A DNA stretch of 64,000 nucleotides, taken from positions 3,472,001 through 3,536,000 of the forward strand of contig NZ_VFPL01000001.1 of assembly GCF_006716645.1 (NCBI RefSeq). The letters run 5' to 3'. How positions within the stretch are numbered: position 1 is the stretch's first letter; the number at the start of each line of letters is the position of its first letter. This DNA comes from Arcticibacter tournemirensis (GTDB lineage: Bacteria > Bacteroidota > Bacteroidia > Sphingobacteriales > Sphingobacteriaceae). A model generated the notes under the pieces. It saw nothing but the letters and a program-made list of their open reading frames with translations. It did not search any database and was not told where the DNA came from. Positions 1 to 64,000 of the stretch are shown here, piece by piece. Both the position numbers and the translations under genes were made by a program.

Positions 1-2315
1 GCGGCTTTAATATCCCAGTTCTCGTAAAGCGTAGTTGCACCGTTCACTATCCACCATCCCCATGAAGGATAAGTATCCTGGCGGGCAAGTTTATAAGCAG
101 TTTCCGCTTGTCCATTTTCGCTGAGAGCGTTCAAAATGGCTTTTGCTCCGAGTACCCCAACATCCAGGTGAAAATTGGACTCTTCCACTTTTTTAGCCAG
201 ATTAGAAGCAACCTGCGCTTTAAGCTCGTTAGGCACTACGCCCCAGAATAATGGAACACTTAACTCGGTTTGTGTGCCGCTGGCGTAGGTGGCTTTACCC
301 CGGTCGAGGTATTTGTCGTTTATTGCTTTCTTTATTTTCTCAGCAAGAGCGCTGTAGTAGGCATAGTCATCATTCTTATTGAACATTTTTGCAGCTTTAG
401 CAAGAATGCTGGCATCAACAAAATAATATACTGAAGATGTCAGTTCAAGCGAAGATTGCGACTTAACCGGCACCCAGTCGCCCCTCCCCCAACTGGTAAG
501 TCCGCTGGGACTTCTATGTTCAATGTAGTCGACGTAACGCTTAATATTCTCATAACTTTCTTCAAGCAAACGGCTGTCGCCATAAAAAAGATAAACATTC
601 CAGGGAATTATGGCGATGGTACTGGTCCAGTCCGTCCCGTTTGCAGTACCGTAGCCCCAGCCTCCTGTAGGAATTATATCGGGGAGCACACCATTGGGTT
701 GTTGCTCATCCCGGTGATCTGCGATCCACTTTTCATAGATAGTGATACCGTCAAAGTTATATAAACCTGATTCCACTGCAAAATGTCCGTCACCTGTCCA
801 ACCGTTTTTCTCCCGTTGAGGGCAGTCTGTAGGGTATCCATAAAGATTCGATAAATATGAATTATTCGTGGCTTGCCAGATCTTATTGATCAGCTCGTCG
901 GACGCATGGATGCTCCCTGCAACCGGCACATCGCTATGCATAAAATAGCCGGTAAGGCTCTCCTTGTTCAGGGTAACAGGCTTGCTGCTTGTTACCTCCA
1001 CATATTGAAAGCCTTTATAATTGAACTTCGGCATAAACTCTTCGGTTCCTTTCCCACTCAGGATAAAGATATCGGTCTGAAAAGGATCGGTATTATCGAG
1101 GGGCCTGTAGTAAACATCGATATTCGACATATCAAGACGGCCGTTCGGATAAAGACGTTCGCCATGCTTCAAACGAAGTGTCGTTCCCTCCGCCCCCTGA
1201 ACACTGATCCGGCTCACCCCGGCAATATTTCTGCCCAGATCGAACAAATAAGTGGTGTCATTAATCTTTTTAACAGATTTAGCAGGGATCGTTTCGACAT
1301 TGCGAATTGGATGTAAAGCCTGAGATACTATATTCTGAGAAGGCGCAGCGCGGTACATTACTCCGTGCCACTTAGAATCATCAAAATCAACGGTATTCCA
1401 ACCCTTTTGTTCACGCCGGGCATCGTAATGTTCGCCCGTATAAATGCTGTTGAATACAATAGGCCCCTGATCGGTTTTCCAGTCGAGGTCGGTGCCCACC
1501 ACTTCTAACGTTCCGTCCTCATACGTCAGGCGGAGATCCATACAAAATGCCGGCCTGTTACGCCATGGAGCACGCTCAAAGTTCCAAACTGCACGCGATT
1601 GATGATTGTACCAGCCGTTGCCAAGAATGACTCCGACTGCATTTTTTCCGCTTTGCAGATGCTCCGTTACATCATAACTTACATAGATGTTGCGGCGGTC
1701 GAAACGCGTATAAACCGGATCAAGCCGATGATTACCAACTTTCTTACCATTCAGATACAGTTCATACAGGCCGCCAACAGCAATATAAGCTCTCGCGCTT
1801 TTCAGCTTTTTGGAGGTATTAAAAACCTTACGAAAATAGGGCGCAGGCTTCGTATCAATGGAGCCATGATCAGAAATCCAGGTTCCTTTCCAGTTCTGCT
1901 GCCCCATCATTCCTGTCTCAAAAGCCGATACCTTTGATTCTGCTGGTTTGCCGAGCTGATCCCAGCTTACAACTTTCCAATAATACCTGGTAAAACGATT
2001 TAGTTTTTTTCCGGAATAAATGACCGGCATACTTCCTGGAGAAATTTTCCCCGAGGTCCACAGATCCCCGTCCTTATTCCCTACCCTTATAGAATCAGTT
2101 CCAACAATAACCTCGTAGGCGGTTTGCTTCGCTCCCTGGCGACTGTCGTTAAGCGTCCATGTCAGGCGGGGTCTTTCCGAATCAATTCCAAGTGGATTTA
2201 CAAGGTACTCACACCTAAGGTCAACAGGCTCGCCTTCACTTGCAGCAAACGAGGATGCGGATAAGAAGAAGAGAGCTATCAAAGCTAAAGAGCAGCGGTC
2301 AAATTTTACTAACAT
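1..2315 (-). CDS. GH78 alpha-L-rhamnosidase, 3' end outside window
   Basis: Secreted glycoside hydrolase that removes terminal alpha-L-rhamnose from plant or microbial polysaccharides by an inverting mechanism. The ATG at 2315 opens a short signal peptide ending in SFAAS, followed by the N-terminal Ig-like and jelly-roll domains usual in GH78, then the (alpha/alpha)6 barrel. The signature DCPQREKNGWTGD starts at D497, and the spacing D497/E502/D509 matches the known catalytic acids of Bacillus RhaB. A further glutamate, E765 in TTLYENW, fits the catalytic base. About 771 codons are visible; full-length relatives are about 900, so the missing part is the C-terminal sandwich. Confident family call; the natural substrate is unknown. 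Confidence 0.93.
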   Translation of the reverse strand, partial: MLVKFDRCSLALIALFFLSASSFAASEGEPVDLRCEYLVNPLGIDSERPRLTWTLNDSRQGAKQTAYEVIVGTDSIRVGNKDGDLWTSGKISPGSMPVIYSGKKLNRFTRYYWKVVSWDQLGKPAESKVSAFETGMMGQQNWKGTWISDHGSIDTKPAPYFRKVFNTSKKLKSARAYIAVGGLYELYLNGKKVGNHRLDPVYTRFDRRNIYVSYDVTEHLQSGKNAVGVILGNGWYNHQSRAVWNFERAPWRNRPAFCMDLRLTYEDGTLEVVGTDLDWKTDQGPIVFNSIYTGEHYDARREQKGWNTVDFDDSKWHGVMYRAAPSQNIVSQALHPIRNVETIPAKSVKKINDTTYLFDLGRNIAGVSRISVQGAEGTTLRLKHGERLYPNGRLDMSNIDVYYRPLDNTDPFQTDIFILSGKGTEEFMPKFNYKGFQYVEVTSSKPVTLNKESLTGYFMHSDVPVAGSIHASDELINKIWQATNNSYLSNLYGYPTDCPQREKNGWTGDGHFAVESGLYNFDGITIYEKWIADHRDEQQPNGVLPDIIPTGGWGYGTANGTDWTSTIAIIPWNVYLFYGDSRLLEESYENIKRYVDYIEHRSPSGLTSWGRGDWVPVKSQSSLELTSSVYYFVDASILAKAAKMFNKNDDYAYYSALAEKIKKAINDKYLDRGKATYASGTQTELSVPLFWGVVPNELKAQVASNLAKKVEESNFHLDVGVLGAKAILNALSENGQAETAYKLARQDTYPSWGWWIVNGATTLYENWDIKA

Positions 2316-2448
2316 CTATTCAGGTTATTATTTCAAGGCTAATTTGCAATAATAATTTCATCTTTCAGTGTTAGCAACCTGTACTGTCCTGCCTCAAGGG
2401 GGTGTAATGGATATCATAGTAGCTGGAAAGTTCCTTCCTCCTGGCCGG

Positions 2449-2649
2449 CTAATACGCTAGCTCTTCACAGTTAAAACCAGTGTCCCGCAAGGTTCTGATT
2501 ATCGTTTCCGGGCTGCCCGCTGGTGTGTCGACGCGTAAGATCTTATCGCAATCGTCTAGATCGAAAGTCCATTTCGCCAGCGGGATTACCTCATTCAAAC
2601 AAATATTCATGCCTTTGATTTTGTAAAATGTAATTGATCTAACGGTCAC
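2449..2649 (-). CDS. Small HMA-like (copper-chaperone fold) protein
   Basis: A 66-residue protein starting at a GTG 17 bp after the preceding lipoprotein gene; an internal ATG at 2610 would give 53 residues. The core WTFDLDDCDKILRV and the end TGFNCEEL resemble a small family, common in Bacteroidota, distantly related to heavy-metal-associated domains but without a CxxC metal site. The segment before the core looks shorter than in family members I remember, so the N-terminus may be eroded. Function unknown. Likely co-transcribed with the upstream lipoprotein. Confidence 0.55.
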   Translation of the reverse strand: MTVRSITFYKIKGMNICLNEVIPLAKWTFDLDDCDKILRVDTPAGSPETIIRTLRDTGFNCEELAY

Positions 2650-2666
2650 TAAAAACGACCTGCTGG

Positions 2667-3218
2667 TTAAAAGCTTTCATCCTGGTGCGTAGTCTCAAAA
2701 GCGGTATCGCGGGATGCCACAGACCTCTTTCCTTTAGCTATACTTTTAAGTCGTATACTTAAATCAGGATAAGAACTTGCGTCCTTAAACACTCTATTGA
2801 GTGCAGCAGCGTCAAGGTTTGATAATTCCGGAAACTTCTTCCTGACCTTAGCGTAGAGAGCAGCAAACTGCTTTTGTCGCTTTAAAAAGAGTGCCGGATC
2901 TTCTACCCCTCTATTTCGATAGTACTCAATCCATTCCTTCAGCATCTTGTTTTTTTCTCGGGGAGGATGAATATCCTTACTTCTATCCCTGGAGAGCCAC
3001 ATATTCGCAGTGTTTTGATACATTTCATTCATTCTTTTGAATTGGGGGTCTCCCCTGAGCCTCTCAGATAAACGATTTGTAAATGCCAACTTTTCGCTGA
3101 TTGACATTTGAGAATAAGGTTTGATTTTAGAACTGTTATTCACCGGACCCTTATCCGGGTTGTTGCGACATGAAGCTATCGAAGCGACAATAGATATTAA
3201 TAAGATTATTCCTTTCAT
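2667..3218 (-). CDS. Hypothetical lipoprotein
   Basis: A 183-residue protein whose N-terminus (MKGIILLISIVASIASC) is a type II signal peptide with lipobox IASC, so it should be lipidated after cysteine 17. The mature part is strongly charged and predicted helical (many K, R, E and D), with no domain I recognise. The residues after the cysteine (RNNPDKG) give no clear surface-export signal. It sits just upstream of the small HMA-like gene, which probably shares its transcript. Function unknown. Confidence 0.7.
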   Translation of the reverse strand: MKGIILLISIVASIASCRNNPDKGPVNNSSKIKPYSQMSISEKLAFTNRLSERLRGDPQFKRMNEMYQNTANMWLSRDRSKDIHPPREKNKMLKEWIEYYRNRGVEDPALFLKRQKQFAALYAKVRKKFPELSNLDAAALNRVFKDASSYPDLSIRLKSIAKGKRSVASRDTAFETTHQDESF

Positions 3219-3658
3219 TTGATTTTAATTATTCAAGTAAACAATGGGCTTTTGCGATAACTTGCAAATGGTGGTCGTCTTGTAGAACTCAAGGGCTAGT
3301 ATCTGTTGCTAAGGTTTGTTTAAGATTTGTTAACGGTTTACAACTGTTGATTCATTAATATCAAAGGTATTGTCAAATTTAGACAACTTCTCTCCTAGGG
3401 TATTTGTTCTTGAAAAATCTAAAAACTCAAAACAACAAATATCTATATGTCAGTTATTTAACATTCAAAACAATACAATCTAACTCCAGCGAGAACTCTC
3501 ACCATGCCTTCAAACATACTAAACACATTGTTGCTCTACAAGATGCGGCTGACAAACTATTTCGGGAGTAGCTTTTTGGATTCGATTTCTGATACCCCAT
3601 ATGATCATTATCTTATTCTGCGTACTTTCAGGCATTTAAATCCAAACATCAATTAACG
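3219..3658. other. Gene-free AT-rich interval
   Basis: About 440 bp between divergent genes. It is AT-rich with stops in all frames. I see no convincing ORF, tRNA or strong hairpin. It should hold the promoters of the lipoprotein (minus) and of the rhodanese-like protein (plus). Confidence 0.6.
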
Positions 3659-4108
3659 ATGAGAAAAACACTAAGCATACTGGTTATTGTATTGATAGCA
3701 GCATTAAATTCAAATGCTCAACTCCAGAAAAGGTACCAATTAAAAAAGGACCCGTGGAATAAAGATGAGTTGATTGATCCGGCAACACTGGCCGCTCTGA
3801 TAAAAAATCCAAAAGCATCTAAGCCCATCATCTTCAATATAGGTGTAGTTGAGAATATAAAAGGAGCAAGACATATTGGGAAAGCCAGTGATAAGGAAAA
3901 TTTGGAACAGTTTAGAAAGGCATTATCGTCAATACCCAAAAGTAATAGCATAGTAGTGTATTGCGGCTGTTGTCCCTTTGATAGATGTCCGAATATCCGG
4001 CCTGCCTTTGAGATGTTAAAGACCCAGGGATTTAAGAACGGTAAACTCCTCAACCTCCCAACGAATATAAAAGTCGACTGGATTGATAAAGGATATCCTA
4101 TAGAATAA
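3659..4108 (+). CDS. Secreted rhodanese-like domain protein
   Basis: 149 residues with a cleavable signal peptide ending in SNAQ. The mature part fits a rhodanese fold: a substrate or protein is bound near PIIFNIG, and the loop VVYCGCCPFDRC occupies the position of the active-site loop, with the presumed catalytic cysteine inside CGCC followed by PFDRCPN. Such exported rhodaneses with a CGCCP loop occur in Bacteroidota, and a periplasmic sulfur-transfer or redox role is inferred. The gene ends only about 40 bp before the left end of the IS66 element. Family confidence is good; the reaction is unknown. Confidence 0.8.
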   Translation: MRKTLSILVIVLIAALNSNAQLQKRYQLKKDPWNKDELIDPATLAALIKNPKASKPIIFNIGVVENIKGARHIGKASDKENLEQFRKALSSIPKSNSIVVYCGCCPFDRCPNIRPAFEMLKTQGFKNGKLLNLPTNIKVDWIDKGYPIE

Positions 4109-4203
4109 GCTAATGTGCCCACTATCATATCAAAGTATCCGTCCCGTAATGTAGGTTCCCTAAAGAATACGGGAGCGTTCTACCTTTGAAAAAAAAATCA
4201 AAG

Positions 4204-4509
4204 ATGGAAGCAGTCAAAGCCTACACGAAAGAAGAACGGGAGTATCATGTACAGCAATGGCGGGACAGCGGCAAGAGCCAGAAGTCCTACAGCTGGGAAG
4301 CAGGCATTCCAGTGTTATCCCTTCATTATTGGATCTACGGAAAGAAAAAGAAAGCAAGACAAAAAAGCGGGATACCAGCCTTTGCCCCCCTGCAAGTGAA
4401 AGAAGATGAGGCCCCCCATCTGGAGATCACCCTTGAACTGCCGCGGGGTATACGGATTATCCTTCAGGGCCAGGTGAGTGCAGAATACATCAAAAGTTTG
4501 CTTGGATGA
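4204..4509 (+). CDS. tnpA: IS66 accessory protein TnpA
   Basis: Small IS66 ORF1 protein of about 101 residues from the ATG at 4204; an in-frame TTG at 4186 would add six residues. It begins with a helix-turn-helix-like region (EEREYHVQQWRDSGKSQKSY) typical of the TnpA/IS3-like DNA-binding N-terminus, followed by a LSLHYWIYGKKKK segment usual in this family. Its stop overlaps the start of tnpB in an ATGA arrangement, implying translational coupling. Required together with TnpB for efficient IS66 transposition in studied elements. Confidence 0.85.
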   Translation: MEAVKAYTKEEREYHVQQWRDSGKSQKSYSWEAGIPVLSLHYWIYGKKKKARQKSGIPAFAPLQVKEDEAPHLEITLELPRGIRIILQGQVSAEYIKSLLG

Positions 4510-4871
4510 GCCTGCTATCGCTGCCCGCCCACCTTTCTTATTATCTGTATACCGGCCATGCTGACATGAGACGTACCTTTGAAGGCCTGTGCGGGCTGGT
4601 GCGTAATGAAATGGAAGCAGACCCGCTGAACCATCAGGTGTATATCTTTATTAACCGGCGGGGTACCCAGGTCAAACTATTATTATGGGAAGGCGACGGT
4701 TTCAGTATTTACCACAAACGTCTGGAAGCAGGCACCTTTGAAAGACCGGGCCATAGTGGGGACGACCAACGGGCCATCATTAGCAGAACCCAGTTGCAAC
4801 TGATCCTTCAGGGGGTAAAGCTGCAGAGCGTCAGTTATCGTAAGCGGTATCAGCGGCGGGGAATCCCTTAA
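4506..4871 (+). CDS. tnpB: IS66 accessory protein TnpB
   Basis: 121-residue IS66 Orf2 protein. The family hallmarks are present: HADMRRTFEGLCGLV near the N-terminus and VYIFINRRGTQVKLLLWEGDGFSIYHKRLEAG-type sequence in the middle. The start ATG overlaps the tnpA stop by four bases. TnpB is an accessory factor of unknown biochemical activity needed for transposition. Length is normal and no disruption is seen. Confidence 0.92.
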   Translation: MSLLSLPAHLSYYLYTGHADMRRTFEGLCGLVRNEMEADPLNHQVYIFINRRGTQVKLLLWEGDGFSIYHKRLEAGTFERPGHSGDDQRAIISRTQLQLILQGVKLQSVSYRKRYQRRGIP

Positions 4872-4889
4872 AAGATTAACTTTACGGAC

Positions 4890-5102
4890 ATGAAGAAGAA
4901 GCGGAAACTACCCCGGTTTAAAGACCTGACCCCAGAGGAATACCAAAAGGTGATGGAGGGGCTCAAGGGTGAGATTGACTATCTGAAAAATGAGAATGAG
5001 CAGTTGCAAAATGAGCTCTCCGACCTGAGTGCGCGTAAGGCTTTTCTGAATGAAATAGATGAACAAAATGAGCGTCTTTTAAGGGGTAAAAACTTGCTTT
5101 AA
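4890..5102 (+). CDS. Small coiled-coil ORF inside IS66
   Basis: A 70-residue basic then coiled-coil protein between tnpB and tnpC. Its segment LTPEEYQKVMEGL parallels LTREEYQSLVQRL at the N-terminus of the following TnpC, and both run into a leucine/glutamate-rich helix. It therefore looks like a duplicated or split-off TnpC leader, in a different frame from TnpC (frame 3 versus frame 2). It could dimerise with the TnpC coiled coil. The standard IS66 layout has three ORFs, so this is an extra gene. Confidence 0.6.
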   Translation: MKKKRKLPRFKDLTPEEYQKVMEGLKGEIDYLKNENEQLQNELSDLSARKAFLNEIDEQNERLLRGKNLL

Positions 5103-5131
5103 TACGTTTAAAGGCCTATATTTAAAGCATA

Positions 5132-6748
5132 ATGCAGGTCATCATTCCTCTGTTTGAAACCCTTACCCGGGAAGAATATCAGTCGCTGGTACAGCGGCTG
5201 CTTACCCGAATTGAGGAGTTGGAAGACCGTCATTATAAGGACCGCAGAACGCTGGCAGAATACGCGCAGCTCATCTGGGGTAAAAAAAGCGAGAAACACA
5301 TCCGGGCGCTTGCTGAGGCTGACTTGAATACCGTCCAGGGGGAAATCCCTTTCGCAGACCAGCCGGAAATAGAGACCAGCAGGGAGAAGGATGCAGAAGA
5401 AACAGCGTCTGCAGAGGTTGTGCCTGCCAGTGAACCGCAGCATCGGTATCAGCGCCGCCTGAAACCTTGCGGGCGCAAAAAACTGAGCGCAAACCTTCCC
5501 CGCGAATATGTGGAAATCCTTCCGGAGAATTACCATCAGGAGATGGTGCGTATCGATGCTGAAATTACCGAAGAACTGGACTACCGTCCGGGCAGCTTCT
5601 TTGTGCGGGTCATCTCAAGGCCCCGTTTTACCGATCCCCGCACCAAAGGAGTGGCTATCGCCCCCATGCCACAGCGCCCGGTACATAAAGGTATCGCAGG
5701 GGCAGGGCTGCTGGCCTGGGTACTGGTATCCCGTTTTTGTGATCACCTTCCGTACTACCGCCAGGTGAAAATGCTCAACCGCTACGGGGAGGATATTGTA
5801 AACACCTCTACCATGGGACGCTGGGTAAAGGAATCGATCAACCTTCTGGCCATCATCTACAGCCGGATGAAAGAACAGGTTCTTCAAAGTGATTATCTGA
5901 TGGCCGATGAAACCACCATCAAAGTACTGGATACCCATAAAGAGTCAGGCAAGCACCAGGGCTATATCTGGGGCTATCTGGCACCGCTGGTAAAATTGGT
6001 GGTCATGGACTATGCCGAAGGGAGGGCTGCCGACTATCCAGAACAGTTTATCGGCGACTATAGCGGTACCTTTCAGACAGACGCTTATGGTGGCTATGAT
6101 AAATTATTGAAAGACAGAAAAGATATGGTACACGCCGGATGTTGGGTCCATACAAGGCGCAATTTTTTTAAAGCCCTCTCCGGTGATAAGAAACGGGCCA
6201 CAGAAGCATTGGAGATGATCGGGGCATTATATGCCCTAGAATCTTCAGCACGGGACAAGGGGGCAAATGAGCAGGAGTTTTTACGGATGCGCCAGGAGTT
6301 TTCCCTTCCCATACTGGCAGAACTGAAAGAATGGGCAGAAAAGCAACTAATGGAACTTAACCACAGGGCTGCCATAGCAGAAGCCTGCCGGTATATGCTT
6401 AAGAGATGGGATAAACTGATGCACTATACCACAGATGGAAGAATGCTTCCGGATACCAATCTCCTTGAAGGCCGTTTTCGCTGCATTGGATTAGGCCGTA
6501 AGAACTGGTTGTTCGCCGGCAACCATCAATCGGCCGAAAGAAGTGCCATCATCTATTCTATTACAGAATCCTGCATACTCAATAGCATTGATCCTTTCAG
6601 CTATCTCAAAGATGTGCTGGCCAGGCTGCCTTATCTGGTTTTTGCACCCAAAGAAAGACTTGATGAATTGCTTCCTAACAATTGGAAGCCGAAGGCCCAA
6701 CGAATATATACTCCTGTTCAAGGTCAGGATATGATGATGGCCGGCTAA
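5132..6748 (+). CDS. tnpC: IS66 transposase TnpC
   Basis: 538-residue DDE transposase. The N-terminal coiled coil (residues 1-60) ends in the IWGKKSEK motif. Next come a Cys-containing middle region and the catalytic core with ADETTIKVLD and QTDAYGGYD for the two aspartates and NLLEGRFRCIGLGRKNWLFAG for the glutamate. The IS66 C-terminal domain follows (AERSAIIYSITESC, then DPFSYLKDVL). All catalytic residues are present and the length is normal, so the enzyme is probably active. Confidence 0.95.
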   Translation: MQVIIPLFETLTREEYQSLVQRLLTRIEELEDRHYKDRRTLAEYAQLIWGKKSEKHIRALAEADLNTVQGEIPFADQPEIETSREKDAEETASAEVVPASEPQHRYQRRLKPCGRKKLSANLPREYVEILPENYHQEMVRIDAEITEELDYRPGSFFVRVISRPRFTDPRTKGVAIAPMPQRPVHKGIAGAGLLAWVLVSRFCDHLPYYRQVKMLNRYGEDIVNTSTMGRWVKESINLLAIIYSRMKEQVLQSDYLMADETTIKVLDTHKESGKHQGYIWGYLAPLVKLVVMDYAEGRAADYPEQFIGDYSGTFQTDAYGGYDKLLKDRKDMVHAGCWVHTRRNFFKALSGDKKRATEALEMIGALYALESSARDKGANEQEFLRMRQEFSLPILAELKEWAEKQLMELNHRAAIAEACRYMLKRWDKLMHYTTDGRMLPDTNLLEGRFRCIGLGRKNWLFAGNHQSAERSAIIYSITESCILNSIDPFSYLKDVLARLPYLVFAPKERLDELLPNNWKPKAQRIYTPVQGQDMMMAG

Positions 6749-6935
6749 AACTGAAATATTCCCCAGGAATCAAATACCTATTTTACGGCATGGATACATA
6801 TCAAACTCATGATTCTTTGGACCATTCGTCTTTTTACTCTTTATTAACTTGCATAAAAAACCGCTTTGATAGCCGGTGGCACGCTTTTTAATTTACGTCT
6901 CACCTAAAACTGGCAAATAGAACTCAACAAGCATT

Positions 6936-7745
6936 ATGAAGCCCGAAGACAATTTCATAGAAATAAACAAACACTCGTGGAATAATAGAGTAGATACGCA
7001 TGTGCATTCAGAATTTTATAACCTTGAAGGGTTTTTAAAAGGAGAGACATCTTTAAACCCTATTGAATTAGAGATACTTGGAGATATTAAGGGAAAAAGG
7101 ATTTTACATTTGCAATGTCATTTCGGACAAGACACCATTTCATTAAGCAGGCTCGGCGCAAAAGTCACCGGTATTGATTTTTCTGACAAGGCAATTGAAA
7201 GTGCCAGAAAAATTGCCAGGGAGACCTCTTCAGACGTTCAATTTATCTGTTGCGATTTGTATGATTTAGGAAACCATCTGGATAAGCAATTTGATCTTAT
7301 TTTCACGAGTTATGGAACTATTGCGTGGTTACCCGACTTAGATAAATGGGGAAAAATAATCTCCAGGTTTTTGAAACCAACCGGGAAATTTATTTTTGTA
7401 GAATTTCATCCTGTGGTTTGGATGTTCGACGAGAATTTCAATAAAATCAGCTATAATTATTTTAATGTAGCACCGATAGCGGAAACAGAAAGCGGAACTT
7501 ATGCGGATAAAAATGCAAGCATATCTCAGTCTTATGTAACATGGAATCATAGTATGAGTGAAGTGATAAGCAGCTTGTTAAATAATTCTTTAGAACTTAA
7601 CGAAATGCGGGAATATGACTATTCTCCTTATAATGTTTTTAACAATACGATTGAAATAGAGCCTAAAAAATTCAGAATAAAGCATTTCGATAATAAAATT
7701 CCGATGGTATTTTCAATTGTTGCAAGCAAGAAAGCTGAAGGGTAA
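6936..7745 (+). CDS. Class I SAM-dependent methyltransferase
   Basis: 269 residues with a Rossmann-type methyltransferase fold. Motif I is ILHLQCHFGQDT (residues 55-66), the acidic ribose-binding residue lies in VTGIDFSD, and motif IV is FDLIFTSYG. The LQCHFGQDT variant of motif I is typical of a family of small bacterial methyltransferases without assigned substrate. The gene is clearly more AT-rich than the glycosidase that follows and lies just right of the IS66 element, which hints at local acquisition. No signal peptide, so it is cytoplasmic. The substrate cannot be inferred. Confidence 0.85.
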   Translation: MKPEDNFIEINKHSWNNRVDTHVHSEFYNLEGFLKGETSLNPIELEILGDIKGKRILHLQCHFGQDTISLSRLGAKVTGIDFSDKAIESARKIARETSSDVQFICCDLYDLGNHLDKQFDLIFTSYGTIAWLPDLDKWGKIISRFLKPTGKFIFVEFHPVVWMFDENFNKISYNYFNVAPIAETESGTYADKNASISQSYVTWNHSMSEVISSLLNNSLELNEMREYDYSPYNVFNNTIEIEPKKFRIKHFDNKIPMVFSIVASKKAEG

Positions 7746-7817
7746 TAATCTTCAAATAGTTTCTATATTTTATTCATTTTCTGTTAGTTTAGCTTCCTAA
7801 ACCACAGAATATCACCA

Positions 7818-10064
7818 ATGATCAAGACACTCACCAGATTACTTCCGTTTGTTTTTCTGTTCACCTTCACATCAGCTCTTTTTGGTCAGGACTGGACGTT
7901 GAAGCAAGCTCCCTTAATGACAAAATGGGCTGCACAGGTCGAGCCCAAAAATCCCCTGCCCGAATATCCGAGACCTCAGATGGCACGCGAAAACTGGATG
8001 AACCTGAATGGCATCTGGCAATTTCAGGCTAACGGCACGAATGACGGCGTTCCAATTGGTAAAGATTTATCGGGAAGTATTTTAGTACCCTATCCGGTTG
8101 AGTCGGCAATATCGGGTGTGATGAAACATCATGAACGAATCTGGTATCGCCGCACTTTTACTATCCCTTCCAAATGGAAGGGCCAGCGCATCATGCTCAA
8201 CTTTGGCGCTGTCGACTGGGAATCAGAAGTGTTCGTTAACGGAAAAAGTGTTGGAGTGCATCGTGGCGGATATGATCCCTTCAGCTATGATATTACTCCC
8301 TATCTTTCAGGTAAAGGGCCGCAGGAACTTATTGTCAGGGTGTTTGATCCGTCGGAAAACGGTGGTCAGCCCCGTGGTAAGCAAGCTACTACGGGTATAG
8401 AAATTATGTACACTCCCTCAACAGGAATCTGGCAAACCGTCTGGCTGGAACCGGTCCCCAAAATCAGCATTGATGACATTAAGATCACTCCGGATATTGA
8501 CAATTCTTCCTTAAAACTGACAGTGAATACAATGGGATCCGCTAACGGTGTTTCGGTTGCTGTAAAGGTTAAAAATGAGGGTAAGATAGTGAAGTCTGTG
8601 GTTGGTAATCCGAACACTGAGATAACCATTCCCGTTCCTGATACCCGGCTTTGGTCACCCGACGATCCCTTCCTTTATGATCTTTCAGTCTCTTTAATTC
8701 AAAACAAGAAAACCGTCGATCATATTTCCAGCTACTTTGGAATGCGCAAAATTTCAGTCGGTATGGTTGATGGTGTTCAGAGAATATTACTCAACAACAA
8801 ATTTGTATTTCAGCTAGGTGCACTGGATCAGGGTTTCTGGCCCGATGGCATTTATACTGCGCCGACCGACGAGGCTCTCAGATATGATTTGGAGCAGCAA
8901 AAGGCTTTAGGTTTTAACATGATCCGTAAGCATGTGAAGGTAGAACCTTACCGCTGGTACTACTGGGCCGACAAGCTAGGTTTCTTGGTATGGCAGGATA
9001 TGCCCACCGCCCAGTCATATGGTGGTGTGGGTGCCGATGCGAAGCAATATTCTACTGAACTGGCCAGGATGGTACAAACACACTGGAACGCTCCGAGCAT
9101 CATTATGTGGGTTGTCTATAATGAAAAATGCGGACAGGATGTTATTAATAAAACGATACCTACCCCTGTGTTAACAAATATGGTTAAGGAGCTCGACCCT
9201 TCCCGCCTGGTTAACGAAGCAAGCGGGTACGACTGGTATGGTTCGGGCGATATTGCTGATAGCCACACCTACCCAGCTCCGAAATCTATTCCAGGCAAAC
9301 CCAACCAGGCTATTGTTAGCGGCGAATACGGCGCTACAAAATATCCTCTCGGAGGGCACCTCTGGGGTAAGGATAATGTAGTTGAAGTGACCTCTGAAGA
9401 TGAATATATCAATCGTTACGAAAACTATGCAAATGCACTTTGTTACCTGAAAACAAAGGGGCTAAACGGTGCAGTATACACTCAAATCACCGATGTTGAA
9501 ACCGAACTCAACGGTATCATAACATACGACCGTGCTGCTTTTAAAACGGATATAAATAAGTTAAGAACATTTAACTTAAATGCTATAAATAAGGAACTCT
9601 CGCTCGAAGACGTGTTGCCTAACTCCCAAAATCAAGGTCAGTCATGGAAGTATGTCACCGCCGCCCCTGCTGCATCGTGGTACAAGGCCAGCTTTAATGA
9701 CTCAGGCTGGAGCGATTCAAAAGGTCCTTTTGCTTCTGCGGGCACACCGGATATCATTATTGGAACTTCATGGACTTCATCTGATATTTGGTTACGCAAG
9801 CAATTCAGTATGGGAGCGCTGAGCGCAGAGGATTTGAACAACCTGGTATTCAACCTCTACCATGATGACGATTGTGAAATTTACATCAATGGCGTTTTGG
9901 CTGCTTCAATCAAAGGTTTTTCAACCTATTCTATCGTTCCGTTTAATGAAGTAGCAAAGAAAGCATTGATTCTAAATGGCACCAATACCATCGCTGTCCA
10001 TTGCCACCAGGATGCTGGCGGGCAGGGAATTGATGTAGGGATCGCTAAAAAGATTATTAAATAA
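7818..10064 (+). CDS. Secreted GH2 beta-glycosidase
   Basis: 748 residues with a signal peptide ending in ALFGQ. Domain order: GH2 sugar-binding jelly roll (about 55-205), Ig-like domain (210-310), TIM barrel (315-585) and a C-terminal beta-sandwich (from about 610). The acid/base is E436 in VVYNEKCGQ and the nucleophile E503 in SGEYGATKYP, so it should be a retaining enzyme. The short form without DUF4981 or Bgal_small separates it from the LacZ-type enzyme elsewhere in the window. Substrate could be a beta-galactoside, beta-mannoside or beta-glucuronide. Followed by a bidirectional terminator. Confidence 0.9.
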   Translation: MIKTLTRLLPFVFLFTFTSALFGQDWTLKQAPLMTKWAAQVEPKNPLPEYPRPQMARENWMNLNGIWQFQANGTNDGVPIGKDLSGSILVPYPVESAISGVMKHHERIWYRRTFTIPSKWKGQRIMLNFGAVDWESEVFVNGKSVGVHRGGYDPFSYDITPYLSGKGPQELIVRVFDPSENGGQPRGKQATTGIEIMYTPSTGIWQTVWLEPVPKISIDDIKITPDIDNSSLKLTVNTMGSANGVSVAVKVKNEGKIVKSVVGNPNTEITIPVPDTRLWSPDDPFLYDLSVSLIQNKKTVDHISSYFGMRKISVGMVDGVQRILLNNKFVFQLGALDQGFWPDGIYTAPTDEALRYDLEQQKALGFNMIRKHVKVEPYRWYYWADKLGFLVWQDMPTAQSYGGVGADAKQYSTELARMVQTHWNAPSIIMWVVYNEKCGQDVINKTIPTPVLTNMVKELDPSRLVNEASGYDWYGSGDIADSHTYPAPKSIPGKPNQAIVSGEYGATKYPLGGHLWGKDNVVEVTSEDEYINRYENYANALCYLKTKGLNGAVYTQITDVETELNGIITYDRAAFKTDINKLRTFNLNAINKELSLEDVLPNSQNQGQSWKYVTAAPAASWYKASFNDSGWSDSKGPFASAGTPDIIIGTSWTSSDIWLRKQFSMGALSAEDLNNLVFNLYHDDDCEIYINGVLAASIKGFSTYSIVPFNEVAKKALILNGTNTIAVHCHQDAGGQGIDVGIAKKIIK

Positions 10065-10097
10065 GCATAAACACAGACATTATACTATTTAAACTGC

Positions 10098-10137
10098 AAA
10101 CGGCAGGATGCAAAAGATGCACCCTGCCGTTTGTTTT
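10098..10137. terminator. Bidirectional hairpin between convergent genes
   Basis: AAACGGCAGG and CCTGCCGTTT form a 10-bp stem that extends by TGCA after one mismatch, with a short A-rich loop and GTTTTA on the plus side. Sits between the convergent GH2 and VOC genes. Confidence 0.8.
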
Positions 10138-10540
10138 ACACTTCGTTATTTTCTTCCTCTTTTTCCTCTATGGGTTCCCATAGTTCGATGATATTCCCTT
10201 CGGGGTCAAGCAAATGCACAAATTTCCCGTAGTCATATTCTGCAATCTCATCAACTACCTGAACACCACTCTCTTTAAGCTGAGCAACCAGTTCGACGAG
10301 GTTTTCCACGCGGTAGTTGATCATAAATTCTTTCTCCGAAGGCTTAAAATATTGTGTATCCTTAGGGAAGGCCGACCAAATAGTCAATCCCTTTTGATCA
10401 GGGTGCTCTGCGTCGCGCCATTCGAAGTTAGTGCCATAGGGGCCCGTTTTTAAACCGAGGTTTTGGGCATACCATTCGTTAATTTTTTTGGGGTCGTCGC
10501 ATTTAAAGAAAATGCCTCCAAGGCCGGTTACTTTTTTCAT
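10136..10540 (-). CDS. VOC/glyoxalase-family protein
   Basis: 134 residues forming two beta-alpha-beta-beta-beta modules of the vicinal oxygen chelate fold. The first module begins GLGGIFFKCDDPKKINEWYAQNLGL. The second ends with FVHLLDPEGNIIELWEP, whose late glutamate is a typical metal ligand. The C-terminal tail is very acidic (EEKEEENNE). No signal peptide. Such proteins range from glyoxalase to antibiotic-binding or isomerase functions, and nothing here decides between them. The terminator for this gene is the hairpin that overlaps its last codons. Confidence 0.85.
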   Translation of the reverse strand: MKKVTGLGGIFFKCDDPKKINEWYAQNLGLKTGPYGTNFEWRDAEHPDQKGLTIWSAFPKDTQYFKPSEKEFMINYRVENLVELVAQLKESGVQVVDEIAEYDYGKFVHLLDPEGNIIELWEPIEEKEEENNEV

Positions 10541-10632
10541 AATCGATTTATTGATTTAATTCTATCTTCAAAATTGAAACATTCATACATTGTTCACATC
10601 ATCCTTTAGTATGATTTTGAAGATAATGCTGC

Positions 10633-11199
10633 TTATTCGTCCTTTGCTATTTGCCTGATCACCCTGCATGGATTGCCGGCAGCAAAAACATCCGCTGGAA
10701 TATCCTTAGTAACCACACTTCCTGCACCGATCACGCTTCTATCCCCTATTGTTACACCGGGACAAACAACTACGCTCCCGCCTACCCATACGTCTTCGCC
10801 AATCATGATGGGCCTGGCATACTCCCGTCCCGAGCTCCGCTCAATATGGTTAAGCGGATGTGTAGCCGTATATATCTGAACATTAGGCCCGAACATTGTA
10901 CGACTGCCAATAACTACAGGTGCTACGTCAAGCACAACACAGTTGAAATTGAAAAACACCTGTGCGCCAATTTTTATATTATATCCGTAATCACAATAAA
11001 ACGGTGGCTGTAGCCATAAACCGGCTGCTGCGTTGGGTATAAGTTCTTTTAGGATCTGTCCTCGTTTTTCAGGTTCGTCCTCCCGTGTTTCGTTTAGTAC
11101 TTTTATCAGCAGGCGGGTTTGTATCCTGTCTTCGGTTAATTGTTTGTCAAGCGGATCATACATTTCACCGGCAATCATTTTTTCTTTTTCTGTTTTCAT
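10633..11199 (-). CDS. maa: Maltose/galactoside O-acetyltransferase-like
   Basis: 188-residue left-handed beta-helix acetyltransferase of the maltose/galactoside O-acetyltransferase group. The N-terminal Mac domain (MIAGEMYDPLDKQL) is followed by hexapeptide repeats, with the catalytic histidine in TATHPLNHIERSSG and the end GNPCRVIRQI. It should transfer an acetyl group from acetyl-CoA to a sugar hydroxyl in the cytoplasm. Length and motifs are normal. It lies 23 bp after the start of the TfoX-like gene on the same strand, so the two may be co-transcribed. The gene symbol is by family resemblance. Confidence 0.88.
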   Translation of the reverse strand: MKTEKEKMIAGEMYDPLDKQLTEDRIQTRLLIKVLNETREDEPEKRGQILKELIPNAAAGLWLQPPFYCDYGYNIKIGAQVFFNFNCVVLDVAPVVIGSRTMFGPNVQIYTATHPLNHIERSSGREYARPIMIGEDVWVGGSVVVCPGVTIGDRSVIGAGSVVTKDIPADVFAAGNPCRVIRQIAKDE

Positions 11200-11222
11200 A
11201 TACGTAGTATGGAAGCACTTGT

Positions 11223-11582
11223 TCAGGGCGCGTTTCGTTTACTTTTTTTAGATGATTTAGCTTTAGGATTAAAGTCGAGGCATAACTCCACCCAGTGTTT
11301 CAGATCTTTTTGCTGAATAGCACCTTCTATCGGGACATATACAAAATCCTTGCTGGCACGTCCTCTCATAATCATTTGCCGGCAGGTACCTTTTCCGAGC
11401 TCTTCGGCTGCGCTGGCCTCGCCAATCCGGCACAACAGATCGTCGTTTGTAACGCATATAAGCATCTTGTCGTCAACCATGAAGCACAGACCATTAAACA
11501 TCGTCTTTTCAATTACATCCTCGTGATCAACCAGCAATTCTCTGATTCGGTCTGCCATTTGCAAATCGTACATTCTTTTCAT
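11223..11582 (-). CDS. TfoX N-terminal domain protein
   Basis: 119 residues. The pattern MADRIRELLVDHEDVIEKTMFNGLCFMVDDKMLICV is the TfoX/Sxy N-terminal domain, and the protein ends in a lysine/serine-rich tail (KAKSSKKSKRN). The second TfoX domain of the competence regulator is absent; stand-alone N-domains are common in non-competent bacteria and have no proven function. Likely in an operon with the acetyltransferase gene immediately downstream. Confidence 0.85.
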   Translation of the reverse strand: MKRMYDLQMADRIRELLVDHEDVIEKTMFNGLCFMVDDKMLICVTNDDLLCRIGEASAAEELGKGTCRQMIMRGRASKDFVYVPIEGAIQQKDLKHWVELCLDFNPKAKSSKKSKRNAP

Positions 11583-11623
11583 AGGCTTATCTCATACTAA
11601 ACCTAAATTAGGAATTACTATGA

Positions 11624-11809
11624 TTATTCCCTAATATTTCGATATTTGGCTGTACCAAATTCAAGGAATAGCGTTTTGGTCGTCGTAGAAACGACAACCA
11701 CATGGTGCCCATGGCTATTAGCGCAATCAGTATGCTGAATGTGTTTGCAGGATGGGTTGAAAGTTGATATTGCAATTAAGCCGGCAGCGACAACAATTTT
11801 CTTTCTCAT
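11624..11809 (-). CDS. Small lipoprotein coupled to MerC
   Basis: 61 residues from the ATG at 11809, which overlaps the merC stop as ATGA; this overlap decides the start. The N-terminus MRKKIVVAAGLIAISTFNPSC is a type II signal peptide. The mature part starts KHIQHTDCANSHGHH and has an unusual density of histidine and cysteine, compatible with metal binding. Coupling to a mercury/metal membrane protein and the shared metal-type operator suggest a role in metal capture, which is inference. No family recognised. Confidence 0.65.
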   Translation of the reverse strand: MRKKIVVAAGLIAISTFNPSCKHIQHTDCANSHGHHVVVVSTTTKTLFLEFGTAKYRNIRE

Positions 11810-12219
11810 TTCAATAGATTTTGATGAACTAAAGGCTGATGCATCCGGCAACGGGTAAATCGCCAGTTTATATAATGAGCAAGAGCTATAGTGAACCCTC
11901 CTGCCGGAATCAATACAGGCTCAAGCACCTTGTGCCCCGAAAAATGCCCCATAGCAATAAGGAGGAATCCACTTAGTAACGTTGCAATTGGCGTTATCCT
12001 GCTGTGATGTTTTTTAAACGAGACACCAAGGGAAAGTATTCCGATCACAAGTGCGGCTCCTATCATTGTTATCTCAACCCATTCTTCTGCTAAAAACTCA
12101 AGTCCCCACAAGGGAAGCAGTGTGAGAATTAACGGTACAACTGAGCAATGAACAGCGCAGAGTACACTTGCCACCATACCGGCGTTGTCCAATCGTCCTG
12201 TTAACTTTTGTAGTTTCAT
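11806..12219 (-). CDS. merC: MerC-domain membrane protein
   Basis: 137 residues with four predicted membrane helices and the family motif LCAVHCSVVP in the first. MerC was described as an inner-membrane mercuric-ion uptake protein. In Bacteroidota, isolated MerC proteins occur without a mer operon, often under Fur/Zur-like control, so zinc or another metal is at least as likely. No merA or merR is in the window. The end overlaps the next small lipoprotein gene by four bases, and three TTGCAA boxes lie just upstream. Confidence 0.85.
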   Translation of the reverse strand: MKLQKLTGRLDNAGMVASVLCAVHCSVVPLILTLLPLWGLEFLAEEWVEITMIGAALVIGILSLGVSFKKHHSRITPIATLLSGFLLIAMGHFSGHKVLEPVLIPAGGFTIALAHYINWRFTRCRMHQPLVHQNLLK

Positions 12220-12246
12220 TTTGCAAAACTAACAAAAGCAACATTA

Positions 12247-12277
12247 TTGCAATAAAACATTTGCAACTTTATTGCAA
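12247..12277 (-). promoter_or_regulatory. Metal-type operator upstream of merC
   Basis: TTGCAATAAA at the left and TTTATTGCAA at the right form a perfect 10-bp inverted repeat separated by 11 bp, and the spacer contains a third TTGCAA. It lies about 28 bp upstream of the merC start, where a repressor would block transcription. Resembles Fur/Zur-family boxes by inference; the regulator is not in the window. Confidence 0.6.
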
Positions 12278-12470
12278 TTATCAATTACTGAACGAGTGTT
12301 ACATCCTGATATAAAACATCAAATAAGCACTGCGCTTACCTAAAGATTATCTTTTAATTAATCAAAAACTATCCTCATGGGACTTTTCTAAAGTAACCCA
12401 TAGGAAAAACAACAAGAGTGTGTCAAACATATAAACAGACAATATCTTCAACGATTTAATTGATCAGGTC

Positions 12471-12812
12471 ATGAAAATAAAATCATTTTTACCACTTTTC
12501 GCTTTATTATTTGGAAGCATAACTCTTAGCGCGCAAACTAATCCGAATAACAAGGGACAGGGAAACGGGGCAGGTCGGTGCGCTGCTTTTGTAGACAACA
12601 GTAAAAACGGTGTCTGCGATAACTATGAGAACCGGAATACGACAACTGTACGTAGTAACTCTCCGGGACGACGCAACTGCTGCGGCAACGGCCGCGGGAA
12701 CGGATGCGGAAATGGCTATGGTAATGCCAAAAGGAAAGGCAACTCCGGCAACTTCACAGACGCCAACAAAAACGGAATCTGCGACTACTATGAAGCAGCT
12801 CCTAAAAAATAG
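12471..12812 (+). CDS. Small secreted protein with paired EF-hand-like loops
   Basis: 113 residues with a signal peptide ending in LSAQ. Two near-identical motifs, DNSKNGVCDNYE and DANKNGICDYYE, have the D-x-N-x-N-G-x-C-D-x-x-E spacing of calcium-binding EF-hand or dockerin-like loops and bracket a Gly/Asn/Arg/Cys-rich middle (NCCGNGRGNGCGNGYGN). A calcium-binding periplasmic or envelope protein is the simplest reading. No neighbour suggests a partner. A hairpin follows the gene. Confidence 0.7.
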   Translation: MKIKSFLPLFALLFGSITLSAQTNPNNKGQGNGAGRCAAFVDNSKNGVCDNYENRNTTTVRSNSPGRRNCCGNGRGNGCGNGYGNAKRKGNSGNFTDANKNGICDYYEAAPKK

Positions 12813-12833
12813 GACTTCCATCGTCCAATGACG

Positions 12834-12869
12834 GCCGGGTGTAGTATATCCATTAAAAATACACCCGGC
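12834..12869 (+). terminator. Hairpin after the EF-hand-like gene
   Basis: GCCGGGTGTA and TACACCCGGC make a perfect 10-bp stem with a 16-nt loop, 21 bp past the stop codon. The following tract (TTGTATAAAAA) is only weakly U-rich, so termination may be partial. Confidence 0.6.
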
Positions 12870-13239
12870 TTGTATAAAAAGCTGCGACACTGAGGCATCG
12901 TTTTTATACTATTCATACACCTGAATCATACTTCCTTTCGATTATAATTGTAGTTTTGTCTGATAAAGATAGCAGGCATTTGTTCGATGACGCTGCCGCC
13001 CTAAATAACAGAGGTAAGGAAATCTTCCAGATTACCTGAAAATATAAAAAACAGATAACCCTGTTGATAATAGGCCCGTATAAAAGGCGAGTCTGAACCT
13101 TCCCTCTTCAGTTAGACGCTACCGGTTCGTGCAAAAGATACAGTGACTAATGCCGATGCTGATTTTCGGGACGAATTTTAGATAATTGACGAACTGACAT
13201 CGATTTGGATTGGCCCGCTGCTGAAGCTGGCCTATATTA
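12870..13239. other. Gene-free interval before the histidine kinase
   Basis: About 370 bp. No complete ORF with an ATG start is convincing. A frame around 12960-13038 reads without stops and ends in KEIFQIT, which could be an eroded gene fragment, but it has no start codon. Presumably contains the promoter of the kinase. Confidence 0.5.
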
Positions 13240-14949
13240 ATGCCTTTAGAAAACGGTGAATATTTTATGGAATACCGGAAATTAGAAGAAGCCCTTGAAC
13301 GACAGAATAAACTTATACGTACAATAACCGAAAACGCTACCACCGCCCTCTTTACAATGAATACTGAGGGATACTGTACCTATATGAATCCTGCGGGAGA
13401 AAGAATGTTCGGATATACGGCCGAAGAAATCGCTTCAACTCCCCTGCATTATCTTATTCATTCCCGTCGTCCTGATGGCAGTCTTTATCCGATTGAAGAA
13501 TGCCCTATCGACCGGGCCTTGCCCGAGCATACAACGGTAAGGGCCCACGAAGATGTTTTCTTCCGTAAAGATGGCTCTCCGGTTCCGGTTTCATGTTCAA
13601 TAAGTCCGGTCTATGAAAACGGACATCCTGTGATAACGGTTTTGGAAGTGCACGACCTGACCGAGCAAAAAAAACACGAAGAGGCAATACTGCGAAACAC
13701 AAAGAATCTCGAAATTCTAAATTCCATAGGCAAATCGATCTCTGCCGAAATGGATCTCCGGAATATATTGCAGAAAGTAACGGATGCCAGTACCAACCTT
13801 ACAGGAGCACAATTCGGGGCTTTCTTCTTCAATACAGTAAAAACCAAAGGCGAATCATACCTGCTTTACACTCTATCGGGAGCAACGGCAGACACGTTTA
13901 AGGGCTTTCCAATGCCAGGAAAGACACCTTTATTTCATCCTACCTTTAACGGTGAACGTGTCATCCGCAGTGACGACATTACCATGGATCCGCATTTCGG
14001 GCACAATTACCACAACGGAATGCCCGGCGGACATCTCCCTGTAGTGAGCTATCTGGCCGTGCCGGTGATCGCCAAATCTGGCGCCGTGATAGGCGGCTTG
14101 TTTTTTGGCCATTCAAGGCCTGGTGCTTTCAGCACCGAAGACGAAAAGATGGTGTCGTCGATAGCATCCCAGGCTGCAATTGCTATAGACAATGCCAAAC
14201 TATTTGACAAAGTAAAAACGGCAAACCGCCAAAACAAACGGCTGCTTAAGATTGCTAAACAGTTGGATGATAAAAAAAATGAATTCATGAGCATTGCAAG
14301 TCATGAATTAAAGACTCCAGTAACAAGTATCAAGGGATATCTCCAGATAATTGAAAAAATAGCGAAGGCAGAAGAAAAACCAATTTTAAACGGCTTCATT
14401 ACAAAGGCGGCGCGACAAGTGGATAAATTAACCTCCCTTGTAAACGATCTGCTCGACGCAACCCGGATACAAGCAGGAAAGATTACTTACAATTTTACGA
14501 CGTTTAATTTTGGCGACGTACTTGAAGACTCTATCAGTTCACTGCGGGTAGTTAACAATACTCACACGATTGAGATTAACGGAGACCAGAATATCTTCAT
14601 TACAGCCGACAGGATAAGGCTTGAACAGGTTATATCCAATCTTCTGTCGAATGCGGTTAAATATTCTCCTGAAGCAGATAAGATCATTCTAAACGTCAAT
14701 CAGGAAGAAGAAATACTAAAAGTGGAAATAATCGACTTTGGCATAGGAATAAGTGAACATACCATTCCTAATATTTTCGACAGGTACTTCCGTGAAATCG
14801 ATAAAAACTACCAATTTAATGGCCTGGGCCTTGGGCTTTATATCTCCGCCGAAATCATAAAAGGCCATAATGGCATGATCTGGGTTGAAAGCGAACCAGG
14901 TATGGGCGCTACCTTTTCTTTCACTATTCCTGTCAACCAGACAACCTGA
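13240..14949 (+). CDS. PAS-GAF sensor histidine kinase
   Basis: 569 residues (an ATG at 13267 would give 560). Soluble, no membrane segment. A PAS domain (about 30-145, with ECPIDRALPEH in the variable loop) is followed by a GAF domain (about 165-325), a HisKA dimerisation helix with phospho-acceptor H355 in SHELKTPVTS, and a HATPase domain with N box (NLLSNAVKYSP), G1 (DFGIGIS) and G2 (GLGLGLYIS). It should sense a cytosolic small molecule, light or redox state. No response regulator is adjacent, so it is an orphan kinase; the 183-residue protein just downstream may be linked to it. Confidence 0.93.
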   Translation: MPLENGEYFMEYRKLEEALERQNKLIRTITENATTALFTMNTEGYCTYMNPAGERMFGYTAEEIASTPLHYLIHSRRPDGSLYPIEECPIDRALPEHTTVRAHEDVFFRKDGSPVPVSCSISPVYENGHPVITVLEVHDLTEQKKHEEAILRNTKNLEILNSIGKSISAEMDLRNILQKVTDASTNLTGAQFGAFFFNTVKTKGESYLLYTLSGATADTFKGFPMPGKTPLFHPTFNGERVIRSDDITMDPHFGHNYHNGMPGGHLPVVSYLAVPVIAKSGAVIGGLFFGHSRPGAFSTEDEKMVSSIASQAAIAIDNAKLFDKVKTANRQNKRLLKIAKQLDDKKNEFMSIASHELKTPVTSIKGYLQIIEKIAKAEEKPILNGFITKAARQVDKLTSLVNDLLDATRIQAGKITYNFTTFNFGDVLEDSISSLRVVNNTHTIEINGDQNIFITADRIRLEQVISNLLSNAVKYSPEADKIILNVNQEEEILKVEIIDFGIGISEHTIPNIFDRYFREIDKNYQFNGLGLGLYISAEIIKGHNGMIWVESEPGMGATFSFTIPVNQTT

Positions 14950-14965
14950 GCTGTCAGATAAATAA

Positions 14966-14985
14966 ATAAAAGTTATAACTTTTAT
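14966..14985. promoter_or_regulatory. 20-bp perfect palindrome
   Basis: ATAAAAGTTATAACTTTTAT reads the same on both strands with no loop. It lies between the histidine kinase stop and the next start, 33 bp upstream of the latter. A loop-free palindrome suits a dimeric repressor better than a terminator. Confidence 0.45.
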
Positions 14986-15018
14986 CGCGCAATTGCGGTA
15001 TACATGTAAAAAAGCCGC

Positions 15019-15570
15019 ATGAAAACAATCGACAGCCATTTCAGACATTTCTTGTCATTTAGTCCCGAAGCCGAGATAAAAGGCAGTGCTATACTGAGGG
15101 CAGTAGAAGGACTAGGAGCGTATTCAAATCAGGTATATACACTTTTAAGTCTCGAAGGCTTACCTATGATTTATGCCGAGGAGTGGTATAACTTGCAAAA
15201 ATGGCTGAACGTACTCAAACTGGTTTATACGAAGTATGGTGCATTTACGCTGCTAACCCTGGGCAAATCAGTCAGCGACGACTTTCCTGAAAGCGAAACT
15301 ATGGACTTACAGACCGCCCTGTCCTTGCTGGATTCGGGATATAGATTCAATCACCGGAACGGGGACGTTGGAGGTCTGGAGCTAACCGGATTCGACAAAG
15401 AAAAGCGGACTGCAGTTTTTAACAGCCACAGTCCCTATCCCCCTGAGTTCGGCAAAGGCGTAATCCTTGGAATAATGAGGAAATTTAAACCAGATAAAGG
15501 TGCTGTTCCGGAAATCATCATCGAAAATACAGAAACACCTTTGAGTTATACATACCACATTTCCTGGTAA
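15019..15570 (+). CDS. Conserved-type hypothetical protein, possibly V4R-like
   Basis: 183 residues, soluble, without signal peptide. Not firmly recognised. The region NHRNGDVGGLEL followed by HSPYPPEFGKGVILGIMRKFKP recalls small bacterial sensor domains related to the 4-vinyl-reductase (V4R) or heme-NO-binding fold, but the cysteine that often binds a metal there is missing. Position directly after a PAS-GAF histidine kinase, with only a palindromic site between them, suggests a sensory or signalling role. This is tentative. Confidence 0.5.
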   Translation: MKTIDSHFRHFLSFSPEAEIKGSAILRAVEGLGAYSNQVYTLLSLEGLPMIYAEEWYNLQKWLNVLKLVYTKYGAFTLLTLGKSVSDDFPESETMDLQTALSLLDSGYRFNHRNGDVGGLELTGFDKEKRTAVFNSHSPYPPEFGKGVILGIMRKFKPDKGAVPEIIIENTETPLSYTYHISW

Positions 15571-15591
15571 GCCCGAATGTCCGTTGTTCTG

Positions 15592-16149
15592 CTATTCTTT
15601 TGCTGTTGCCTGCAACGGTTCACCGCCAGCTTCAGCGACCTTGTTCACTGTTGGACTCGCAGTTTTAGAACCCGGAACCTTCGCCCCTGAAGGCCTAGAC
15701 GAAGCCGCCGGTACAGCAGCATCCTTTGCTATCGCTTCGGGAACACCACCCTTCTGCTTAAATGCGGCCAGCTCGGTCTGCAAAACTTCATTTTGAGTGC
15801 TCCACTCTTTCTCCTGCGCCTTTAAAACGTCTACAACATTACGTAACGCAGATATTTTAGTAGTCAGACTTTGTATGGTAGTATCTTTAGACATTAATAA
15901 TGCTGTAAGGCTGTCAGCTTTGCTCTCCAGACGTTTTATAACCTCATTATGCGCTTCAGTAGCTCCCTCCAGTCTCGCCTGTTTAATTTCGAGCTGGTGA
16001 AAACTTTCACTTTTTGCTGATAGTGCCTTTTGCAGGCTATCCGCCTTCAGCGTCAGTATTTCTATCATTTGCTTCTTGCTCTGTGCACTGGCAGCACTCA
16101 TGGCTATTACAGCCACACCCATAATCAGAAATAATTTAATTGCTCTCAT
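15592..16149 (-). CDS. Periplasmic coiled-coil protein
   Basis: About 185 residues from the ATG at 16149, chosen because it gives a clean signal peptide (MRAIKLFLIMGVAVIAMSAASAQ); an upstream start at 16173 is possible. Residues about 30-145 form a long heptad coiled coil rich in L, K, S, E and Q. The C-terminal 45 residues are Ala/Pro/Lys/Gly-rich and probably disordered or cell-wall associated. No catalytic motif. Convergent with the preceding gene. Function unknown; a structural envelope role is plausible. Confidence 0.7.
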   Translation of the reverse strand: MRAIKLFLIMGVAVIAMSAASAQSKKQMIEILTLKADSLQKALSAKSESFHQLEIKQARLEGATEAHNEVIKRLESKADSLTALLMSKDTTIQSLTTKISALRNVVDVLKAQEKEWSTQNEVLQTELAAFKQKGGVPEAIAKDAAVPAASSRPSGAKVPGSKTASPTVNKVAEAGGEPLQATAKE

Positions 16150-16411
16150 AGCCTTACTTTTAATTCTTACCACATTTAATAACTCAGCACCTTAAATCTT
16201 CGGGATCCAACTGACTACCTCATTCAAATACCAGCCCCTAAAATGGAGTAAAAAACTAAAGATCAGCCAATTGAAGCCAGACGTTTTCAATTAACATTAA
16301 CTAAGTTTGAAAGTTTAATTGTTTTTTATTTTTTTTCAGAGAAGAATATTGCTGCTGACATAAGGTTGTCAGCTCCGGGTTATTTCTTTGTATCACACAA
16401 AAAAAACAACC

Positions 16412-16909
16412 ATGTCAATTATTGAAATGCTCTTAAAAGAACTGGATCAGGAATCACAGATCACACGCAAAATGCTGCAGCGTGTACCCGACGACAAGTA
16501 TGACTGGCAACCGCACGAAAAAAGTATGACCCTGCGACAGCTTGCTATACATGTTGCCGAACTACCATCCTGGATTATGATGGGACTTACCACCGACGAA
16601 CTTGATTTCGCCACCAGTCCTTACGATCCGGTGCCTGTTAACAACAATGCTCAGTTACTGGAGCTTTTTGAAAAATCGCTTGCAGAAGGCCGATCGCAGT
16701 TAGCTGCTGCAAATGAGGAGAAGCTGGAAGAAAAATGGACTCTTCGCAACGCAGACCAAATCTATTCGGTAATGACGAAAGGAGAAGTAGTAAGGCATTC
16801 TCTCAGCCAAACCATTCACCACCGCGCACAATTGGGTGTTTACCTGCGGCTATTGAACATTCCAATTCCGGGAACTTACGGACCAAGTGCTGATGAGCAG
16901 GGTTTTTAA
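16412..16909 (+). CDS. DinB-family protein
   Basis: 165 residues from the ATG at 16412 (a TTG further upstream is less likely). Four-helix-bundle DinB/YfiT-type protein: the metal histidines appear as LRQLAIHVAELP and as the late HHRAQLGVYLR. The motif DKYDWQPHEKSMTL is typical of the family. These proteins act as thiol-dependent metalloenzymes or have unknown roles after DNA damage; the substrate here is open. The downstream sugar dehydrogenase starts 38 bp later and may share its transcript. Confidence 0.87.
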   Translation: MSIIEMLLKELDQESQITRKMLQRVPDDKYDWQPHEKSMTLRQLAIHVAELPSWIMMGLTTDELDFATSPYDPVPVNNNAQLLELFEKSLAEGRSQLAAANEEKLEEKWTLRNADQIYSVMTKGEVVRHSLSQTIHHRAQLGVYLRLLNIPIPGTYGPSADEQGF

Positions 16910-16947
16910 ATAAATTCCCTATATTTATTGGTCTACAGACCTCCTTT

Positions 16948-18399
16948 ATGTTGAAATATTTAAGTACAATAGCCTTTATAGGATCAATAATCATTTTTTG
17001 TTCCAGCTTCAGTAAGCAGGCCGATAATTCGGCACAAATAGCAACGCTGCCTTCATTAAAAGATTCTTCCGGCTTTAAAAAGGCTGCGTTGAACTATACT
17101 ACTTACTGCGCCGGATGCCATGGCGAAAAAATGGATGCCTTTGTTGACCGTAAATGGAAATTTGGAAATTCACGTAAGGACTTATTCACTTCTATAAAAC
17201 TGGGGCATCCGAACGAAGGAATGCCTGCCTTCGACGCTACCTTTAGCGACGGGGAAATTTATCAGATATCTGATTATATCTTGCATGGCATAGAGAATGT
17301 AAGCAAATATTCCTTTAATGAGAGGCCATCCTCAAACATCTTTAAAACAGAGGAAATGACCATCAGGCTCGATACTGTGGCCAGAGGAATGGATGTTCCC
17401 TGGGGGATGGCCTTTTTACCCAATGGCGATATCCTCGTTACCGACCGAAACGGGTCATTCTATCGTGTAAAGAAAGATAAATCGCTTCAACCGATAGACG
17501 GTGCGCCCGAAGTGCTTAACCGCGGACAGGGCGGACTAATGGATGTTGTTCCCGATCCATCATTTAACGAGAACAAATTTATTTACCTCTCCTATTCTAA
17601 ATTCAGGAAGGAAGGCGATGCTGTTCTTGCAACTACGGCAATAATGAAGGCAAAGTTAGAGGGTGATAAATTGATTGAACAAAAAGACATATTTGTAGCG
17701 CTTCCTTATTCGCGCACGCAGCATCACTACGGCTCAAGAATGCAGTTCGGCAGAGACGGGTATTTATACTTTTCTGTTGGAGAAAGAGGCAATGAAAAGG
17801 AAAATCCGCAGCAGATAAAGGCCAATGATCTGGGCAAGATACACCGGATCAAAAGTGATGGCAGCATCCCATCTGATAATCCTTTTGTCAAAACTAAAGG
17901 TGCGGAGCCTTCTATCTATTCATATGGGCACCGCAATCCGCAGGCGCTCACCATACACCCGTTAACTGGTAAAATATGGGAGACGGAACATGGCCCCCGG
18001 GGCGGAGATGAGATTAACGTTATTGAACCTGGCAAAAACTATGGCTGGCCTGTAATTACCTATGGAATAAATTACAACGGCAAAATAATAAGTACCATCT
18101 CCTCAAAACCGGGAATGGTTCAGCCTCTGCATTACTGGATACCATCTATCGGTCCAAGCGGAATGGCATTTGTTACCGGCGACCGCTACAAGAGCTGGAA
18201 AGGTGATATTATGAGTGGTTCACTACGGTTTAAATATTTAAACCGCAGTGTCTTAAAGAACAACAAAGTGGTAAAAGAAGAAATCCTGTTCAAAAATATC
18301 GGGCGTGTGCGTGATGTAAGGATGGCTCCCGATGGCTACCTCTATATCGCTGTGGAATCCCCCGGAACTATTTATAAGCTCGTGCCGATAAACGAATAG
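16948..18399 (+). CDS. Cytochrome c / PQQ-dependent sugar dehydrogenase fusion
   Basis: 483 residues. A lipoprotein-type signal peptide (IIIFC) precedes a class I cytochrome c domain with heme site CAGCH and a later methionine ligand in EGMPAF. From about residue 135 follows a six-bladed propeller of the soluble glucose/aldose dehydrogenase (GSDH) type, with VPWGMAFLPNG, QHHYGSRMQFG, YGHRNPQ, EHGPRGGDE and SIGPSGMAF. It should oxidise a sugar or alcohol with PQQ in the periplasm and pass electrons through its own heme to the respiratory chain. No PQQ synthesis genes are in the window, so the cofactor would be scavenged or made elsewhere. Confidence 0.88.
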   Translation: MLKYLSTIAFIGSIIIFCSSFSKQADNSAQIATLPSLKDSSGFKKAALNYTTYCAGCHGEKMDAFVDRKWKFGNSRKDLFTSIKLGHPNEGMPAFDATFSDGEIYQISDYILHGIENVSKYSFNERPSSNIFKTEEMTIRLDTVARGMDVPWGMAFLPNGDILVTDRNGSFYRVKKDKSLQPIDGAPEVLNRGQGGLMDVVPDPSFNENKFIYLSYSKFRKEGDAVLATTAIMKAKLEGDKLIEQKDIFVALPYSRTQHHYGSRMQFGRDGYLYFSVGERGNEKENPQQIKANDLGKIHRIKSDGSIPSDNPFVKTKGAEPSIYSYGHRNPQALTIHPLTGKIWETEHGPRGGDEINVIEPGKNYGWPVITYGINYNGKIISTISSKPGMVQPLHYWIPSIGPSGMAFVTGDRYKSWKGDIMSGSLRFKYLNRSVLKNNKVVKEEILFKNIGRVRDVRMAPDGYLYIAVESPGTIYKLVPINE

Positions 18400-18403
18400 C
18401 GAT

Positions 18404-18694
18404 TCATTCTTCACTCAGCAACCGGTTCCATTGTGGATGACGCTTAAGGAATGTCGCTACATAAGAACAATAGGGTACCAGCTTTAAGCCGCGTTCCTCT
18501 ATGTCGTTGAATGCTTTTTCTACCATTCCGGCAGCGATTCCTTTGCCTTCGAGTTCTTCAGGCACTTCTGTATGCGTAAGGTAAATGATATTGTCCTTTA
18601 TCTCATAGTCGATAAAAGAAAGAAGTCCCTCAACTGTTAGTTCATACCGTTGCTTACTTTCATTATTTACCAGCTTAATATCGTTATATTTCAT
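18404..18694 (-). CDS. Small GNAT-like N-acetyltransferase
   Basis: 96 residues of the short GCN5-related type (YjdJ/NATD1-like). The acetyl-CoA loop is EELEGKGIAAGMVEKAF and the end LVPYCSYVATFLKRHPQW is characteristic. No signal peptide. Substrate unknown. The stop is only 4 bp from the stop of the convergent sugar dehydrogenase, so the two transcripts must overlap. Confidence 0.85.
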   Translation of the reverse strand: MKYNDIKLVNNESKQRYELTVEGLLSFIDYEIKDNIIYLTHTEVPEELEGKGIAAGMVEKAFNDIEERGLKLVPYCSYVATFLKRHPQWNRLLSEE

Positions 18695-18750
18695 ATAGTA
18701 CAGTGACTTTGAAGTTTAAAACAAAAAATTATAGATTTTTTAAATTTATT

Positions 18751-18780
18751 TGCAACCTTTCATACCTCGCTCCGTATAAT
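18751..18780 (+). promoter_or_regulatory. ECF-sigma-type promoter of a candidate small RNA
   Basis: TGCAACCTTT serves as -35 and CGTATAAT as -10. The core AAC and CGT are exactly 16 bp apart, the spacing typical of ECF sigma promoters. It points away from the GNAT gene and toward a short terminator-ended segment with no ORF. Confidence 0.55.
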
Positions 18781-18784
18781 CAAG

Positions 18785-18852
18785 TGTCCTCCCAAAGGAC
18801 ATGTTTTTCATAGGTAGATGTAGGGCTGAGTTTTTTAACTCGGCCCTTTTTT
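18785..18852 (+). ncRNA. Candidate small RNA, about 68 nt
   Basis: Lies on the plus strand between two minus-strand genes, directly after the ECF-type promoter. Two hairpins are visible: a 5' stem TGTCCT/AGGACA with loop CCCAA, then an unpaired linker containing GTTTTTCATAGG, then the stem GGGCTGAGTT/AACTCGGCCC and a run of six T. No start codon with a useful ORF exists. The structure is that of a discrete small RNA rather than a leader, because no plus-strand gene follows. Confidence 0.5.
18823..18852 (+). terminator. Rho-independent terminator of the candidate small RNA
   Basis: GGGCTGAGTT, loop TTTT, AACTCGGCCC (10-bp stem with one G-T pair) followed by TTTTTT. The T tract exists only on the plus strand, so it does not serve the flanking minus-strand genes. 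Confidence 0.8.
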
Positions 18853-18856
18853 ATTC

Positions 18857-20854
18857 CTATTGAAAAACGCTTTTTGCCTTCTTTACAGCTTTTTCGAGGT
18901 CAATCCCTTCGCCAAGTGCTCCTGCAAATAAATCCCCTTCTGTTCTCAGTCGCCCAATGGCATTGAATATGTTATAGTCTTTCATTTTCAATCCCGGTTT
19001 TACTTCGTCCCAGTGAAGCGGCATAGAAACAGTGGCGTTTGGCTTGGGGCGCAACGAGTACGGCCCGGCAATTGTGGCGCCCGGACGGTTCTGCAGAAAG
19101 TCGAGATACATTTTCCCTTTACGGTTCTTAATCTGCCTTTCAATACTGGTGTAACCTGGTATTTGCCGATGTACGATGTTGACCAGCAACCGGGCAAACA
19201 GCTGTGACTGATCGTATGTGTATTTAGCGCCCATCGGGATGTAGATATGTATGCCTGTGGACCCTGAGGTCTTGCAAAAACAGGGGACATCTATAGCGTC
19301 GAGCACCTTCTTAACCGTGAGCGCGGCTTCGATTACCTGTTCAAAAGTATTTTGATCGGGATCCAGATCAATAACACAGTAGTCGGGGTAATCCGGCGAC
19401 TGCACCCGTGAGAACCAGGGATTCATTTCAATGCATCCCAACGAAGCCATCCATAATAAGCTCGCTTCATCTTTAGGTACAAGAAACTCCTTATGCTCGC
19501 CGTCACTGGTTGTGTATGGAAATGTTTCTGCCCAGGCGGGGGCTTTGTCTTTTACGTTCTTCTGGTAAAAGCCTGGTTTGTTAATACCGTTCGGAAACCG
19601 GTTGAGCGACTGCGGACGATCTTTCAGATAAGGCATGATGTACTCGCCTACCTGATAGTAGTAGTTAAACAGATCGCGCTTTGTTATGCCATCCTCCGGC
19701 CAGTACACCTTGCTGAGGTTGGTAAATTTGATATCATGCCCGCAAATCTTACGTACCTGAGTCTCGTCTTTTGGATTTAGAAGCGACTTCCGTGTTTTAT
19801 CTTTCGGCGCAGCAATCATTTTCTGCCTCAATGGTTCAGGCTCATCCTTCACTACCTCATCCGTATGTGCTGCCTTTTCGCGAACTACGTCCCTTGCTTT
19901 TTTATCCTCACGCAAGCCTTCAAAAGACGGATGTCTGAACACGCCGTCTTCTGTTACTTCCGCAAAGCTAACTTCACAAACAAGCTCCGGCCTCAACCAG
20001 ATGGCATCGGCCCTGGGCGGGTTCGGGCGAAACCGCGAGGGCTTATTATAGTCTGGCACCGTATGAAAGGGACAGTCATCAGCAATCATGGGCCTGAATC
20101 TCTCCATCAGTTCTTTTTGCACTTTCACGCTGAAGCCAGTGCCAACTTTACCGACGTATTGAAGCGTATCGCCTTCGTATACACCTAACAGCAGGGAACT
20201 AAACAGTTTGGTGCTCCCTTCATTCCTGGTAAAACCTCCAACCACTACTTCCTGACGTTTATGAATCTTAATTTTAAGCCATTCGCGCGAACGAAAGTCA
20301 GGTATGTACAAACTGTCCGCTTTCTTTGCAATGATTCCCTCGAGCCCCATACGCTGCGCTGCGTGAAAAAACTCCGTACCATTCGCCCTGAAAACCTCGC
20401 TCAATCGTATCCGGTCGTCAGCTAACGGAAGAACTTCTTTTAAAATAGCCTGACGCTGAGATAATGGCAACTCCATCAAATTTTTTCCATCATACCACAA
20501 GATGTCGAATACGTAAAACACAAGATCGCCGTCGGCTTCACTTCTCCAGTTTTGTAAGGATGAAAAATTTGACACCCCTTTATCGTTCAGCACCATAATC
20601 TCACCGTCAAAAACAGCATTGATATTCCATTGCTTCAGGATATGATATAGTGGATAAAACTTTTCATTAAAGGATTTCTTATTCCGCGACATCAGTTCTA
20701 CTTCTCCCCCCTTTATAAAAGCAAGCGCCCTGTATCCATCCCACTTAACCTCATATACCCAGTCGGGATCGTCAAAAGGTTCATCTACAAGCGTGGCAAG
20801 CATCGGCTTGATGCCTTCAGGAAATTCGGATTTGGGAGCTTTCGCGGGGGCCAT
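18857..20854 (-). CDS. ligD: LigD, ATP-dependent DNA ligase-polymerase
   Basis: 665 residues. The ligase domain comes first (about 10-310) with adenylated lysine K37 in YEVKWDGYRAL and later EGIIAKK and REWLKIKIHK motifs. The OB fold follows, then the primase-like polymerase domain (about 375-650) starting LSKVYWPEDGITKRDL, with VIDLDPD for metal binding and the KTSGSTGIHIY signature. It joins and fills double-strand breaks in bacterial non-homologous end joining. The N-terminal phosphoesterase domain found in many LigD proteins is absent, and no ku gene is present in the window. Start at 20854 lies inside a short tandem repeat. Confidence 0.95.
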   Translation of the reverse strand: MAPAKAPKSEFPEGIKPMLATLVDEPFDDPDWVYEVKWDGYRALAFIKGGEVELMSRNKKSFNEKFYPLYHILKQWNINAVFDGEIMVLNDKGVSNFSSLQNWRSEADGDLVFYVFDILWYDGKNLMELPLSQRQAILKEVLPLADDRIRLSEVFRANGTEFFHAAQRMGLEGIIAKKADSLYIPDFRSREWLKIKIHKRQEVVVGGFTRNEGSTKLFSSLLLGVYEGDTLQYVGKVGTGFSVKVQKELMERFRPMIADDCPFHTVPDYNKPSRFRPNPPRADAIWLRPELVCEVSFAEVTEDGVFRHPSFEGLREDKKARDVVREKAAHTDEVVKDEPEPLRQKMIAAPKDKTRKSLLNPKDETQVRKICGHDIKFTNLSKVYWPEDGITKRDLFNYYYQVGEYIMPYLKDRPQSLNRFPNGINKPGFYQKNVKDKAPAWAETFPYTTSDGEHKEFLVPKDEASLLWMASLGCIEMNPWFSRVQSPDYPDYCVIDLDPDQNTFEQVIEAALTVKKVLDAIDVPCFCKTSGSTGIHIYIPMGAKYTYDQSQLFARLLVNIVHRQIPGYTSIERQIKNRKGKMYLDFLQNRPGATIAGPYSLRPKPNATVSMPLHWDEVKPGLKMKDYNIFNAIGRLRTEGDLFAGALGEGIDLEKAVKKAKSVFQ

Positions 20855-20904
20855 AAGTAGTAAGTTATAAGTAGTAAGTTATAAGTAATAAGTTGTAAGT
20901 AAAT
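20854..20904. repeat. Tandem 14-bp repeat at the ligD start
   Basis: Unit TAAGTAGTAAGTTA occurs twice perfectly, then once with three differences, then partially. The array begins at the ligD start codon and covers its leader, so copy-number change could alter translation. Confidence 0.8.
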
Positions 20905-21056
20905 CTCTATTTTACAGAGTTGTTCTATCCTTAACTTAACAGACGATTAACCAGAAATACATGGAAATAGTTTGCCCCGGGCAGCATTCACAGAGATTTA
21001 CACTTTATTAGTTACTTTTACGGAATTGTTAATTTATCATTAAGAAAACAGTATAC

Positions 21057-21932
21057 ATGTTTGATATCTGCTGTATAGGACACATTACCTTAGATAAAGT
21101 CATTACTCCCGGTTCGGAAGTAAATATGCCGGGGGGCACTTCTTTTTATTTTTCAAACGCCCTAAGCAACATGGACGTGAGCTACAGCCTGCTTACCTCT
21201 ATCGCCGCCAGCGAAAGTTATATTATCGATGGTTTGAATGCAAAGGGAATACATACTGAAGTATTCTGGGGAAAACATACTGTTTGCTTTGAAAATATCT
21301 ATAGCTTCGATCAGGATCACCGGCAACAGCGGGTACTCGAAAAGGCCGATCCTTTCAATATGGCTCAGCTGAGCCATGTTAATGCCAAAATATATCACCT
21401 CGGTCCCCTGCTCGCAGACGATATACCGGTTAACATGATTGAACATCTGTCGCAGAAAGGAATTGTGTCGCTTGATGTTCAGGGATATCTCCGTGAAGTG
21501 AAAGATCAGCAGGTGCTGGCTATCGACTGGCTTGAAAAGAAAGCAGCCCTTCCCCATGTAGGGATCCTGAAAGCCAACGAAACCGAAATGGAAGTATTGA
21601 CAGGGTGTATCGACATCCGTGAAGGCGCAAAAGCCCTGGCCGGAATGGGTGTAAAAGAAGTGGTGATTACCCTGGGCAGCAAAGGGTCTGTAATCTATTC
21701 TGAAGGAGTTTTTCACAACATCCCTGCTTACAAACCCACAGCGGTGGTAGATGCAACGGGTTGCGGCGACACGTATATGGCTGGGTATTTATACAAAAAA
21801 TCGAAAGGAGCTTCCTGCTATGAGGCAGGTACCTTCGCAGCGGCGATGGCAACCTTAAAGATCGGAACTTCGGGTCCTTTTTCGGGCACCAGTGAGGAGG
21901 TGATAAAATTATTATCAGCGAACCTGCAGTAG
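21057..21932 (+). CDS. PfkB-family carbohydrate kinase
   Basis: 291 residues of the ribokinase/PfkB fold. The N-terminal GHITLDKV and PGGTSFYFSNAL segments form the substrate site. The C-terminal signature VDATGCGDTYMAGYL holds the catalytic aspartate and the anion hole; the usual GAGD reads GCGD here. ITLGSKGSV is the second conserved segment. It phosphorylates a sugar or nucleoside with ATP in the cytoplasm. The substrate is not deducible; adenosine or inositol-pathway sugars are possible for this subgroup. Confidence 0.87.
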   Translation: MFDICCIGHITLDKVITPGSEVNMPGGTSFYFSNALSNMDVSYSLLTSIAASESYIIDGLNAKGIHTEVFWGKHTVCFENIYSFDQDHRQQRVLEKADPFNMAQLSHVNAKIYHLGPLLADDIPVNMIEHLSQKGIVSLDVQGYLREVKDQQVLAIDWLEKKAALPHVGILKANETEMEVLTGCIDIREGAKALAGMGVKEVVITLGSKGSVIYSEGVFHNIPAYKPTAVVDATGCGDTYMAGYLYKKSKGASCYEAGTFAAAMATLKIGTSGPFSGTSEEVIKLLSANLQ

Positions 21933-21969
21933 CACGGGCTTAATGCCCGGGTTCAGTTCATAACAATGC

Positions 21970-23448
21970 TTATTGCCACTCCGAAAATCGCTTTTTCAGG
22001 AGAACAGAGAACTTACCGGGACGATAGGAAGCGATGCTCCGGAGCACGAGATTCTCCCGCATTCCGGAGCGTATCCTTTTGTGCATATATCCCACTACCC
22101 TGTCCTTCTCTACTTCTCCCTGTTCTTTAATGCCGGGCAGCAAACGAAGAGAGAGCATGGCGAGCAAGCCGCCAATGACAAAAAAGAAGTTAAGTCCCTT
22201 CAGACTGATCATTTGAATAACCGTTACCCCATGGGCTCCCTGCCACTGAAAATTCCATTCCAGCTCATGATGTGAAAAGTAATCGGCCATCATACCTGCG
22301 AGCAAAGGCGCCATTGCAGCACACAAAGAGACGATAATGTTCTTTACAGCCATATACGACATGGCGTCTTCACGCGGCGCTAGCTTAATTCCGATATTGG
22401 AGACAGCAAGGTTAATACCGGCTGTTGATATGCCGCTGAAGATATTTATGACAGCAAGCAATATTATGCTGTATAACTGACCTGAAGGAAGAGATGTAAA
22501 GGCCATAGCCATAATACAGGAAATGTATACCGGAGCACAGATGCGGATAATGGTTTTATTGCTGTACCTGTCGGTATACCGTCCCCATAATTTCAGAGAT
22601 GATATGCTGCTTAGCTGACCAAGAATGGTGAATGCCATGACATAAGATAAAGGGAGGCCGATTGTTTTCATCATATAAACAGAAAAGAACGGCACTGCAA
22701 GATCGAGGGCAAAACTCCAGAATGAATTAAAGAAGATCAGCTTCCGAAAGTTCGGGTCTCTCAGGGGCTTTTGAAACGACGTAAGTACTTTGCCGCTGTC
22801 GGGCTCAGCTTTTGGTTCAGGAGCCTTTGAAAGTAAATAGACACCTAACATTCCCACTCCGGATCCAACTAAGAACATCACGAAATACGCGGTATTCACC
22901 ATATCAGGATGATGCACCTTCATGAAGTCAATAAAAAAAGCAACCAGCAGGCTCGTGGTAATACTCAGAATCTGCATCAACCTGGTCCTGTAGGAGAAAT
23001 ACTGTCCGAGTGTTTTTTCGGGAACCAGGTCTTTCATCCATGAATTCCAGCTCGCTGATGCCAGTGAGCCGAAAAAGTAGTGCACGGTTAAAAGGGCGAT
23101 GAGGAAATTCACATTTGCACTTTTCCCGAAAATAAATGGGATGGCACCAATGATTAACAATGCCAGCCGCGCCACAACAGAAGTAAGCACGGCTATTGCC
23201 CGGCGGTTGTTGAATGTATGCACCAGCCAAATTGACGCAAGCTGAAATACATTGGTAAATATTGGAAGCGAAGCCAGTAGCCCGATCTGGAAATTCGAAG
23301 CTCCCATAAACACAGCCATCGAAACCAAAAATGTGCCCCCCGTAAGGTTCACCATTACTTCGCCGGCCAGACTTTCTTTCACTATATATCGAAGACCACT
23401 TTGTGTCTGTTCATCCGTAAGTTTTACGGAGGGTGATAAAAACTTCAT
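21970..23448 (-). CDS. MFS transporter
   Basis: About 492 residues from the ATG at 23448, preferred because MKFLSPSVKLTDEQTQSGLRY gives a normal cytosolic N-terminus; an ATG at 23523 is an alternative. The open frame extends to 23772, but that extension has no homologous look and includes a repeat array. About twelve hydrophobic helices are visible, with SWNSWMKDLVPEKTLGQYFSYR in the position of the loop 2-3 signature. The protein belongs to a Bacteroidota-type MFS group without assigned substrate. No pathway genes adjoin it on the same strand. Confidence 0.85.
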   Translation of the reverse strand: MKFLSPSVKLTDEQTQSGLRYIVKESLAGEVMVNLTGGTFLVSMAVFMGASNFQIGLLASLPIFTNVFQLASIWLVHTFNNRRAIAVLTSVVARLALLIIGAIPFIFGKSANVNFLIALLTVHYFFGSLASASWNSWMKDLVPEKTLGQYFSYRTRLMQILSITTSLLVAFFIDFMKVHHPDMVNTAYFVMFLVGSGVGMLGVYLLSKAPEPKAEPDSGKVLTSFQKPLRDPNFRKLIFFNSFWSFALDLAVPFFSVYMMKTIGLPLSYVMAFTILGQLSSISSLKLWGRYTDRYSNKTIIRICAPVYISCIMAMAFTSLPSGQLYSIILLAVINIFSGISTAGINLAVSNIGIKLAPREDAMSYMAVKNIIVSLCAAMAPLLAGMMADYFSHHELEWNFQWQGAHGVTVIQMISLKGLNFFFVIGGLLAMLSLRLLPGIKEQGEVEKDRVVGYMHKRIRSGMRENLVLRSIASYRPGKFSVLLKKRFSEWQ

Positions 23449-23663
23449 TATTCTCGTGAGTCCTGTTACGATCCCGCTTAAAAAGATGTTACAACAATCT
23501 TTAAACAGCTTTTTTGCCTGCATCGGGAGTAAGCGGGATATATTTTCAGTCCTGCTCAAAATCAAGGATCTCCTGGTCGTGTTAAGGTGTGAAATCATGT
23601 CATTGCGCTGGACAAACATAGAACGCCACGGTTGATTTTCATAGCAATAACAGGCTTGTGGCA

Positions 23664-23713
23664 TAGTATGACGCTGTTTGACATAATTTGACACGGTTTG
23701 ACACTGTTTGGCG
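23664..23713. repeat. 10-bp phased repeats, unit near CTGTTTGACA
   Basis: Consecutive 10-mers read TAGTATGACG, CTGTTTGACA, TAATTTGACA, CGGTTTGACA, CTGTTTGGCG. The core TTTGACA recurs exactly one helical turn apart, 140-220 bp upstream of the MFS gene. Confidence 0.7.
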
Positions 23714-23825
23714 ATGAGAAAACGAACGGCACAGGGGTATACGATTATGGAATGTACATCAACCGGACCCAACTGGGTCTCCGGATGCCTCCCGGATCTC
23801 TCTTTACCGTCTGTTTATTTACATG

Positions 23826-24012
23826 CTGACGAACAGCTATCGAATAACTGACGAACAACTGTAAAGCAATTGACGAACGTTCGACAAGGCGGCGACAAGC
23901 ATCTGACGAGGAAAAAGCAAGCCGGCAACGCAAGAGAAACGAGAGGAAAGCAAACATCTATCGAACAGCTGTCAAACAAGCCTTGAGACAGTTCAAATAA
24001 GTGTGTCAAAAC
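23826..24012. repeat. Degenerate 11-bp periodic array
   Basis: Cutting the sequence into 11-mers from 23826 gives CTGACGAACAG, CTATCGAATAA, CTGACGAACAA, CTGTAAAGCAA, TTGACGAACGT and so on, returning to CTATCGAACAG and CTGTCAAACAA at 23958-23979. The consensus is CTGACGAACAA; the middle units (about 23907-23957) are badly eroded but keep phase. The 673-bp gap between the MFS gene and the GH97 gene is otherwise without genes. Confidence 0.75.
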
Positions 24013-24044
24013 ATTCACACCCTTGATTAAACGGATGGTATTCA

Positions 24045-24083
24045 AACAAAAACGCAGAGACAACGATATTACCTCTGCGTTTT
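24045..24083 (-). terminator. Terminator of the GH97 gene
   Basis: AAAACGCAGAG and CTCTGCGTTTT form an 11-bp perfect stem 38 bp past the GH97 stop; on the minus strand it runs into TTTTTGTTTG. Confidence 0.8.
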
Positions 24084-24121
24084 AACGAACAGAACTTTAA
24101 TGCCTGCAGGCAGTCTGATCT

Positions 24122-26326
<2,205 letters not shown>

Positions 26327-26487
26327 TTATTAGGGTTTATTAACGCTTTTTTTATTTGTAGTCCTTATTCAGGCCGGTCAAATATAGCGTGATTTATCAT
26401 TTCCCCGAAAATTAAACTGCGCTTACCCTGGCAGGGCCCAACCTAAGCATCTGGCTGTGATTGGTTTTGAACGAGCTATTTTAATAT

Positions 26488-27570
26488 TCACTTGCTTAAA
26501 ATGGCAGCCTTAGGATAGTATTTATTACGCAGCCAGAAGGCTACATTCACCAGCGCTATCAGGGCCGGAACTTCAACGAGAGGTCCGATAACACCGGCAA
26601 AGGCTTGTCCGGAGTTTATTCCGAAGACTCCGATGGCGACAGCAATGGCAAGTTCAAAATTATTACCGGCAGCGGTAAAGGCAATAGATGCGTTCTGGGA
26701 ATAATCTGCTCCCAACGATTTGCCAAAAAAGAAGCTCACGATGAACATAATGGCAAAGTAAATCACCAGGGGAATAGCAATGCGTACCACGTCGAATGGG
26801 ATCTGAACAATCAGCTCTCCTTTTAAACTGAACATCACCACAATGGTAAACAGCAAAGCGATGAGGGTGACAGGTGAAATAAAAGGAATGAACTTCTCTG
26901 AGAACCATTCAGGTCCTTTGAATTTAATCAGCAGCCAACGGCTGATCACTCCTGCAGCAAAGGGAATTCCTAAATAAATACCTACGGATTTTGCGATCTC
27001 GCCCATACTTACATCTACCACAGACCCTTCCATACCGAACAGCGGGAGAAGCACTGTGATAAATACGTAAGCATACACGCTATACAGCAATACCTGGAAA
27101 ATGCTGTTCAGCGCCACCAGACCGGCTGCATATTCCCTGCTTCCTTCAGCAAGCTCATTCCATACTATAACCATAGCGATGCAGCGTGCAAGTCCAATCA
27201 TAATCAGCCCGATCATGTACTCGGGCTTGTCATGAAGAAAAGTAACGGCCAGGATGAACATCAGAACAGGGCCGATAACCCAGTTCAATATCAGGGAAGC
27301 ACTGAGTATCTTCGTGTTCCGGAAAACCTCACCGAGGCTTTCGTATTTCACTTTGGCAAGTGGCGGATACATCATCAGTATTAAGCCGATAGCCAAAGGA
27401 ATATTGGTTGTTCCGCTGGAGTATGAATTGATGAAGGTGGCCGATGAGGGAACAAAATACCCGAGCGCGACCCCGATACCCATTGCCAGAAATATCCAGA
27501 GAGTTAAGTACCGGTCTAAAAAACCCAACTTTTTGCGTCCGGCCGCCGGGGCACAGTTATTTGCACTCAT
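26488..27570 (-). CDS. acr3: Acr3-type arsenite efflux permease
   Basis: 360 residues, about ten membrane helices. The conserved cysteine for As(III) lies in GLARCIAMV and the late motif is [20 protein letters not shown], both typical of the Acr3/BASS family. It exports As(OH)3, which ArsC generates from arsenate. The start is 4 bp from the arsC stop, so it is the last gene of the arsR-arsM-arsC-acr3 operon. Confidence 0.95.
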
Positions 27571-27574
27571 ATTA

Positions 27575-27994
27575 TTATTTTAAAATATGCTTATTCACGA
27601 AATCAGCGGCATACACTTTAATCATGTCTCTCACCCGCCTGAACTCTTCCATGATCTCTTCCGGTGTTCCCTGAGCTTTAGCGGGATCAGGAAAATTATA
27701 GTGAAACCGTTCTACATTGCCAGGAAAGAAAGGACAGGCCTCTTTCGCGTTATCGCAAACGGTGATAACATAGTCGAACGGAACCGAAAGATATTCATCT
27801 ACATGATTAGAAGTATGCTTAGAGATATCGATATGGTCTTCTGCCATCACCTGTATCGCTTTCGGATTTACGCCGTGCGTTTCTATCCCTGCACTGTAAA
27901 CACTCGCTTTATCACCTGCAAAATGCCTCAGGTAACCTTCCGCTAACTGACTACGGCAACTATTGCCGGTACATAACACTAAAATATTCTTCAT
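27575..27994 (-). CDS. arsC: Arsenate reductase ArsC, thioredoxin type
   Basis: 139 residues of the low-molecular-weight phosphatase fold. The P-loop CTGNSCRS carries catalytic C8 (with C13), and the redox pair is C80/C87 in [14 protein letters not shown]. It reduces arsenate to arsenite with electrons from thioredoxin. Normal length and complete motifs; third gene of the operon. Confidence 0.95.
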
Positions 27995-28013
27995 TTAAAT
28001 AATTTATTCAACA

Positions 28014-28868
28014 TTAATTACAACATCCTGAACCCGGAGTACAGCAACCCGAATTTACTTCTGCGGGCTTTTCACCAAAAACTGTGATGCTTAAGATGCC
28101 GGTATTGCCTGACTTAAAACTTTCTATTTCATTTTCAGAGAGATAACGTTTAAGGATATCATCAGGAATGACAATTGCTTTTTGCTTCTGGACGATAACA
28201 TTTCTAAATCCCGCGGAATTGATGAATTGCAGATACTCCTCTTTCTGTACAGCTCCGGCAACGCAACCGGCATACATTTCGGCATCCTTTACCAGGGTTT
28301 CGGGTAACTCTCCTGACAGCACGATATCGGATATGCTGAAATGCCCGCCCGGCTTTAGCACCCTGTAGATTTCCTGAAAAACTGCCTCTTTATTCGGAAC
28401 GAGATTCAGTACACAATTGCTTACGATTACATCAGCCGTGTTAGCAGTAACAGGCATTTTTTCGATATCGCCCTGGCGAAACTCCACATTATTAAATCCA
28501 AGTTTCTCAACATTTGTCCTGGCCTTCTCAATCATTGCAGGAGTAAAATCAATTCCTATCACTTTACCCGACTCTCCAGTCTCTGCCCTTGCAACAAAGC
28601 AGTCGTTGCCGGCACCGCTTCCTAAGTCAATAACAGTATCCCCTTTTTTAATCTGAGCAAACTGCGTTGGCAAACCACATCCCAGGCCTAAATCCGCTTC
28701 AGGATTATATCCTTCCATAGTGGAATATTCGTCACTCATGATATTATATACTTCGGTAGAGCAACAGGACGACCCGCAGCAGGACGATTGATTTGTTTCT
28801 TTGTCCTGAAGGGCTATCTCACTGTACTTTTGTCTCACCAGTTCCTTTAATTTTTCTGAATTTTCCAT
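28014..28868 (-). CDS. arsM: Arsenite S-adenosylmethionine methyltransferase ArsM
   Basis: 284 residues. SAM site VIDLGSGAGND. The three As(III)-binding cysteines are C64 (LGLGCGLPT), C152 (VSNCVLNL) and C202 (YAGCVAGA). Extra cysteine clusters SCCGSSCCS near the start and GCCTPGSGCC at the end are usual in bacterial ArsM. It converts As(III) to methylated, volatile species. A copy of the ArsR operator lies 19 bp upstream, so it has its own regulated promoter in addition to read-through from arsR. Confidence 0.95.
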   Translation of the reverse strand: MENSEKLKELVRQKYSEIALQDKETNQSSCCGSSCCSTEVYNIMSDEYSTMEGYNPEADLGLGCGLPTQFAQIKKGDTVIDLGSGAGNDCFVARAETGESGKVIGIDFTPAMIEKARTNVEKLGFNNVEFRQGDIEKMPVTANTADVIVSNCVLNLVPNKEAVFQEIYRVLKPGGHFSISDIVLSGELPETLVKDAEMYAGCVAGAVQKEEYLQFINSAGFRNVIVQKQKAIVIPDDILKRYLSENEIESFKSGNTGILSITVFGEKPAEVNSGCCTPGSGCCN

Positions 28869-28886
28869 GATGATTTAATAAATGAT

Positions 28887-28902
28887 ATTGCAATATTACG
28901 AT
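28887..28902 (-). promoter_or_regulatory. ArsR operator in front of arsM
   Basis: Plus-strand ATTGCAATATTACGAT, identical over 16 bp to the site in front of arsR; it is an imperfect palindrome centred on AATATT. Confidence 0.75.
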
Positions 28903-28921
28903 ATATGATTATAAATTTTTT

Positions 28922-29251
28922 TTAGCAGCAGTCCGCTTGTCCTTTATAAGAAGAAAAAAAGTTATTCAGATGCGACTGAAGATCTTTCCAGACAGTGGGA
29001 TTTATACAATAGCATACACTTACACCTTCTATCGTCCCCTGAATTAATCCGGCATTCTTAAGTTCTTTAAGGTGCTGAGAGATGGTTGCCTGAGCCAGCC
29101 CCAGCTCGTCAACAAGATCGCCGCAAATACAGGCGTTGGCTTTAATGATCTGTTGCAAGATGGCAATTCTGGCCGGATGCGCAATTGCTTTCAGCATCAC
29201 AGCCATCCGATTCTGCTCTTCCGAAAATATTTCTGTTTTTGTAATCCCCAT
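28922..29251 (-). CDS. arsR: ArsR-family arsenite-responsive repressor
   Basis: 109 residues from the ATG at 29251. The longer frame to 29290 is rejected because it would place the operator inside the gene. Winged helix: LKAIAHPARIAILQQI, then ACICGDLVDELGLAQATISQHLKEL, where the CxC is the As(III)/Sb(III) site of ArsR, ending in a CC pair. It represses the operon until metalloid binds. The operator sits 6 bp in front of the start codon. Confidence 0.93.
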   Translation of the reverse strand: MGITKTEIFSEEQNRMAVMLKAIAHPARIAILQQIIKANACICGDLVDELGLAQATISQHLKELKNAGLIQGTIEGVSVCYCINPTVWKDLQSHLNNFFSSYKGQADCC

Positions 29252-29256
29252 AATAC

Positions 29257-29272
29257 ATTGCAATATTACGAT
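29257..29272 (-). promoter_or_regulatory. ArsR operator in front of arsR
   Basis: ATTGCAATATTACGAT on the plus strand, an exact copy of the site before arsM. Position next to the start codon implies autorepression. Confidence 0.75.
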
Positions 29273-29298
29273 TAATAGTTTATACTGCAAATTTTATT

Positions 29299-29329
29299 AA
29301 AAAAAAGCTGTAACCTTAAGATTACAGCT
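29299..29329 (-). terminator. Terminator downstream of the XRE gene
   Basis: AGCTGTAA and TTACAGCT form an 8-bp stem with an 8-nt loop; on the minus strand it is followed by seven or more T. About 100 bp past the XRE stop and just upstream of the arsenic operon, insulating it. Confidence 0.8.
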
Positions 29330-29426
29330 ACGCTAAATATGTATTGCGGATATTTTCTTTTCAATGCACCCACCTTATCAATGCCACAACCAACGGCCTT
29401 TGCAGAGGGAACGCAGGCTTATAAGA

Positions 29427-29870
29427 TCATGCGATCTTCTTTACGGTATGAAGATCTTCAGAATATACACCCAGAGTAGCTTCCTCCTGTATCTTCAATG
29501 TTGCAAGGATCAGATTTTTATCTTTCTCACTTTCTAGCAATCGTTCGTAAAGCTCCATTATCTTGCTAAAAAGTTTGAAGTCAGCTTGCGCTGTCATTGC
29601 ATTAGTATGGCGCGTATCACTAACGACCTGATTATTGATAACGGTTTCCTGATTAAAACTAATAATCGTTTCTACACTAACCTGAAGCACATCTGCTATC
29701 CGGCAGAGAACATTTTCGTCTATGCTTTCAGCTTGTTCTAATTTAGAGATCTTCTGCTGACTATATGAGAGTGCAGAAGCCAAGTTCCCCTGTTTTATGC
29801 CCCTAATTTCTCTAATTGCCCTCACATTTCGACCAATGTGAGCATCTGTCTTTTGACCGTTCATGTACAA
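29427..29870 (-). CDS. XRE-family transcriptional regulator
   Basis: 147 residues (a start two codons later is equally possible). N-terminal Cro/C1-type helix-turn-helix at about residues 13-70 with IKQGNLASALSYSQQKISKLEQ. The C-terminal half is helical with a DKNLILATLKIQEEA segment and no recognised ligand domain. A perfect 7-1-7 palindrome 26 bp upstream suggests autoregulation. The target genes are unknown. Confidence 0.87.
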   Translation of the reverse strand: MYMNGQKTDAHIGRNVRAIREIRGIKQGNLASALSYSQQKISKLEQAESIDENVLCRIADVLQVSVETIISFNQETVINNQVVSDTRHTNAMTAQADFKLFSKIMELYERLLESEKDKNLILATLKIQEEATLGVYSEDLHTVKKIA

Positions 29871-29895
29871 TTCCCCTAATCGTTAATCCCTTTTC

Positions 29896-29910
29896 AATAA
29901 TCCGATTATT
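29896..29910 (-). promoter_or_regulatory. Palindrome upstream of the XRE gene
   Basis: AATAATC-C-GATTATT, a perfect 7-bp inverted repeat around one base, placed 26 bp in front of the start codon. A plausible dimer site for the XRE protein itself. Confidence 0.5.
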
Positions 29911-30024
29911 CCTGTTTACGGTATCGAGTTTAAATTGGTTATAAAATAAGTGTCAAAAAGACGTGATCTTTATCACTATTTTTACTATCTCTGCAATAAA
30001 ACGGAGTTTTAGACGTAATCGTCG

Positions 30025-31197
30025 TTAATTGTACAGCAGAAATGCGGCCACCATAGTTTCCCACCGGCTTGCATCGGTTAGTAGAGCAATATTATCAGAG
30101 AAATAAGACATATCAGCCTCAAATAACCGGAGACTATTGCTGCGGCCCAAAAGCAAATCAAGATGATGCTCGCCGCTTTTGTTAACATGAGTTTTATATG
30201 TTTCCCAGTGAAACTCTTCTCTGTGAGTATCGATTATCGTTTTCAAGAGCAACAATCCCGTCCGCACGGGATAAAAACTCCGGGGGGCGCTTACATGCAA
30301 CATAATGCCTTTACACGAAAGGTTCCCGTATTTTCCCGCGCCGGGTATAAAACTTATTTCTCTTGCCCGTACGTTTTCGATTTCTAATGAATTGAACTGT
30401 TCGGCTATAAGCCGCGATTCCATCCAGGGAGCTCCCGCTACCCGGAAAGGAACAGCCGTACCCCTGCCCTCGCTTAAATTTGTCGCCTCAAGCAAACAAA
30501 GTCCGGGGTACAACAGAGCCGATTCAAAGCTACTTATTGCGGGAGAAGCAGGAACAAAGGAGGCCGACCAATCATGAAACATCATCTCTCTTGTCCAACC
30601 CTCACAACGGACCACATCCACAGGACAGTTTAAGTTCCTTGTCGCATTGAAATACAAGGCCAGCTCGCCTAACGTACAGCTATGCCTGAGGGGCATTTCC
30701 CATCTGCCAATAAAACTGCTTGCAAACTTTTCATCCAGAAATGGACCTTCGGCGAGGGAAAGCTGTCCGGATATAGGATTGGGACGATCCAGTATTATCA
30801 AAGGCTTGTTATACCGGGCAGAACTTTCCATTACCCACGTCATTGTCCATAAGTAGGTATAGAACCTGCTGCCGATATCAGGTAAGTCGACCAGTACAAG
30901 GTCTATATCCGCAAGATCTGCATCATCGGGAGCTAACTTATCTCCGTAAAGACTGACTACAGGTAAACCCGTAAGTGTATCGGTACAGGAATTCATCAAA
31001 TGGCCATCTTCTCCGGTAGTATCTAAACCGTGTTCGGGAGAGAAAAGCTTTACCAGGTGATAACCGTGATTAAGAAGCGCCTTTCGCGAGGCGATATAAT
31101 CCCTTGTGACCGCTGCATTATTAGTTAACAATCCGAGGCGTTTCGTCTTATCGCCGTTCAACAGGAATATGTCAATGCCATTCAATACCGGCTGCAT
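30025..31197 (-). CDS. namZ: DUF1343 / NamZ-like exo-beta-N-acetylmuramidase
   Basis: 390 residues from the ATG at 31197; the frame to 31260 adds a segment without signal-peptide character. Family marks: GLLTNNAAV, LFSPEHGLDTTGEDG, DLPDIGSRFYTYLWTM, DRPNPISG, SEGRGTAVPFRVAGAPW. The Bacillus subtilis member (GH171) releases terminal MurNAc from peptidoglycan fragments. With no signal peptide this copy should act in the cytoplasm, which would mean recycling of imported muropeptides, or else lack this activity. No mur-recycling genes are adjacent. Confidence 0.85.
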   Translation of the reverse strand: MQPVLNGIDIFLLNGDKTKRLGLLTNNAAVTRDYIASRKALLNHGYHLVKLFSPEHGLDTTGEDGHLMNSCTDTLTGLPVVSLYGDKLAPDDADLADIDLVLVDLPDIGSRFYTYLWTMTWVMESSARYNKPLIILDRPNPISGQLSLAEGPFLDEKFASSFIGRWEMPLRHSCTLGELALYFNATRNLNCPVDVVRCEGWTREMMFHDWSASFVPASPAISSFESALLYPGLCLLEATNLSEGRGTAVPFRVAGAPWMESRLIAEQFNSLEIENVRAREISFIPGAGKYGNLSCKGIMLHVSAPRSFYPVRTGLLLLKTIIDTHREEFHWETYKTHVNKSGEHHLDLLLGRSNSLRLFEADMSYFSDNIALLTDASRWETMVAAFLLYN

Positions 31198-31376
31198 AAT
31201 GTTTCTCTGAATATCTGCCTTACGATTGTACAAAAAGAAAGAATTTGAAATTGCTTTCACTAGAAGTGGACGTATTCTAACTCATTATAGAATCTGGACT
31301 TTATAAGATCGCTCTAAATAGCTGCAAACCGAAACTGAAGAGCCCCACCACTGGATTACATGTGAAGTACTTACTT

Positions 31377-31721
31377 CTATTCTTTTGGATTTATGTCCGG
31401 GGGAATAATTTGATATCGAGACAAAGGCTTACTAAAGCGGTTTTTTAAATCATCGTACATTTTAAGTTTCACTGATTCAGGATGAACACTATATTTTATT
31501 TTTGAAGCTTCATACCAAAAAGCATCCTTGAGAAGCTCGGTTGCCTTTTGGTCATTCCTCCAAAATTGATGTTTTCTAAATTCATCTAAATAAACGTTCT
31601 CTGATTTTTTTCCAGATGTTTCGAGATAGTTTTTTATTTTGCCGACATCGCTGACAAGAATAAAAAAACAAACCAGTGCGACAATGCTGATAAGAGCTGC
31701 AATAATTGATATAGTTTCCAT
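31377..31721 (-). CDS. Small membrane-anchored hypothetical protein
   Basis: 114 residues from the ATG at 31721 (METISIIAALISIVALVCFFILV), which gives a single N-terminal membrane helix; the longer frame to 31784 would run into the terminator of the tRNA gene. The rest is a charged cytosolic or periplasmic domain with FRKHQFWRNDQKATELLKDAFWYEA and a basic C-terminus. Not recognised. It stands alone, downstream of tRNA-Ala, and is more AT-rich than its neighbours. Confidence 0.65.
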   Translation of the reverse strand: METISIIAALISIVALVCFFILVSDVGKIKNYLETSGKKSENVYLDEFRKHQFWRNDQKATELLKDAFWYEASKIKYSVHPESVKLKMYDDLKNRFSKPLSRYQIIPPDINPKE

Positions 31722-31769
31722 TTCTAACAGGAGTTTTATAATTATAAATAGCAGTTGTGTGCAAATCGT

Positions 31770-31818
31770 GTGCACAAAAAACAAATCAGGCTTTTAAGAT
31801 TTTACCTAAAAGCCTGAT
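31770..31818 (-). terminator. Terminator of tRNA-Ala
   Basis: ATCAGGCTTTTA and TAAAAGCCTGAT form a perfect 12-bp stem with a 10-nt loop, 9 bp past the tRNA 3' end, followed on the minus strand by TTTGTTTTTTG. Confidence 0.88.
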
Positions 31819-31826
31819 TTTCAACG

Positions 31827-31900
31827 TGGAGAATATCGGAGTCGAACCGATGACCTTTTGCATGCCATGCAAACGCTCTAGCCAGCTGAGCTAATCCCCC
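31827..31900 (-). tRNA. tRNA-Ala (anticodon GGC)
   Basis: 74 nt folding as a full cloverleaf. The acceptor GGGGGAT pairs with ATTCTCC (two G-T pairs), the D arm starts AGCTCAGC, the anticodon stem TTTGC/GCAAA closes loop ATGGCAT with anticodon GGC, and the T arm holds GGTTCGACTCC. The discriminator is A; CCA is not encoded. Reads alanine codon GCC. Confidence 0.95.
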
Positions 31901-31918
31901 CTTTTTTGGAATTGAATG

Positions 31919-31948
31919 CAAATATAATGCTTCAGAATAAAATTCAAA
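31919..31948 (-). promoter_or_regulatory. Bacteroidota housekeeping promoter of tRNA-Ala
   Basis: On the minus strand TTTG, 18 bp, then TATATTTG, a perfect match to the TAnnTTTG box at -7; the tRNA begins 19 bp downstream. A good lineage marker. Confidence 0.75.
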
Positions 31949-31966
31949 GAAATATAGATGAAATAT

Positions 31967-32003
31967 AAAAAGGTCCGCAATCTCAAAGGATTGCGAACCT
32001 TTT
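31967..32003 (-). terminator. Terminator of the LacZ-type gene
   Basis: AAAAGGTCCGCAATC and GATTGCGAACCTTTT pair over 15 bp with one mismatch and a 6-nt loop, 13 bp past the stop; on the minus strand it ends in TTTTTATA. Confidence 0.85.
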
Positions 32004-32015
32004 AAGCATTTAATT

Positions 32016-35186
<3,171 letters not shown>

Positions 35187-35280
35187 TTATTCAAAGCTAT
35201 ATAGAGCAGGGGTAAATTAAGCATGAAAAGGGGGCAAAATAATTTGCAACAGAAAAATTACTTTGCCCGCGCATTATGGT

Positions 35281-37458
35281 CTACCTGCCCCCCGGAGGAC
35301 AATGCGACTTCAGGAAGTTCGTAAACAAGCCCGAAAGATGCTCCCTGGTACCCTCACCTTCGGAGATGGAGTGAGTTCTGTTGGGGTAAGACATCAGTTG
35401 AAACTGCTTATTGTATTTTATTAATTCATTAATCAGTAATTCGGCATTTTGATAATGTACGTTATCATCCCCCGTCCCGTGTATGTATAACAGGTTGCCG
35501 CGAAGATTCTGAACGTGGCTGATCGGCGAGCCATCAATAAACGGTTTTTTGTCCTCTTTGGGATTGCCCATATACCGCTCCTGGTAGATGTTGTCGTAAC
35601 TGAGCTGACTAGCAACAGCAGCCACTGCTATACCTGTTTTATAAATTTCAGGGTATTGAAACAGCAGGTTAAGCGTTGAGGAGCCTCCGCCGCTCCAGCC
35701 CCATACTGCAACCCTCGACGAATCGACAAACGGCCATTTGAGTATTTCTTTTGCAGCCATAGCCTGGTCCCTGATGTTCAGTATCCCGATGTTCTTATAT
35801 ATCGATTTACGCCATTCCCGGCCTTTCGGTGCCGGTGCACCCCTGTTTTCAACAGACATGTAAATATAACCGTCGTTAGCCATATCGCCCTCATAGAGCC
35901 TGTTAAATCCTGTGCCGTAAGAATCGGTAACGGTTTGACCAGCAGGTTCGCCGTAGACATAAAACACAACCGGATATCGTTTCGAAGGATCGAAGCTGGC
36001 AGGTTTCACCATCCATCCGTCCATAACCACACCTTCAGCTGTTTTAACCTTAAAGAACTCAGCCCTGTTATTCTTCAGCGAATCCAGAGGCATCTTAGCA
36101 CCTATCGTCTTATGGGAAGGGAGATCTACCCGTTCGGAGGCGGGAGAAACTAAACTGCTTGAAAAACGGTGAAAAGCCACTTTTCCATTTGGCGATATCA
36201 GATAACTGTTTGTACCCGAATATAAAGCTGGAGTGATTCGTTCAGCTTGTTTTTTACCAGAGATCGGAACCCTGTATAAATACGCCTGAGTGGCGTTCGA
36301 GGGTGATGCATCGAAATAAATGTAACCACCTTTTTCATCGATGAGGTTAATTGAAGAGATGTCATAATTTCCTTTTGTGACAAGTACCTCTTTTCCGTTC
36401 CTGTCAATCCTGTAAATATGGCGCCACCCGTCCTTCTCGCTTACCCAGAGGAATTCTTTGCCGCCGCTGATCCATTCCCAGCCTGAGGGGTCGTCGTCAT
36501 TCCACCTTGATTTGATGTCGATCCATGCATTATCCTTTTCTGTATATATCGTTTTTACTGCTCCTGAACCTGCATTACATAACATCACCCGGCTTTCATT
36601 CTGTTTCCGGTTAAGTTGCTGGATGATCAGTTCATTCGAATTATAAGCCCATTCCATACGTGGAATGTAATGCTGCACGGCGTCTCCTGGTACATTCATC
36701 CATACCGGTTTTCCCCCATCGGCGGCGATAACTGCGATCCTGCAGGAGCTGGGATCTTCACCTGCTTTCGGATATTCTACCGGAACGGTAAATGAATACA
36801 CTGAGTCGGTAGTGTTAATCATCAGGTAATTGCGGATATTTGACGCATCAATCTGCCAGTAAGCCAGTTTCTTGCTGTCGGGCGACCAACGGAAGCCGTC
36901 CCTGCAGCCAAATTCTTCTTCATACACCCAGTCAAATGTTCCATTAATTACACGATCCGTCCCATCAAAAGTGAGCTGGCTAACCTTACTGGTCTGCAAA
37001 TCCTCCACATAGAGATTATGAGCGCTTACATAAGCCGCTTTCGTTCCGTCGGGAGAGATTTTTGCATACATAAGTGAGGAAGACGGCAACCTCTTGCCTA
37101 ATTGCTTCAACGTACCGGTTTTCAGGTCATACAGATAATAGTCGCCCTTTGTATCATAACGCCATACTCTTTTGGTGTTATTCATGATAAGAAGCTTTTG
37201 CCGGTCGGCAGAGAACATAAAACGACGGACAGGAATAGCGGTGCTGCTTCCGGGCATGGTAAGCATTTTAGTACTTACAACTTCCGTGTTAACACCTGTT
37301 CTGCTGTCGGTTTGAATGATAGCGCCTTTTTCAAGCTTATAGTAGGAATAGCCGTCTGATGTCCATTGAGTCTCCTGACGAGCCTGGCCAGAGACGTGAG
37401 CGGTGACCAGAATTAAAAGTACAATAAGATATCCCCGGGAGGCAAACTTTTTCAGCAT
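35281..37458 (-). CDS. S9 prolyl oligopeptidase family, DPP-IV-like
   Basis: 725 residues from the ATG at 37458 (another ATG at 37491); signal peptide ending HVSGQ. An N-terminal eight-bladed propeller (DPPIV_N, to about residue 460) includes the double-Glu-like FDWVYEEEFGCRDGFRWSPDS, which in DPP-IV binds the free amino terminus of the substrate. The alpha/beta-hydrolase part has nucleophile serine in GWSGGGSS, aspartate in GTGDDNVH and histidine in NRTHSIS. It should remove X-Pro dipeptides from peptides in the periplasm. Lying 45 bp after the AraC gene of the hydroxyproline cluster on the same strand, it fits supply of proline or hydroxyproline peptides. Confidence 0.92.
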   Translation of the reverse strand: MLKKFASRGYLIVLLILVTAHVSGQARQETQWTSDGYSYYKLEKGAIIQTDSRTGVNTEVVSTKMLTMPGSSTAIPVRRFMFSADRQKLLIMNNTKRVWRYDTKGDYYLYDLKTGTLKQLGKRLPSSSLMYAKISPDGTKAAYVSAHNLYVEDLQTSKVSQLTFDGTDRVINGTFDWVYEEEFGCRDGFRWSPDSKKLAYWQIDASNIRNYLMINTTDSVYSFTVPVEYPKAGEDPSSCRIAVIAADGGKPVWMNVPGDAVQHYIPRMEWAYNSNELIIQQLNRKQNESRVMLCNAGSGAVKTIYTEKDNAWIDIKSRWNDDDPSGWEWISGGKEFLWVSEKDGWRHIYRIDRNGKEVLVTKGNYDISSINLIDEKGGYIYFDASPSNATQAYLYRVPISGKKQAERITPALYSGTNSYLISPNGKVAFHRFSSSLVSPASERVDLPSHKTIGAKMPLDSLKNNRAEFFKVKTAEGVVMDGWMVKPASFDPSKRYPVVFYVYGEPAGQTVTDSYGTGFNRLYEGDMANDGYIYMSVENRGAPAPKGREWRKSIYKNIGILNIRDQAMAAKEILKWPFVDSSRVAVWGWSGGGSSTLNLLFQYPEIYKTGIAVAAVASQLSYDNIYQERYMGNPKEDKKPFIDGSPISHVQNLRGNLLYIHGTGDDNVHYQNAELLINELIKYNKQFQLMSYPNRTHSISEGEGTREHLSGLFTNFLKSHCPPGGR

Positions 37459-37503
37459 CCCTGTTTCAGAAGTTTTGTAAACAAAATTCATTAATGCAGT
37501 ATT

Positions 37504-38385
37504 TTAACCAACGTTTTTTAAATAGTTATCTAAGTATTCCCGGGGCGAATTTCCGATAATACTTTTAAAAACCCTGTTAAAATTTGTAATACTATTAAAA
37601 CCGCAGGTGTATGCCACAGCAGAGATGCTATCAAACCTGCCGCCAGTGAGTTTTTTGCAGGCTTCGTTAATACGGGTTTCGTTTAGAAATGAGATAAAGG
37701 TATGCCCGGTATGTTTCTTAAAATACCTGCAAAATGCCTGGGGAGTCATGTGAGCGGCATTCGCAACATCCTCAAGAGTTATATCTTCATGATAACGCTG
37801 TAAAATGTAGTTATAAATATTGCTGATACGTATTCCTTCGTTCTCACTGAATGTAGTTGCATGGCCGAAAGATGATAGAGGATTAAGCTTGATTCGCATC
37901 TTGTTCATGAATTTCAGCAGAAGGAAAAACTGCATCAACTGATCCGGACCAGAAGATTTTTTTATTTCAAGCATCAATTGAGATACATCGTCGTAATACA
38001 TTGAGGGTAACTTAAATCCCTGCGCATGCTGATCAATAAAGAACTTTAGCGATTTCATTTCAGGAAGGCCAAAAAGAGAAGCCAGCGGCCCCATTGGATT
38101 AAAAAATAACATCAGGGCCTTTATCGTTTTGCCGTTCCTCTCGGTAAAGTATTCGGGATTACTTTTAAACAAATGTGGCTGATTAGGCCCAAGGAAATAC
38201 ACCTCTCCCGATTTAAAACTGTGCATATTGTTTCCAACGACCAGAGTGCCCTCTCCTTCCTGGATCCAGGCAATTTGCGCTTCTGTATGCCGGTGAAGAT
38301 AGGGATAGAAATGAGGAAGATGATCCTGCTGAACAATCACACTCTTGTCGTGTGCGACTGGAATGGTAAATTGTAATACTTTCAT
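37504..38385 (-). CDS. AraC-family regulator with cupin sensor domain
   Basis: 293 residues from the ATG at 38385 (frame opens at 38412). The N-terminal cupin barrel (about 1-110) has FYPYLHRHTEAQIAWIQEGEGTL-type sequence and FLGPNQPHLF. The C-terminal double helix-turn-helix (about 190-293) has ITLEDVANAAHMTPQAFCRYFKKHTG and the usual NRVFKSIIGNSPREYL end. Position inside the hydroxyproline gene set makes it the likely local activator. A direct repeat with 21-bp period in the divergent promoter at 43.48 kb is a candidate site. Confidence 0.92.
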   Translation of the reverse strand: MKVLQFTIPVAHDKSVIVQQDHLPHFYPYLHRHTEAQIAWIQEGEGTLVVGNNMHSFKSGEVYFLGPNQPHLFKSNPEYFTERNGKTIKALMLFFNPMGPLASLFGLPEMKSLKFFIDQHAQGFKLPSMYYDDVSQLMLEIKKSSGPDQLMQFFLLLKFMNKMRIKLNPLSSFGHATTFSENEGIRISNIYNYILQRYHEDITLEDVANAAHMTPQAFCRYFKKHTGHTFISFLNETRINEACKKLTGGRFDSISAVAYTCGFNSITNFNRVFKSIIGNSPREYLDNYLKNVG

Positions 38386-38539
38386 AAGAGCCCCAGTTAT
38401 TTGAGTTCTCAATTTACGAATATTACCTAATTATTAAAAACATATTATCTTACTGGGTTAAAATATGAGAAGTATTTGCTAAATTAAGACTTAAACCACA
38501 TGATTTTTGTATAAAAACAGGCAAAAAACGGATAGTTAG

Positions 38540-39787
38540 CTAAAAAAAGCGATCCGGGGAGAATGCCGACAGGGAGATATCTGGTTTCACCCCAAGCAGT
38601 ACCTGGCTTACAAGGCGACCTGTGGCAGGTCCCAGACTCAACCCCATCATTCCATGCCCTGTTGCTATTGTGAGGTTAGAATATTTTCTGCTACGCCCGA
38701 TATAAGGTAAGCCATCCGGAGATGAGGGCCTGAAACCAAACCAGATATCTTTTTCCGCTGGAACATCGGGTTTCAGATCGGGAAAATACCTGGGGACAGA
38801 CTCAACGATGCCTTTAACCCTGTTGATATTGATATGATTATTAATCTTCCCTATTTCCATGGTACCGCCATACCGAATACTGCCGTTCATTGGTGTTACC
38901 GCAACCCGTGCTTCAGCGAGCAGTGCAGGGATCTTCATTCGATTTTCGGGTTCTTTTACCATAAAGGAATATCCTTTACCTGCAAGCAAGGGAACTTTCA
39001 ATCCCGCCAGCCCCGCAATTGACGGCGACCATGAACCACCAGCAATAACATACTGGTCTGCTGTCCATTTTTCGTTTCCTGTATAAACACAGTTCAGGTT
39101 GTTCCCGGAGACTTCGATCTTATTTACCTCTCTGTTCCTTAGGATCTTCACGCCACGTGATTCAAGAAGGTCAACAAGTCCGTTGATGAACTGATTGGGA
39201 TAAATGTGGGCATCGCAACGGTAATGGACAGCTCCGAGAACATCTATATTCAGATCAGGTTGCAAAGCCCGGCATTCTGCGGCAGAAAGCACTTCCATAT
39301 CAATACCCAGCTCTCTCGCTTTATCTACCACATGCGCTTCTTCCTCAGCTGCCTTCTCTGTTTTATAGAACATAAGGATCCCCTTCTTTACAAACCCGAA
39401 CTCGAATGCCTTCTGACTATCCATCTCTTCGTATAACTTTTTACTTAACAGAGAGATGTCGCGGAGCGGAACTGCCGACCGTTCAACATGACCGGCATTG
39501 GCGTTTTTTAAGAACTTTATTCCCCACGACAGAAGGTCGGCGCTGAGCGAAGGTTTCACATAAAAAGGACTCTTACTGTTAAACATCCACTTTATGCCCT
39601 GCTGAACCATGCCCGGGGCAGCGAGCGGAATAAAATGGCTTGGAACGATCATGCCCGCATTTCCAAATGAGCAGCTATCCGTTAAATCGCCTTTTTCGAG
39701 AATGGTAACATCAAAGCCCGCTTCATTCAAAAATTTTGCAGAACAAAGACCTATAATTCCTCCTCCTATAATAATTACACTCGCCAT
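38540..39787 (-). CDS. FAD-dependent D-amino-acid / cis-4-hydroxy-D-proline dehydrogenase
   Basis: 415 residues of the DadA-like D-amino-acid oxidase family. The N-terminal GGGIIGLCSAKFLNEAG is the FAD dinucleotide-binding loop, and the C-terminal GFRPSSPDGLPYIGRS followed by TGHGMMGLSLGPATGRL is the family's second FAD contact. Next to an epimerase that yields cis-4-hydroxy-D-proline, it most likely oxidises that imino acid to pyrroline-4-hydroxy-2-carboxylate, passing electrons to the respiratory chain. By sequence alone it could oxidise other D-amino acids. Confidence 0.9.
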   Translation of the reverse strand: MASVIIIGGGIIGLCSAKFLNEAGFDVTILEKGDLTDSCSFGNAGMIVPSHFIPLAAPGMVQQGIKWMFNSKSPFYVKPSLSADLLSWGIKFLKNANAGHVERSAVPLRDISLLSKKLYEEMDSQKAFEFGFVKKGILMFYKTEKAAEEEAHVVDKARELGIDMEVLSAAECRALQPDLNIDVLGAVHYRCDAHIYPNQFINGLVDLLESRGVKILRNREVNKIEVSGNNLNCVYTGNEKWTADQYVIAGGSWSPSIAGLAGLKVPLLAGKGYSFMVKEPENRMKIPALLAEARVAVTPMNGSIRYGGTMEIGKINNHININRVKGIVESVPRYFPDLKPDVPAEKDIWFGFRPSSPDGLPYIGRSRKYSNLTIATGHGMMGLSLGPATGRLVSQVLLGVKPDISLSAFSPDRFF

Positions 39788-39808
39788 ATTGTATCTTCAG
39801 AAACTAAT

Positions 39809-40810
39809 TTAAATAACCTGAAATCCATGAGCGTAAGGATCGTCATCGTCTATTTTGATGGTGTTATATCCATATATTCTTGCCCAGCCTTCTACCGAAG
39901 GAATAATTGCCTTATAGTCGCCAAGTGCTACAACATCTTCCACAATTCCGGTAAACTTGCTTCCAATGATACTTTCGTGAACGAATGATTCGCCTTGCTT
40001 CAATTTACCTTTAGCAAACCACTGAGCCATACGTGCTGAAGTGCCGGTGCCGCAGGGAGAGCGGTCGATGGCCTTATCCCCATAAAACACCGCATTTCGG
40101 GCCGTCGCTTCAGGAGACAACGTAGCTCCCGCCCAAAGAATATGAGTGCAGGTATTTATAGTCGGATCTTCCGGATGAACAAAGCGATACTCCTGGTTGA
40201 TCCGTTTTCTGAGCTCACGGCTCCAGCTGATCAGCTGTCCTGCACTATAGTTTTCCAGCCCTTTAAAATTTGGCTGCGGATCAACGATGGCGTAGTAGTT
40301 GCCGCCATAAGCAACGTCGATAGTTAACATACCAAGATCGGGACATTCAACCTCTATACCTTCGGCAGCAAGATAAGCCGGAACATTACGTAATTTAACA
40401 GATGTTACCTTGTGCCCCTCCTGCTTGTACTCGATCAGCACCAGTCCTGCAGGAGCTTCCATCCTTACAATGCCCGGCACTTTCGGTTGCAAAAGGCCCT
40501 CTTCTATGGCAATGGTAATGGTGCCTATTGTACCATGGCCGCACATTGGCAGGCATCCGCTGGTTTCGATAAACAGCACAGCAACGTCGTTCTCAGGATT
40601 ATGCGGCGGATAAAGAATGCTCCCCGACATCATATCATGACCACGAGGTTCAAACATCAGTCCGGTTCTTATCCAGTCGTATTCTTTTAAAAAATGCTGA
40701 CGCTTCTCGCTCATGCTGTCGCCTTTAAGGATAGGGCCACCGCCGGCTACCAGGCGTACCGGGTTTCCGCAGGTATGAGCATCAATACAAAAAAAAGTTT
40801 TAACCGCCAT
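39809..40810 (-). CDS. 4-hydroxyproline 2-epimerase (proline racemase family)
   Basis: 333 residues. Two catalytic cysteines are seen: one in LPMCGHGTIG and the other in DRSPCGTGTSARMA. Two cysteines define the racemase/epimerase type; dehydratases of this family have threonine in one place. FFCIDAHTCGNPVRLV at the start and GSKFTGIVED near the end are conserved. It should interconvert trans-4-hydroxy-L-proline and cis-4-hydroxy-D-proline, the first step of the pathway. The start touches the stop of the aldehyde dehydrogenase gene. Confidence 0.92.
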   Translation of the reverse strand: MAVKTFFCIDAHTCGNPVRLVAGGGPILKGDSMSEKRQHFLKEYDWIRTGLMFEPRGHDMMSGSILYPPHNPENDVAVLFIETSGCLPMCGHGTIGTITIAIEEGLLQPKVPGIVRMEAPAGLVLIEYKQEGHKVTSVKLRNVPAYLAAEGIEVECPDLGMLTIDVAYGGNYYAIVDPQPNFKGLENYSAGQLISWSRELRKRINQEYRFVHPEDPTINTCTHILWAGATLSPEATARNAVFYGDKAIDRSPCGTGTSARMAQWFAKGKLKQGESFVHESIIGSKFTGIVEDVVALGDYKAIIPSVEGWARIYGYNTIKIDDDDPYAHGFQVI

Positions 40811-42391
40811 TTATTCTTTAGTCCATTTATTATTAACCTTCCTCCAGATTCCTGAGGGATTATCACTCTTCAGTTCAGCAGGCAACAATTCGTCGGGCCA
40901 GTCCTGCCAGCTCAGGGGGCGTACAAACCGATAAATAGCCGAAGTGCCTACCGATGTAAACCTGCTGTCGTTGGTTGAGGGAAATGGCCCCCCATGCTGC
41001 ATTGCCGGGCAGACCTCAACGCCCGTGGGAACGCCGTTTAGTATAAGCCTTCCTGCCTTTGCGCCAAGGTCGTAAATAAAACCGCGGTATGCTAAGAGTT
41101 CTGAAGGTTCGGCCATCACAGTGATAGTAAGCTGCCCACCCAAAGTGTCGACCACTTTTTCAAGTTCCTCCTGCCCCTCCGCAATCACCAGTAAAGAAAA
41201 CGGGCCAAACACTTCTTCCCTTAACCGGGGATTTGCGATAAAATCGGCAGCCGAAACCTTTGCGAACACAGGAACGGACGAATAACCCCCAGATTCCGGT
41301 AAGCCCTCAGATCGCGCCAGGAGCGTAACCCCAGGAGCCGCTAAGGCCTCTTCAGAAAGCTTTTTATAATTACTGCAGATCCCCGGAGTGAGCATCACAG
41401 CGGGCTGTACTTTTTTTATCGCTTCAGATAACTCTGAAATAAAGAAGTCCAGCGCTGGATTCTTCACAGCCAAAAGGAGGCCCGGATTGGTACAAAACTG
41501 CCCGGCCCCCAGGGTGATGGACGCCGCATACTTCATCGCAAGATCGCTGGCCCTTTCTTTTATTGCTTCCGGTAAAAAAACCACGGGGTTTATACTTCCC
41601 ATTTCTGCAAACACAGGGATCGGCACCTCGCGTTCCTGTGCTATCTTCACGAGTGCCATTCCACCCTTAAACGAACCGGTAAAAGTAACAGCTTTGGTTT
41701 CGGGATGCCGCACGAGTTGTTCGCCTACAGAATATCCGTTATCATACAAAAGTGAAAAAATACCTTCGGGCATTCCAGTCCTTTTTACTGCAGCCAGGAT
41801 AGCCTGGCCTACGAGCGCGCTGGTACCAGGATGAGCCGGATGGGCTTTCACTATGACCGGGCAGCCAGCAGCAAAGGCAGAGGCAGTGTCTCCTCCTGCC
41901 ACGGAAAAAGCCAGAGGAAAATTACTCGCACCAAAGACGACAACAGGTCCCAGGGGGACCAGCATCTTCCTGATGTCAGGCCTGGGTAAAGGAACCCGAT
42001 CAGGCATGGCAGTATCAATGACAGCATCAACCCACGACCCTTCTTCTACGAGATCAGCAAACATATTCAGCTGCGAAGTAGTCCTTCCGGTTTCTCCGCT
42101 GAGCCGCCCCAGTGGTAATCCACTTTCCGCAGCCGCCCTTTCGGTCAGCGCGGGCGCCAATGAGGTTATCTCCGAAGCAATCGCCCTTAAAAAAGCCGCC
42201 CGTTGCGCTGCCGGAATCTCACGACTTATTTGAAAGGCCTGGCTGGCGGCCGCCAGGGCATCGGACACCGCCGTGTCTCCGGCTTTGAAGAATACGCCCT
42301 CCAATTCCCCACCATTCGCAGGGTTTATAGCTTTAAATGTTTCCGTCTCAAAATTTACATAGTTGCCAGCAACTATATTTCTTCCGTCCAT
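40811..42391 (-). CDS. 2,5-dioxovalerate (alpha-ketoglutarate semialdehyde) dehydrogenase
   Basis: 526 residues of the aldehyde dehydrogenase superfamily, in the KGSA dehydrogenase subgroup with GPVVVFGASNFPLAFSVAGGDTASAFAAGCPVIVK-type start. Catalytic glutamate is in FAEMGSINPV and the nucleophile cysteine in GAGQFCTNPGL. NADP(+)-linked oxidation of 2-oxoglutarate semialdehyde gives 2-oxoglutarate, the last step of hydroxyproline breakdown. The start is 10 bp after the stop of the DapA-family gene and the stop abuts the epimerase start: one operon. Confidence 0.92.
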   Translation of the reverse strand: MDGRNIVAGNYVNFETETFKAINPANGGELEGVFFKAGDTAVSDALAAASQAFQISREIPAAQRAAFLRAIASEITSLAPALTERAAAESGLPLGRLSGETGRTTSQLNMFADLVEEGSWVDAVIDTAMPDRVPLPRPDIRKMLVPLGPVVVFGASNFPLAFSVAGGDTASAFAAGCPVIVKAHPAHPGTSALVGQAILAAVKRTGMPEGIFSLLYDNGYSVGEQLVRHPETKAVTFTGSFKGGMALVKIAQEREVPIPVFAEMGSINPVVFLPEAIKERASDLAMKYAASITLGAGQFCTNPGLLLAVKNPALDFFISELSEAIKKVQPAVMLTPGICSNYKKLSEEALAAPGVTLLARSEGLPESGGYSSVPVFAKVSAADFIANPRLREEVFGPFSLLVIAEGQEELEKVVDTLGGQLTITVMAEPSELLAYRGFIYDLGAKAGRLILNGVPTGVEVCPAMQHGGPFPSTNDSRFTSVGTSAIYRFVRPLSWQDWPDELLPAELKSDNPSGIWRKVNNKWTKE

Positions 42392-42401
42392 CTGCTTTTT
42401 A

Positions 42402-43334
42402 TTAAGCGGTTACCGGCTGCCTGCCCCAGCTGCCTTCAGGCAATTCGGGACGAACAGCGAGAGCCTTGTTGATTATATTCAATACTTTTTCCCTTTCAGC
42501 ACCTTCGATAGACAGCCTTGGCGCCCTTACAGTTTCTGTGCCTATGCCTGTCATTACTTCGGCGAGCTTGATATACTGTACAAGTTTCGGGTGGATATCA
42601 AGCTCTAAAACCGGCAGGAACCAACGGTAGATGTTAAGCGCCTCGTCTATTCTTCCGGCTTTTACCAGGCGGAATATCGCAACTGTTTCTTTTGGAAAGG
42701 CATCAACAAGTCCGGCAACCCATCCATCAGCCCCCATCACCAGGCTTTCCAGAGCAAGGGGATCAACACCACATAATATTTTATAACGGTCGCCAAACCT
42801 GTTAATCATACGGGTGACATTAGTGATATCCCTTGTCGATTCCTTTACAGCTTCAATATTACTACATTCTGCAAGTTCTTCAAACATGTCTAATGTAATA
42901 TTAATCTTATAATCTATCGGATTATTGTAGATCATGATTGGCAAAGACGTTTCCTTCGCTATTTCCTTAAAATAAACTATTGTTTCGTGATCGTCGGCTT
43001 TATATCGCATAGGGGGAAGCAGCATCAATGCATCCGCGCCTAAATCTTCAGCTCGCCTGGCTATATTTACAGCTACTTTGGTAGCCTGTTCTGCTATATT
43101 TAATACCAGAGGAATCTTATTATCAACCAGCTTCCTGGTATGTTGCAACAATCCGAACTTTTCATCGTCAGTCAATACACTTGCTTCTCCTAACGAGCCG
43201 CCCAGAACCAGTCCGTCTATCCCAGCCTCAAGCTGCGCAACAATATTCTTGTCATATGCATCAAAGTCCAGTTCATCATCTAAGGTAAATTTAGTGGTTA
43301 TTGCAGGATAAACTCCTTTCCATTCTACTTTCAT
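42402..43334 (-). CDS. DapA-family pyrroline-4-hydroxy-2-carboxylate deaminase
   Basis: 310 residues from the ATG at 43334 (MKVEWKGVYPAITTKF); an ATG eight codons upstream is possible. TIM-barrel aldolase of the dihydrodipicolinate synthase superfamily: Schiff-base lysine in IEAVKESTRD, catalytic tyrosine in MIYNNP. The place of the substrate-binding GTTGE motif is GGSLGEAS. Given the neighbours it should be the deaminase that converts pyrroline-4-hydroxy-2-carboxylate to 2-oxoglutarate semialdehyde rather than a lysine-pathway enzyme. First gene of the operon. Confidence 0.9.
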   Translation of the reverse strand: MKVEWKGVYPAITTKFTLDDELDFDAYDKNIVAQLEAGIDGLVLGGSLGEASVLTDDEKFGLLQHTRKLVDNKIPLVLNIAEQATKVAVNIARRAEDLGADALMLLPPMRYKADDHETIVYFKEIAKETSLPIMIYNNPIDYKINITLDMFEELAECSNIEAVKESTRDITNVTRMINRFGDRYKILCGVDPLALESLVMGADGWVAGLVDAFPKETVAIFRLVKAGRIDEALNIYRWFLPVLELDIHPKLVQYIKLAEVMTGIGTETVRAPRLSIEGAEREKVLNIINKALAVRPELPEGSWGRQPVTA

Positions 43335-43476
43335 ATTGTACTTTTTTTGTTTTTCCAAAATTATAGAGAGGAAAAATGCGTGCTTACATTAAAATTATCC
43401 GGTACTACCTCTATTTTAACTTCTGGCACCACTAAACCGTCCGGGGCGGCCAAACCGGTATCGGGATATCATTAAT

Positions 43477-43504
43477 ATGTAAGTTATGTTGGCTAAAATG
43501 TAAG
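43477..43504. promoter_or_regulatory. Direct repeat in the divergent promoter, candidate AraC site
   Basis: ATGTAAG occurs at 43477 and again at 43498, 21 bp apart (two helical turns), each followed by GTTA within six bases. AraC-type proteins bind direct repeats with this spacing. Located between the hydroxyproline operon and the susC start. Confidence 0.45.
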
Positions 43505-43583
43505 AAGTTAAAGCGTCAGTTTAACAATAATTTTATTAAACGAAAGAATAACCGGCTTTCATCTACATCAACAATAACTTATT

Positions 43584-43650
43584 ATGAAACAGAAACAATT
43601 ACTATTGTTCGTTTTAGGCATTTTTTGTTATTTAAATGCCTATTCGCAGG
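43584..43650 (+). pseudogene. 5' fragment of susC-like gene (signal peptide only)
   Basis: MKQKQLLLFVLGIFCYLNAYSQ is an intact signal peptide that ends exactly where the IS1182 element begins; reading continues into the element to a stop at 43838 with meaningless sequence. The rest of the receptor resumes after the element. About 8-12 residues that normally follow the signal peptide (start of the CarboxypepD_reg-like domain) are absent on both sides. The promoter and start are intact, so transcripts of the locus would begin here. Confidence 0.8.
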
Positions 43651-45414
43651 GGGTGTCCAAAAAGGCACCCTCTTTCCTTTTACAAGAGAGTAGGAGTTTT
43701 TCAGATTCTTATGAAATAGCTTTTCACTTTATGTTTAATGCAGTTAATTGCTGCATTAGATCGTATAGACATTGTGTTATCATGATGAATCGCGTCAATT
43801 TAGGCTTTTTAAGCAGCTTTTGCTGCCATTTTCCTTAAGTTATGTGCTATGGCGGCCAGTCCGAACTCGATATTTACTTTAGGGAGTGTACGTAGTCTGA
43901 ATCGATTGAACCTGTTATTGCTTTTTAGTTGACCAAATACAGCTTCTGGTTCTATCGCTCTGTTCTTTCTGAGCCTAACACCTTCTTCACTTAACAGCTT
44001 TTGCTTCACTTTCTCCTTAAAGGCCCTTAAGGCATGGTTGACCTCAATTTTACGGTCTTCATCGCCTTTATAACACATTTTCCTGAGCGGACAGCCCTGG
44101 CAGCTCTCTGTTTTGTAACAGCTCACCTTAGATTTATACCCCAGCTCTGAGATGCGCTCAGATTCCTCCATTTTGATCATACGTTTGCCTGCCGGACATA
44201 TAAAGTAATCCCCTTGCACATCGTAGGGCAGGTTTGAGGCATGATATATATTCTTTTTAAAGCTGCGTTTTTGTTCTTTATGAAAGTAATTGTACTTGAT
44301 AAAAGCCTCAATATCATTATCCTCCATCCACTGGTAGTTCTGCTCGCTTCCATACCCTGAGTCTGCCACTACTTTCTTTGATTGTTTATTGTAATGTGCT
44401 TTGAACTGCTCCAGGTGGAGGGTCAAAGTGGCAGTATCTCCGGCACGCTGGTGAATGGAAAAGTTGGTAATAAACTGATTCTCGGTACTAATCTGGGTAT
44501 TATAAGCCGGTTTAAGCTGGCCGTTTTTCATATGGTCTTCCTTCATCCGCATGAAAGTAGCATCCTGATCGGTCTTGCTGTAGCTGTTGCGTGTGCCTAA
44601 AGTTTCCAGTTGCGCTTCATATTTCTCAAGTCGGGGAAGTGCATCTTTTTCAAGCTTCTTAACCTCTTTTTTTTGTTGCTTGTTCAGCTCTGCCAAACGA
44701 CCGTTCAGTTCATCTATCCTGTTCTTAAGTTCCGTTGAACTTACAGGAACGCCTGGCTTTTCCGGTGAGGCCAGTTCCGCTTTATCATGCTTTATAGACC
44801 TATCTATATCCCCAAGTACTCCGGTTATTTTTTCTTCCAGCTTTGCTTTATTCTTCTCTGTAGAGCCTTTCCATACAAAGGTATACCGGTTCGAAGCCGA
44901 TTCCAGCTTGGTGCCGTCCACATACTGGATATCAAGACTGACATAGCCAAGATCAGCCATCAAACGGACCAGTTCTGCAAACAGATGCTGGATCTTATCC
45001 TTTAACCGCTTACCACGAAAATCGTTAATAGTGCGGAAATCAGGGGTACTGTTGCCTGATAGCCACATGAAGTGGATATTTTCCTGCAGGGCCTGAGCCA
45101 TCTTTCGACAAGAATAAATATTACAGAAGTAACTGTAGAAAAGTACTTTAATTAGCATTCTGGGATGAAAGCTGCTGGTACCGCCGCCTTTATATCCTGA
45201 AAGAATATCATCGATATTAAGTGATTCAACAACTTGGTTAACAATACGGACAGGATGATCTGATGGAATCCGATCCCCTATGTTCGAGGGAAAAAGCACA
45301 ACCTGCTGCGAGGTTAACGCCTTAAAATGTACATTTGATCTTGTTTTCATTAGCACCATTAATTTACGAATTAATGGGAAAACAAAAAAGGGTGTCCTTA
45401 CTTTTTGGACACCC
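43651..45414 (-). mobile_element. IS1182-family insertion sequence
   Basis: 1764 bp with a single transposase gene. Terminal inverted repeats GGGTGTCCAAAAAG are identical over 14 bp at both ends (43651-43664 and, reversed, 45401-45414). Each end also forms a small hairpin; at the right, GGGTGTCC pairs with GGACACCC. Flanking bases (CAGG left, TCTC right) do not form a target duplication. The element separates the signal peptide from the body of a SusC-like receptor. Confidence 0.88.
43809..45347 (-). CDS. IS1182-family transposase
   Basis: About 512 residues from the ATG four codons inside the open frame (frame opens at 45359). The N-terminal DUF772 domain has SSFHPRMLIKVLFYSYFCNIYSCRKM and a later STPDFRTINDFRGK. 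The DDE core has YVDGTKLES (first Asp), VVADSGYGSEQNYQW (second Asp) and RAIEPEAVFGQLKSNNRF (Glu). A Cys-rich segment (CQGCPLRKMCYKG) lies between them. Complete; likely active. A long charged coiled coil is inserted around residues 180-250. Confidence 0.93.
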   Translation of the reverse strand, partial: KTRSNVHFKALTSQQVVLFPSNIGDRIPSDHPVRIVNQVVESLNIDDILSGYKGGGTSSFHPRMLIKVLFYSYFCNIYSCRKMAQALQENIHFMWLSGNSTPDFRTINDFRGKRLKDKIQHLFAELVRLMADLGYVSLDIQYVDGTKLESASNRYTFVWKGSTEKNKAKLEEKITGVLGDIDRSIKHDKAELASPEKPGVPVSSTELKNRIDELNGRLAELNKQQKKEVKKLEKDALPRLEKYEAQLETLGTRNSYSKTDQDATFMRMKEDHMKNGQLKPAYNTQISTENQFITNFSIHQRAGDTATLTLHLEQFKAHYNKQSKKVVADSGYGSEQNYQWMEDNDIEAFIKYNYFHKEQKRSFKKNIYHASNLPYDVQGDYFICPAGKRMIKMEESERISELGYKSKVSCYKTESCQGCPLRKMCYKGDEDRKIEVNHALRAFKEKVKQKLLSEEGVRLRKNRAIEPEAVFGQLKSNNRFNRFRLRTLPKVNIEFGLAAIAHNLRKMAAKAA

Positions 45415-48260
45415 TCTCTGACAACCTACCCGTGCCCGGGGCGACTGTAAAAATCAAAAACTCCTCCAATGGGGTTGCTACCTCGGTAGACGGCACTTTC
45501 CAGCTTACTTATGAGGGAAAAGCTGTGCTGGTGGTGACGGCTGTTGGCATGACGACTTCTGAAGTTAACCTGAACGGACAAAAAACAGTATCTGTTAAAC
45601 TATCCTACAGCTCGCAGGGCTTAAACGAAGTAGTGGTAGTTGGCTATGGCACCCAGCGCCGCGGGGAAGTTACAAGCGCTATTGCCACCGTTAAATCAGA
45701 GAACTTCACAAAAGGCGCAGTCAGGGACGCCGCTCAGCTTGTTCAGGGTAAAGTAGCAGGACTCAGGATTACGACGCCGACCGGCGACCCGACAGGCAGC
45801 ACGCAGATTAACCTGAGGGGACTAAATTCTCTTACGGGCACATCAGAACCTCTCATACTGATTGACGGTATACCCGGCACGCTCAATACCGTCGCACCGG
45901 AAGATATCGAAGCTATAGACGTCCTGAAAGACGGATCTGCGGCCTCAATTTACGGCACCAGGGCGACAGGCGGCGTAATCCTGATCACTACCCGTCAGAA
46001 CAGATCTGAAAGCAGAAACAGTATTGAATATTCAGCCTACGCCAATGTTCAATCGATCGTTAAAAAACCGGAGATGCTGACAGCCGATGACTACCGGCGT
46101 CTCATCGCTGAAGGAGTTAACTACACCGACTTAGGCGGCAATACGAACTGGCTGGATGAAATCTTACAAAAGCCTTTCAGCCAGAACCATAATCTCACAT
46201 TTTTCGGAGGAAACTCAACTACCAATTATACCGGCTCCATTAACTACAGAGACTGGGAAGGGATCTTCCTGAAAACGGGACAAGAAAGATTAACAGTACG
46301 CGCGGGCCTGAATCATTCTATGTTTAACGATAAACTAAAAACAAACCTGCAAATCATCACCCGTACTACATCTTCAAAGCAAGGAGGTGCAGACGGGTAT
46401 GCTTACCGGCAGGCAATAATACGCAACCCAACAGATAATATATATACAGCCGACGGCAGATGGCAGGAGCGCGATGCATACAACTATGACAATCCCCTGG
46501 GAAGAATAAACGAAGCTAACAACGACAACACTTTTAGAGAAACCCGGATGAACGGGAGTCTCGACTACCGGCCAATTAAGGATCTTAGTTTAAAAATGCT
46601 GGTATCGAGAGTTCAGAACAACAACCTGAACGGATACAGCACCACTTTTCAGCATGTCAACACAACTAAAAACAACCTGAACGGAACGGCCGGACGAAGC
46701 ACGTACTCGAATAAGGAAAACTTGCTGGAACTTACAGCAAACTATACCAAAAGCATTAACCATCACAACTTCACCTTACTTGGTGGATATAGCTGGCAGG
46801 ACGCTGTTTATGAAGCTTTTGATGTATATAACTTCGATTTTCCAACAGATGCCTATAGCTGGAACCAGATAGAAGCAGGAACAGCGCTGCAACGGGGACT
46901 CTCGACCATGAACAGTGAAAAGAGCAAATGGCAACTGGCTGGCTTTTTCGGAAGGTTAACCTATAACTGGAATGAAAAATATCTATTCATGGCCAGTATC
47001 CGGCGGGAGGGATCGTCAAAATTCGGAGTCGACGACCAGTGGGGCACCTTTCCCGGTGCTTCGGTCGGATGGCGGATAAGTAAAGAATCTTTCATGAAAA
47101 ACGTCACGGCAATCACCGATCTGAAGCTGCGGGGCGGTTATGGCGAGACAGGAACCATCGCCAGTAACCCCTACGCTTCGCAAAGCAGTTACGCATTTGA
47201 CTTTGCTGAAGGAGCTTATATCAACGGCAAATGGGTACAGGGCTTCGTTCCAACGCGTAATTTCAACCCGTACCTCCGCTGGGAGAAAAAGAAAGAATAT
47301 AATGCCGGATTGGATTTCGGGCTGCTAAAGAACAGGATAACCGGATCTTTTGACCTTTACAGCCGTAAAGTAGAGGACTTGCTGTATAATTTCCGCGTTC
47401 CTGTCCCGCCGTTTATCTATGAAACAATGTACATAAATGCCGGAACAATGAAAAATTCGGGTTTCGAGGCGCTTATTAACGTGCGGCCTGTAGAGACAAA
47501 AACCATAACATGGAACACCAGTATCACCTACTCTACCAACAAGAATATGCTCGAAAATCTGTCGAATGACCAGTTCAATGTGACCGCCGAGTTCTTCGAT
47601 GCTGGATATACCGGGGAGCCCATTCAACAGTCTACTCACCGTGTTAAAGCTGGCGGGGCTATCGGTCAGTTCTTTGTTTTAAAAAGCGTTGGCGTGGATG
47701 AAAACGGAAAATGGCTTGTTGAAAGCAAAGACGGAAGTACGATCCCCATTGCGGAGTCGAGCGCTGACGACAGGCAGTATTATGGTAACGGGATCCCGAA
47801 ACATCTCGCCGGCTGGAACAACCGGTTTAAGATTAAAAGCTTCGATCTGGAAATAAACGTTCGGGGAGCATTTGGACACGACGTCCTTAATATGCAAAGG
47901 ATGTATTATGAAAATCCGGCGAATGAGGATTACAATGCCCTTAAAACGGCATACGACCCGGTTTACGGAAGACAGTTAAATAACGATCTCGTTTATGTCA
48001 GCCACTACATTGAAAAGGCCGATTACGTTAAGATCGACAACATTACTTTAGGCTATACTCTCCCCGCGAAGCTTAAAGGAGTAAAGAACGCCCGGATCTA
48101 TGTTTCGGGACTTAACCTGTTCACTATTACAAAATATAAAGGTCTTGATCCGGAAGCAGTGAGCTACAACAACGATTTCACATTTGCTCCCGGCATTGAA
48201 AACCGTGATGCTTATCCCACTACACGCACCTTCACGGCCGGAGTAAATGTTACATTTTAA
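45405..48260 (+). CDS. SusC/RagA-like TonB-dependent receptor, N-terminally truncated by IS1182
   Basis: 951 residues, open but without its signal peptide. The apparent TTG start lies in the terminal repeat of the IS. Remaining parts: most of the CarboxypepD_reg-like domain (PVPGATVKIKNSSNGV), the SusC signature GLNEVVVVGYGTQ, the plug (LILIDGIPG, IEAIDVLKDGSAASIYG) and a full 22-strand barrel ending in aromatic F. Without export signal it cannot reach the outer membrane. Its intact SusD partner follows after 11 bp. Divergent placement against the hydroxyproline operon suggests that it once imported hydroxyproline-containing peptides. Confidence 0.9.
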   Translation: MDTLSDNLPVPGATVKIKNSSNGVATSVDGTFQLTYEGKAVLVVTAVGMTTSEVNLNGQKTVSVKLSYSSQGLNEVVVVGYGTQRRGEVTSAIATVKSENFTKGAVRDAAQLVQGKVAGLRITTPTGDPTGSTQINLRGLNSLTGTSEPLILIDGIPGTLNTVAPEDIEAIDVLKDGSAASIYGTRATGGVILITTRQNRSESRNSIEYSAYANVQSIVKKPEMLTADDYRRLIAEGVNYTDLGGNTNWLDEILQKPFSQNHNLTFFGGNSTTNYTGSINYRDWEGIFLKTGQERLTVRAGLNHSMFNDKLKTNLQIITRTTSSKQGGADGYAYRQAIIRNPTDNIYTADGRWQERDAYNYDNPLGRINEANNDNTFRETRMNGSLDYRPIKDLSLKMLVSRVQNNNLNGYSTTFQHVNTTKNNLNGTAGRSTYSNKENLLELTANYTKSINHHNFTLLGGYSWQDAVYEAFDVYNFDFPTDAYSWNQIEAGTALQRGLSTMNSEKSKWQLAGFFGRLTYNWNEKYLFMASIRREGSSKFGVDDQWGTFPGASVGWRISKESFMKNVTAITDLKLRGGYGETGTIASNPYASQSSYAFDFAEGAYINGKWVQGFVPTRNFNPYLRWEKKKEYNAGLDFGLLKNRITGSFDLYSRKVEDLLYNFRVPVPPFIYETMYINAGTMKNSGFEALINVRPVETKTITWNTSITYSTNKNMLENLSNDQFNVTAEFFDAGYTGEPIQQSTHRVKAGGAIGQFFVLKSVGVDENGKWLVESKDGSTIPIAESSADDRQYYGNGIPKHLAGWNNRFKIKSFDLEINVRGAFGHDVLNMQRMYYENPANEDYNALKTAYDPVYGRQLNNDLVYVSHYIEKADYVKIDNITLGYTLPAKLKGVKNARIYVSGLNLFTITKYKGLDPEAVSYNNDFTFAPGIENRDAYPTTRTFTAGVNVTF

Positions 48261-48271
48261 GTAAGACAATC

Positions 48272-49876
48272 ATGAAAAAGACAATAGGCAATTATTTTAA
48301 AGCTGGCTCCATTATCATCATGGCGTTGCTTAACTCCTGTACCAATCTGGATGAAGAAGTATTCTCGGAGGTGCTTCCTGCTCAATTTAAACCGACCGAA
48401 AAAGACCTTCCCTCTATTATTGCCCCCCCATATGCGTCTTTGAGGACCCTCATGTGCGGCTGGCAGGGGTATTTTGACCTACAGGAAGAACCGGCAGACT
48501 GCATCATCACGCCTGTGAGGCCAAATGGCTGGGATGACGGCGGAACGTACAGGCGGATGCATCAGCACACCTGGACCACCCAGGAATGGCAGCCTTACAA
48601 TACCTGGCAGAATGCCTTTTCAAGCATCAATAAAGCGAACATGGTGATCTCCCAACTGGAAGATGGCACCATTCAACTGGAAGCGTCAAAAGAAGCAACA
48701 ATATCCGAATTAAGAGCGGTACGGGCACTTGCTTACTACCTCTTGCTTGACAATCACGGAAATGTACCTATTGTAACTGACTTTAAAGACGGCACATTAC
48801 CCAAACAGCGGAGCAGGAAAGAGGTGTACGACTTCGTGATTAAAGAACTAAACGAGGTGATGCCTCTGTTAAGCGAAGATGCTGGCGCTACTTACGGAAG
48901 GCTGAACAAGTGGGGTGTCAAGGCCCTCCTCGCCAAGATATATCTTAATTCTCAGGTTTATGCAGGAACAGCAGAATGGGAAAAATGTATCAAAGAGGCA
49001 GACGACATTATAAACAGCAATAAGTACTCTCTCGACATTAATTATTCTGACGTATTTACCTATACGAATCAAAACTCGAAAGAAATTATCTTCTCTGTGC
49101 CTTATGACGAGATTTATGGGAAAGGGAACCAGCTGCACATGAAGACGCTCGACCCGGTAAGCCGCACGGTTTATCAGATGACTGCACAACCCTGGGGCGG
49201 GAACTGTGCAGTGCCTCAATTCATCAATACCTACGACCCCGAAGACAGCCGACTGAAAGACACATGGATACAGGGACCTCAAACAAATCCGCAGACCGGA
49301 CAGGTGGTGATTAACTACGTCAATGTTGTGCCAGGTATGGGGGGAACAAACGGCATTGTTGCGCAGAGCAACCAGGGCTACCGCATAGGAAAGTATGTTA
49401 TTAAACAAAATGCAACAGGCAATCTCGACAATGACTTTCCATTTCTAAGATATGGCGATGTATTGATGATGAAAGCAGAGGCTCTGTTAAGGACAGGCCG
49501 GGCTGATGCAGCGGCTTTACTGGTTACTCAGGTAAGACAGCGCGCGTTCAAGAATAATCCCGCTAAAGCGGCGGTAACAGGCGCCCAGCTCGTGCAGGGA
49601 AGCAAATATCAATATGGACTGCAGGCAACGGACGGCACGGTAGCGGAAGTAAACGGTGGCGCCGACATTCAGTACGGCCGTTTCATGGATGAATTGGGAT
49701 GGGAGTTTGCCGCCGAAGCGCACAGAAGACAGGACCTGATCCGTTTTGGAGTATTTCAAACAAAAAAATGGTTTAATCACTCTCCCCATGCACAGGCCCA
49801 AACCCGCACCTTATTTCCGATTCCGGCAGATGAGCTTGCGAAGAATCCGAACTTAAAACAGAATACAGGATATTAA
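48272..49876 (+). CDS. SusD/RagB-like surface lipoprotein
   Basis: 534 residues. Type II signal peptide with lipobox LLNSC, then TNLDEE, an acidic stretch of the kind that directs lipoproteins to the cell surface. TPR-like helices with the SusD hallmark ELRAVRALAYYLLLDNHGNVPIV and the late DELGWEFAAEAHRRQDLIRFG, ending in the usual PIPADELAKNPNLKQNTGY. It should form the ligand-binding lid of the SusC barrel encoded upstream. The gene is intact although its receptor is broken, so it is probably now without function. Confidence 0.93.
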   Translation: MKKTIGNYFKAGSIIIMALLNSCTNLDEEVFSEVLPAQFKPTEKDLPSIIAPPYASLRTLMCGWQGYFDLQEEPADCIITPVRPNGWDDGGTYRRMHQHTWTTQEWQPYNTWQNAFSSINKANMVISQLEDGTIQLEASKEATISELRAVRALAYYLLLDNHGNVPIVTDFKDGTLPKQRSRKEVYDFVIKELNEVMPLLSEDAGATYGRLNKWGVKALLAKIYLNSQVYAGTAEWEKCIKEADDIINSNKYSLDINYSDVFTYTNQNSKEIIFSVPYDEIYGKGNQLHMKTLDPVSRTVYQMTAQPWGGNCAVPQFINTYDPEDSRLKDTWIQGPQTNPQTGQVVINYVNVVPGMGGTNGIVAQSNQGYRIGKYVIKQNATGNLDNDFPFLRYGDVLMMKAEALLRTGRADAAALLVTQVRQRAFKNNPAKAAVTGAQLVQGSKYQYGLQATDGTVAEVNGGADIQYGRFMDELGWEFAAEAHRRQDLIRFGVFQTKKWFNHSPHAQAQTRTLFPIPADELAKNPNLKQNTGY

Positions 49877-49888
49877 TGGCTTAACTGA

Positions 49889-49940
49889 GTTATAACAAAA
49901 CGGAATCTCTCAAAAAGAAACCCGTTTTGTTATAACTTTT
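49889..49940 (+). terminator. Terminator of the first susCD pair
   Basis: GTTATAACAAAACGG and CCGTTTTGTTATAAC form a perfect 15-bp stem with an 18-nt loop, then CTTTTC; it lies 12 bp after the susD stop. Confidence 0.85.
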
Positions 49941-50134
49941 CACATTTCTTTCTGCAATCAATTGAAAACTAACAAACAAAGTTAAAATCCGTTGAGAAGA
50001 AGGTAAAAAACAAGAGAAAAACAATACCACAACAAATTATTTTTATAAAAAACTCTAACAGATCGGAATATGAATACAAAATTTACAAAAAGGAAATCAG
50101 TTTTATTAAAGCAACACGCACAGTCTCACATTCG

Positions 50135-50245
50135 ATGCAAAAGCAAACGGTCTACCTGGTAGATCTGCATATTGCCGGCCTCTCATGGGCCATCGTTTTA
50201 CTTCCACATTTAGCTTCTGCTAACATCAACAAAAAAATTTCATGA
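50135..50245 (+). CDS. Short upstream ORF overlapping the second susC start
   Basis: 36 codons (starting MQKQTVYLVDLHIAGLSW) whose TGA stop overlaps the ATG of the receptor gene (ATGA). It has a hydrophobic middle (AIVLLPHLASA). It could couple translation of the receptor or be chance; coding evidence is weak. An earlier 30-codon ORF at 50070 is less convincing. The rest of the 365-bp gap before the receptor holds the preceding terminator and presumably the promoter. Confidence 0.3.
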   Translation: MQKQTVYLVDLHIAGLSWAIVLLPHLASANINKKIS

Positions 50246-53200
50246 AAAAGAAATACGTTTTTGTGCTTGTCGCCTGCTGTCTTCTGCAAAACCTCTTTGC
50301 TCAAACAACAATAACAGGCATCGTAAGAGACTCAAAGAACCAGCCTCTGGATTTCGTATCAGTAGTCATTAAAGGTTCATCCACCGGAGTAATGACTGAC
50401 CTGCACGGAAAATTTACAATCACAGCCTCTCCCAACGCAACGTTAATTATTTCTTCCGTAGGGTATGAAAGGCAGGAATACAAGTTAAACGGACAGACTT
50501 CAGTCGTTATAAAACTTGAATCATCACAGAGCGACCTTAATGAAGTAGTCATTATCGGATATCAATCTGTTACCAGAAAGAAAAACACGGCAGCTATATC
50601 GAGTATATCTGGCAAGGATCTCGAAAACATCCCGGCAGCCAGTTTCGATATGATTTTACAGGGCCGCCTGGCTGGTTTGAATGTACAGAACATCACGGGA
50701 TCGCCGGGGGCTGTTTCTACTGTTTATGTAAGAGGGACCACGGGCATTAGTAATAGTTATGACGAAGCGCAGCTGTTAAGCAGCCCGCTATATGTAGTAG
50801 ACGGAGTGCCGCAGCCCACGGAGCAATATGCCAATATCAACACTGGTACGGGAACGAATTTTCTTGCCGGAATAAACCCAAATGATATCGAATCCGTTCA
50901 GGTACTCAGAGATGCTTCGGCGGCAGCAATATACGGCTCAAGGGCCGCGAATGGCGTCATATTGATTACGACCAAGCCTGGAATCAACAGTGATCCGGTC
51001 ATAAAGATAAATGGCTATTCGGGAATGGTTGTCAGACCAAACCTGAGAGATGTTGTACTCGGAACAGCGGAAAGGGCGCAAAAAATGGGTATTCTTCAGG
51101 AACAGCTCACTTATTCTCAATTATCCAATCTTCCCTTTTTGCTGACCGACAGCTTAAATCCTGCCTTTAACGGGCATACAAACTATCAGGATCTTTTCTA
51201 TCAAAAGGGCAGGGTCAATAACGGAGATATCAGCATGGCAGGAGGAAATAAGCTCACCAACTACCGGTTTAGTGCAGCTTACTATGATGAAGAGGGTGTA
51301 GTAAAGGCAACTGGCCTTAAACGATTTTCTTCACGTCTGAACCTGCTGAGCAGGGCTGCCAAAGAAAGGATTACGATCAATCCCATCATCGCCTTTACCA
51401 ATATAAACAGGGCGAGAGGTAACGGGGACGGCATCAGCCCATTCCCCTTGAGCGCGGGTTCGATGCCTTCGTCGTTATTTAACTTATCAGAAAGTAAAAA
51501 GACGTTTTATACAGGTGGGTTCGATGAAGATCTGGACAAGAATATTAGTAATCAACTAAGTTTGAACTTAAACATCAATGCGAAGATTCTACCGGTTCTG
51601 ACATTAACATCGCAAACGTCTTTTGGTTATAATACAGGAAAGAGGAATTACAACAGACCGTCTGTACTTAACAGCAACCTGGGAAACTACTCTTCTACCT
51701 GGAATTCGGCGCAGGAAAACTGGCAGACATCCAATTACCTGACGTATAACGATGCCTTTGGCAAGCATTCGTTAACAATGCTGGTGGGCCAGGATGTACA
51801 GCACGACAAATATGAAGTAACATTGGCCTCTGGCGACGCCGGCAGTTCCGATCAAATCAAAGTGGTTCAAGGGTTTCTCCAGGATTTTCTGTATGGTTAT
51901 TCTGATTACCAGGCATGGGGGCTTCTCTCCTATTATTCCCGCATAAGTTACGACTTTGATTCCCGCTATATATTTTCCGGAAGCTTAAGAACCGATGGAT
52001 CTTCGAGGTTCGGTAAAAATAATCGATGGGGTTGGTTCCCCTCCGCTTCAGTCGCGTGGCTCCTTTCAGAGGAGTCTTTTTTGAAAGATAATCCAGCCAT
52101 CTCGCTATTTAAAATAAGAGCGAGCTATGGTAGTGTCGGTAATCTACCGAGGGAAAACTATCTGGCTTACAGCCTCTACCGGGTAAACGCAGGATCGTAT
52201 TCAGGCAGTGCCGCAGCTTCCTATAACGGCGTACCAGCAGTTACCCCTAATTACACCAACGGCGTTGCTCAGGACGACCTGACATGGGAAAAGTCCAATA
52301 GCTGGAATATAGGCACTGATATCGAATTATATAGCGGCAAGTATACTATCTCAGCTGATATATACAACAGGGAAACATCAAATCAGCTTTTCGCCGTCCA
52401 GTTACCCACCAATACGGGTTATGATTATGCTCAGACCAATTCAGTGGCCGTGCGGAATTCAGGTGTAGAGCTCATCTTATCTGCCAAGCCTTTATCCAGA
52501 GAAAGCAGGATAACATGGCTGTCTAATTTCAATATTTCCTACAACAAGAATCGAATCAAGAGCCTGCCAAACAGAGGACGCGACCTGGTAATGAGTGGAG
52601 ATCGTTTTGACGCTTCGCATATACTGTCGATTGGCAGTCCGATAAATTCATTCTATCTCTTTCAGACTTTAGGAGTATACTCAACTATAAACGACATACC
52701 TGTAAATCCTTATACTGGTGCACTATTTGGTAACAGCAACGGAGCCTATGGGCCCGGAATGTTTTATCTTAAGGATCTGGATGGCGACTTCCTGATTAAC
52801 TCCTATAACAATGGTATCAATCCGGATAAAATTCCCAGCGGCGATCCAAATCCAAAATGGACCGGGGGCTGGAACAATACCTTTAACTACAAGAATTTTT
52901 CTCTGTCGTTTTTCCTGAACTTCACGCTAGACAGGGATGTACTAAACCTGTATGAGGCTGATGCTTTTGGTTTCAGCGCAGCAGGAAATAACTCCACCCT
53001 GGCTGGAACTGCACTGCCTGATTTAAGCAAATATAACGTATGGAGACAGGATGGCGATAAAGCAGATTACGCCAAGCTGGATATAGGCACCTACCGGTTT
53101 TATTACACTTCAGCGCAATCATTCTTCCTGGAGAACGGAAGTTATGTAAGGTTAAAGAATATTATCGCCAGGTATAATTTCGGCAAGAATGTCTTTCAGA

Positions 53201-53370
53201 GGTTTGGGTTAAAAAATCTGGCGGTATATGGAATAGTGGATAATGTGCTGACCTGGAAAGCATCGAAGAAATTACCTGACCCTGAAGCTGTCAATCAATA
53301 TGGCGAGTATAACGGGAATGGTTATCCTATCCCTAAGAAGTTTACACTAGGAATTGAAATTACTTTATAG
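50242..53370 (+). CDS. SusC/RagA-like TonB-dependent receptor
   Basis: 1042 residues, complete. Signal peptide ending NLFAQ, CarboxypepD_reg-like domain (ITGIVRDSKNQPLDFVSVVI), SusC signature DLNEVVIIGYQSV, plug (YVVDGVPQP, IESVQVLRDASAAAIYG) and a long beta barrel ending GIEITL. It should be the TonB-powered outer-membrane channel for a polymer fragment captured by the SusD-like lipoprotein encoded next. First gene of a four-gene surface operon. No ECF sigma/anti-sigma pair or hybrid two-component regulator is next to it. Confidence 0.95.
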   Translation: MKKKYVFVLVACCLLQNLFAQTTITGIVRDSKNQPLDFVSVVIKGSSTGVMTDLHGKFTITASPNATLIISSVGYERQEYKLNGQTSVVIKLESSQSDLNEVVIIGYQSVTRKKNTAAISSISGKDLENIPAASFDMILQGRLAGLNVQNITGSPGAVSTVYVRGTTGISNSYDEAQLLSSPLYVVDGVPQPTEQYANINTGTGTNFLAGINPNDIESVQVLRDASAAAIYGSRAANGVILITTKPGINSDPVIKINGYSGMVVRPNLRDVVLGTAERAQKMGILQEQLTYSQLSNLPFLLTDSLNPAFNGHTNYQDLFYQKGRVNNGDISMAGGNKLTNYRFSAAYYDEEGVVKATGLKRFSSRLNLLSRAAKERITINPIIAFTNINRARGNGDGISPFPLSAGSMPSSLFNLSESKKTFYTGGFDEDLDKNISNQLSLNLNINAKILPVLTLTSQTSFGYNTGKRNYNRPSVLNSNLGNYSSTWNSAQENWQTSNYLTYNDAFGKHSLTMLVGQDVQHDKYEVTLASGDAGSSDQIKVVQGFLQDFLYGYSDYQAWGLLSYYSRISYDFDSRYIFSGSLRTDGSSRFGKNNRWGWFPSASVAWLLSEESFLKDNPAISLFKIRASYGSVGNLPRENYLAYSLYRVNAGSYSGSAAASYNGVPAVTPNYTNGVAQDDLTWEKSNSWNIGTDIELYSGKYTISADIYNRETSNQLFAVQLPTNTGYDYAQTNSVAVRNSGVELILSAKPLSRESRITWLSNFNISYNKNRIKSLPNRGRDLVMSGDRFDASHILSIGSPINSFYLFQTLGVYSTINDIPVNPYTGALFGNSNGAYGPGMFYLKDLDGDFLINSYNNGINPDKIPSGDPNPKWTGGWNNTFNYKNFSLSFFLNFTLDRDVLNLYEADAFGFSAAGNNSTLAGTALPDLSKYNVWRQDGDKADYAKLDIGTYRFYYTSAQSFFLENGSYVRLKNIIARYNFGKNVFQRFGLKNLAVYGIVDNVLTWKASKKLPDPEAVNQYGEYNGNGYPIPKKFTLGIEITL

Positions 53371-53377
53371 TACGACT

Positions 53378-55042
53378 ATGAAAAAGAAAGACATTTCAGC
53401 TTTAATACTATTGGCCTTAGCGGCTCTTTTCAGCGGTTCGTGTACAAAAGTACTGGAAGAAGAACCTAAAAATTCGACCTATGTTGGCCAGTTCTGGCAA
53501 TCGTCAGATGATATTAACAGTGCGGTAGCCGGAAATTATGCTCTGCTGAGAGACGCCATTACCAGTGGAAACTGGAAAAACGTACCCCGGTATTTTGTTT
53601 ATGGCGACGGGGTTCCTGCCAATTATTTCACCATTCAATACGATGGTGATGGTTTGGAAGCGGTCCAGACCGGAGATTTCACAGGGCAATATAATATTGA
53701 GTCGTACGGCGACTGGACCAAATACTACAAGGTTATAGCCATGAGTAATTTACTTCTGGAAAGGGTAACGAACATGGACGTCTCGAAGTTCACGAAGGTT
53801 GACGATCCGGTATCTTTTAAAAACAAGGCCCTTGGACAAGCCTATTTCATTCGTGCACTCTCCTACTTCTTCCTTACACGAATATGGGGAGATGTACCGT
53901 TGGTCACCTCGACAGATGAAGACCCGATAGCAGCCAATTTTTTGGGCAAAACGCCTAAAAAAGAGATAATGATGCAAATAGAAAGTGATTGCCATCAGGC
54001 GGAAAAACTACTATCGTGGACTTATTCCAATTCGTTGGAAGCAAAAGTTACCGCAAACAAAGGTTCTGTATATGCCCTGCTGGCTCATTTATACCTTTGG
54101 AGAGCTACTACAAGCAATGTCGCTACCTCTGAACCTATAATGAGTGATGTTAACAGCGCAGATACCACGATTACAAAGCTGAAGGCGATGGGGGGATACA
54201 GGCAGGTAGATACGGCCGCCTACTATAATACCTTTATAGGAAAATCGAGTGAGGGTATATTTGAGATAGCAGCCAGCGAGGTGTATCTTGAAGGCTCAAG
54301 CACCCATATTGCGTCATTCTTCCTGCGGCAGGCCGATATCAGATTCAACAGCGCCACATATTCACGCTTTTTTGTCAAACCGGAGTATCTCAGCACACAT
54401 TTTTCTAAGGAGTTTCTCGGCTATGGCTGGGTATGGAACACCCAGGCCCTTGAATGGCAATGGATAGAACATCCTGCAGCCGCTGGCGAAACGGTTTACA
54501 TTTATCCAAACGGTGTAGAACAGGAAGTAACAGTAACAGCTTCGATGCTCAAGGATTCAACAGACATAAGAAACCGTAAGAATTTTACCGACTTGTCTAT
54601 TCCTCAGCCCACTTGCGTTAAATACCACAATGTTAACTATAGAAATAATAACAGCGCTTACATAAGCAACAATATCATCATCTTCAGGTATAGCGACATG
54701 CTCCTGCTGGAAGCAGAAATTGCATTATACAGGGGAGACATTTCAAAAGCTACGAATATTATCAACGGATTCAGGATCAGGAACGGCGGTCAGCAACTGG
54801 TAAAACCGAACCTGAGCAAAGATGAAGTAATGTATCAATACGCTTTGGAAAGGGGGAAAGAAATGTACCTGGAAGGTCATTTGTATTATGATCTGATCCG
54901 TACGCGCCAATATCCCAGATTTATAACGTGGCTCTCTGAATCCAGATTCAAACAAGAGGGTTTTTACTGGCCGATCGCACCAGCTCTATTCAAAAACAAT
55001 CCCAACCTTGGCCAAACAAGCTACTGGGTGGGCAAAATATAG
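53378..55042 (+). CDS. SusD/RagB-like surface lipoprotein
   Basis: 554 residues from the ATG at 53378, 7 bp after the receptor stop (the frame opens eight codons earlier). Lipobox FSGSC followed by TKVLEEEP, an acidic surface-export stretch. SusD hallmark KALGQAYFIRALSYFFLTRIWGDVPLV and late RGKEMYLEGHLYYDLIRTRQYP, ending PIAPALFKNNPNLGQTSYW. It partners the upstream receptor. Ligand unknown. Confidence 0.94.
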   Translation: MKKKDISALILLALAALFSGSCTKVLEEEPKNSTYVGQFWQSSDDINSAVAGNYALLRDAITSGNWKNVPRYFVYGDGVPANYFTIQYDGDGLEAVQTGDFTGQYNIESYGDWTKYYKVIAMSNLLLERVTNMDVSKFTKVDDPVSFKNKALGQAYFIRALSYFFLTRIWGDVPLVTSTDEDPIAANFLGKTPKKEIMMQIESDCHQAEKLLSWTYSNSLEAKVTANKGSVYALLAHLYLWRATTSNVATSEPIMSDVNSADTTITKLKAMGGYRQVDTAAYYNTFIGKSSEGIFEIAASEVYLEGSSTHIASFFLRQADIRFNSATYSRFFVKPEYLSTHFSKEFLGYGWVWNTQALEWQWIEHPAAAGETVYIYPNGVEQEVTVTASMLKDSTDIRNRKNFTDLSIPQPTCVKYHNVNYRNNNSAYISNNIIIFRYSDMLLLEAEIALYRGDISKATNIINGFRIRNGGQQLVKPNLSKDEVMYQYALERGKEMYLEGHLYYDLIRTRQYPRFITWLSESRFKQEGFYWPIAPALFKNNPNLGQTSYWVGKI

Positions 55043-55074
55043 TCGTAATGCAGATCTCTTAAACGAACAACGTA

Positions 55075-55779
55075 ATGAAAAAGATAACAAACACAGGTTC
55101 ATTCATTTTAATCCTGTTAGCGTCATTAGTGCTGCATTTGAGTTCTTGTGAAAGCGATGATTATATTAATGACGGAGGGACAGCCGATGCCCATGTGAAC
55201 ATGAGTACATACGACTTCCTAGCCTCCAATCCAAAGTTTGATTCGCTGGTTGCAATAATTGACCGGGCAGGAATGAAAGATCTCGTGAACAGCGATATCA
55301 CATTTTTCGCCAGCACGAATTACAGCGTGGTGAATTATGTAGCCGCAAAAAAGCAGAAAAAAATCATAGAGACCGGCGACGAAAACATCAGCTTCGGCAT
55401 ATCCAACATCTCTGTAGCGGAGCTGGATTCACTGAAAATATATATGTTTGGGGGAGCCATTAACCGCGACCAGATGGTAACAGCAGGTCGTTACTATACA
55501 AGTAAATTCGGCAATATTCCCAATAACCGTTTCATGATAAAGTTAAGGAGGACAAATGACTACAGTAGCTACCTTGATTTTGTTGATTATGTAAACTTTA
55601 CGAAGGTGATCGGCACTCTCGACAGCGATGAGCCGCAAGGTACCGTTATCCCTTCCGGTTTGGCGGACCAGTCATATGACTGCCAGACATCTGGGATTAT
55701 TACAACGACGGGCATTATTCACGTACTGGCGGATAATCACAGACTGATGTTCAATAATGAGCGCATAGGCAGTAATTAA
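55075..55779 (+). CDS. Fasciclin-domain lipoprotein
   Basis: 234 residues. Lipobox HLSSC followed by ESDDY, a strong acidic surface signal. One fasciclin-like (FAS1) domain: MSTYDFLASNPKFDSLVAIIDRAGMKDLV at the front, ITFFASTNYSVVNYV as the H1-like box, and a final GIITTTGIIHVLADNH as the H2-like box. In such operons FAS1 lipoproteins are thought to help bind the target at the cell surface. It follows SusD by 32 bp. Confidence 0.85.
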   Translation: MKKITNTGSFILILLASLVLHLSSCESDDYINDGGTADAHVNMSTYDFLASNPKFDSLVAIIDRAGMKDLVNSDITFFASTNYSVVNYVAAKKQKKIIETGDENISFGISNISVAELDSLKIYMFGGAINRDQMVTAGRYYTSKFGNIPNNRFMIKLRRTNDYSSYLDFVDYVNFTKVIGTLDSDEPQGTVIPSGLADQSYDCQTSGIITTTGIIHVLADNHRLMFNNERIGSN

Positions 55780-55803
55780 TTGATGTCGTAGAACTAGTTT
55801 AAT

Positions 55804-56787
55804 ATGAGAAGAAAAAGATTTTATATTGCATTGGCTATGCTCGCCTGTGCTTTCTATGCCTGCTCAAAGATTGAGCCCGGCTTTATAAGTGATAATATCC
55901 GATACGTAAACGGGATTATTTTCGTACAACGGGGAATGGCTTATGTAGCATCTGATCGCATTGAAGCAGATGGCTCAACGCCGCCGTATACCTATAAGTT
56001 GTCAAACTTAAGAGACAAAACTACCGGAGAGCCAGCTCCGGCAGCTTTTTACGCCAACTACGACGTATTAATGTTTAAGGAAGGTATGGTATTCAACGCG
56101 CAAACGGATACGACTGTAGAATTGCTTAATGCAAAACGGCATACTGTAAGTACAACGCCCATGATTTTCAATGAATCCAGTGGCCAGTTTGTATTTAACC
56201 GGGCATCGGCAAATCTACCGCTTGGCAATTATGTATTCGACATCGAAATGACCAATCCCCACGGTACTAAACTATTTAAAAACATGGGAGAGATCAGTAT
56301 AGTCGAACCCACTGTCAATGATATGTTCCAGGTGACTTATCAGGCGGCTACGGGGTCGAGCACGTCAGAAGTCTTTACGAGCATCGCGGCTCCACAGGTA
56401 ACATGTTCTAAAATAGGTAACGATGGCGCGCGGGTAATACTCAAAATAGTCGATAAAAACGGAGTTCCGTTTAATCCTGCTGCCGGAGAGGTTATAAAGC
56501 GGGGGGACAGACCGACATTCGAAAGTCACGTAAAATTCAATCCTGTCGTTGTAACAGACACAGCACTGGTCTGCGATTATGAGGTAGCGCCCTTTCCGTT
56601 GACTAACTATAATGATGGTGTGACTGACTGGGGCTATCTCATTTACTACCGGATCCCTAAGGAATTCGCTATCATTGATGGCCTGCTTAACAATAATGTA
56701 AATCCAGTATTTGGATTCCGGCTCCTGATGGAAGGAACTTACATCGTAACGATTCGATTGCCAGCTGTGACCAGGCTGAGAAGATAA
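55804..56787 (+). CDS. DUF5007-like surface lipoprotein
   Basis: 327 residues. Lipobox AFYAC, then SKIEPGF. Beta-rich, with IEADGSTPPYTYKLSNLRDKTTGEPAPA near the start and NRASANLPLGNYVFDIEMTNPHGTK in the middle, as in proteins annotated DUF5007 that accompany SusD and FAS1 proteins in Sphingobacteriales. Probably an accessory surface glycan- or protein-binding protein. Last gene of the operon, closed by a strong terminator. The DUF name is from memory and not verified. Confidence 0.7.
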   Translation: MRRKRFYIALAMLACAFYACSKIEPGFISDNIRYVNGIIFVQRGMAYVASDRIEADGSTPPYTYKLSNLRDKTTGEPAPAAFYANYDVLMFKEGMVFNAQTDTTVELLNAKRHTVSTTPMIFNESSGQFVFNRASANLPLGNYVFDIEMTNPHGTKLFKNMGEISIVEPTVNDMFQVTYQAATGSSTSEVFTSIAAPQVTCSKIGNDGARVILKIVDKNGVPFNPAAGEVIKRGDRPTFESHVKFNPVVVTDTALVCDYEVAPFPLTNYNDGVTDWGYLIYYRIPKEFAIIDGLLNNNVNPVFGFRLLMEGTYIVTIRLPAVTRLRR

Positions 56788-56801
56788 AGACTATATCCCA
56801 C

Positions 56802-56846
56802 AAAAAAAGAGGCTATCTCAGGAAGTGAGTTCAGCCTCTTTTTTTT
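56802..56846 (+). terminator. Terminator of the second susCD operon
   Basis: AAAAAGAGGCT and AGCCTCTTTTT form an 11-bp stem, with an inner CTCA/TGAG stem, and eight T follow. It starts 15 bp after the last gene. Confidence 0.9.
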
Positions 56847-56961
56847 CACCAAACACCCTAAATTAAACCACTTATAATAAACACCTCACACCTATAAACT
56901 TCATTTCATTGAAGAGATCTCATTATTTTACTGATGAAAAACCTTTTTGAGACAACCTCTT
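56807..56961. repeat. Imperfect inverted repeat, possible IS remnant or MITE
   Basis: AAGAGGCTATCTCAGGAAG at the left and, reversed, AAGAGGTTGTCTCAAAAAG at the right agree in 15 of 19 positions and enclose 117 bp of AT-rich non-coding DNA. The AAGAGG-TGTCTCA type resembles ends of Bacteroidota insertion sequences. The left copy doubles as the terminator. Confidence 0.4.
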
Positions 56962-57005
56962 ATTTCGTCTCTTCGGCCGATAATATAAACTCAGGGAGCT
57001 CTTAT

Positions 57006-59738
57006 TTATCTTAATATGCAATCAATTGTGACTGCACTTTCTCCAAGCATAACTTTATAAGTACCCCTTTCGGTGGGTAATGCTCCTGCTGGCTGATATT
57101 TTTTCTTTCCGGATTCGATGCGCAAATAAGCAAAAGGCGTATTATTACCGGCAGCCTCAAGTTCGACCTTCAGTTTACCTGTCTCCGGTTCAAATGACAC
57201 CGACTGGAACCGCCCGGCATCAAGTGTGAGCCATACACCCAGGGGTGCGATAAAGACTCTTGATCTTGATGCTGTTTTAGGTATGACATGAACCCACGTT
57301 CGCTCTTTCTTTAGGTTACCGCCAAAGCTCAGCCAGCCAAACTCTTTGTGGTACGTAATATAGGTTCCACTGTTCACTGCGTAACCAAAGAAGTTCGACC
57401 CGTAATCTCCCGACAAACCATCAATTGACAGTGTTGAAGGATAAGAATGAAAAGCAGCCGGACCAAATCCGTCCTCCGTAATATTGGATATAGCGCCAAG
57501 AAGACCGCCCTGCCCTACTCTTAACAGATACAGATCATCCGGCGTTTTGCGAAATGCGGCTAAAACAGGAATCGCATTCAGCCCCGAGCCATAATGATGC
57601 AGCTGACGCTCTACCCGCTGTAGTTTACCACCGTACAGGAAATCCCAGTATCTGCGGGCGCTGCCGTTGTATCCCCAATGTGGCACTGTTGGCATATAAG
57701 CCAGGACTGCATTCAAAGTAACCTCTGCTTTCTGCGTATAACCAAAATAGTCCGACCACATGTAAACTTCTTCCTGTCCCGTTGAATCCCAGGGCATTTC
57801 GCTCCCAAAGGGATACTCCAGTGACTTCCAAAGATCGGCCCGCTTCTTCATTGCAGCTTCCAGTTCTGCAGCCTTATCAATGAAGCCTTCTGCTTTCAGG
57901 TCAGCCAGTATAAGCAGGAAAATGGTGCCCTCCATCTGCCCGTACTGAGCATAATGAGGCGCCAACTTCACCATTCCAAGCGACGTTTGCAGCGCATTTT
58001 CAAGATACCAGTTCCATGACTGCTTCGTTACCAATCCCTTATAATTGCGTGCAAGACGGTACAGTACCCACCATGCGGCAGCTACGTGCGGATAATTATA
58101 GGAGCGGCCAACGGACTCTGCCTCCTTCTGATTCCACGCCGACCAGGTTTTATAGTTAACGTCTTTATTGTATGTCCCCGGAGGCATCTTATCCGGCTCG
58201 TAGTAAAACATGCTCTTTCGCACCCCGTATTTATTCTCCCCTTCATTATACTGTATGCCGCCCCACAGCGTATTATTGGCAAAGCTTTCCAGCTTATCCA
58301 CCTCATTTTTCTCAGGGGCCACCAGTTCTTTCATGATGGCGCCCAGCCATCCTCCCGCTCCTCCTTCATCACTTAATCCCGCAATCCAGGCCCGGCTGTC
58401 TTCCCGCACCTGAGCTTTCTTTTCATAGTCATAGCTAATCACAGAAGGGCTGCGACGGAAGGGGTCCCCCGGATCTTCAAACCATTGCTCATGTGTAGAA
58501 AATCTTCCAAAATCGGCTACAACCTGTTCTTCCGGCTTAATCACTTTATAATGAATACTCTGCTTTAACCCATCTTCATAGATCAGAGTTAAACGTGCCC
58601 TACCTCTCATCTTGCCTCTTACTATAAAGGACTTCCAGCCTTTACCTGCCCGGGGCAGCTCCTTCAGCGACAAGGCGCCCTCCGGTTCTATAGCAACAGA
58701 CCTGATCTTACTTCTGTAATTAATAAAAAGCTTTGCTTCGATATCTTCGGGCACCACGTATCCCGGGATCCCCACAGCTACCGGCCGGCCCTGGGTATTA
58801 AGTTCGTTCTCGATTGATTTCACCGAATCTGCCAGGGCAAACTGCACACCATAATCTACAGTTTCTCCAGGCTTTAAAACACGTGAGGTTGGAGTATTCC
58901 ATTGACTTACCCCCTTCCATTCATTTTCAGCGAATGCCTTGCTATGAACCATCCATTCATGAAAACCTTCGAAAGCGATCCCCCGCGGCGTTGGGTCCTT
59001 TAAAAGCGGATTATAGGCTTCAAACGCAGTGTTTTTATACGGAAGAACAAGTAACACCTTTCCTTTACCGCTAAGCCTGACGACCTGCAGATAACCTGCA
59101 TTGAGCCCAATGTATGGATCAAAAAAAACGTTCGAAGCATGTGCCTCTTCCAGCGATTTTCCTTCAAGAATATTGTTAAATATCATTGGAATACCCAGGC
59201 TGCCTATTTCTACTGGTTTATTGCTGTTATTCTTCAGTTCAAACCGCAGCACAAGTCGCCTCTGTTGTGTTTCCCAATACCGTTTCACGGCTAAGGGAAT
59301 ATCAGCTCCAAGAGTTGGCGCAAGGTCGCAGGCGGCCAGTATACCAGCCCCGCCGGATATACTTCTGACAGGCACTCTTTTCTCCGCGGTAGAAAAGCTT
59401 TTCCAGTCTTTTTCTCCTTCAAACCTTAGTCGCAGGTTTAGGTCACCCAGGTGATATAAACCATCCTTGCTGCGCTGCTCAAGCCTCTCCCCCGGTGTAA
59501 AATCCGGTTCGTTGTTGGCAGCGGGCTGCAGGGAGGCTACCGTTTGGGAAGCCCTCACAAGTTTTAATCTAAATGATGGCGTATTCGCCTCTATTAACCC
59601 GCTTTCCAGTCCCAGTGTAGAGGGCATTTGCTTAATTCTCTCCCAGGGTGACTGGCCGAATGAACGAAGTCCCGATATAAGGAGAATCAGAACCCAAAGC
59701 AGGTTACGATTGGAATAGACAAAAGCTTTTCTTTGCAT
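57006..59738 (-). CDS. Large secreted DUF5695-like protein
   Basis: 910 residues with a signal peptide ending RSFGQ. The first half (to about 440) is beta-rich; the second half is helical with many W, Y and H residues (NYPHVAAAWWVLYRLA, HYAQYGQMEGTIFLL, EVYMWSDYFGYTQKAE), like an (alpha/alpha)6 glycosidase or lyase barrel. It looks like proteins annotated DUF5695, which carry no assigned activity. A periplasmic carbohydrate-active enzyme is my inference, supported by the neighbouring SusC/D operon. The DUF name is from memory. Confidence 0.65.
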   Translation of the reverse strand: MQRKAFVYSNRNLLWVLILLISGLRSFGQSPWERIKQMPSTLGLESGLIEANTPSFRLKLVRASQTVASLQPAANNEPDFTPGERLEQRSKDGLYHLGDLNLRLRFEGEKDWKSFSTAEKRVPVRSISGGAGILAACDLAPTLGADIPLAVKRYWETQQRRLVLRFELKNNSNKPVEIGSLGIPMIFNNILEGKSLEEAHASNVFFDPYIGLNAGYLQVVRLSGKGKVLLVLPYKNTAFEAYNPLLKDPTPRGIAFEGFHEWMVHSKAFAENEWKGVSQWNTPTSRVLKPGETVDYGVQFALADSVKSIENELNTQGRPVAVGIPGYVVPEDIEAKLFINYRSKIRSVAIEPEGALSLKELPRAGKGWKSFIVRGKMRGRARLTLIYEDGLKQSIHYKVIKPEEQVVADFGRFSTHEQWFEDPGDPFRRSPSVISYDYEKKAQVREDSRAWIAGLSDEGGAGGWLGAIMKELVAPEKNEVDKLESFANNTLWGGIQYNEGENKYGVRKSMFYYEPDKMPPGTYNKDVNYKTWSAWNQKEAESVGRSYNYPHVAAAWWVLYRLARNYKGLVTKQSWNWYLENALQTSLGMVKLAPHYAQYGQMEGTIFLLILADLKAEGFIDKAAELEAAMKKRADLWKSLEYPFGSEMPWDSTGQEEVYMWSDYFGYTQKAEVTLNAVLAYMPTVPHWGYNGSARRYWDFLYGGKLQRVERQLHHYGSGLNAIPVLAAFRKTPDDLYLLRVGQGGLLGAISNITEDGFGPAAFHSYPSTLSIDGLSGDYGSNFFGYAVNSGTYITYHKEFGWLSFGGNLKKERTWVHVIPKTASRSRVFIAPLGVWLTLDAGRFQSVSFEPETGKLKVELEAAGNNTPFAYLRIESGKKKYQPAGALPTERGTYKVMLGESAVTIDCILR

Positions 59739-59750
59739 AGTTAATGTTTT

Positions 59751-62039
59751 TTACCTGTTCCTTGATGGTGGTTCTGCTTTCAGCAGGTGTTTTACAAAGA
59801 AATCTCTCTTTTTCCTTCTCCCGTAGGGGCCGCCATCGCTGTGGCCCATGCCGGGAATTGTCAGGAGATCAAAGTCCTTATTCGATTTGATCAGGGCATC
59901 TACCACTCTATAGGTAGATTCAGGAGGCACGTTCATGTCTGACTCTCCCACGATCAGGAGCAGATCGCCCTGCAGCTTCGCAGCATTGGTGACATTCGAC
60001 TGCTCTTCATAGTGCTTTCCTACCGGAAATCCCATCCACTGCTCATTCCACCATTGCTTATCAACCCGGTTATCGTGACATCTGCAGGCAGAAACAGCTG
60101 CTTTATAAAACTCAGGATGGAACAACAGAGCTCCCGTTGAATTCTGTCCGCCGGCCGATGTTCCATAGACTCCCACCCTGCTTATGTCCGCCTGGGGGTA
60201 TTTTTTTGCCATAGCCTGCATCCACAGGATCCTGTCGGGGAGGCCCGCATCGGCAAGATTATGCCAGCAAACATCATGAAAGGCTTTAGAACGGTTGGCG
60301 GTGCCCATTCCGTCTATCTGAACAACGATGAAGCCTAACTCGGCCATGCTCTGCATCTCACTGGCCGGCAAAAAGCTTTTTGGCACAAAAGAATCCTGGG
60401 GACCAGCGTAAATATTCTCAATAACAGGATAACTTCTCGTGGGATCCATATTGCTGGGACGGCAAATTACCCCCCAGATATCAGTTTTACCGTCGCGGCC
60501 CTTTGCTACAAAAACCTCGGGCAGCTTTACCCCACTCGCAAGAAGAGCAGAAACGTCAGCACGTTCTACCTCCATAATCTTCTTTCCATCGGACGTTCTT
60601 TTAAGCAGAGTCACCGGCGGTATATTCACTTGCGAATAGGTGTCCAGATAGTAAGACCTGTCGGGAGAAAAAGTAACGGAGTGGTTACTCCTCTCTGGAG
60701 TCAGGCTTACAAGGTTGTTACCGTCGAAGCCGATCCGGTAGTAGTGAATAAAGTACGGATCTTCCCCTGCATTCATACCACTGGCCCGAAACCAGATTTC
60801 CCTTTTCTTTGTGTCGACACTGTCGATATCCCTCACCACCCAGTTCCCTTTGGTGATTTGTTTCATTTCCTTTCCCGTTAACTCATCAACCAGGTAGATG
60901 TGCCTCCATCCATCTTTTTCCGTAATCCAAACTATCTCATGGGTTTCAGGAAGGTAACGGGTGTAGATCCTCTGCTCATAAATAAACGTGTTCGTTTTCT
61001 CGTCAATGATATTTTTGGTATCTCCCGTTTGAGCATCCACCTCAATTACCCTGAAATGCTGATGCCCACGGTCAACCTTTTCATAAGTAAAATAGCGGTT
61101 GTTCCCTTTTCGCCAGTGAAGCTCTGGAGCCCCGAAGAAATCGATCTTCTCAGCATCAATCTTTAACCCTTTCCGGTCGTGCATGCTGAAGGCATACATT
61201 TCGTAGGTGGTAAACTCATCGCCTGGCTGCGCGTACTTCTGCGATTTAAGAACACCACGGGTAGTCCCTGGTTCGGACGAAAGAACAAAATGGACTTCTT
61301 TTTCTTCTTTCGGATCGATGCGATAGGCTATGAGGGTCTTACTGTCGGGACTCCATGAGAACTCGCCGTACGGTTTTGCGGCAGTACCGTCTTTGGTGAA
61401 CTGTATTACCTCCTGGCCTTTTAATGACTTGGCAAACAAATTACCATCTTTTATATATGCCTCCCACTGCTTGTCGGGCGAAATTGAATCTCTTCGCGGC
61501 CCCATCCAACGCGATCTGCGCCTCTGCAAGGGGCGGGTCGGCTCGTAACGGACAAAATCAGGATTTCCGATTTTTTTGCAAGTCCAGGTATTCAGATCGC
61601 ACTCATACCATTGTTCACCTTCTTTGATTTTGAGGCTTTTCCCATCATCGCTAAAATCCAGTTCATTAATCTGCAACAGATTTCCATTATGCCCCTTTCC
61701 GGTCGCCTTTGTTAAAGCCTCTGCGAGCTTATTATGATCAAAAGCTTTGCCTTTAATACCCTTTGCAACGTCTACCAATATGTATTCACTGTTATTGTCC
61801 TTTAACCTGTTCTGATACCAGAAAATATTCCTGCCGGTCTGCCAGTGAGGTATAACATACGATTTAAAGACGGCTTTCTTTAATACGGTATCAAGCTTTT
61901 CTGCCCGTTTATAGGATTCGCAGACTTCCTTATGGTCTGGGTAATAAGGAGTTACCTGATTATTCTGCTGAGAATATGCGTTTGAGAACACTAAAGCGAT
62001 AATACATAGGAATAACAAAAAATATATGGGGCGAATCAT
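59751..62039 (-). CDS. S9 family peptidase, DPP-IV-like
   Basis: 762 residues with a signal peptide ending AYSQ. An N-terminal propeller (about 60-500, including FSWSPDSKTLIAYRID) is followed by a hydrolase domain with nucleophile serine in GVYGTSAGGQ, aspartate in VGESDMNVPPES and histidine in GMGHSDGG. Unlike the other S9 enzyme in the window, the double-Glu propeller loop is not evident, so dipeptidyl specificity is uncertain. The start is 12 bp upstream of nothing else on its strand; the DUF5695-like gene begins 12 bp after its stop, so the two form an operon. Confidence 0.9.
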   Translation of the reverse strand: MIRPIYFLLFLCIIALVFSNAYSQQNNQVTPYYPDHKEVCESYKRAEKLDTVLKKAVFKSYVIPHWQTGRNIFWYQNRLKDNNSEYILVDVAKGIKGKAFDHNKLAEALTKATGKGHNGNLLQINELDFSDDGKSLKIKEGEQWYECDLNTWTCKKIGNPDFVRYEPTRPLQRRRSRWMGPRRDSISPDKQWEAYIKDGNLFAKSLKGQEVIQFTKDGTAAKPYGEFSWSPDSKTLIAYRIDPKEEKEVHFVLSSEPGTTRGVLKSQKYAQPGDEFTTYEMYAFSMHDRKGLKIDAEKIDFFGAPELHWRKGNNRYFTYEKVDRGHQHFRVIEVDAQTGDTKNIIDEKTNTFIYEQRIYTRYLPETHEIVWITEKDGWRHIYLVDELTGKEMKQITKGNWVVRDIDSVDTKKREIWFRASGMNAGEDPYFIHYYRIGFDGNNLVSLTPERSNHSVTFSPDRSYYLDTYSQVNIPPVTLLKRTSDGKKIMEVERADVSALLASGVKLPEVFVAKGRDGKTDIWGVICRPSNMDPTRSYPVIENIYAGPQDSFVPKSFLPASEMQSMAELGFIVVQIDGMGTANRSKAFHDVCWHNLADAGLPDRILWMQAMAKKYPQADISRVGVYGTSAGGQNSTGALLFHPEFYKAAVSACRCHDNRVDKQWWNEQWMGFPVGKHYEEQSNVTNAAKLQGDLLLIVGESDMNVPPESTYRVVDALIKSNKDFDLLTIPGMGHSDGGPYGRRKKRDFFVKHLLKAEPPSRNR

Positions 62040-62217
62040 GCTGAATAGAATTATATCGTGTCGTAAAAATAGAAGTTATTCTTTAGTGGTGTTATTCGTA
62101 AATTATCAGATTATGAACGAAGATTAACTATAATTTTCTATAAGAATCATCGCCAACATTTGGAGCGATTAGCATTCTAAAAGGAATATTTTGTATTTTT
62201 GTTCAAAAGCGACTGCT

Positions 62218-62451
62218 ATGGAATTGATTTTAAAAACCGATAATAGCATCAAGATGGCTAAAGTAATGGCATTAGCTAAGAAACTGGGTATTACTGTAGT
62301 ACAAAAAGATGATACCCAAAAAAAAATAGCACCAGTTCCTCCGAAAGGGAAAACAGCTTCCGTCACTGATTTACTGGAAGCTTTTGGAAAGGACCCCGAC
62401 TTTCCTTCAACGGAACAAGTACGCTCCAAATCCTGGCCCTCTGCATGGTAA
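62218..62451 (+). CDS. Antitoxin of a VapBC-type pair
   Basis: 77 residues from the ATG at 62218 (MELILKTDNSIKMAKVMALAKK); a longer frame lacks ATG. The C-terminal tail (VTDLLEAFGKDPDFPSTEQVRSKSWP) is the usual unstructured, toxin-binding end with a late tryptophan. The gene ends in a 7-bp overlap with the PIN toxin gene, the normal order and coupling for such pairs. The DNA-binding class (AbrB, RHH or Phd) is not clear from the N-terminus. Confidence 0.8.
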   Translation: MELILKTDNSIKMAKVMALAKKLGITVVQKDDTQKKIAPVPPKGKTASVTDLLEAFGKDPDFPSTEQVRSKSWPSAW

Positions 62452-62813
62452 TTTTTGACACAAACATACTTATCGAGCTTTATAGAGGTAATCATCAAAT
62501 AAGAGAACGCGTTCTTGAGTTCCATACTGATGTGTTCTACATTAGCAGTATAACCGTCGCCGAGTTTTTGGCTGGAGCAAAGAACAAGAACGACTTCGCT
62601 GTTATTGCCAAACAGCTTGACAAGTACACCCACCTCCCCATTACAGCGGAAATAAGTGAGCTCTTTTTAGAACTCTTTCGAAAGTACAATTTAAGCCATA
62701 AACCGGGAATACCAGATATGCTCATTGCAGCAACGGCTTTATATTATGATCTACCATTATTTACCCTGAACAAGAAGCATTTCGTTTATTTAGATAACAT
62801 TAAACTTCTTTAG
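62445..62813 (+). CDS. vapC: PIN-domain toxin, VapC-like
   Basis: 122 residues. Acidic residues of the PIN nuclease site are visible: D5 in VIFDTNILIEL, the glutamate in SSITVAEFLAG and the aspartate in PGIPDMLIAATAL, with a final LFTLNKKHFVY. VapC toxins cut RNA, usually tRNA, when released from the antitoxin. AT-rich compared with flanking genes, in line with horizontal transfer. Convergent with the aminopeptidase gene. Confidence 0.9.
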   Translation: MVIFDTNILIELYRGNHQIRERVLEFHTDVFYISSITVAEFLAGAKNKNDFAVIAKQLDKYTHLPITAEISELFLELFRKYNLSHKPGIPDMLIAATALYYDLPLFTLNKKHFVYLDNIKLL

Positions 62814-62832
62814 GTTCAATACTCTAAGGGGT

Positions 62833-64000
62833 TCATTTCCCTTCAACAGCAACGTAATACATCTTCACTATCTCCCCCTTATCCAATAAAGCAACATTAC
62901 TTTTACTCAATTTCAGGGTTTTCGGCTGCGTTGTTGGATAAATCTTTAATTTCTTGTCGCCTTCTTTTAGTACTAAAGGCAGGTTAAAACCGCGGATGCA
63001 GTTCGTCCAGCGATAAGTTACCTGTGAACGGTCCTTGTTGAAGTTCAAAACTAAAGAAGGCACCTGAGTAGTGGTAAGATACTGTTTAAAAACTTGCTGG
63101 TAGTCAAATCCCGCTTTCCCGGAAACAAACCTGACAATTTGATCAGCAGTTACAGTTTGATGGTAAAAAGTTGTATTCAGTCCCCGTAGAATGCTTCTGA
63201 AAAGTTCGTCGTTATCAATACTGTGCCTGATGGTTTGAAGCATATTCCCGCCTTTTGGATACATGTCGCCACTGCCCTGGGCATTCACGTTATAAGCCGG
63301 AATAATGGGCGTATCATTCTTTATGCCTGTCCTGATCCCTGTATTATAAGCGTTCCCGGCGTCCTTTCCGAAATGATAATCAACATAGAGGGTTTCCGAG
63401 TAATTAGTAAAACTTTCGTGGATCCACATGTCGGCTAGATCCTTGCTTGTAATGTTATTACCAAACCATTCATGCCCGCTTTCATGCACGATTATAAAAT
63501 CCCACTTAAGTCCGAGGCCAGTACCCGATGCGTCGCGTTGCCGGTACCCGGGTTTATACCAGTTCCCATAAGCGACAGCACTCTGATGTTCCATGCCTGT
63601 ATGAGGTACATCTACGAGCTTATAGCCGTCTTCATAAAACGGATACGGTCCGAACCAATGCTCAAATGCCTTAAACATTCGCTCTACCTCACCGGGCATA
63701 TAAGCCTTTGCTTTAGCAAGGTTATAGTCGAGCACCCAGTAATTCAGGTCAAGTTTCCCTTTTTCTCCGGCATATGATCCATCAAAATGGACATATTTAC
63801 CGATATAGGGAATAATGTTATAGTTGTTAATTGGATTAACCACCGTCCACTTATAGGTAGCTGTTCCGTCGGCATTCTTTGTTTGCGACTCAAGCCTTCC
63901 ATTTGCTACTGCAACCAAAGTATCCGGTACGGTCATAGTCAGCGATGCCCCCTTATCGGGTTCATCCGATTGATGATCCTTGCATGGATACCATATAGAC
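62833..64000 (-). CDS. M1 family metallo-aminopeptidase, 5' end outside window
   Basis: The frame is open through the window end; the ATG at 63936 is internal, since WYPCKDHQSDEPDKG upstream of it is conserved M1 sequence. Zinc site HESGHEW with the third ligand glutamate in WIHESFTNYSE 18 residues later. The exopeptidase GAMEN-type motif appears as HTGMEHQSAV. It cleaves N-terminal residues of peptides, probably in the periplasm. The C-terminus matches short Bacteroidota M1 enzymes lacking the ERAP-type helical domain. Confidence 0.92.
   Translation of the reverse strand, partial: SIWYPCKDHQSDEPDKGASLTMTVPDTLVAVANGRLESQTKNADGTATYKWTVVNPINNYNIIPYIGKYVHFDGSYAGEKGKLDLNYWVLDYNLAKAKAYMPGEVERMFKAFEHWFGPYPFYEDGYKLVDVPHTGMEHQSAVAYGNWYKPGYRQRDASGTGLGLKWDFIIVHESGHEWFGNNITSKDLADMWIHESFTNYSETLYVDYHFGKDAGNAYNTGIRTGIKNDTPIIPAYNVNAQGSGDMYPKGGNMLQTIRHSIDNDELFRSILRGLNTTFYHQTVTADQIVRFVSGKAGFDYQQVFKQYLTTTQVPSLVLNFNKDRSQVTYRWTNCIRGFNLPLVLKEGDKKLKIYPTTQPKTLKLSKSNVALLDKGEIVKMYYVAVEGK

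Follow-up and report, generated by a model that had tools for sequence, protein, structure and literature searches.

Comparative computation establishes that a segment of intergenic DNA in Arcticibacter tournemirensis belongs to a family of small RNAs (sRNAs) with two hairpins, an invariant linker between them, and two classes of promoter. This segment lies on the plus strand of the window, by which we mean the whole stretch of 64,000 nucleotides that was analysed, and its extent (18780-18852) was set by a covariance model, R2, that held no same-genus sequences and matched it at 85.7 bits (E = 2.6e-14). The sRNA family is restricted to one family of Bacteroidota and is apparently undescribed: no match listed in a literature search on sRNAs in the genera of the Sphingobacteriaceae dealt with such a family, and the literature found on the FopS sRNAs of Bacteroides, judged by title and abstract, contained nothing on Sphingobacteriaceae. 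With moderate confidence, we regard the window copy as a free-standing, trans-acting RNA of about 70 nt from a one-family, multicopy group of FopS-like sRNAs, in which certain paralogues, this one included, would be driven by an ECF sigma factor.

The copy sits between two minus-strand genes identified by Pfam, with a small GNAT acetyltransferase (PF14542; 18404-18694) as its divergent neighbour and ligD, with its ligase and primase-polymerase domains (18857-20854), as its convergent one. Across this region (18404-18855), a ligD transcript that reads on toward the GNAT gene would run antisense to the sRNA. As the first-pass annotation had it, a promoter of the AAC-N16-CGT kind, a 5' hairpin, a linker, and a plus-strand terminator are all present here, and no plus-strand gene is in reach, as the next one downstream begins only at 21057 if short ORFs inside ligD are set aside. 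The -35-like AAC (18754-18756) lies within TTTGCAAC (18749-18756) and the -10-like CGTATAA at 18773-18779, which leaves 16 nt between the AAC and the CGT (18773-18775), and the GCAAC..CGTA string as a whole spans 18752-18776. Transcription would start just ahead of the 5' hairpin, at about 18782-18785. This hairpin (18784-18802) pairs 18784-18790 with 18796-18802 around a CCCAA loop, and although its presence had been foreseen, the fold gives 7 pairs, one of them G-U, rather than the 6 bp first counted. Next come the linker TTTTTCATAGGTAGATGTAGGG, a putative seed (18804-18825; 15-nt core at 18805-18819), and the intrinsic terminator (18822-18853), whose 11-pair stem (18822-18847) leads into a T tract. 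The predicted fold has an energy of -26.5 kcal/mol (z of -4.0), and none of 200 shuffles was as stable. With its own promoter, a conserved structure, an intrinsic terminator, and no overlapping co-oriented gene, the copy has the features of a trans-encoded intergenic sRNA, and the earlier proposal of a free-standing RNA of about 68 nt is supported, at a length of about 68-75 nt.

Hairpins, linker, and distribution of the family

The 22-nt linker occurs four times in the A. tournemirensis genome, and a reversed-pattern control has no match. When 60 genomes including this one were searched with the linker pattern (up to 3 mismatches), 30 matched, these being A. tournemirensis itself and 29 of 36 relatives from the same family; the 23 genomes that represented other families in the same class gave no match, and the reversed pattern matched four of the 60 genomes, once each. 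Relatives that carry the sRNA have between 1 and 14 linker matches per genome. A covariance model run over 395 genomes of the phylum found matches in 11, every one of them from the same family. In 864 kb of A. tournemirensis sequence, the model without same-genus sequences picked out only the four known copies convincingly, with the next match at E = 0.15. Among viral contigs, there were no exact copies of the 22-nt linker.

From 75 linker matches, nine were removed by a hairpin and terminator filter and three as repeat sequences, which left 63 distinct copies. Each begins with a 5' hairpin and ends in a terminator hairpin that covaries, with a mostly unpaired linker in between. No letter of the 15-nt linker core, UUUUCAUAGGUAGAU, differs among the 63, though this invariance is partly ascertained, because the search that yielded the copies used the linker pattern (with mismatches allowed) and the nine weaker matches were dropped. 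The core's mean paired probability is below 0.25 in 53 of the 63 copies.

The hairpins behave differently from the linker, as their sequences change while pairing is kept. In an alignment of 40 of the 63 copies, hand-picked for diversity, 15 of 17 hairpin pairs have changes on both sides, with 104 cells carrying such two-sided changes as against 33 in shuffles. The covariation score of 0.463 (0.259 in shuffles) was reached in none of 500 shuffles, and slid versions scored at most 0.175. In the terminator, each of the 10 pairs modelled shows a two-sided change in one relative or more. The 5' hairpin is imperfectly placed by the alignment (65.8% of its cells are paired) and RNAalifold on its own retained only the terminator; folded one by one, the 5' parts give 40 different stem sequences. 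The covariation result was repeated with a second alignment of 16 sequences from outside the genus. A lack of conserved stems in related genomes had been named beforehand as evidence that would count against the sRNA, and the sRNA withstood this check, its stems being kept in those relatives by compensatory changes; the covariance search that had been proposed, with a model built from relatives, likewise recovered the window copy (E = 2.6e-14).

Next to ligD, one relative has a tandem array of three copies spaced by about 120 bp (L024; G004:C73:241407-241669), each with an ECF-type promoter and a terminator. These are the counterparts of the window copy, of which A. tournemirensis has a single one by ligD. 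The only other GNAT locus found, in a Mucilaginibacter MAG (L009), is without an sRNA copy, the best match there having 6 mismatches.

Putative role of the linker

In the mechanism that we propose, the 5' hairpin would cap the transcript and the terminator would end it, and the mostly unpaired invariant linker (UUUUUCAUAGGUAGAUGUAGGG) between them would be the functional site. Its complement, CCCUACAUCUACCUAUGAAAAA, reads like a translation start (AUG AAA AA), and the linker might thus cover mRNA start codons and repress translation as FopS does on susC in Bacteroides. We take start-codon repression as the likeliest mode of action by analogy with FopS, and not from target evidence. In fact, shuffling the 3' half of the linker does not worsen its pairing with 670 start regions of A. 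tournemirensis (longest-ORF starts taken from the window and roughly one seventh of the genome), and in 60 of 60 shuffles the ten strongest pairings surpass those of the real linker. Predicted pairing with 30 SusC starts does not differ from background (p = 0.60). With ATCTACCTATGAAAA as the pattern and up to 2 mismatches allowed, a genome search located 26 sites, four of which are the antisense of the sRNAs themselves, with the 22 others comparing with 17 in the control; by eye, 7 of these 22 resemble MK.. gene starts. Moreover, 40 non-sRNA TACCTATGAAA sites, picked by hand among the matches listed for nine genomes, disclosed no recurring gene start.

A core that is identical in 63 of 63 copies without a matching enrichment of targets also suits a fixed protein partner. 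The linker would then serve chiefly to bind protein, and the sRNA would capture or titrate an RNA-binding protein, of the RRM type or another, instead of pairing at start codons, a reading that we find unlikely but that has several points in its favour. According to the available text of one report, the RRM protein RbpB binds FopS and antagonises its repression (PMC11697453). There are four RRM_1 proteins in the A. tournemirensis genome, and in the relative with the tandem copies an RRM_1 gene (G004:C117:285537-286191) lies, divergently oriented, about 0.4 kb from an sRNA copy. However, while RRM_1 occurs in 11 of the 16 same-family genomes searched (G000-G015), it was not found in G008, G009, G010, and G015, all of which bear the sRNA, and so an RRM partner is at least not obligatory. 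FopS itself, as far as the same text describes it, does both, binding protein as well as pairing with mRNA (PMC11697453). A further RRM_1 gene and sRNA copy were seen about 5 kb apart on one strand in the A. tournemirensis genome (4192392 and 4197790).

Promoter classes

Taken in the window alone, the promoter string is not above chance (one AAC-N16-CGT-type string seen for 0.51 expected, with at least one in 40 of 100 shuffles), and the single locus on its own could therefore not settle the question. It is the other copies that lift the promoter above chance, because 16 of the 63 have AAC-N16/17-[CGA]GTA at the same fixed distance ahead of the linker, compared with 0.36% of 31,499 control positions, and because the window copy is recovered (E = 2.6e-14) by the model that lacks same-genus sequences. 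Within this class, the CGTA form accounts for 11 copies (0.13% of control positions). The class consensus is TGtAAC-N16/17-CGTA, and the window copy belongs there. At positions that lie outside the search pattern, a G stands two places ahead of the AAC in 16 of 16 copies and a T directly ahead of it in 14 of 16. An AAC at -35 and a CGT at -10, separated by 16-17 nt, is what we take to be the form of an ECF-sigma promoter; in the literature searched, no paper on ECF promoter letters in Bacteroidetes came up. The ECF-like elements of the first-pass annotation are thus common to 15 other copies, all 16 being located in six genomes of three genera, though not all of them are independent events, as some are close duplicates.

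More commonly, copies have a TAnnTTTG at a fixed distance ahead of the linker (27 of 63, versus 0.46% of control positions), which corresponds to the -7 element of sigma-ABfr as described in the available text of PMC7366714. Neither promoter form is found in 20 of the 63 copies. Every one of the six genomes with ECF-type copies also holds a TAnnTTTG copy.

The ECF-type copies occur in varied settings, many ahead of convergent genes, and among the genes beside those other than the window copy are response regulators, a BLUF photosensor, and a YtxH protein, a setting that would fit with stress control. One contig (C9 of G035; L033, L066, and L067) has four ECF-type copies within 11.4 kb, which adjoin histidine-kinase-like, response-regulator, and BLUF genes, in a genome with 14 linker matches overall. 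Searched genome-wide in A. tournemirensis, the promoter pattern is not enriched (6 sites, with 4 in the reversed control). A GYAAC-N16-CGTATAA site in this genome is found 83 bp ahead of a GldJ/GldK-like lipoprotein gene. A T9SS/SigP regulon was considered and dropped, as loose matches upstream of gldK were seen in 6 of 29 loci and at varying distances.

That the window copy is instead read by the housekeeping sigma factor, with its AAC and CGT letters being incidental, seems improbable to us. A TTTG (18749-18752) and a TATAAT (18775-18780) can indeed be picked out there, and the AAC..CGTA string alone is at chance level in the window, but no TAnnTTTG is in the right place, 16 copies have AAC-N16/17-GTA at one and the same offset with an invariant G, and the three tandem counterparts in G004 keep GNAAC..CGTATA without that TTTG. 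About as improbable is a cis-acting leader or attenuator, in which the terminator would stand ahead of a downstream gene and regulated read-through would control it. This would suit the TAnnTTTG copies, 16 of 27 of which lie a short way ahead of a co-oriented gene for a UbiX-like flavoprotein (16 loci, e.g., L002:898-1467; in A. tournemirensis the gene that follows is PF02441, with the UbiX name assigned by eye), and this is probably the ancestral site of the family. Yet the window copy is followed by no plus-strand gene until 21057, bar the short ORFs inside ligD, and the ECF-type copies occupy varied settings, many of them before convergent genes. As for a tiny encoded peptide (MFFIGRCR...), we give it very little credence, since an in-frame ATG does precede the linker in 46 of 63 copies but is missing in 17, including two of the three tandem ECF copies of G004, the residues after the start vary, and the 15-nt core is without a single synonymous change in 63 copies, which points to constraint at the RNA level.

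We thus retain the free-standing, trans-acting RNA, for which the two promoter classes suggest a division of labour. Most genomes have a copy with a housekeeping (sigma-ABfr) promoter, and six of the genomes examined also have ECF-type paralogues, the window copy among them, such that the same seed would be produced under a second, probably stress-related, condition. Here, we infer the transcript ends, the ECF factor that reads the promoter, the induction of the sRNA by stress, and the trans action of the RNA through start-codon pairing. As a whole, the earlier reading of the locus is partly supported; it is extended by the multicopy nature of the family, the invariance of the linker, the greater frequency of the housekeeping promoter among the copies, and the resemblance of the linker to the FopS seed.

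Comparison with known small RNAs

To our knowledge, sRNA biology in Bacteroidota is known mainly from Bacteroides. An identical 15-nt core, combined with a switching of sigma-factor promoters, in another family would be a compact test case for the sRNAs of this phylum, and would tie post-transcriptional control to its many ECF factors.

The closest parallel is FopS (RF04319) of Bacteroides thetaiotaomicron, which, in the available text, comprises 14 paralogous sRNAs that block the translation of susC mRNAs, with which they pair at the start codon (PMC11697453). Both are multicopy (four paralogues in A. tournemirensis), of about 65-75 nt, and with a single-stranded UGUUUUUCAU seed, present in our linker by local alignment, that is followed by a terminator hairpin; moreover, many copies in both have a sigma-ABfr promoter. 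The linker has UGUUUUUCAUAG in common with the start-codon seed of FopS, and when it is aligned to the Rfam model of FopS, the linker falls opposite the 5' seed GUGUUUUUCAU. The local alignment sets UGUUUUUCAUAG--GUAGAUGUAGGG over UGUUUUUCAUAGUAUUAGAUUUAAGG; in dinucleotide shuffles, 5000 per comparison, the score was equalled or exceeded 2 times for this FopS variant, 41 times for the second, and 13 times for an f25 sequence (see below). In contrast, the window copy scores 16.4 bits against a gathering cut-off of 56 for RF04319, no A. tournemirensis copy has a gathering-level match in Rfam, and the FopS model found none at E ≤ 0.01 in 11 same-family genomes. Whereas the FopS seed is at the very 5' end, our linker has a hairpin ahead of it. 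FopS promoters are reported as sigma-ABfr, while our family has a second, ECF-type class, and the canonical sigma-ABfr promoter, present in 27 of 63 copies, is absent from the window copy. Nor does the predicted pairing of the linker give a SusC target signal like the susC start pairing of FopS. Because two defining features of FopS were tested and not found, we do not file the window element under FopS, though it may work like it.

GibS (RF04182), also from B. thetaiotaomicron, has the R1 seed in common with FopS, and, in the text available, uses a non-canonical PM2 promoter beside the canonical class (PMC7366714), a parallel, at the level of promoter class, to our ECF-type copies. However, the match to the GibS model scores 15.9-21.3 bits against a cut-off of 115, and GibS is about twice as long (142 model positions). 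The best raw Rfam score for 18700-18900 was that of suhB/mmgR (RF00519; 25.8 bits, E = 0.0012), which has a similar layout, but this is below the cut-off of 41 and stems from the hairpin arrangement and T tract rather than the linker. As identities for the element, suhB, the L20 leader, sbrA, and others were rejected, all being below cut-off.

In a third set, in family f25, TTTTCATAGGATAAGGTTTAATGG is followed by a hairpin and a T tract. Its loci (L320-L325, L330, and L331) show a multicopy, terminator-linked TTTTCATAGGATAAGGTTTAATGG, several with TATATTTG directly upstream. Separately, the FopS seed GTTTTTCATNGTATTAGAT was seen in 60 viral contigs (L256-L315), with some of the copies, by eye, immediately following tRNA-like 3' ends, as if serving there as a 3' element.

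Among enterobacteria, the sigma-E-dependent MicA and RybB are alternative-sigma RNAs that cover the start regions of envelope-protein mRNAs and are Hfq-dependent. Our sRNA would act alike if the ECF reading is right, its targets being putative. Tentatively, and with less than even confidence, we further suggest that FopS, the window family, and the f25 set form one Bacteroidota-wide superfamily with a UUUUCAUAG anti-start-codon core, in which the window family displays a split between housekeeping and ECF promoters. If so, one seed would serve both the resting state and the stress response, and this arrangement would be the phylum's counterpart of the sigma-E-controlled envelope sRNAs.
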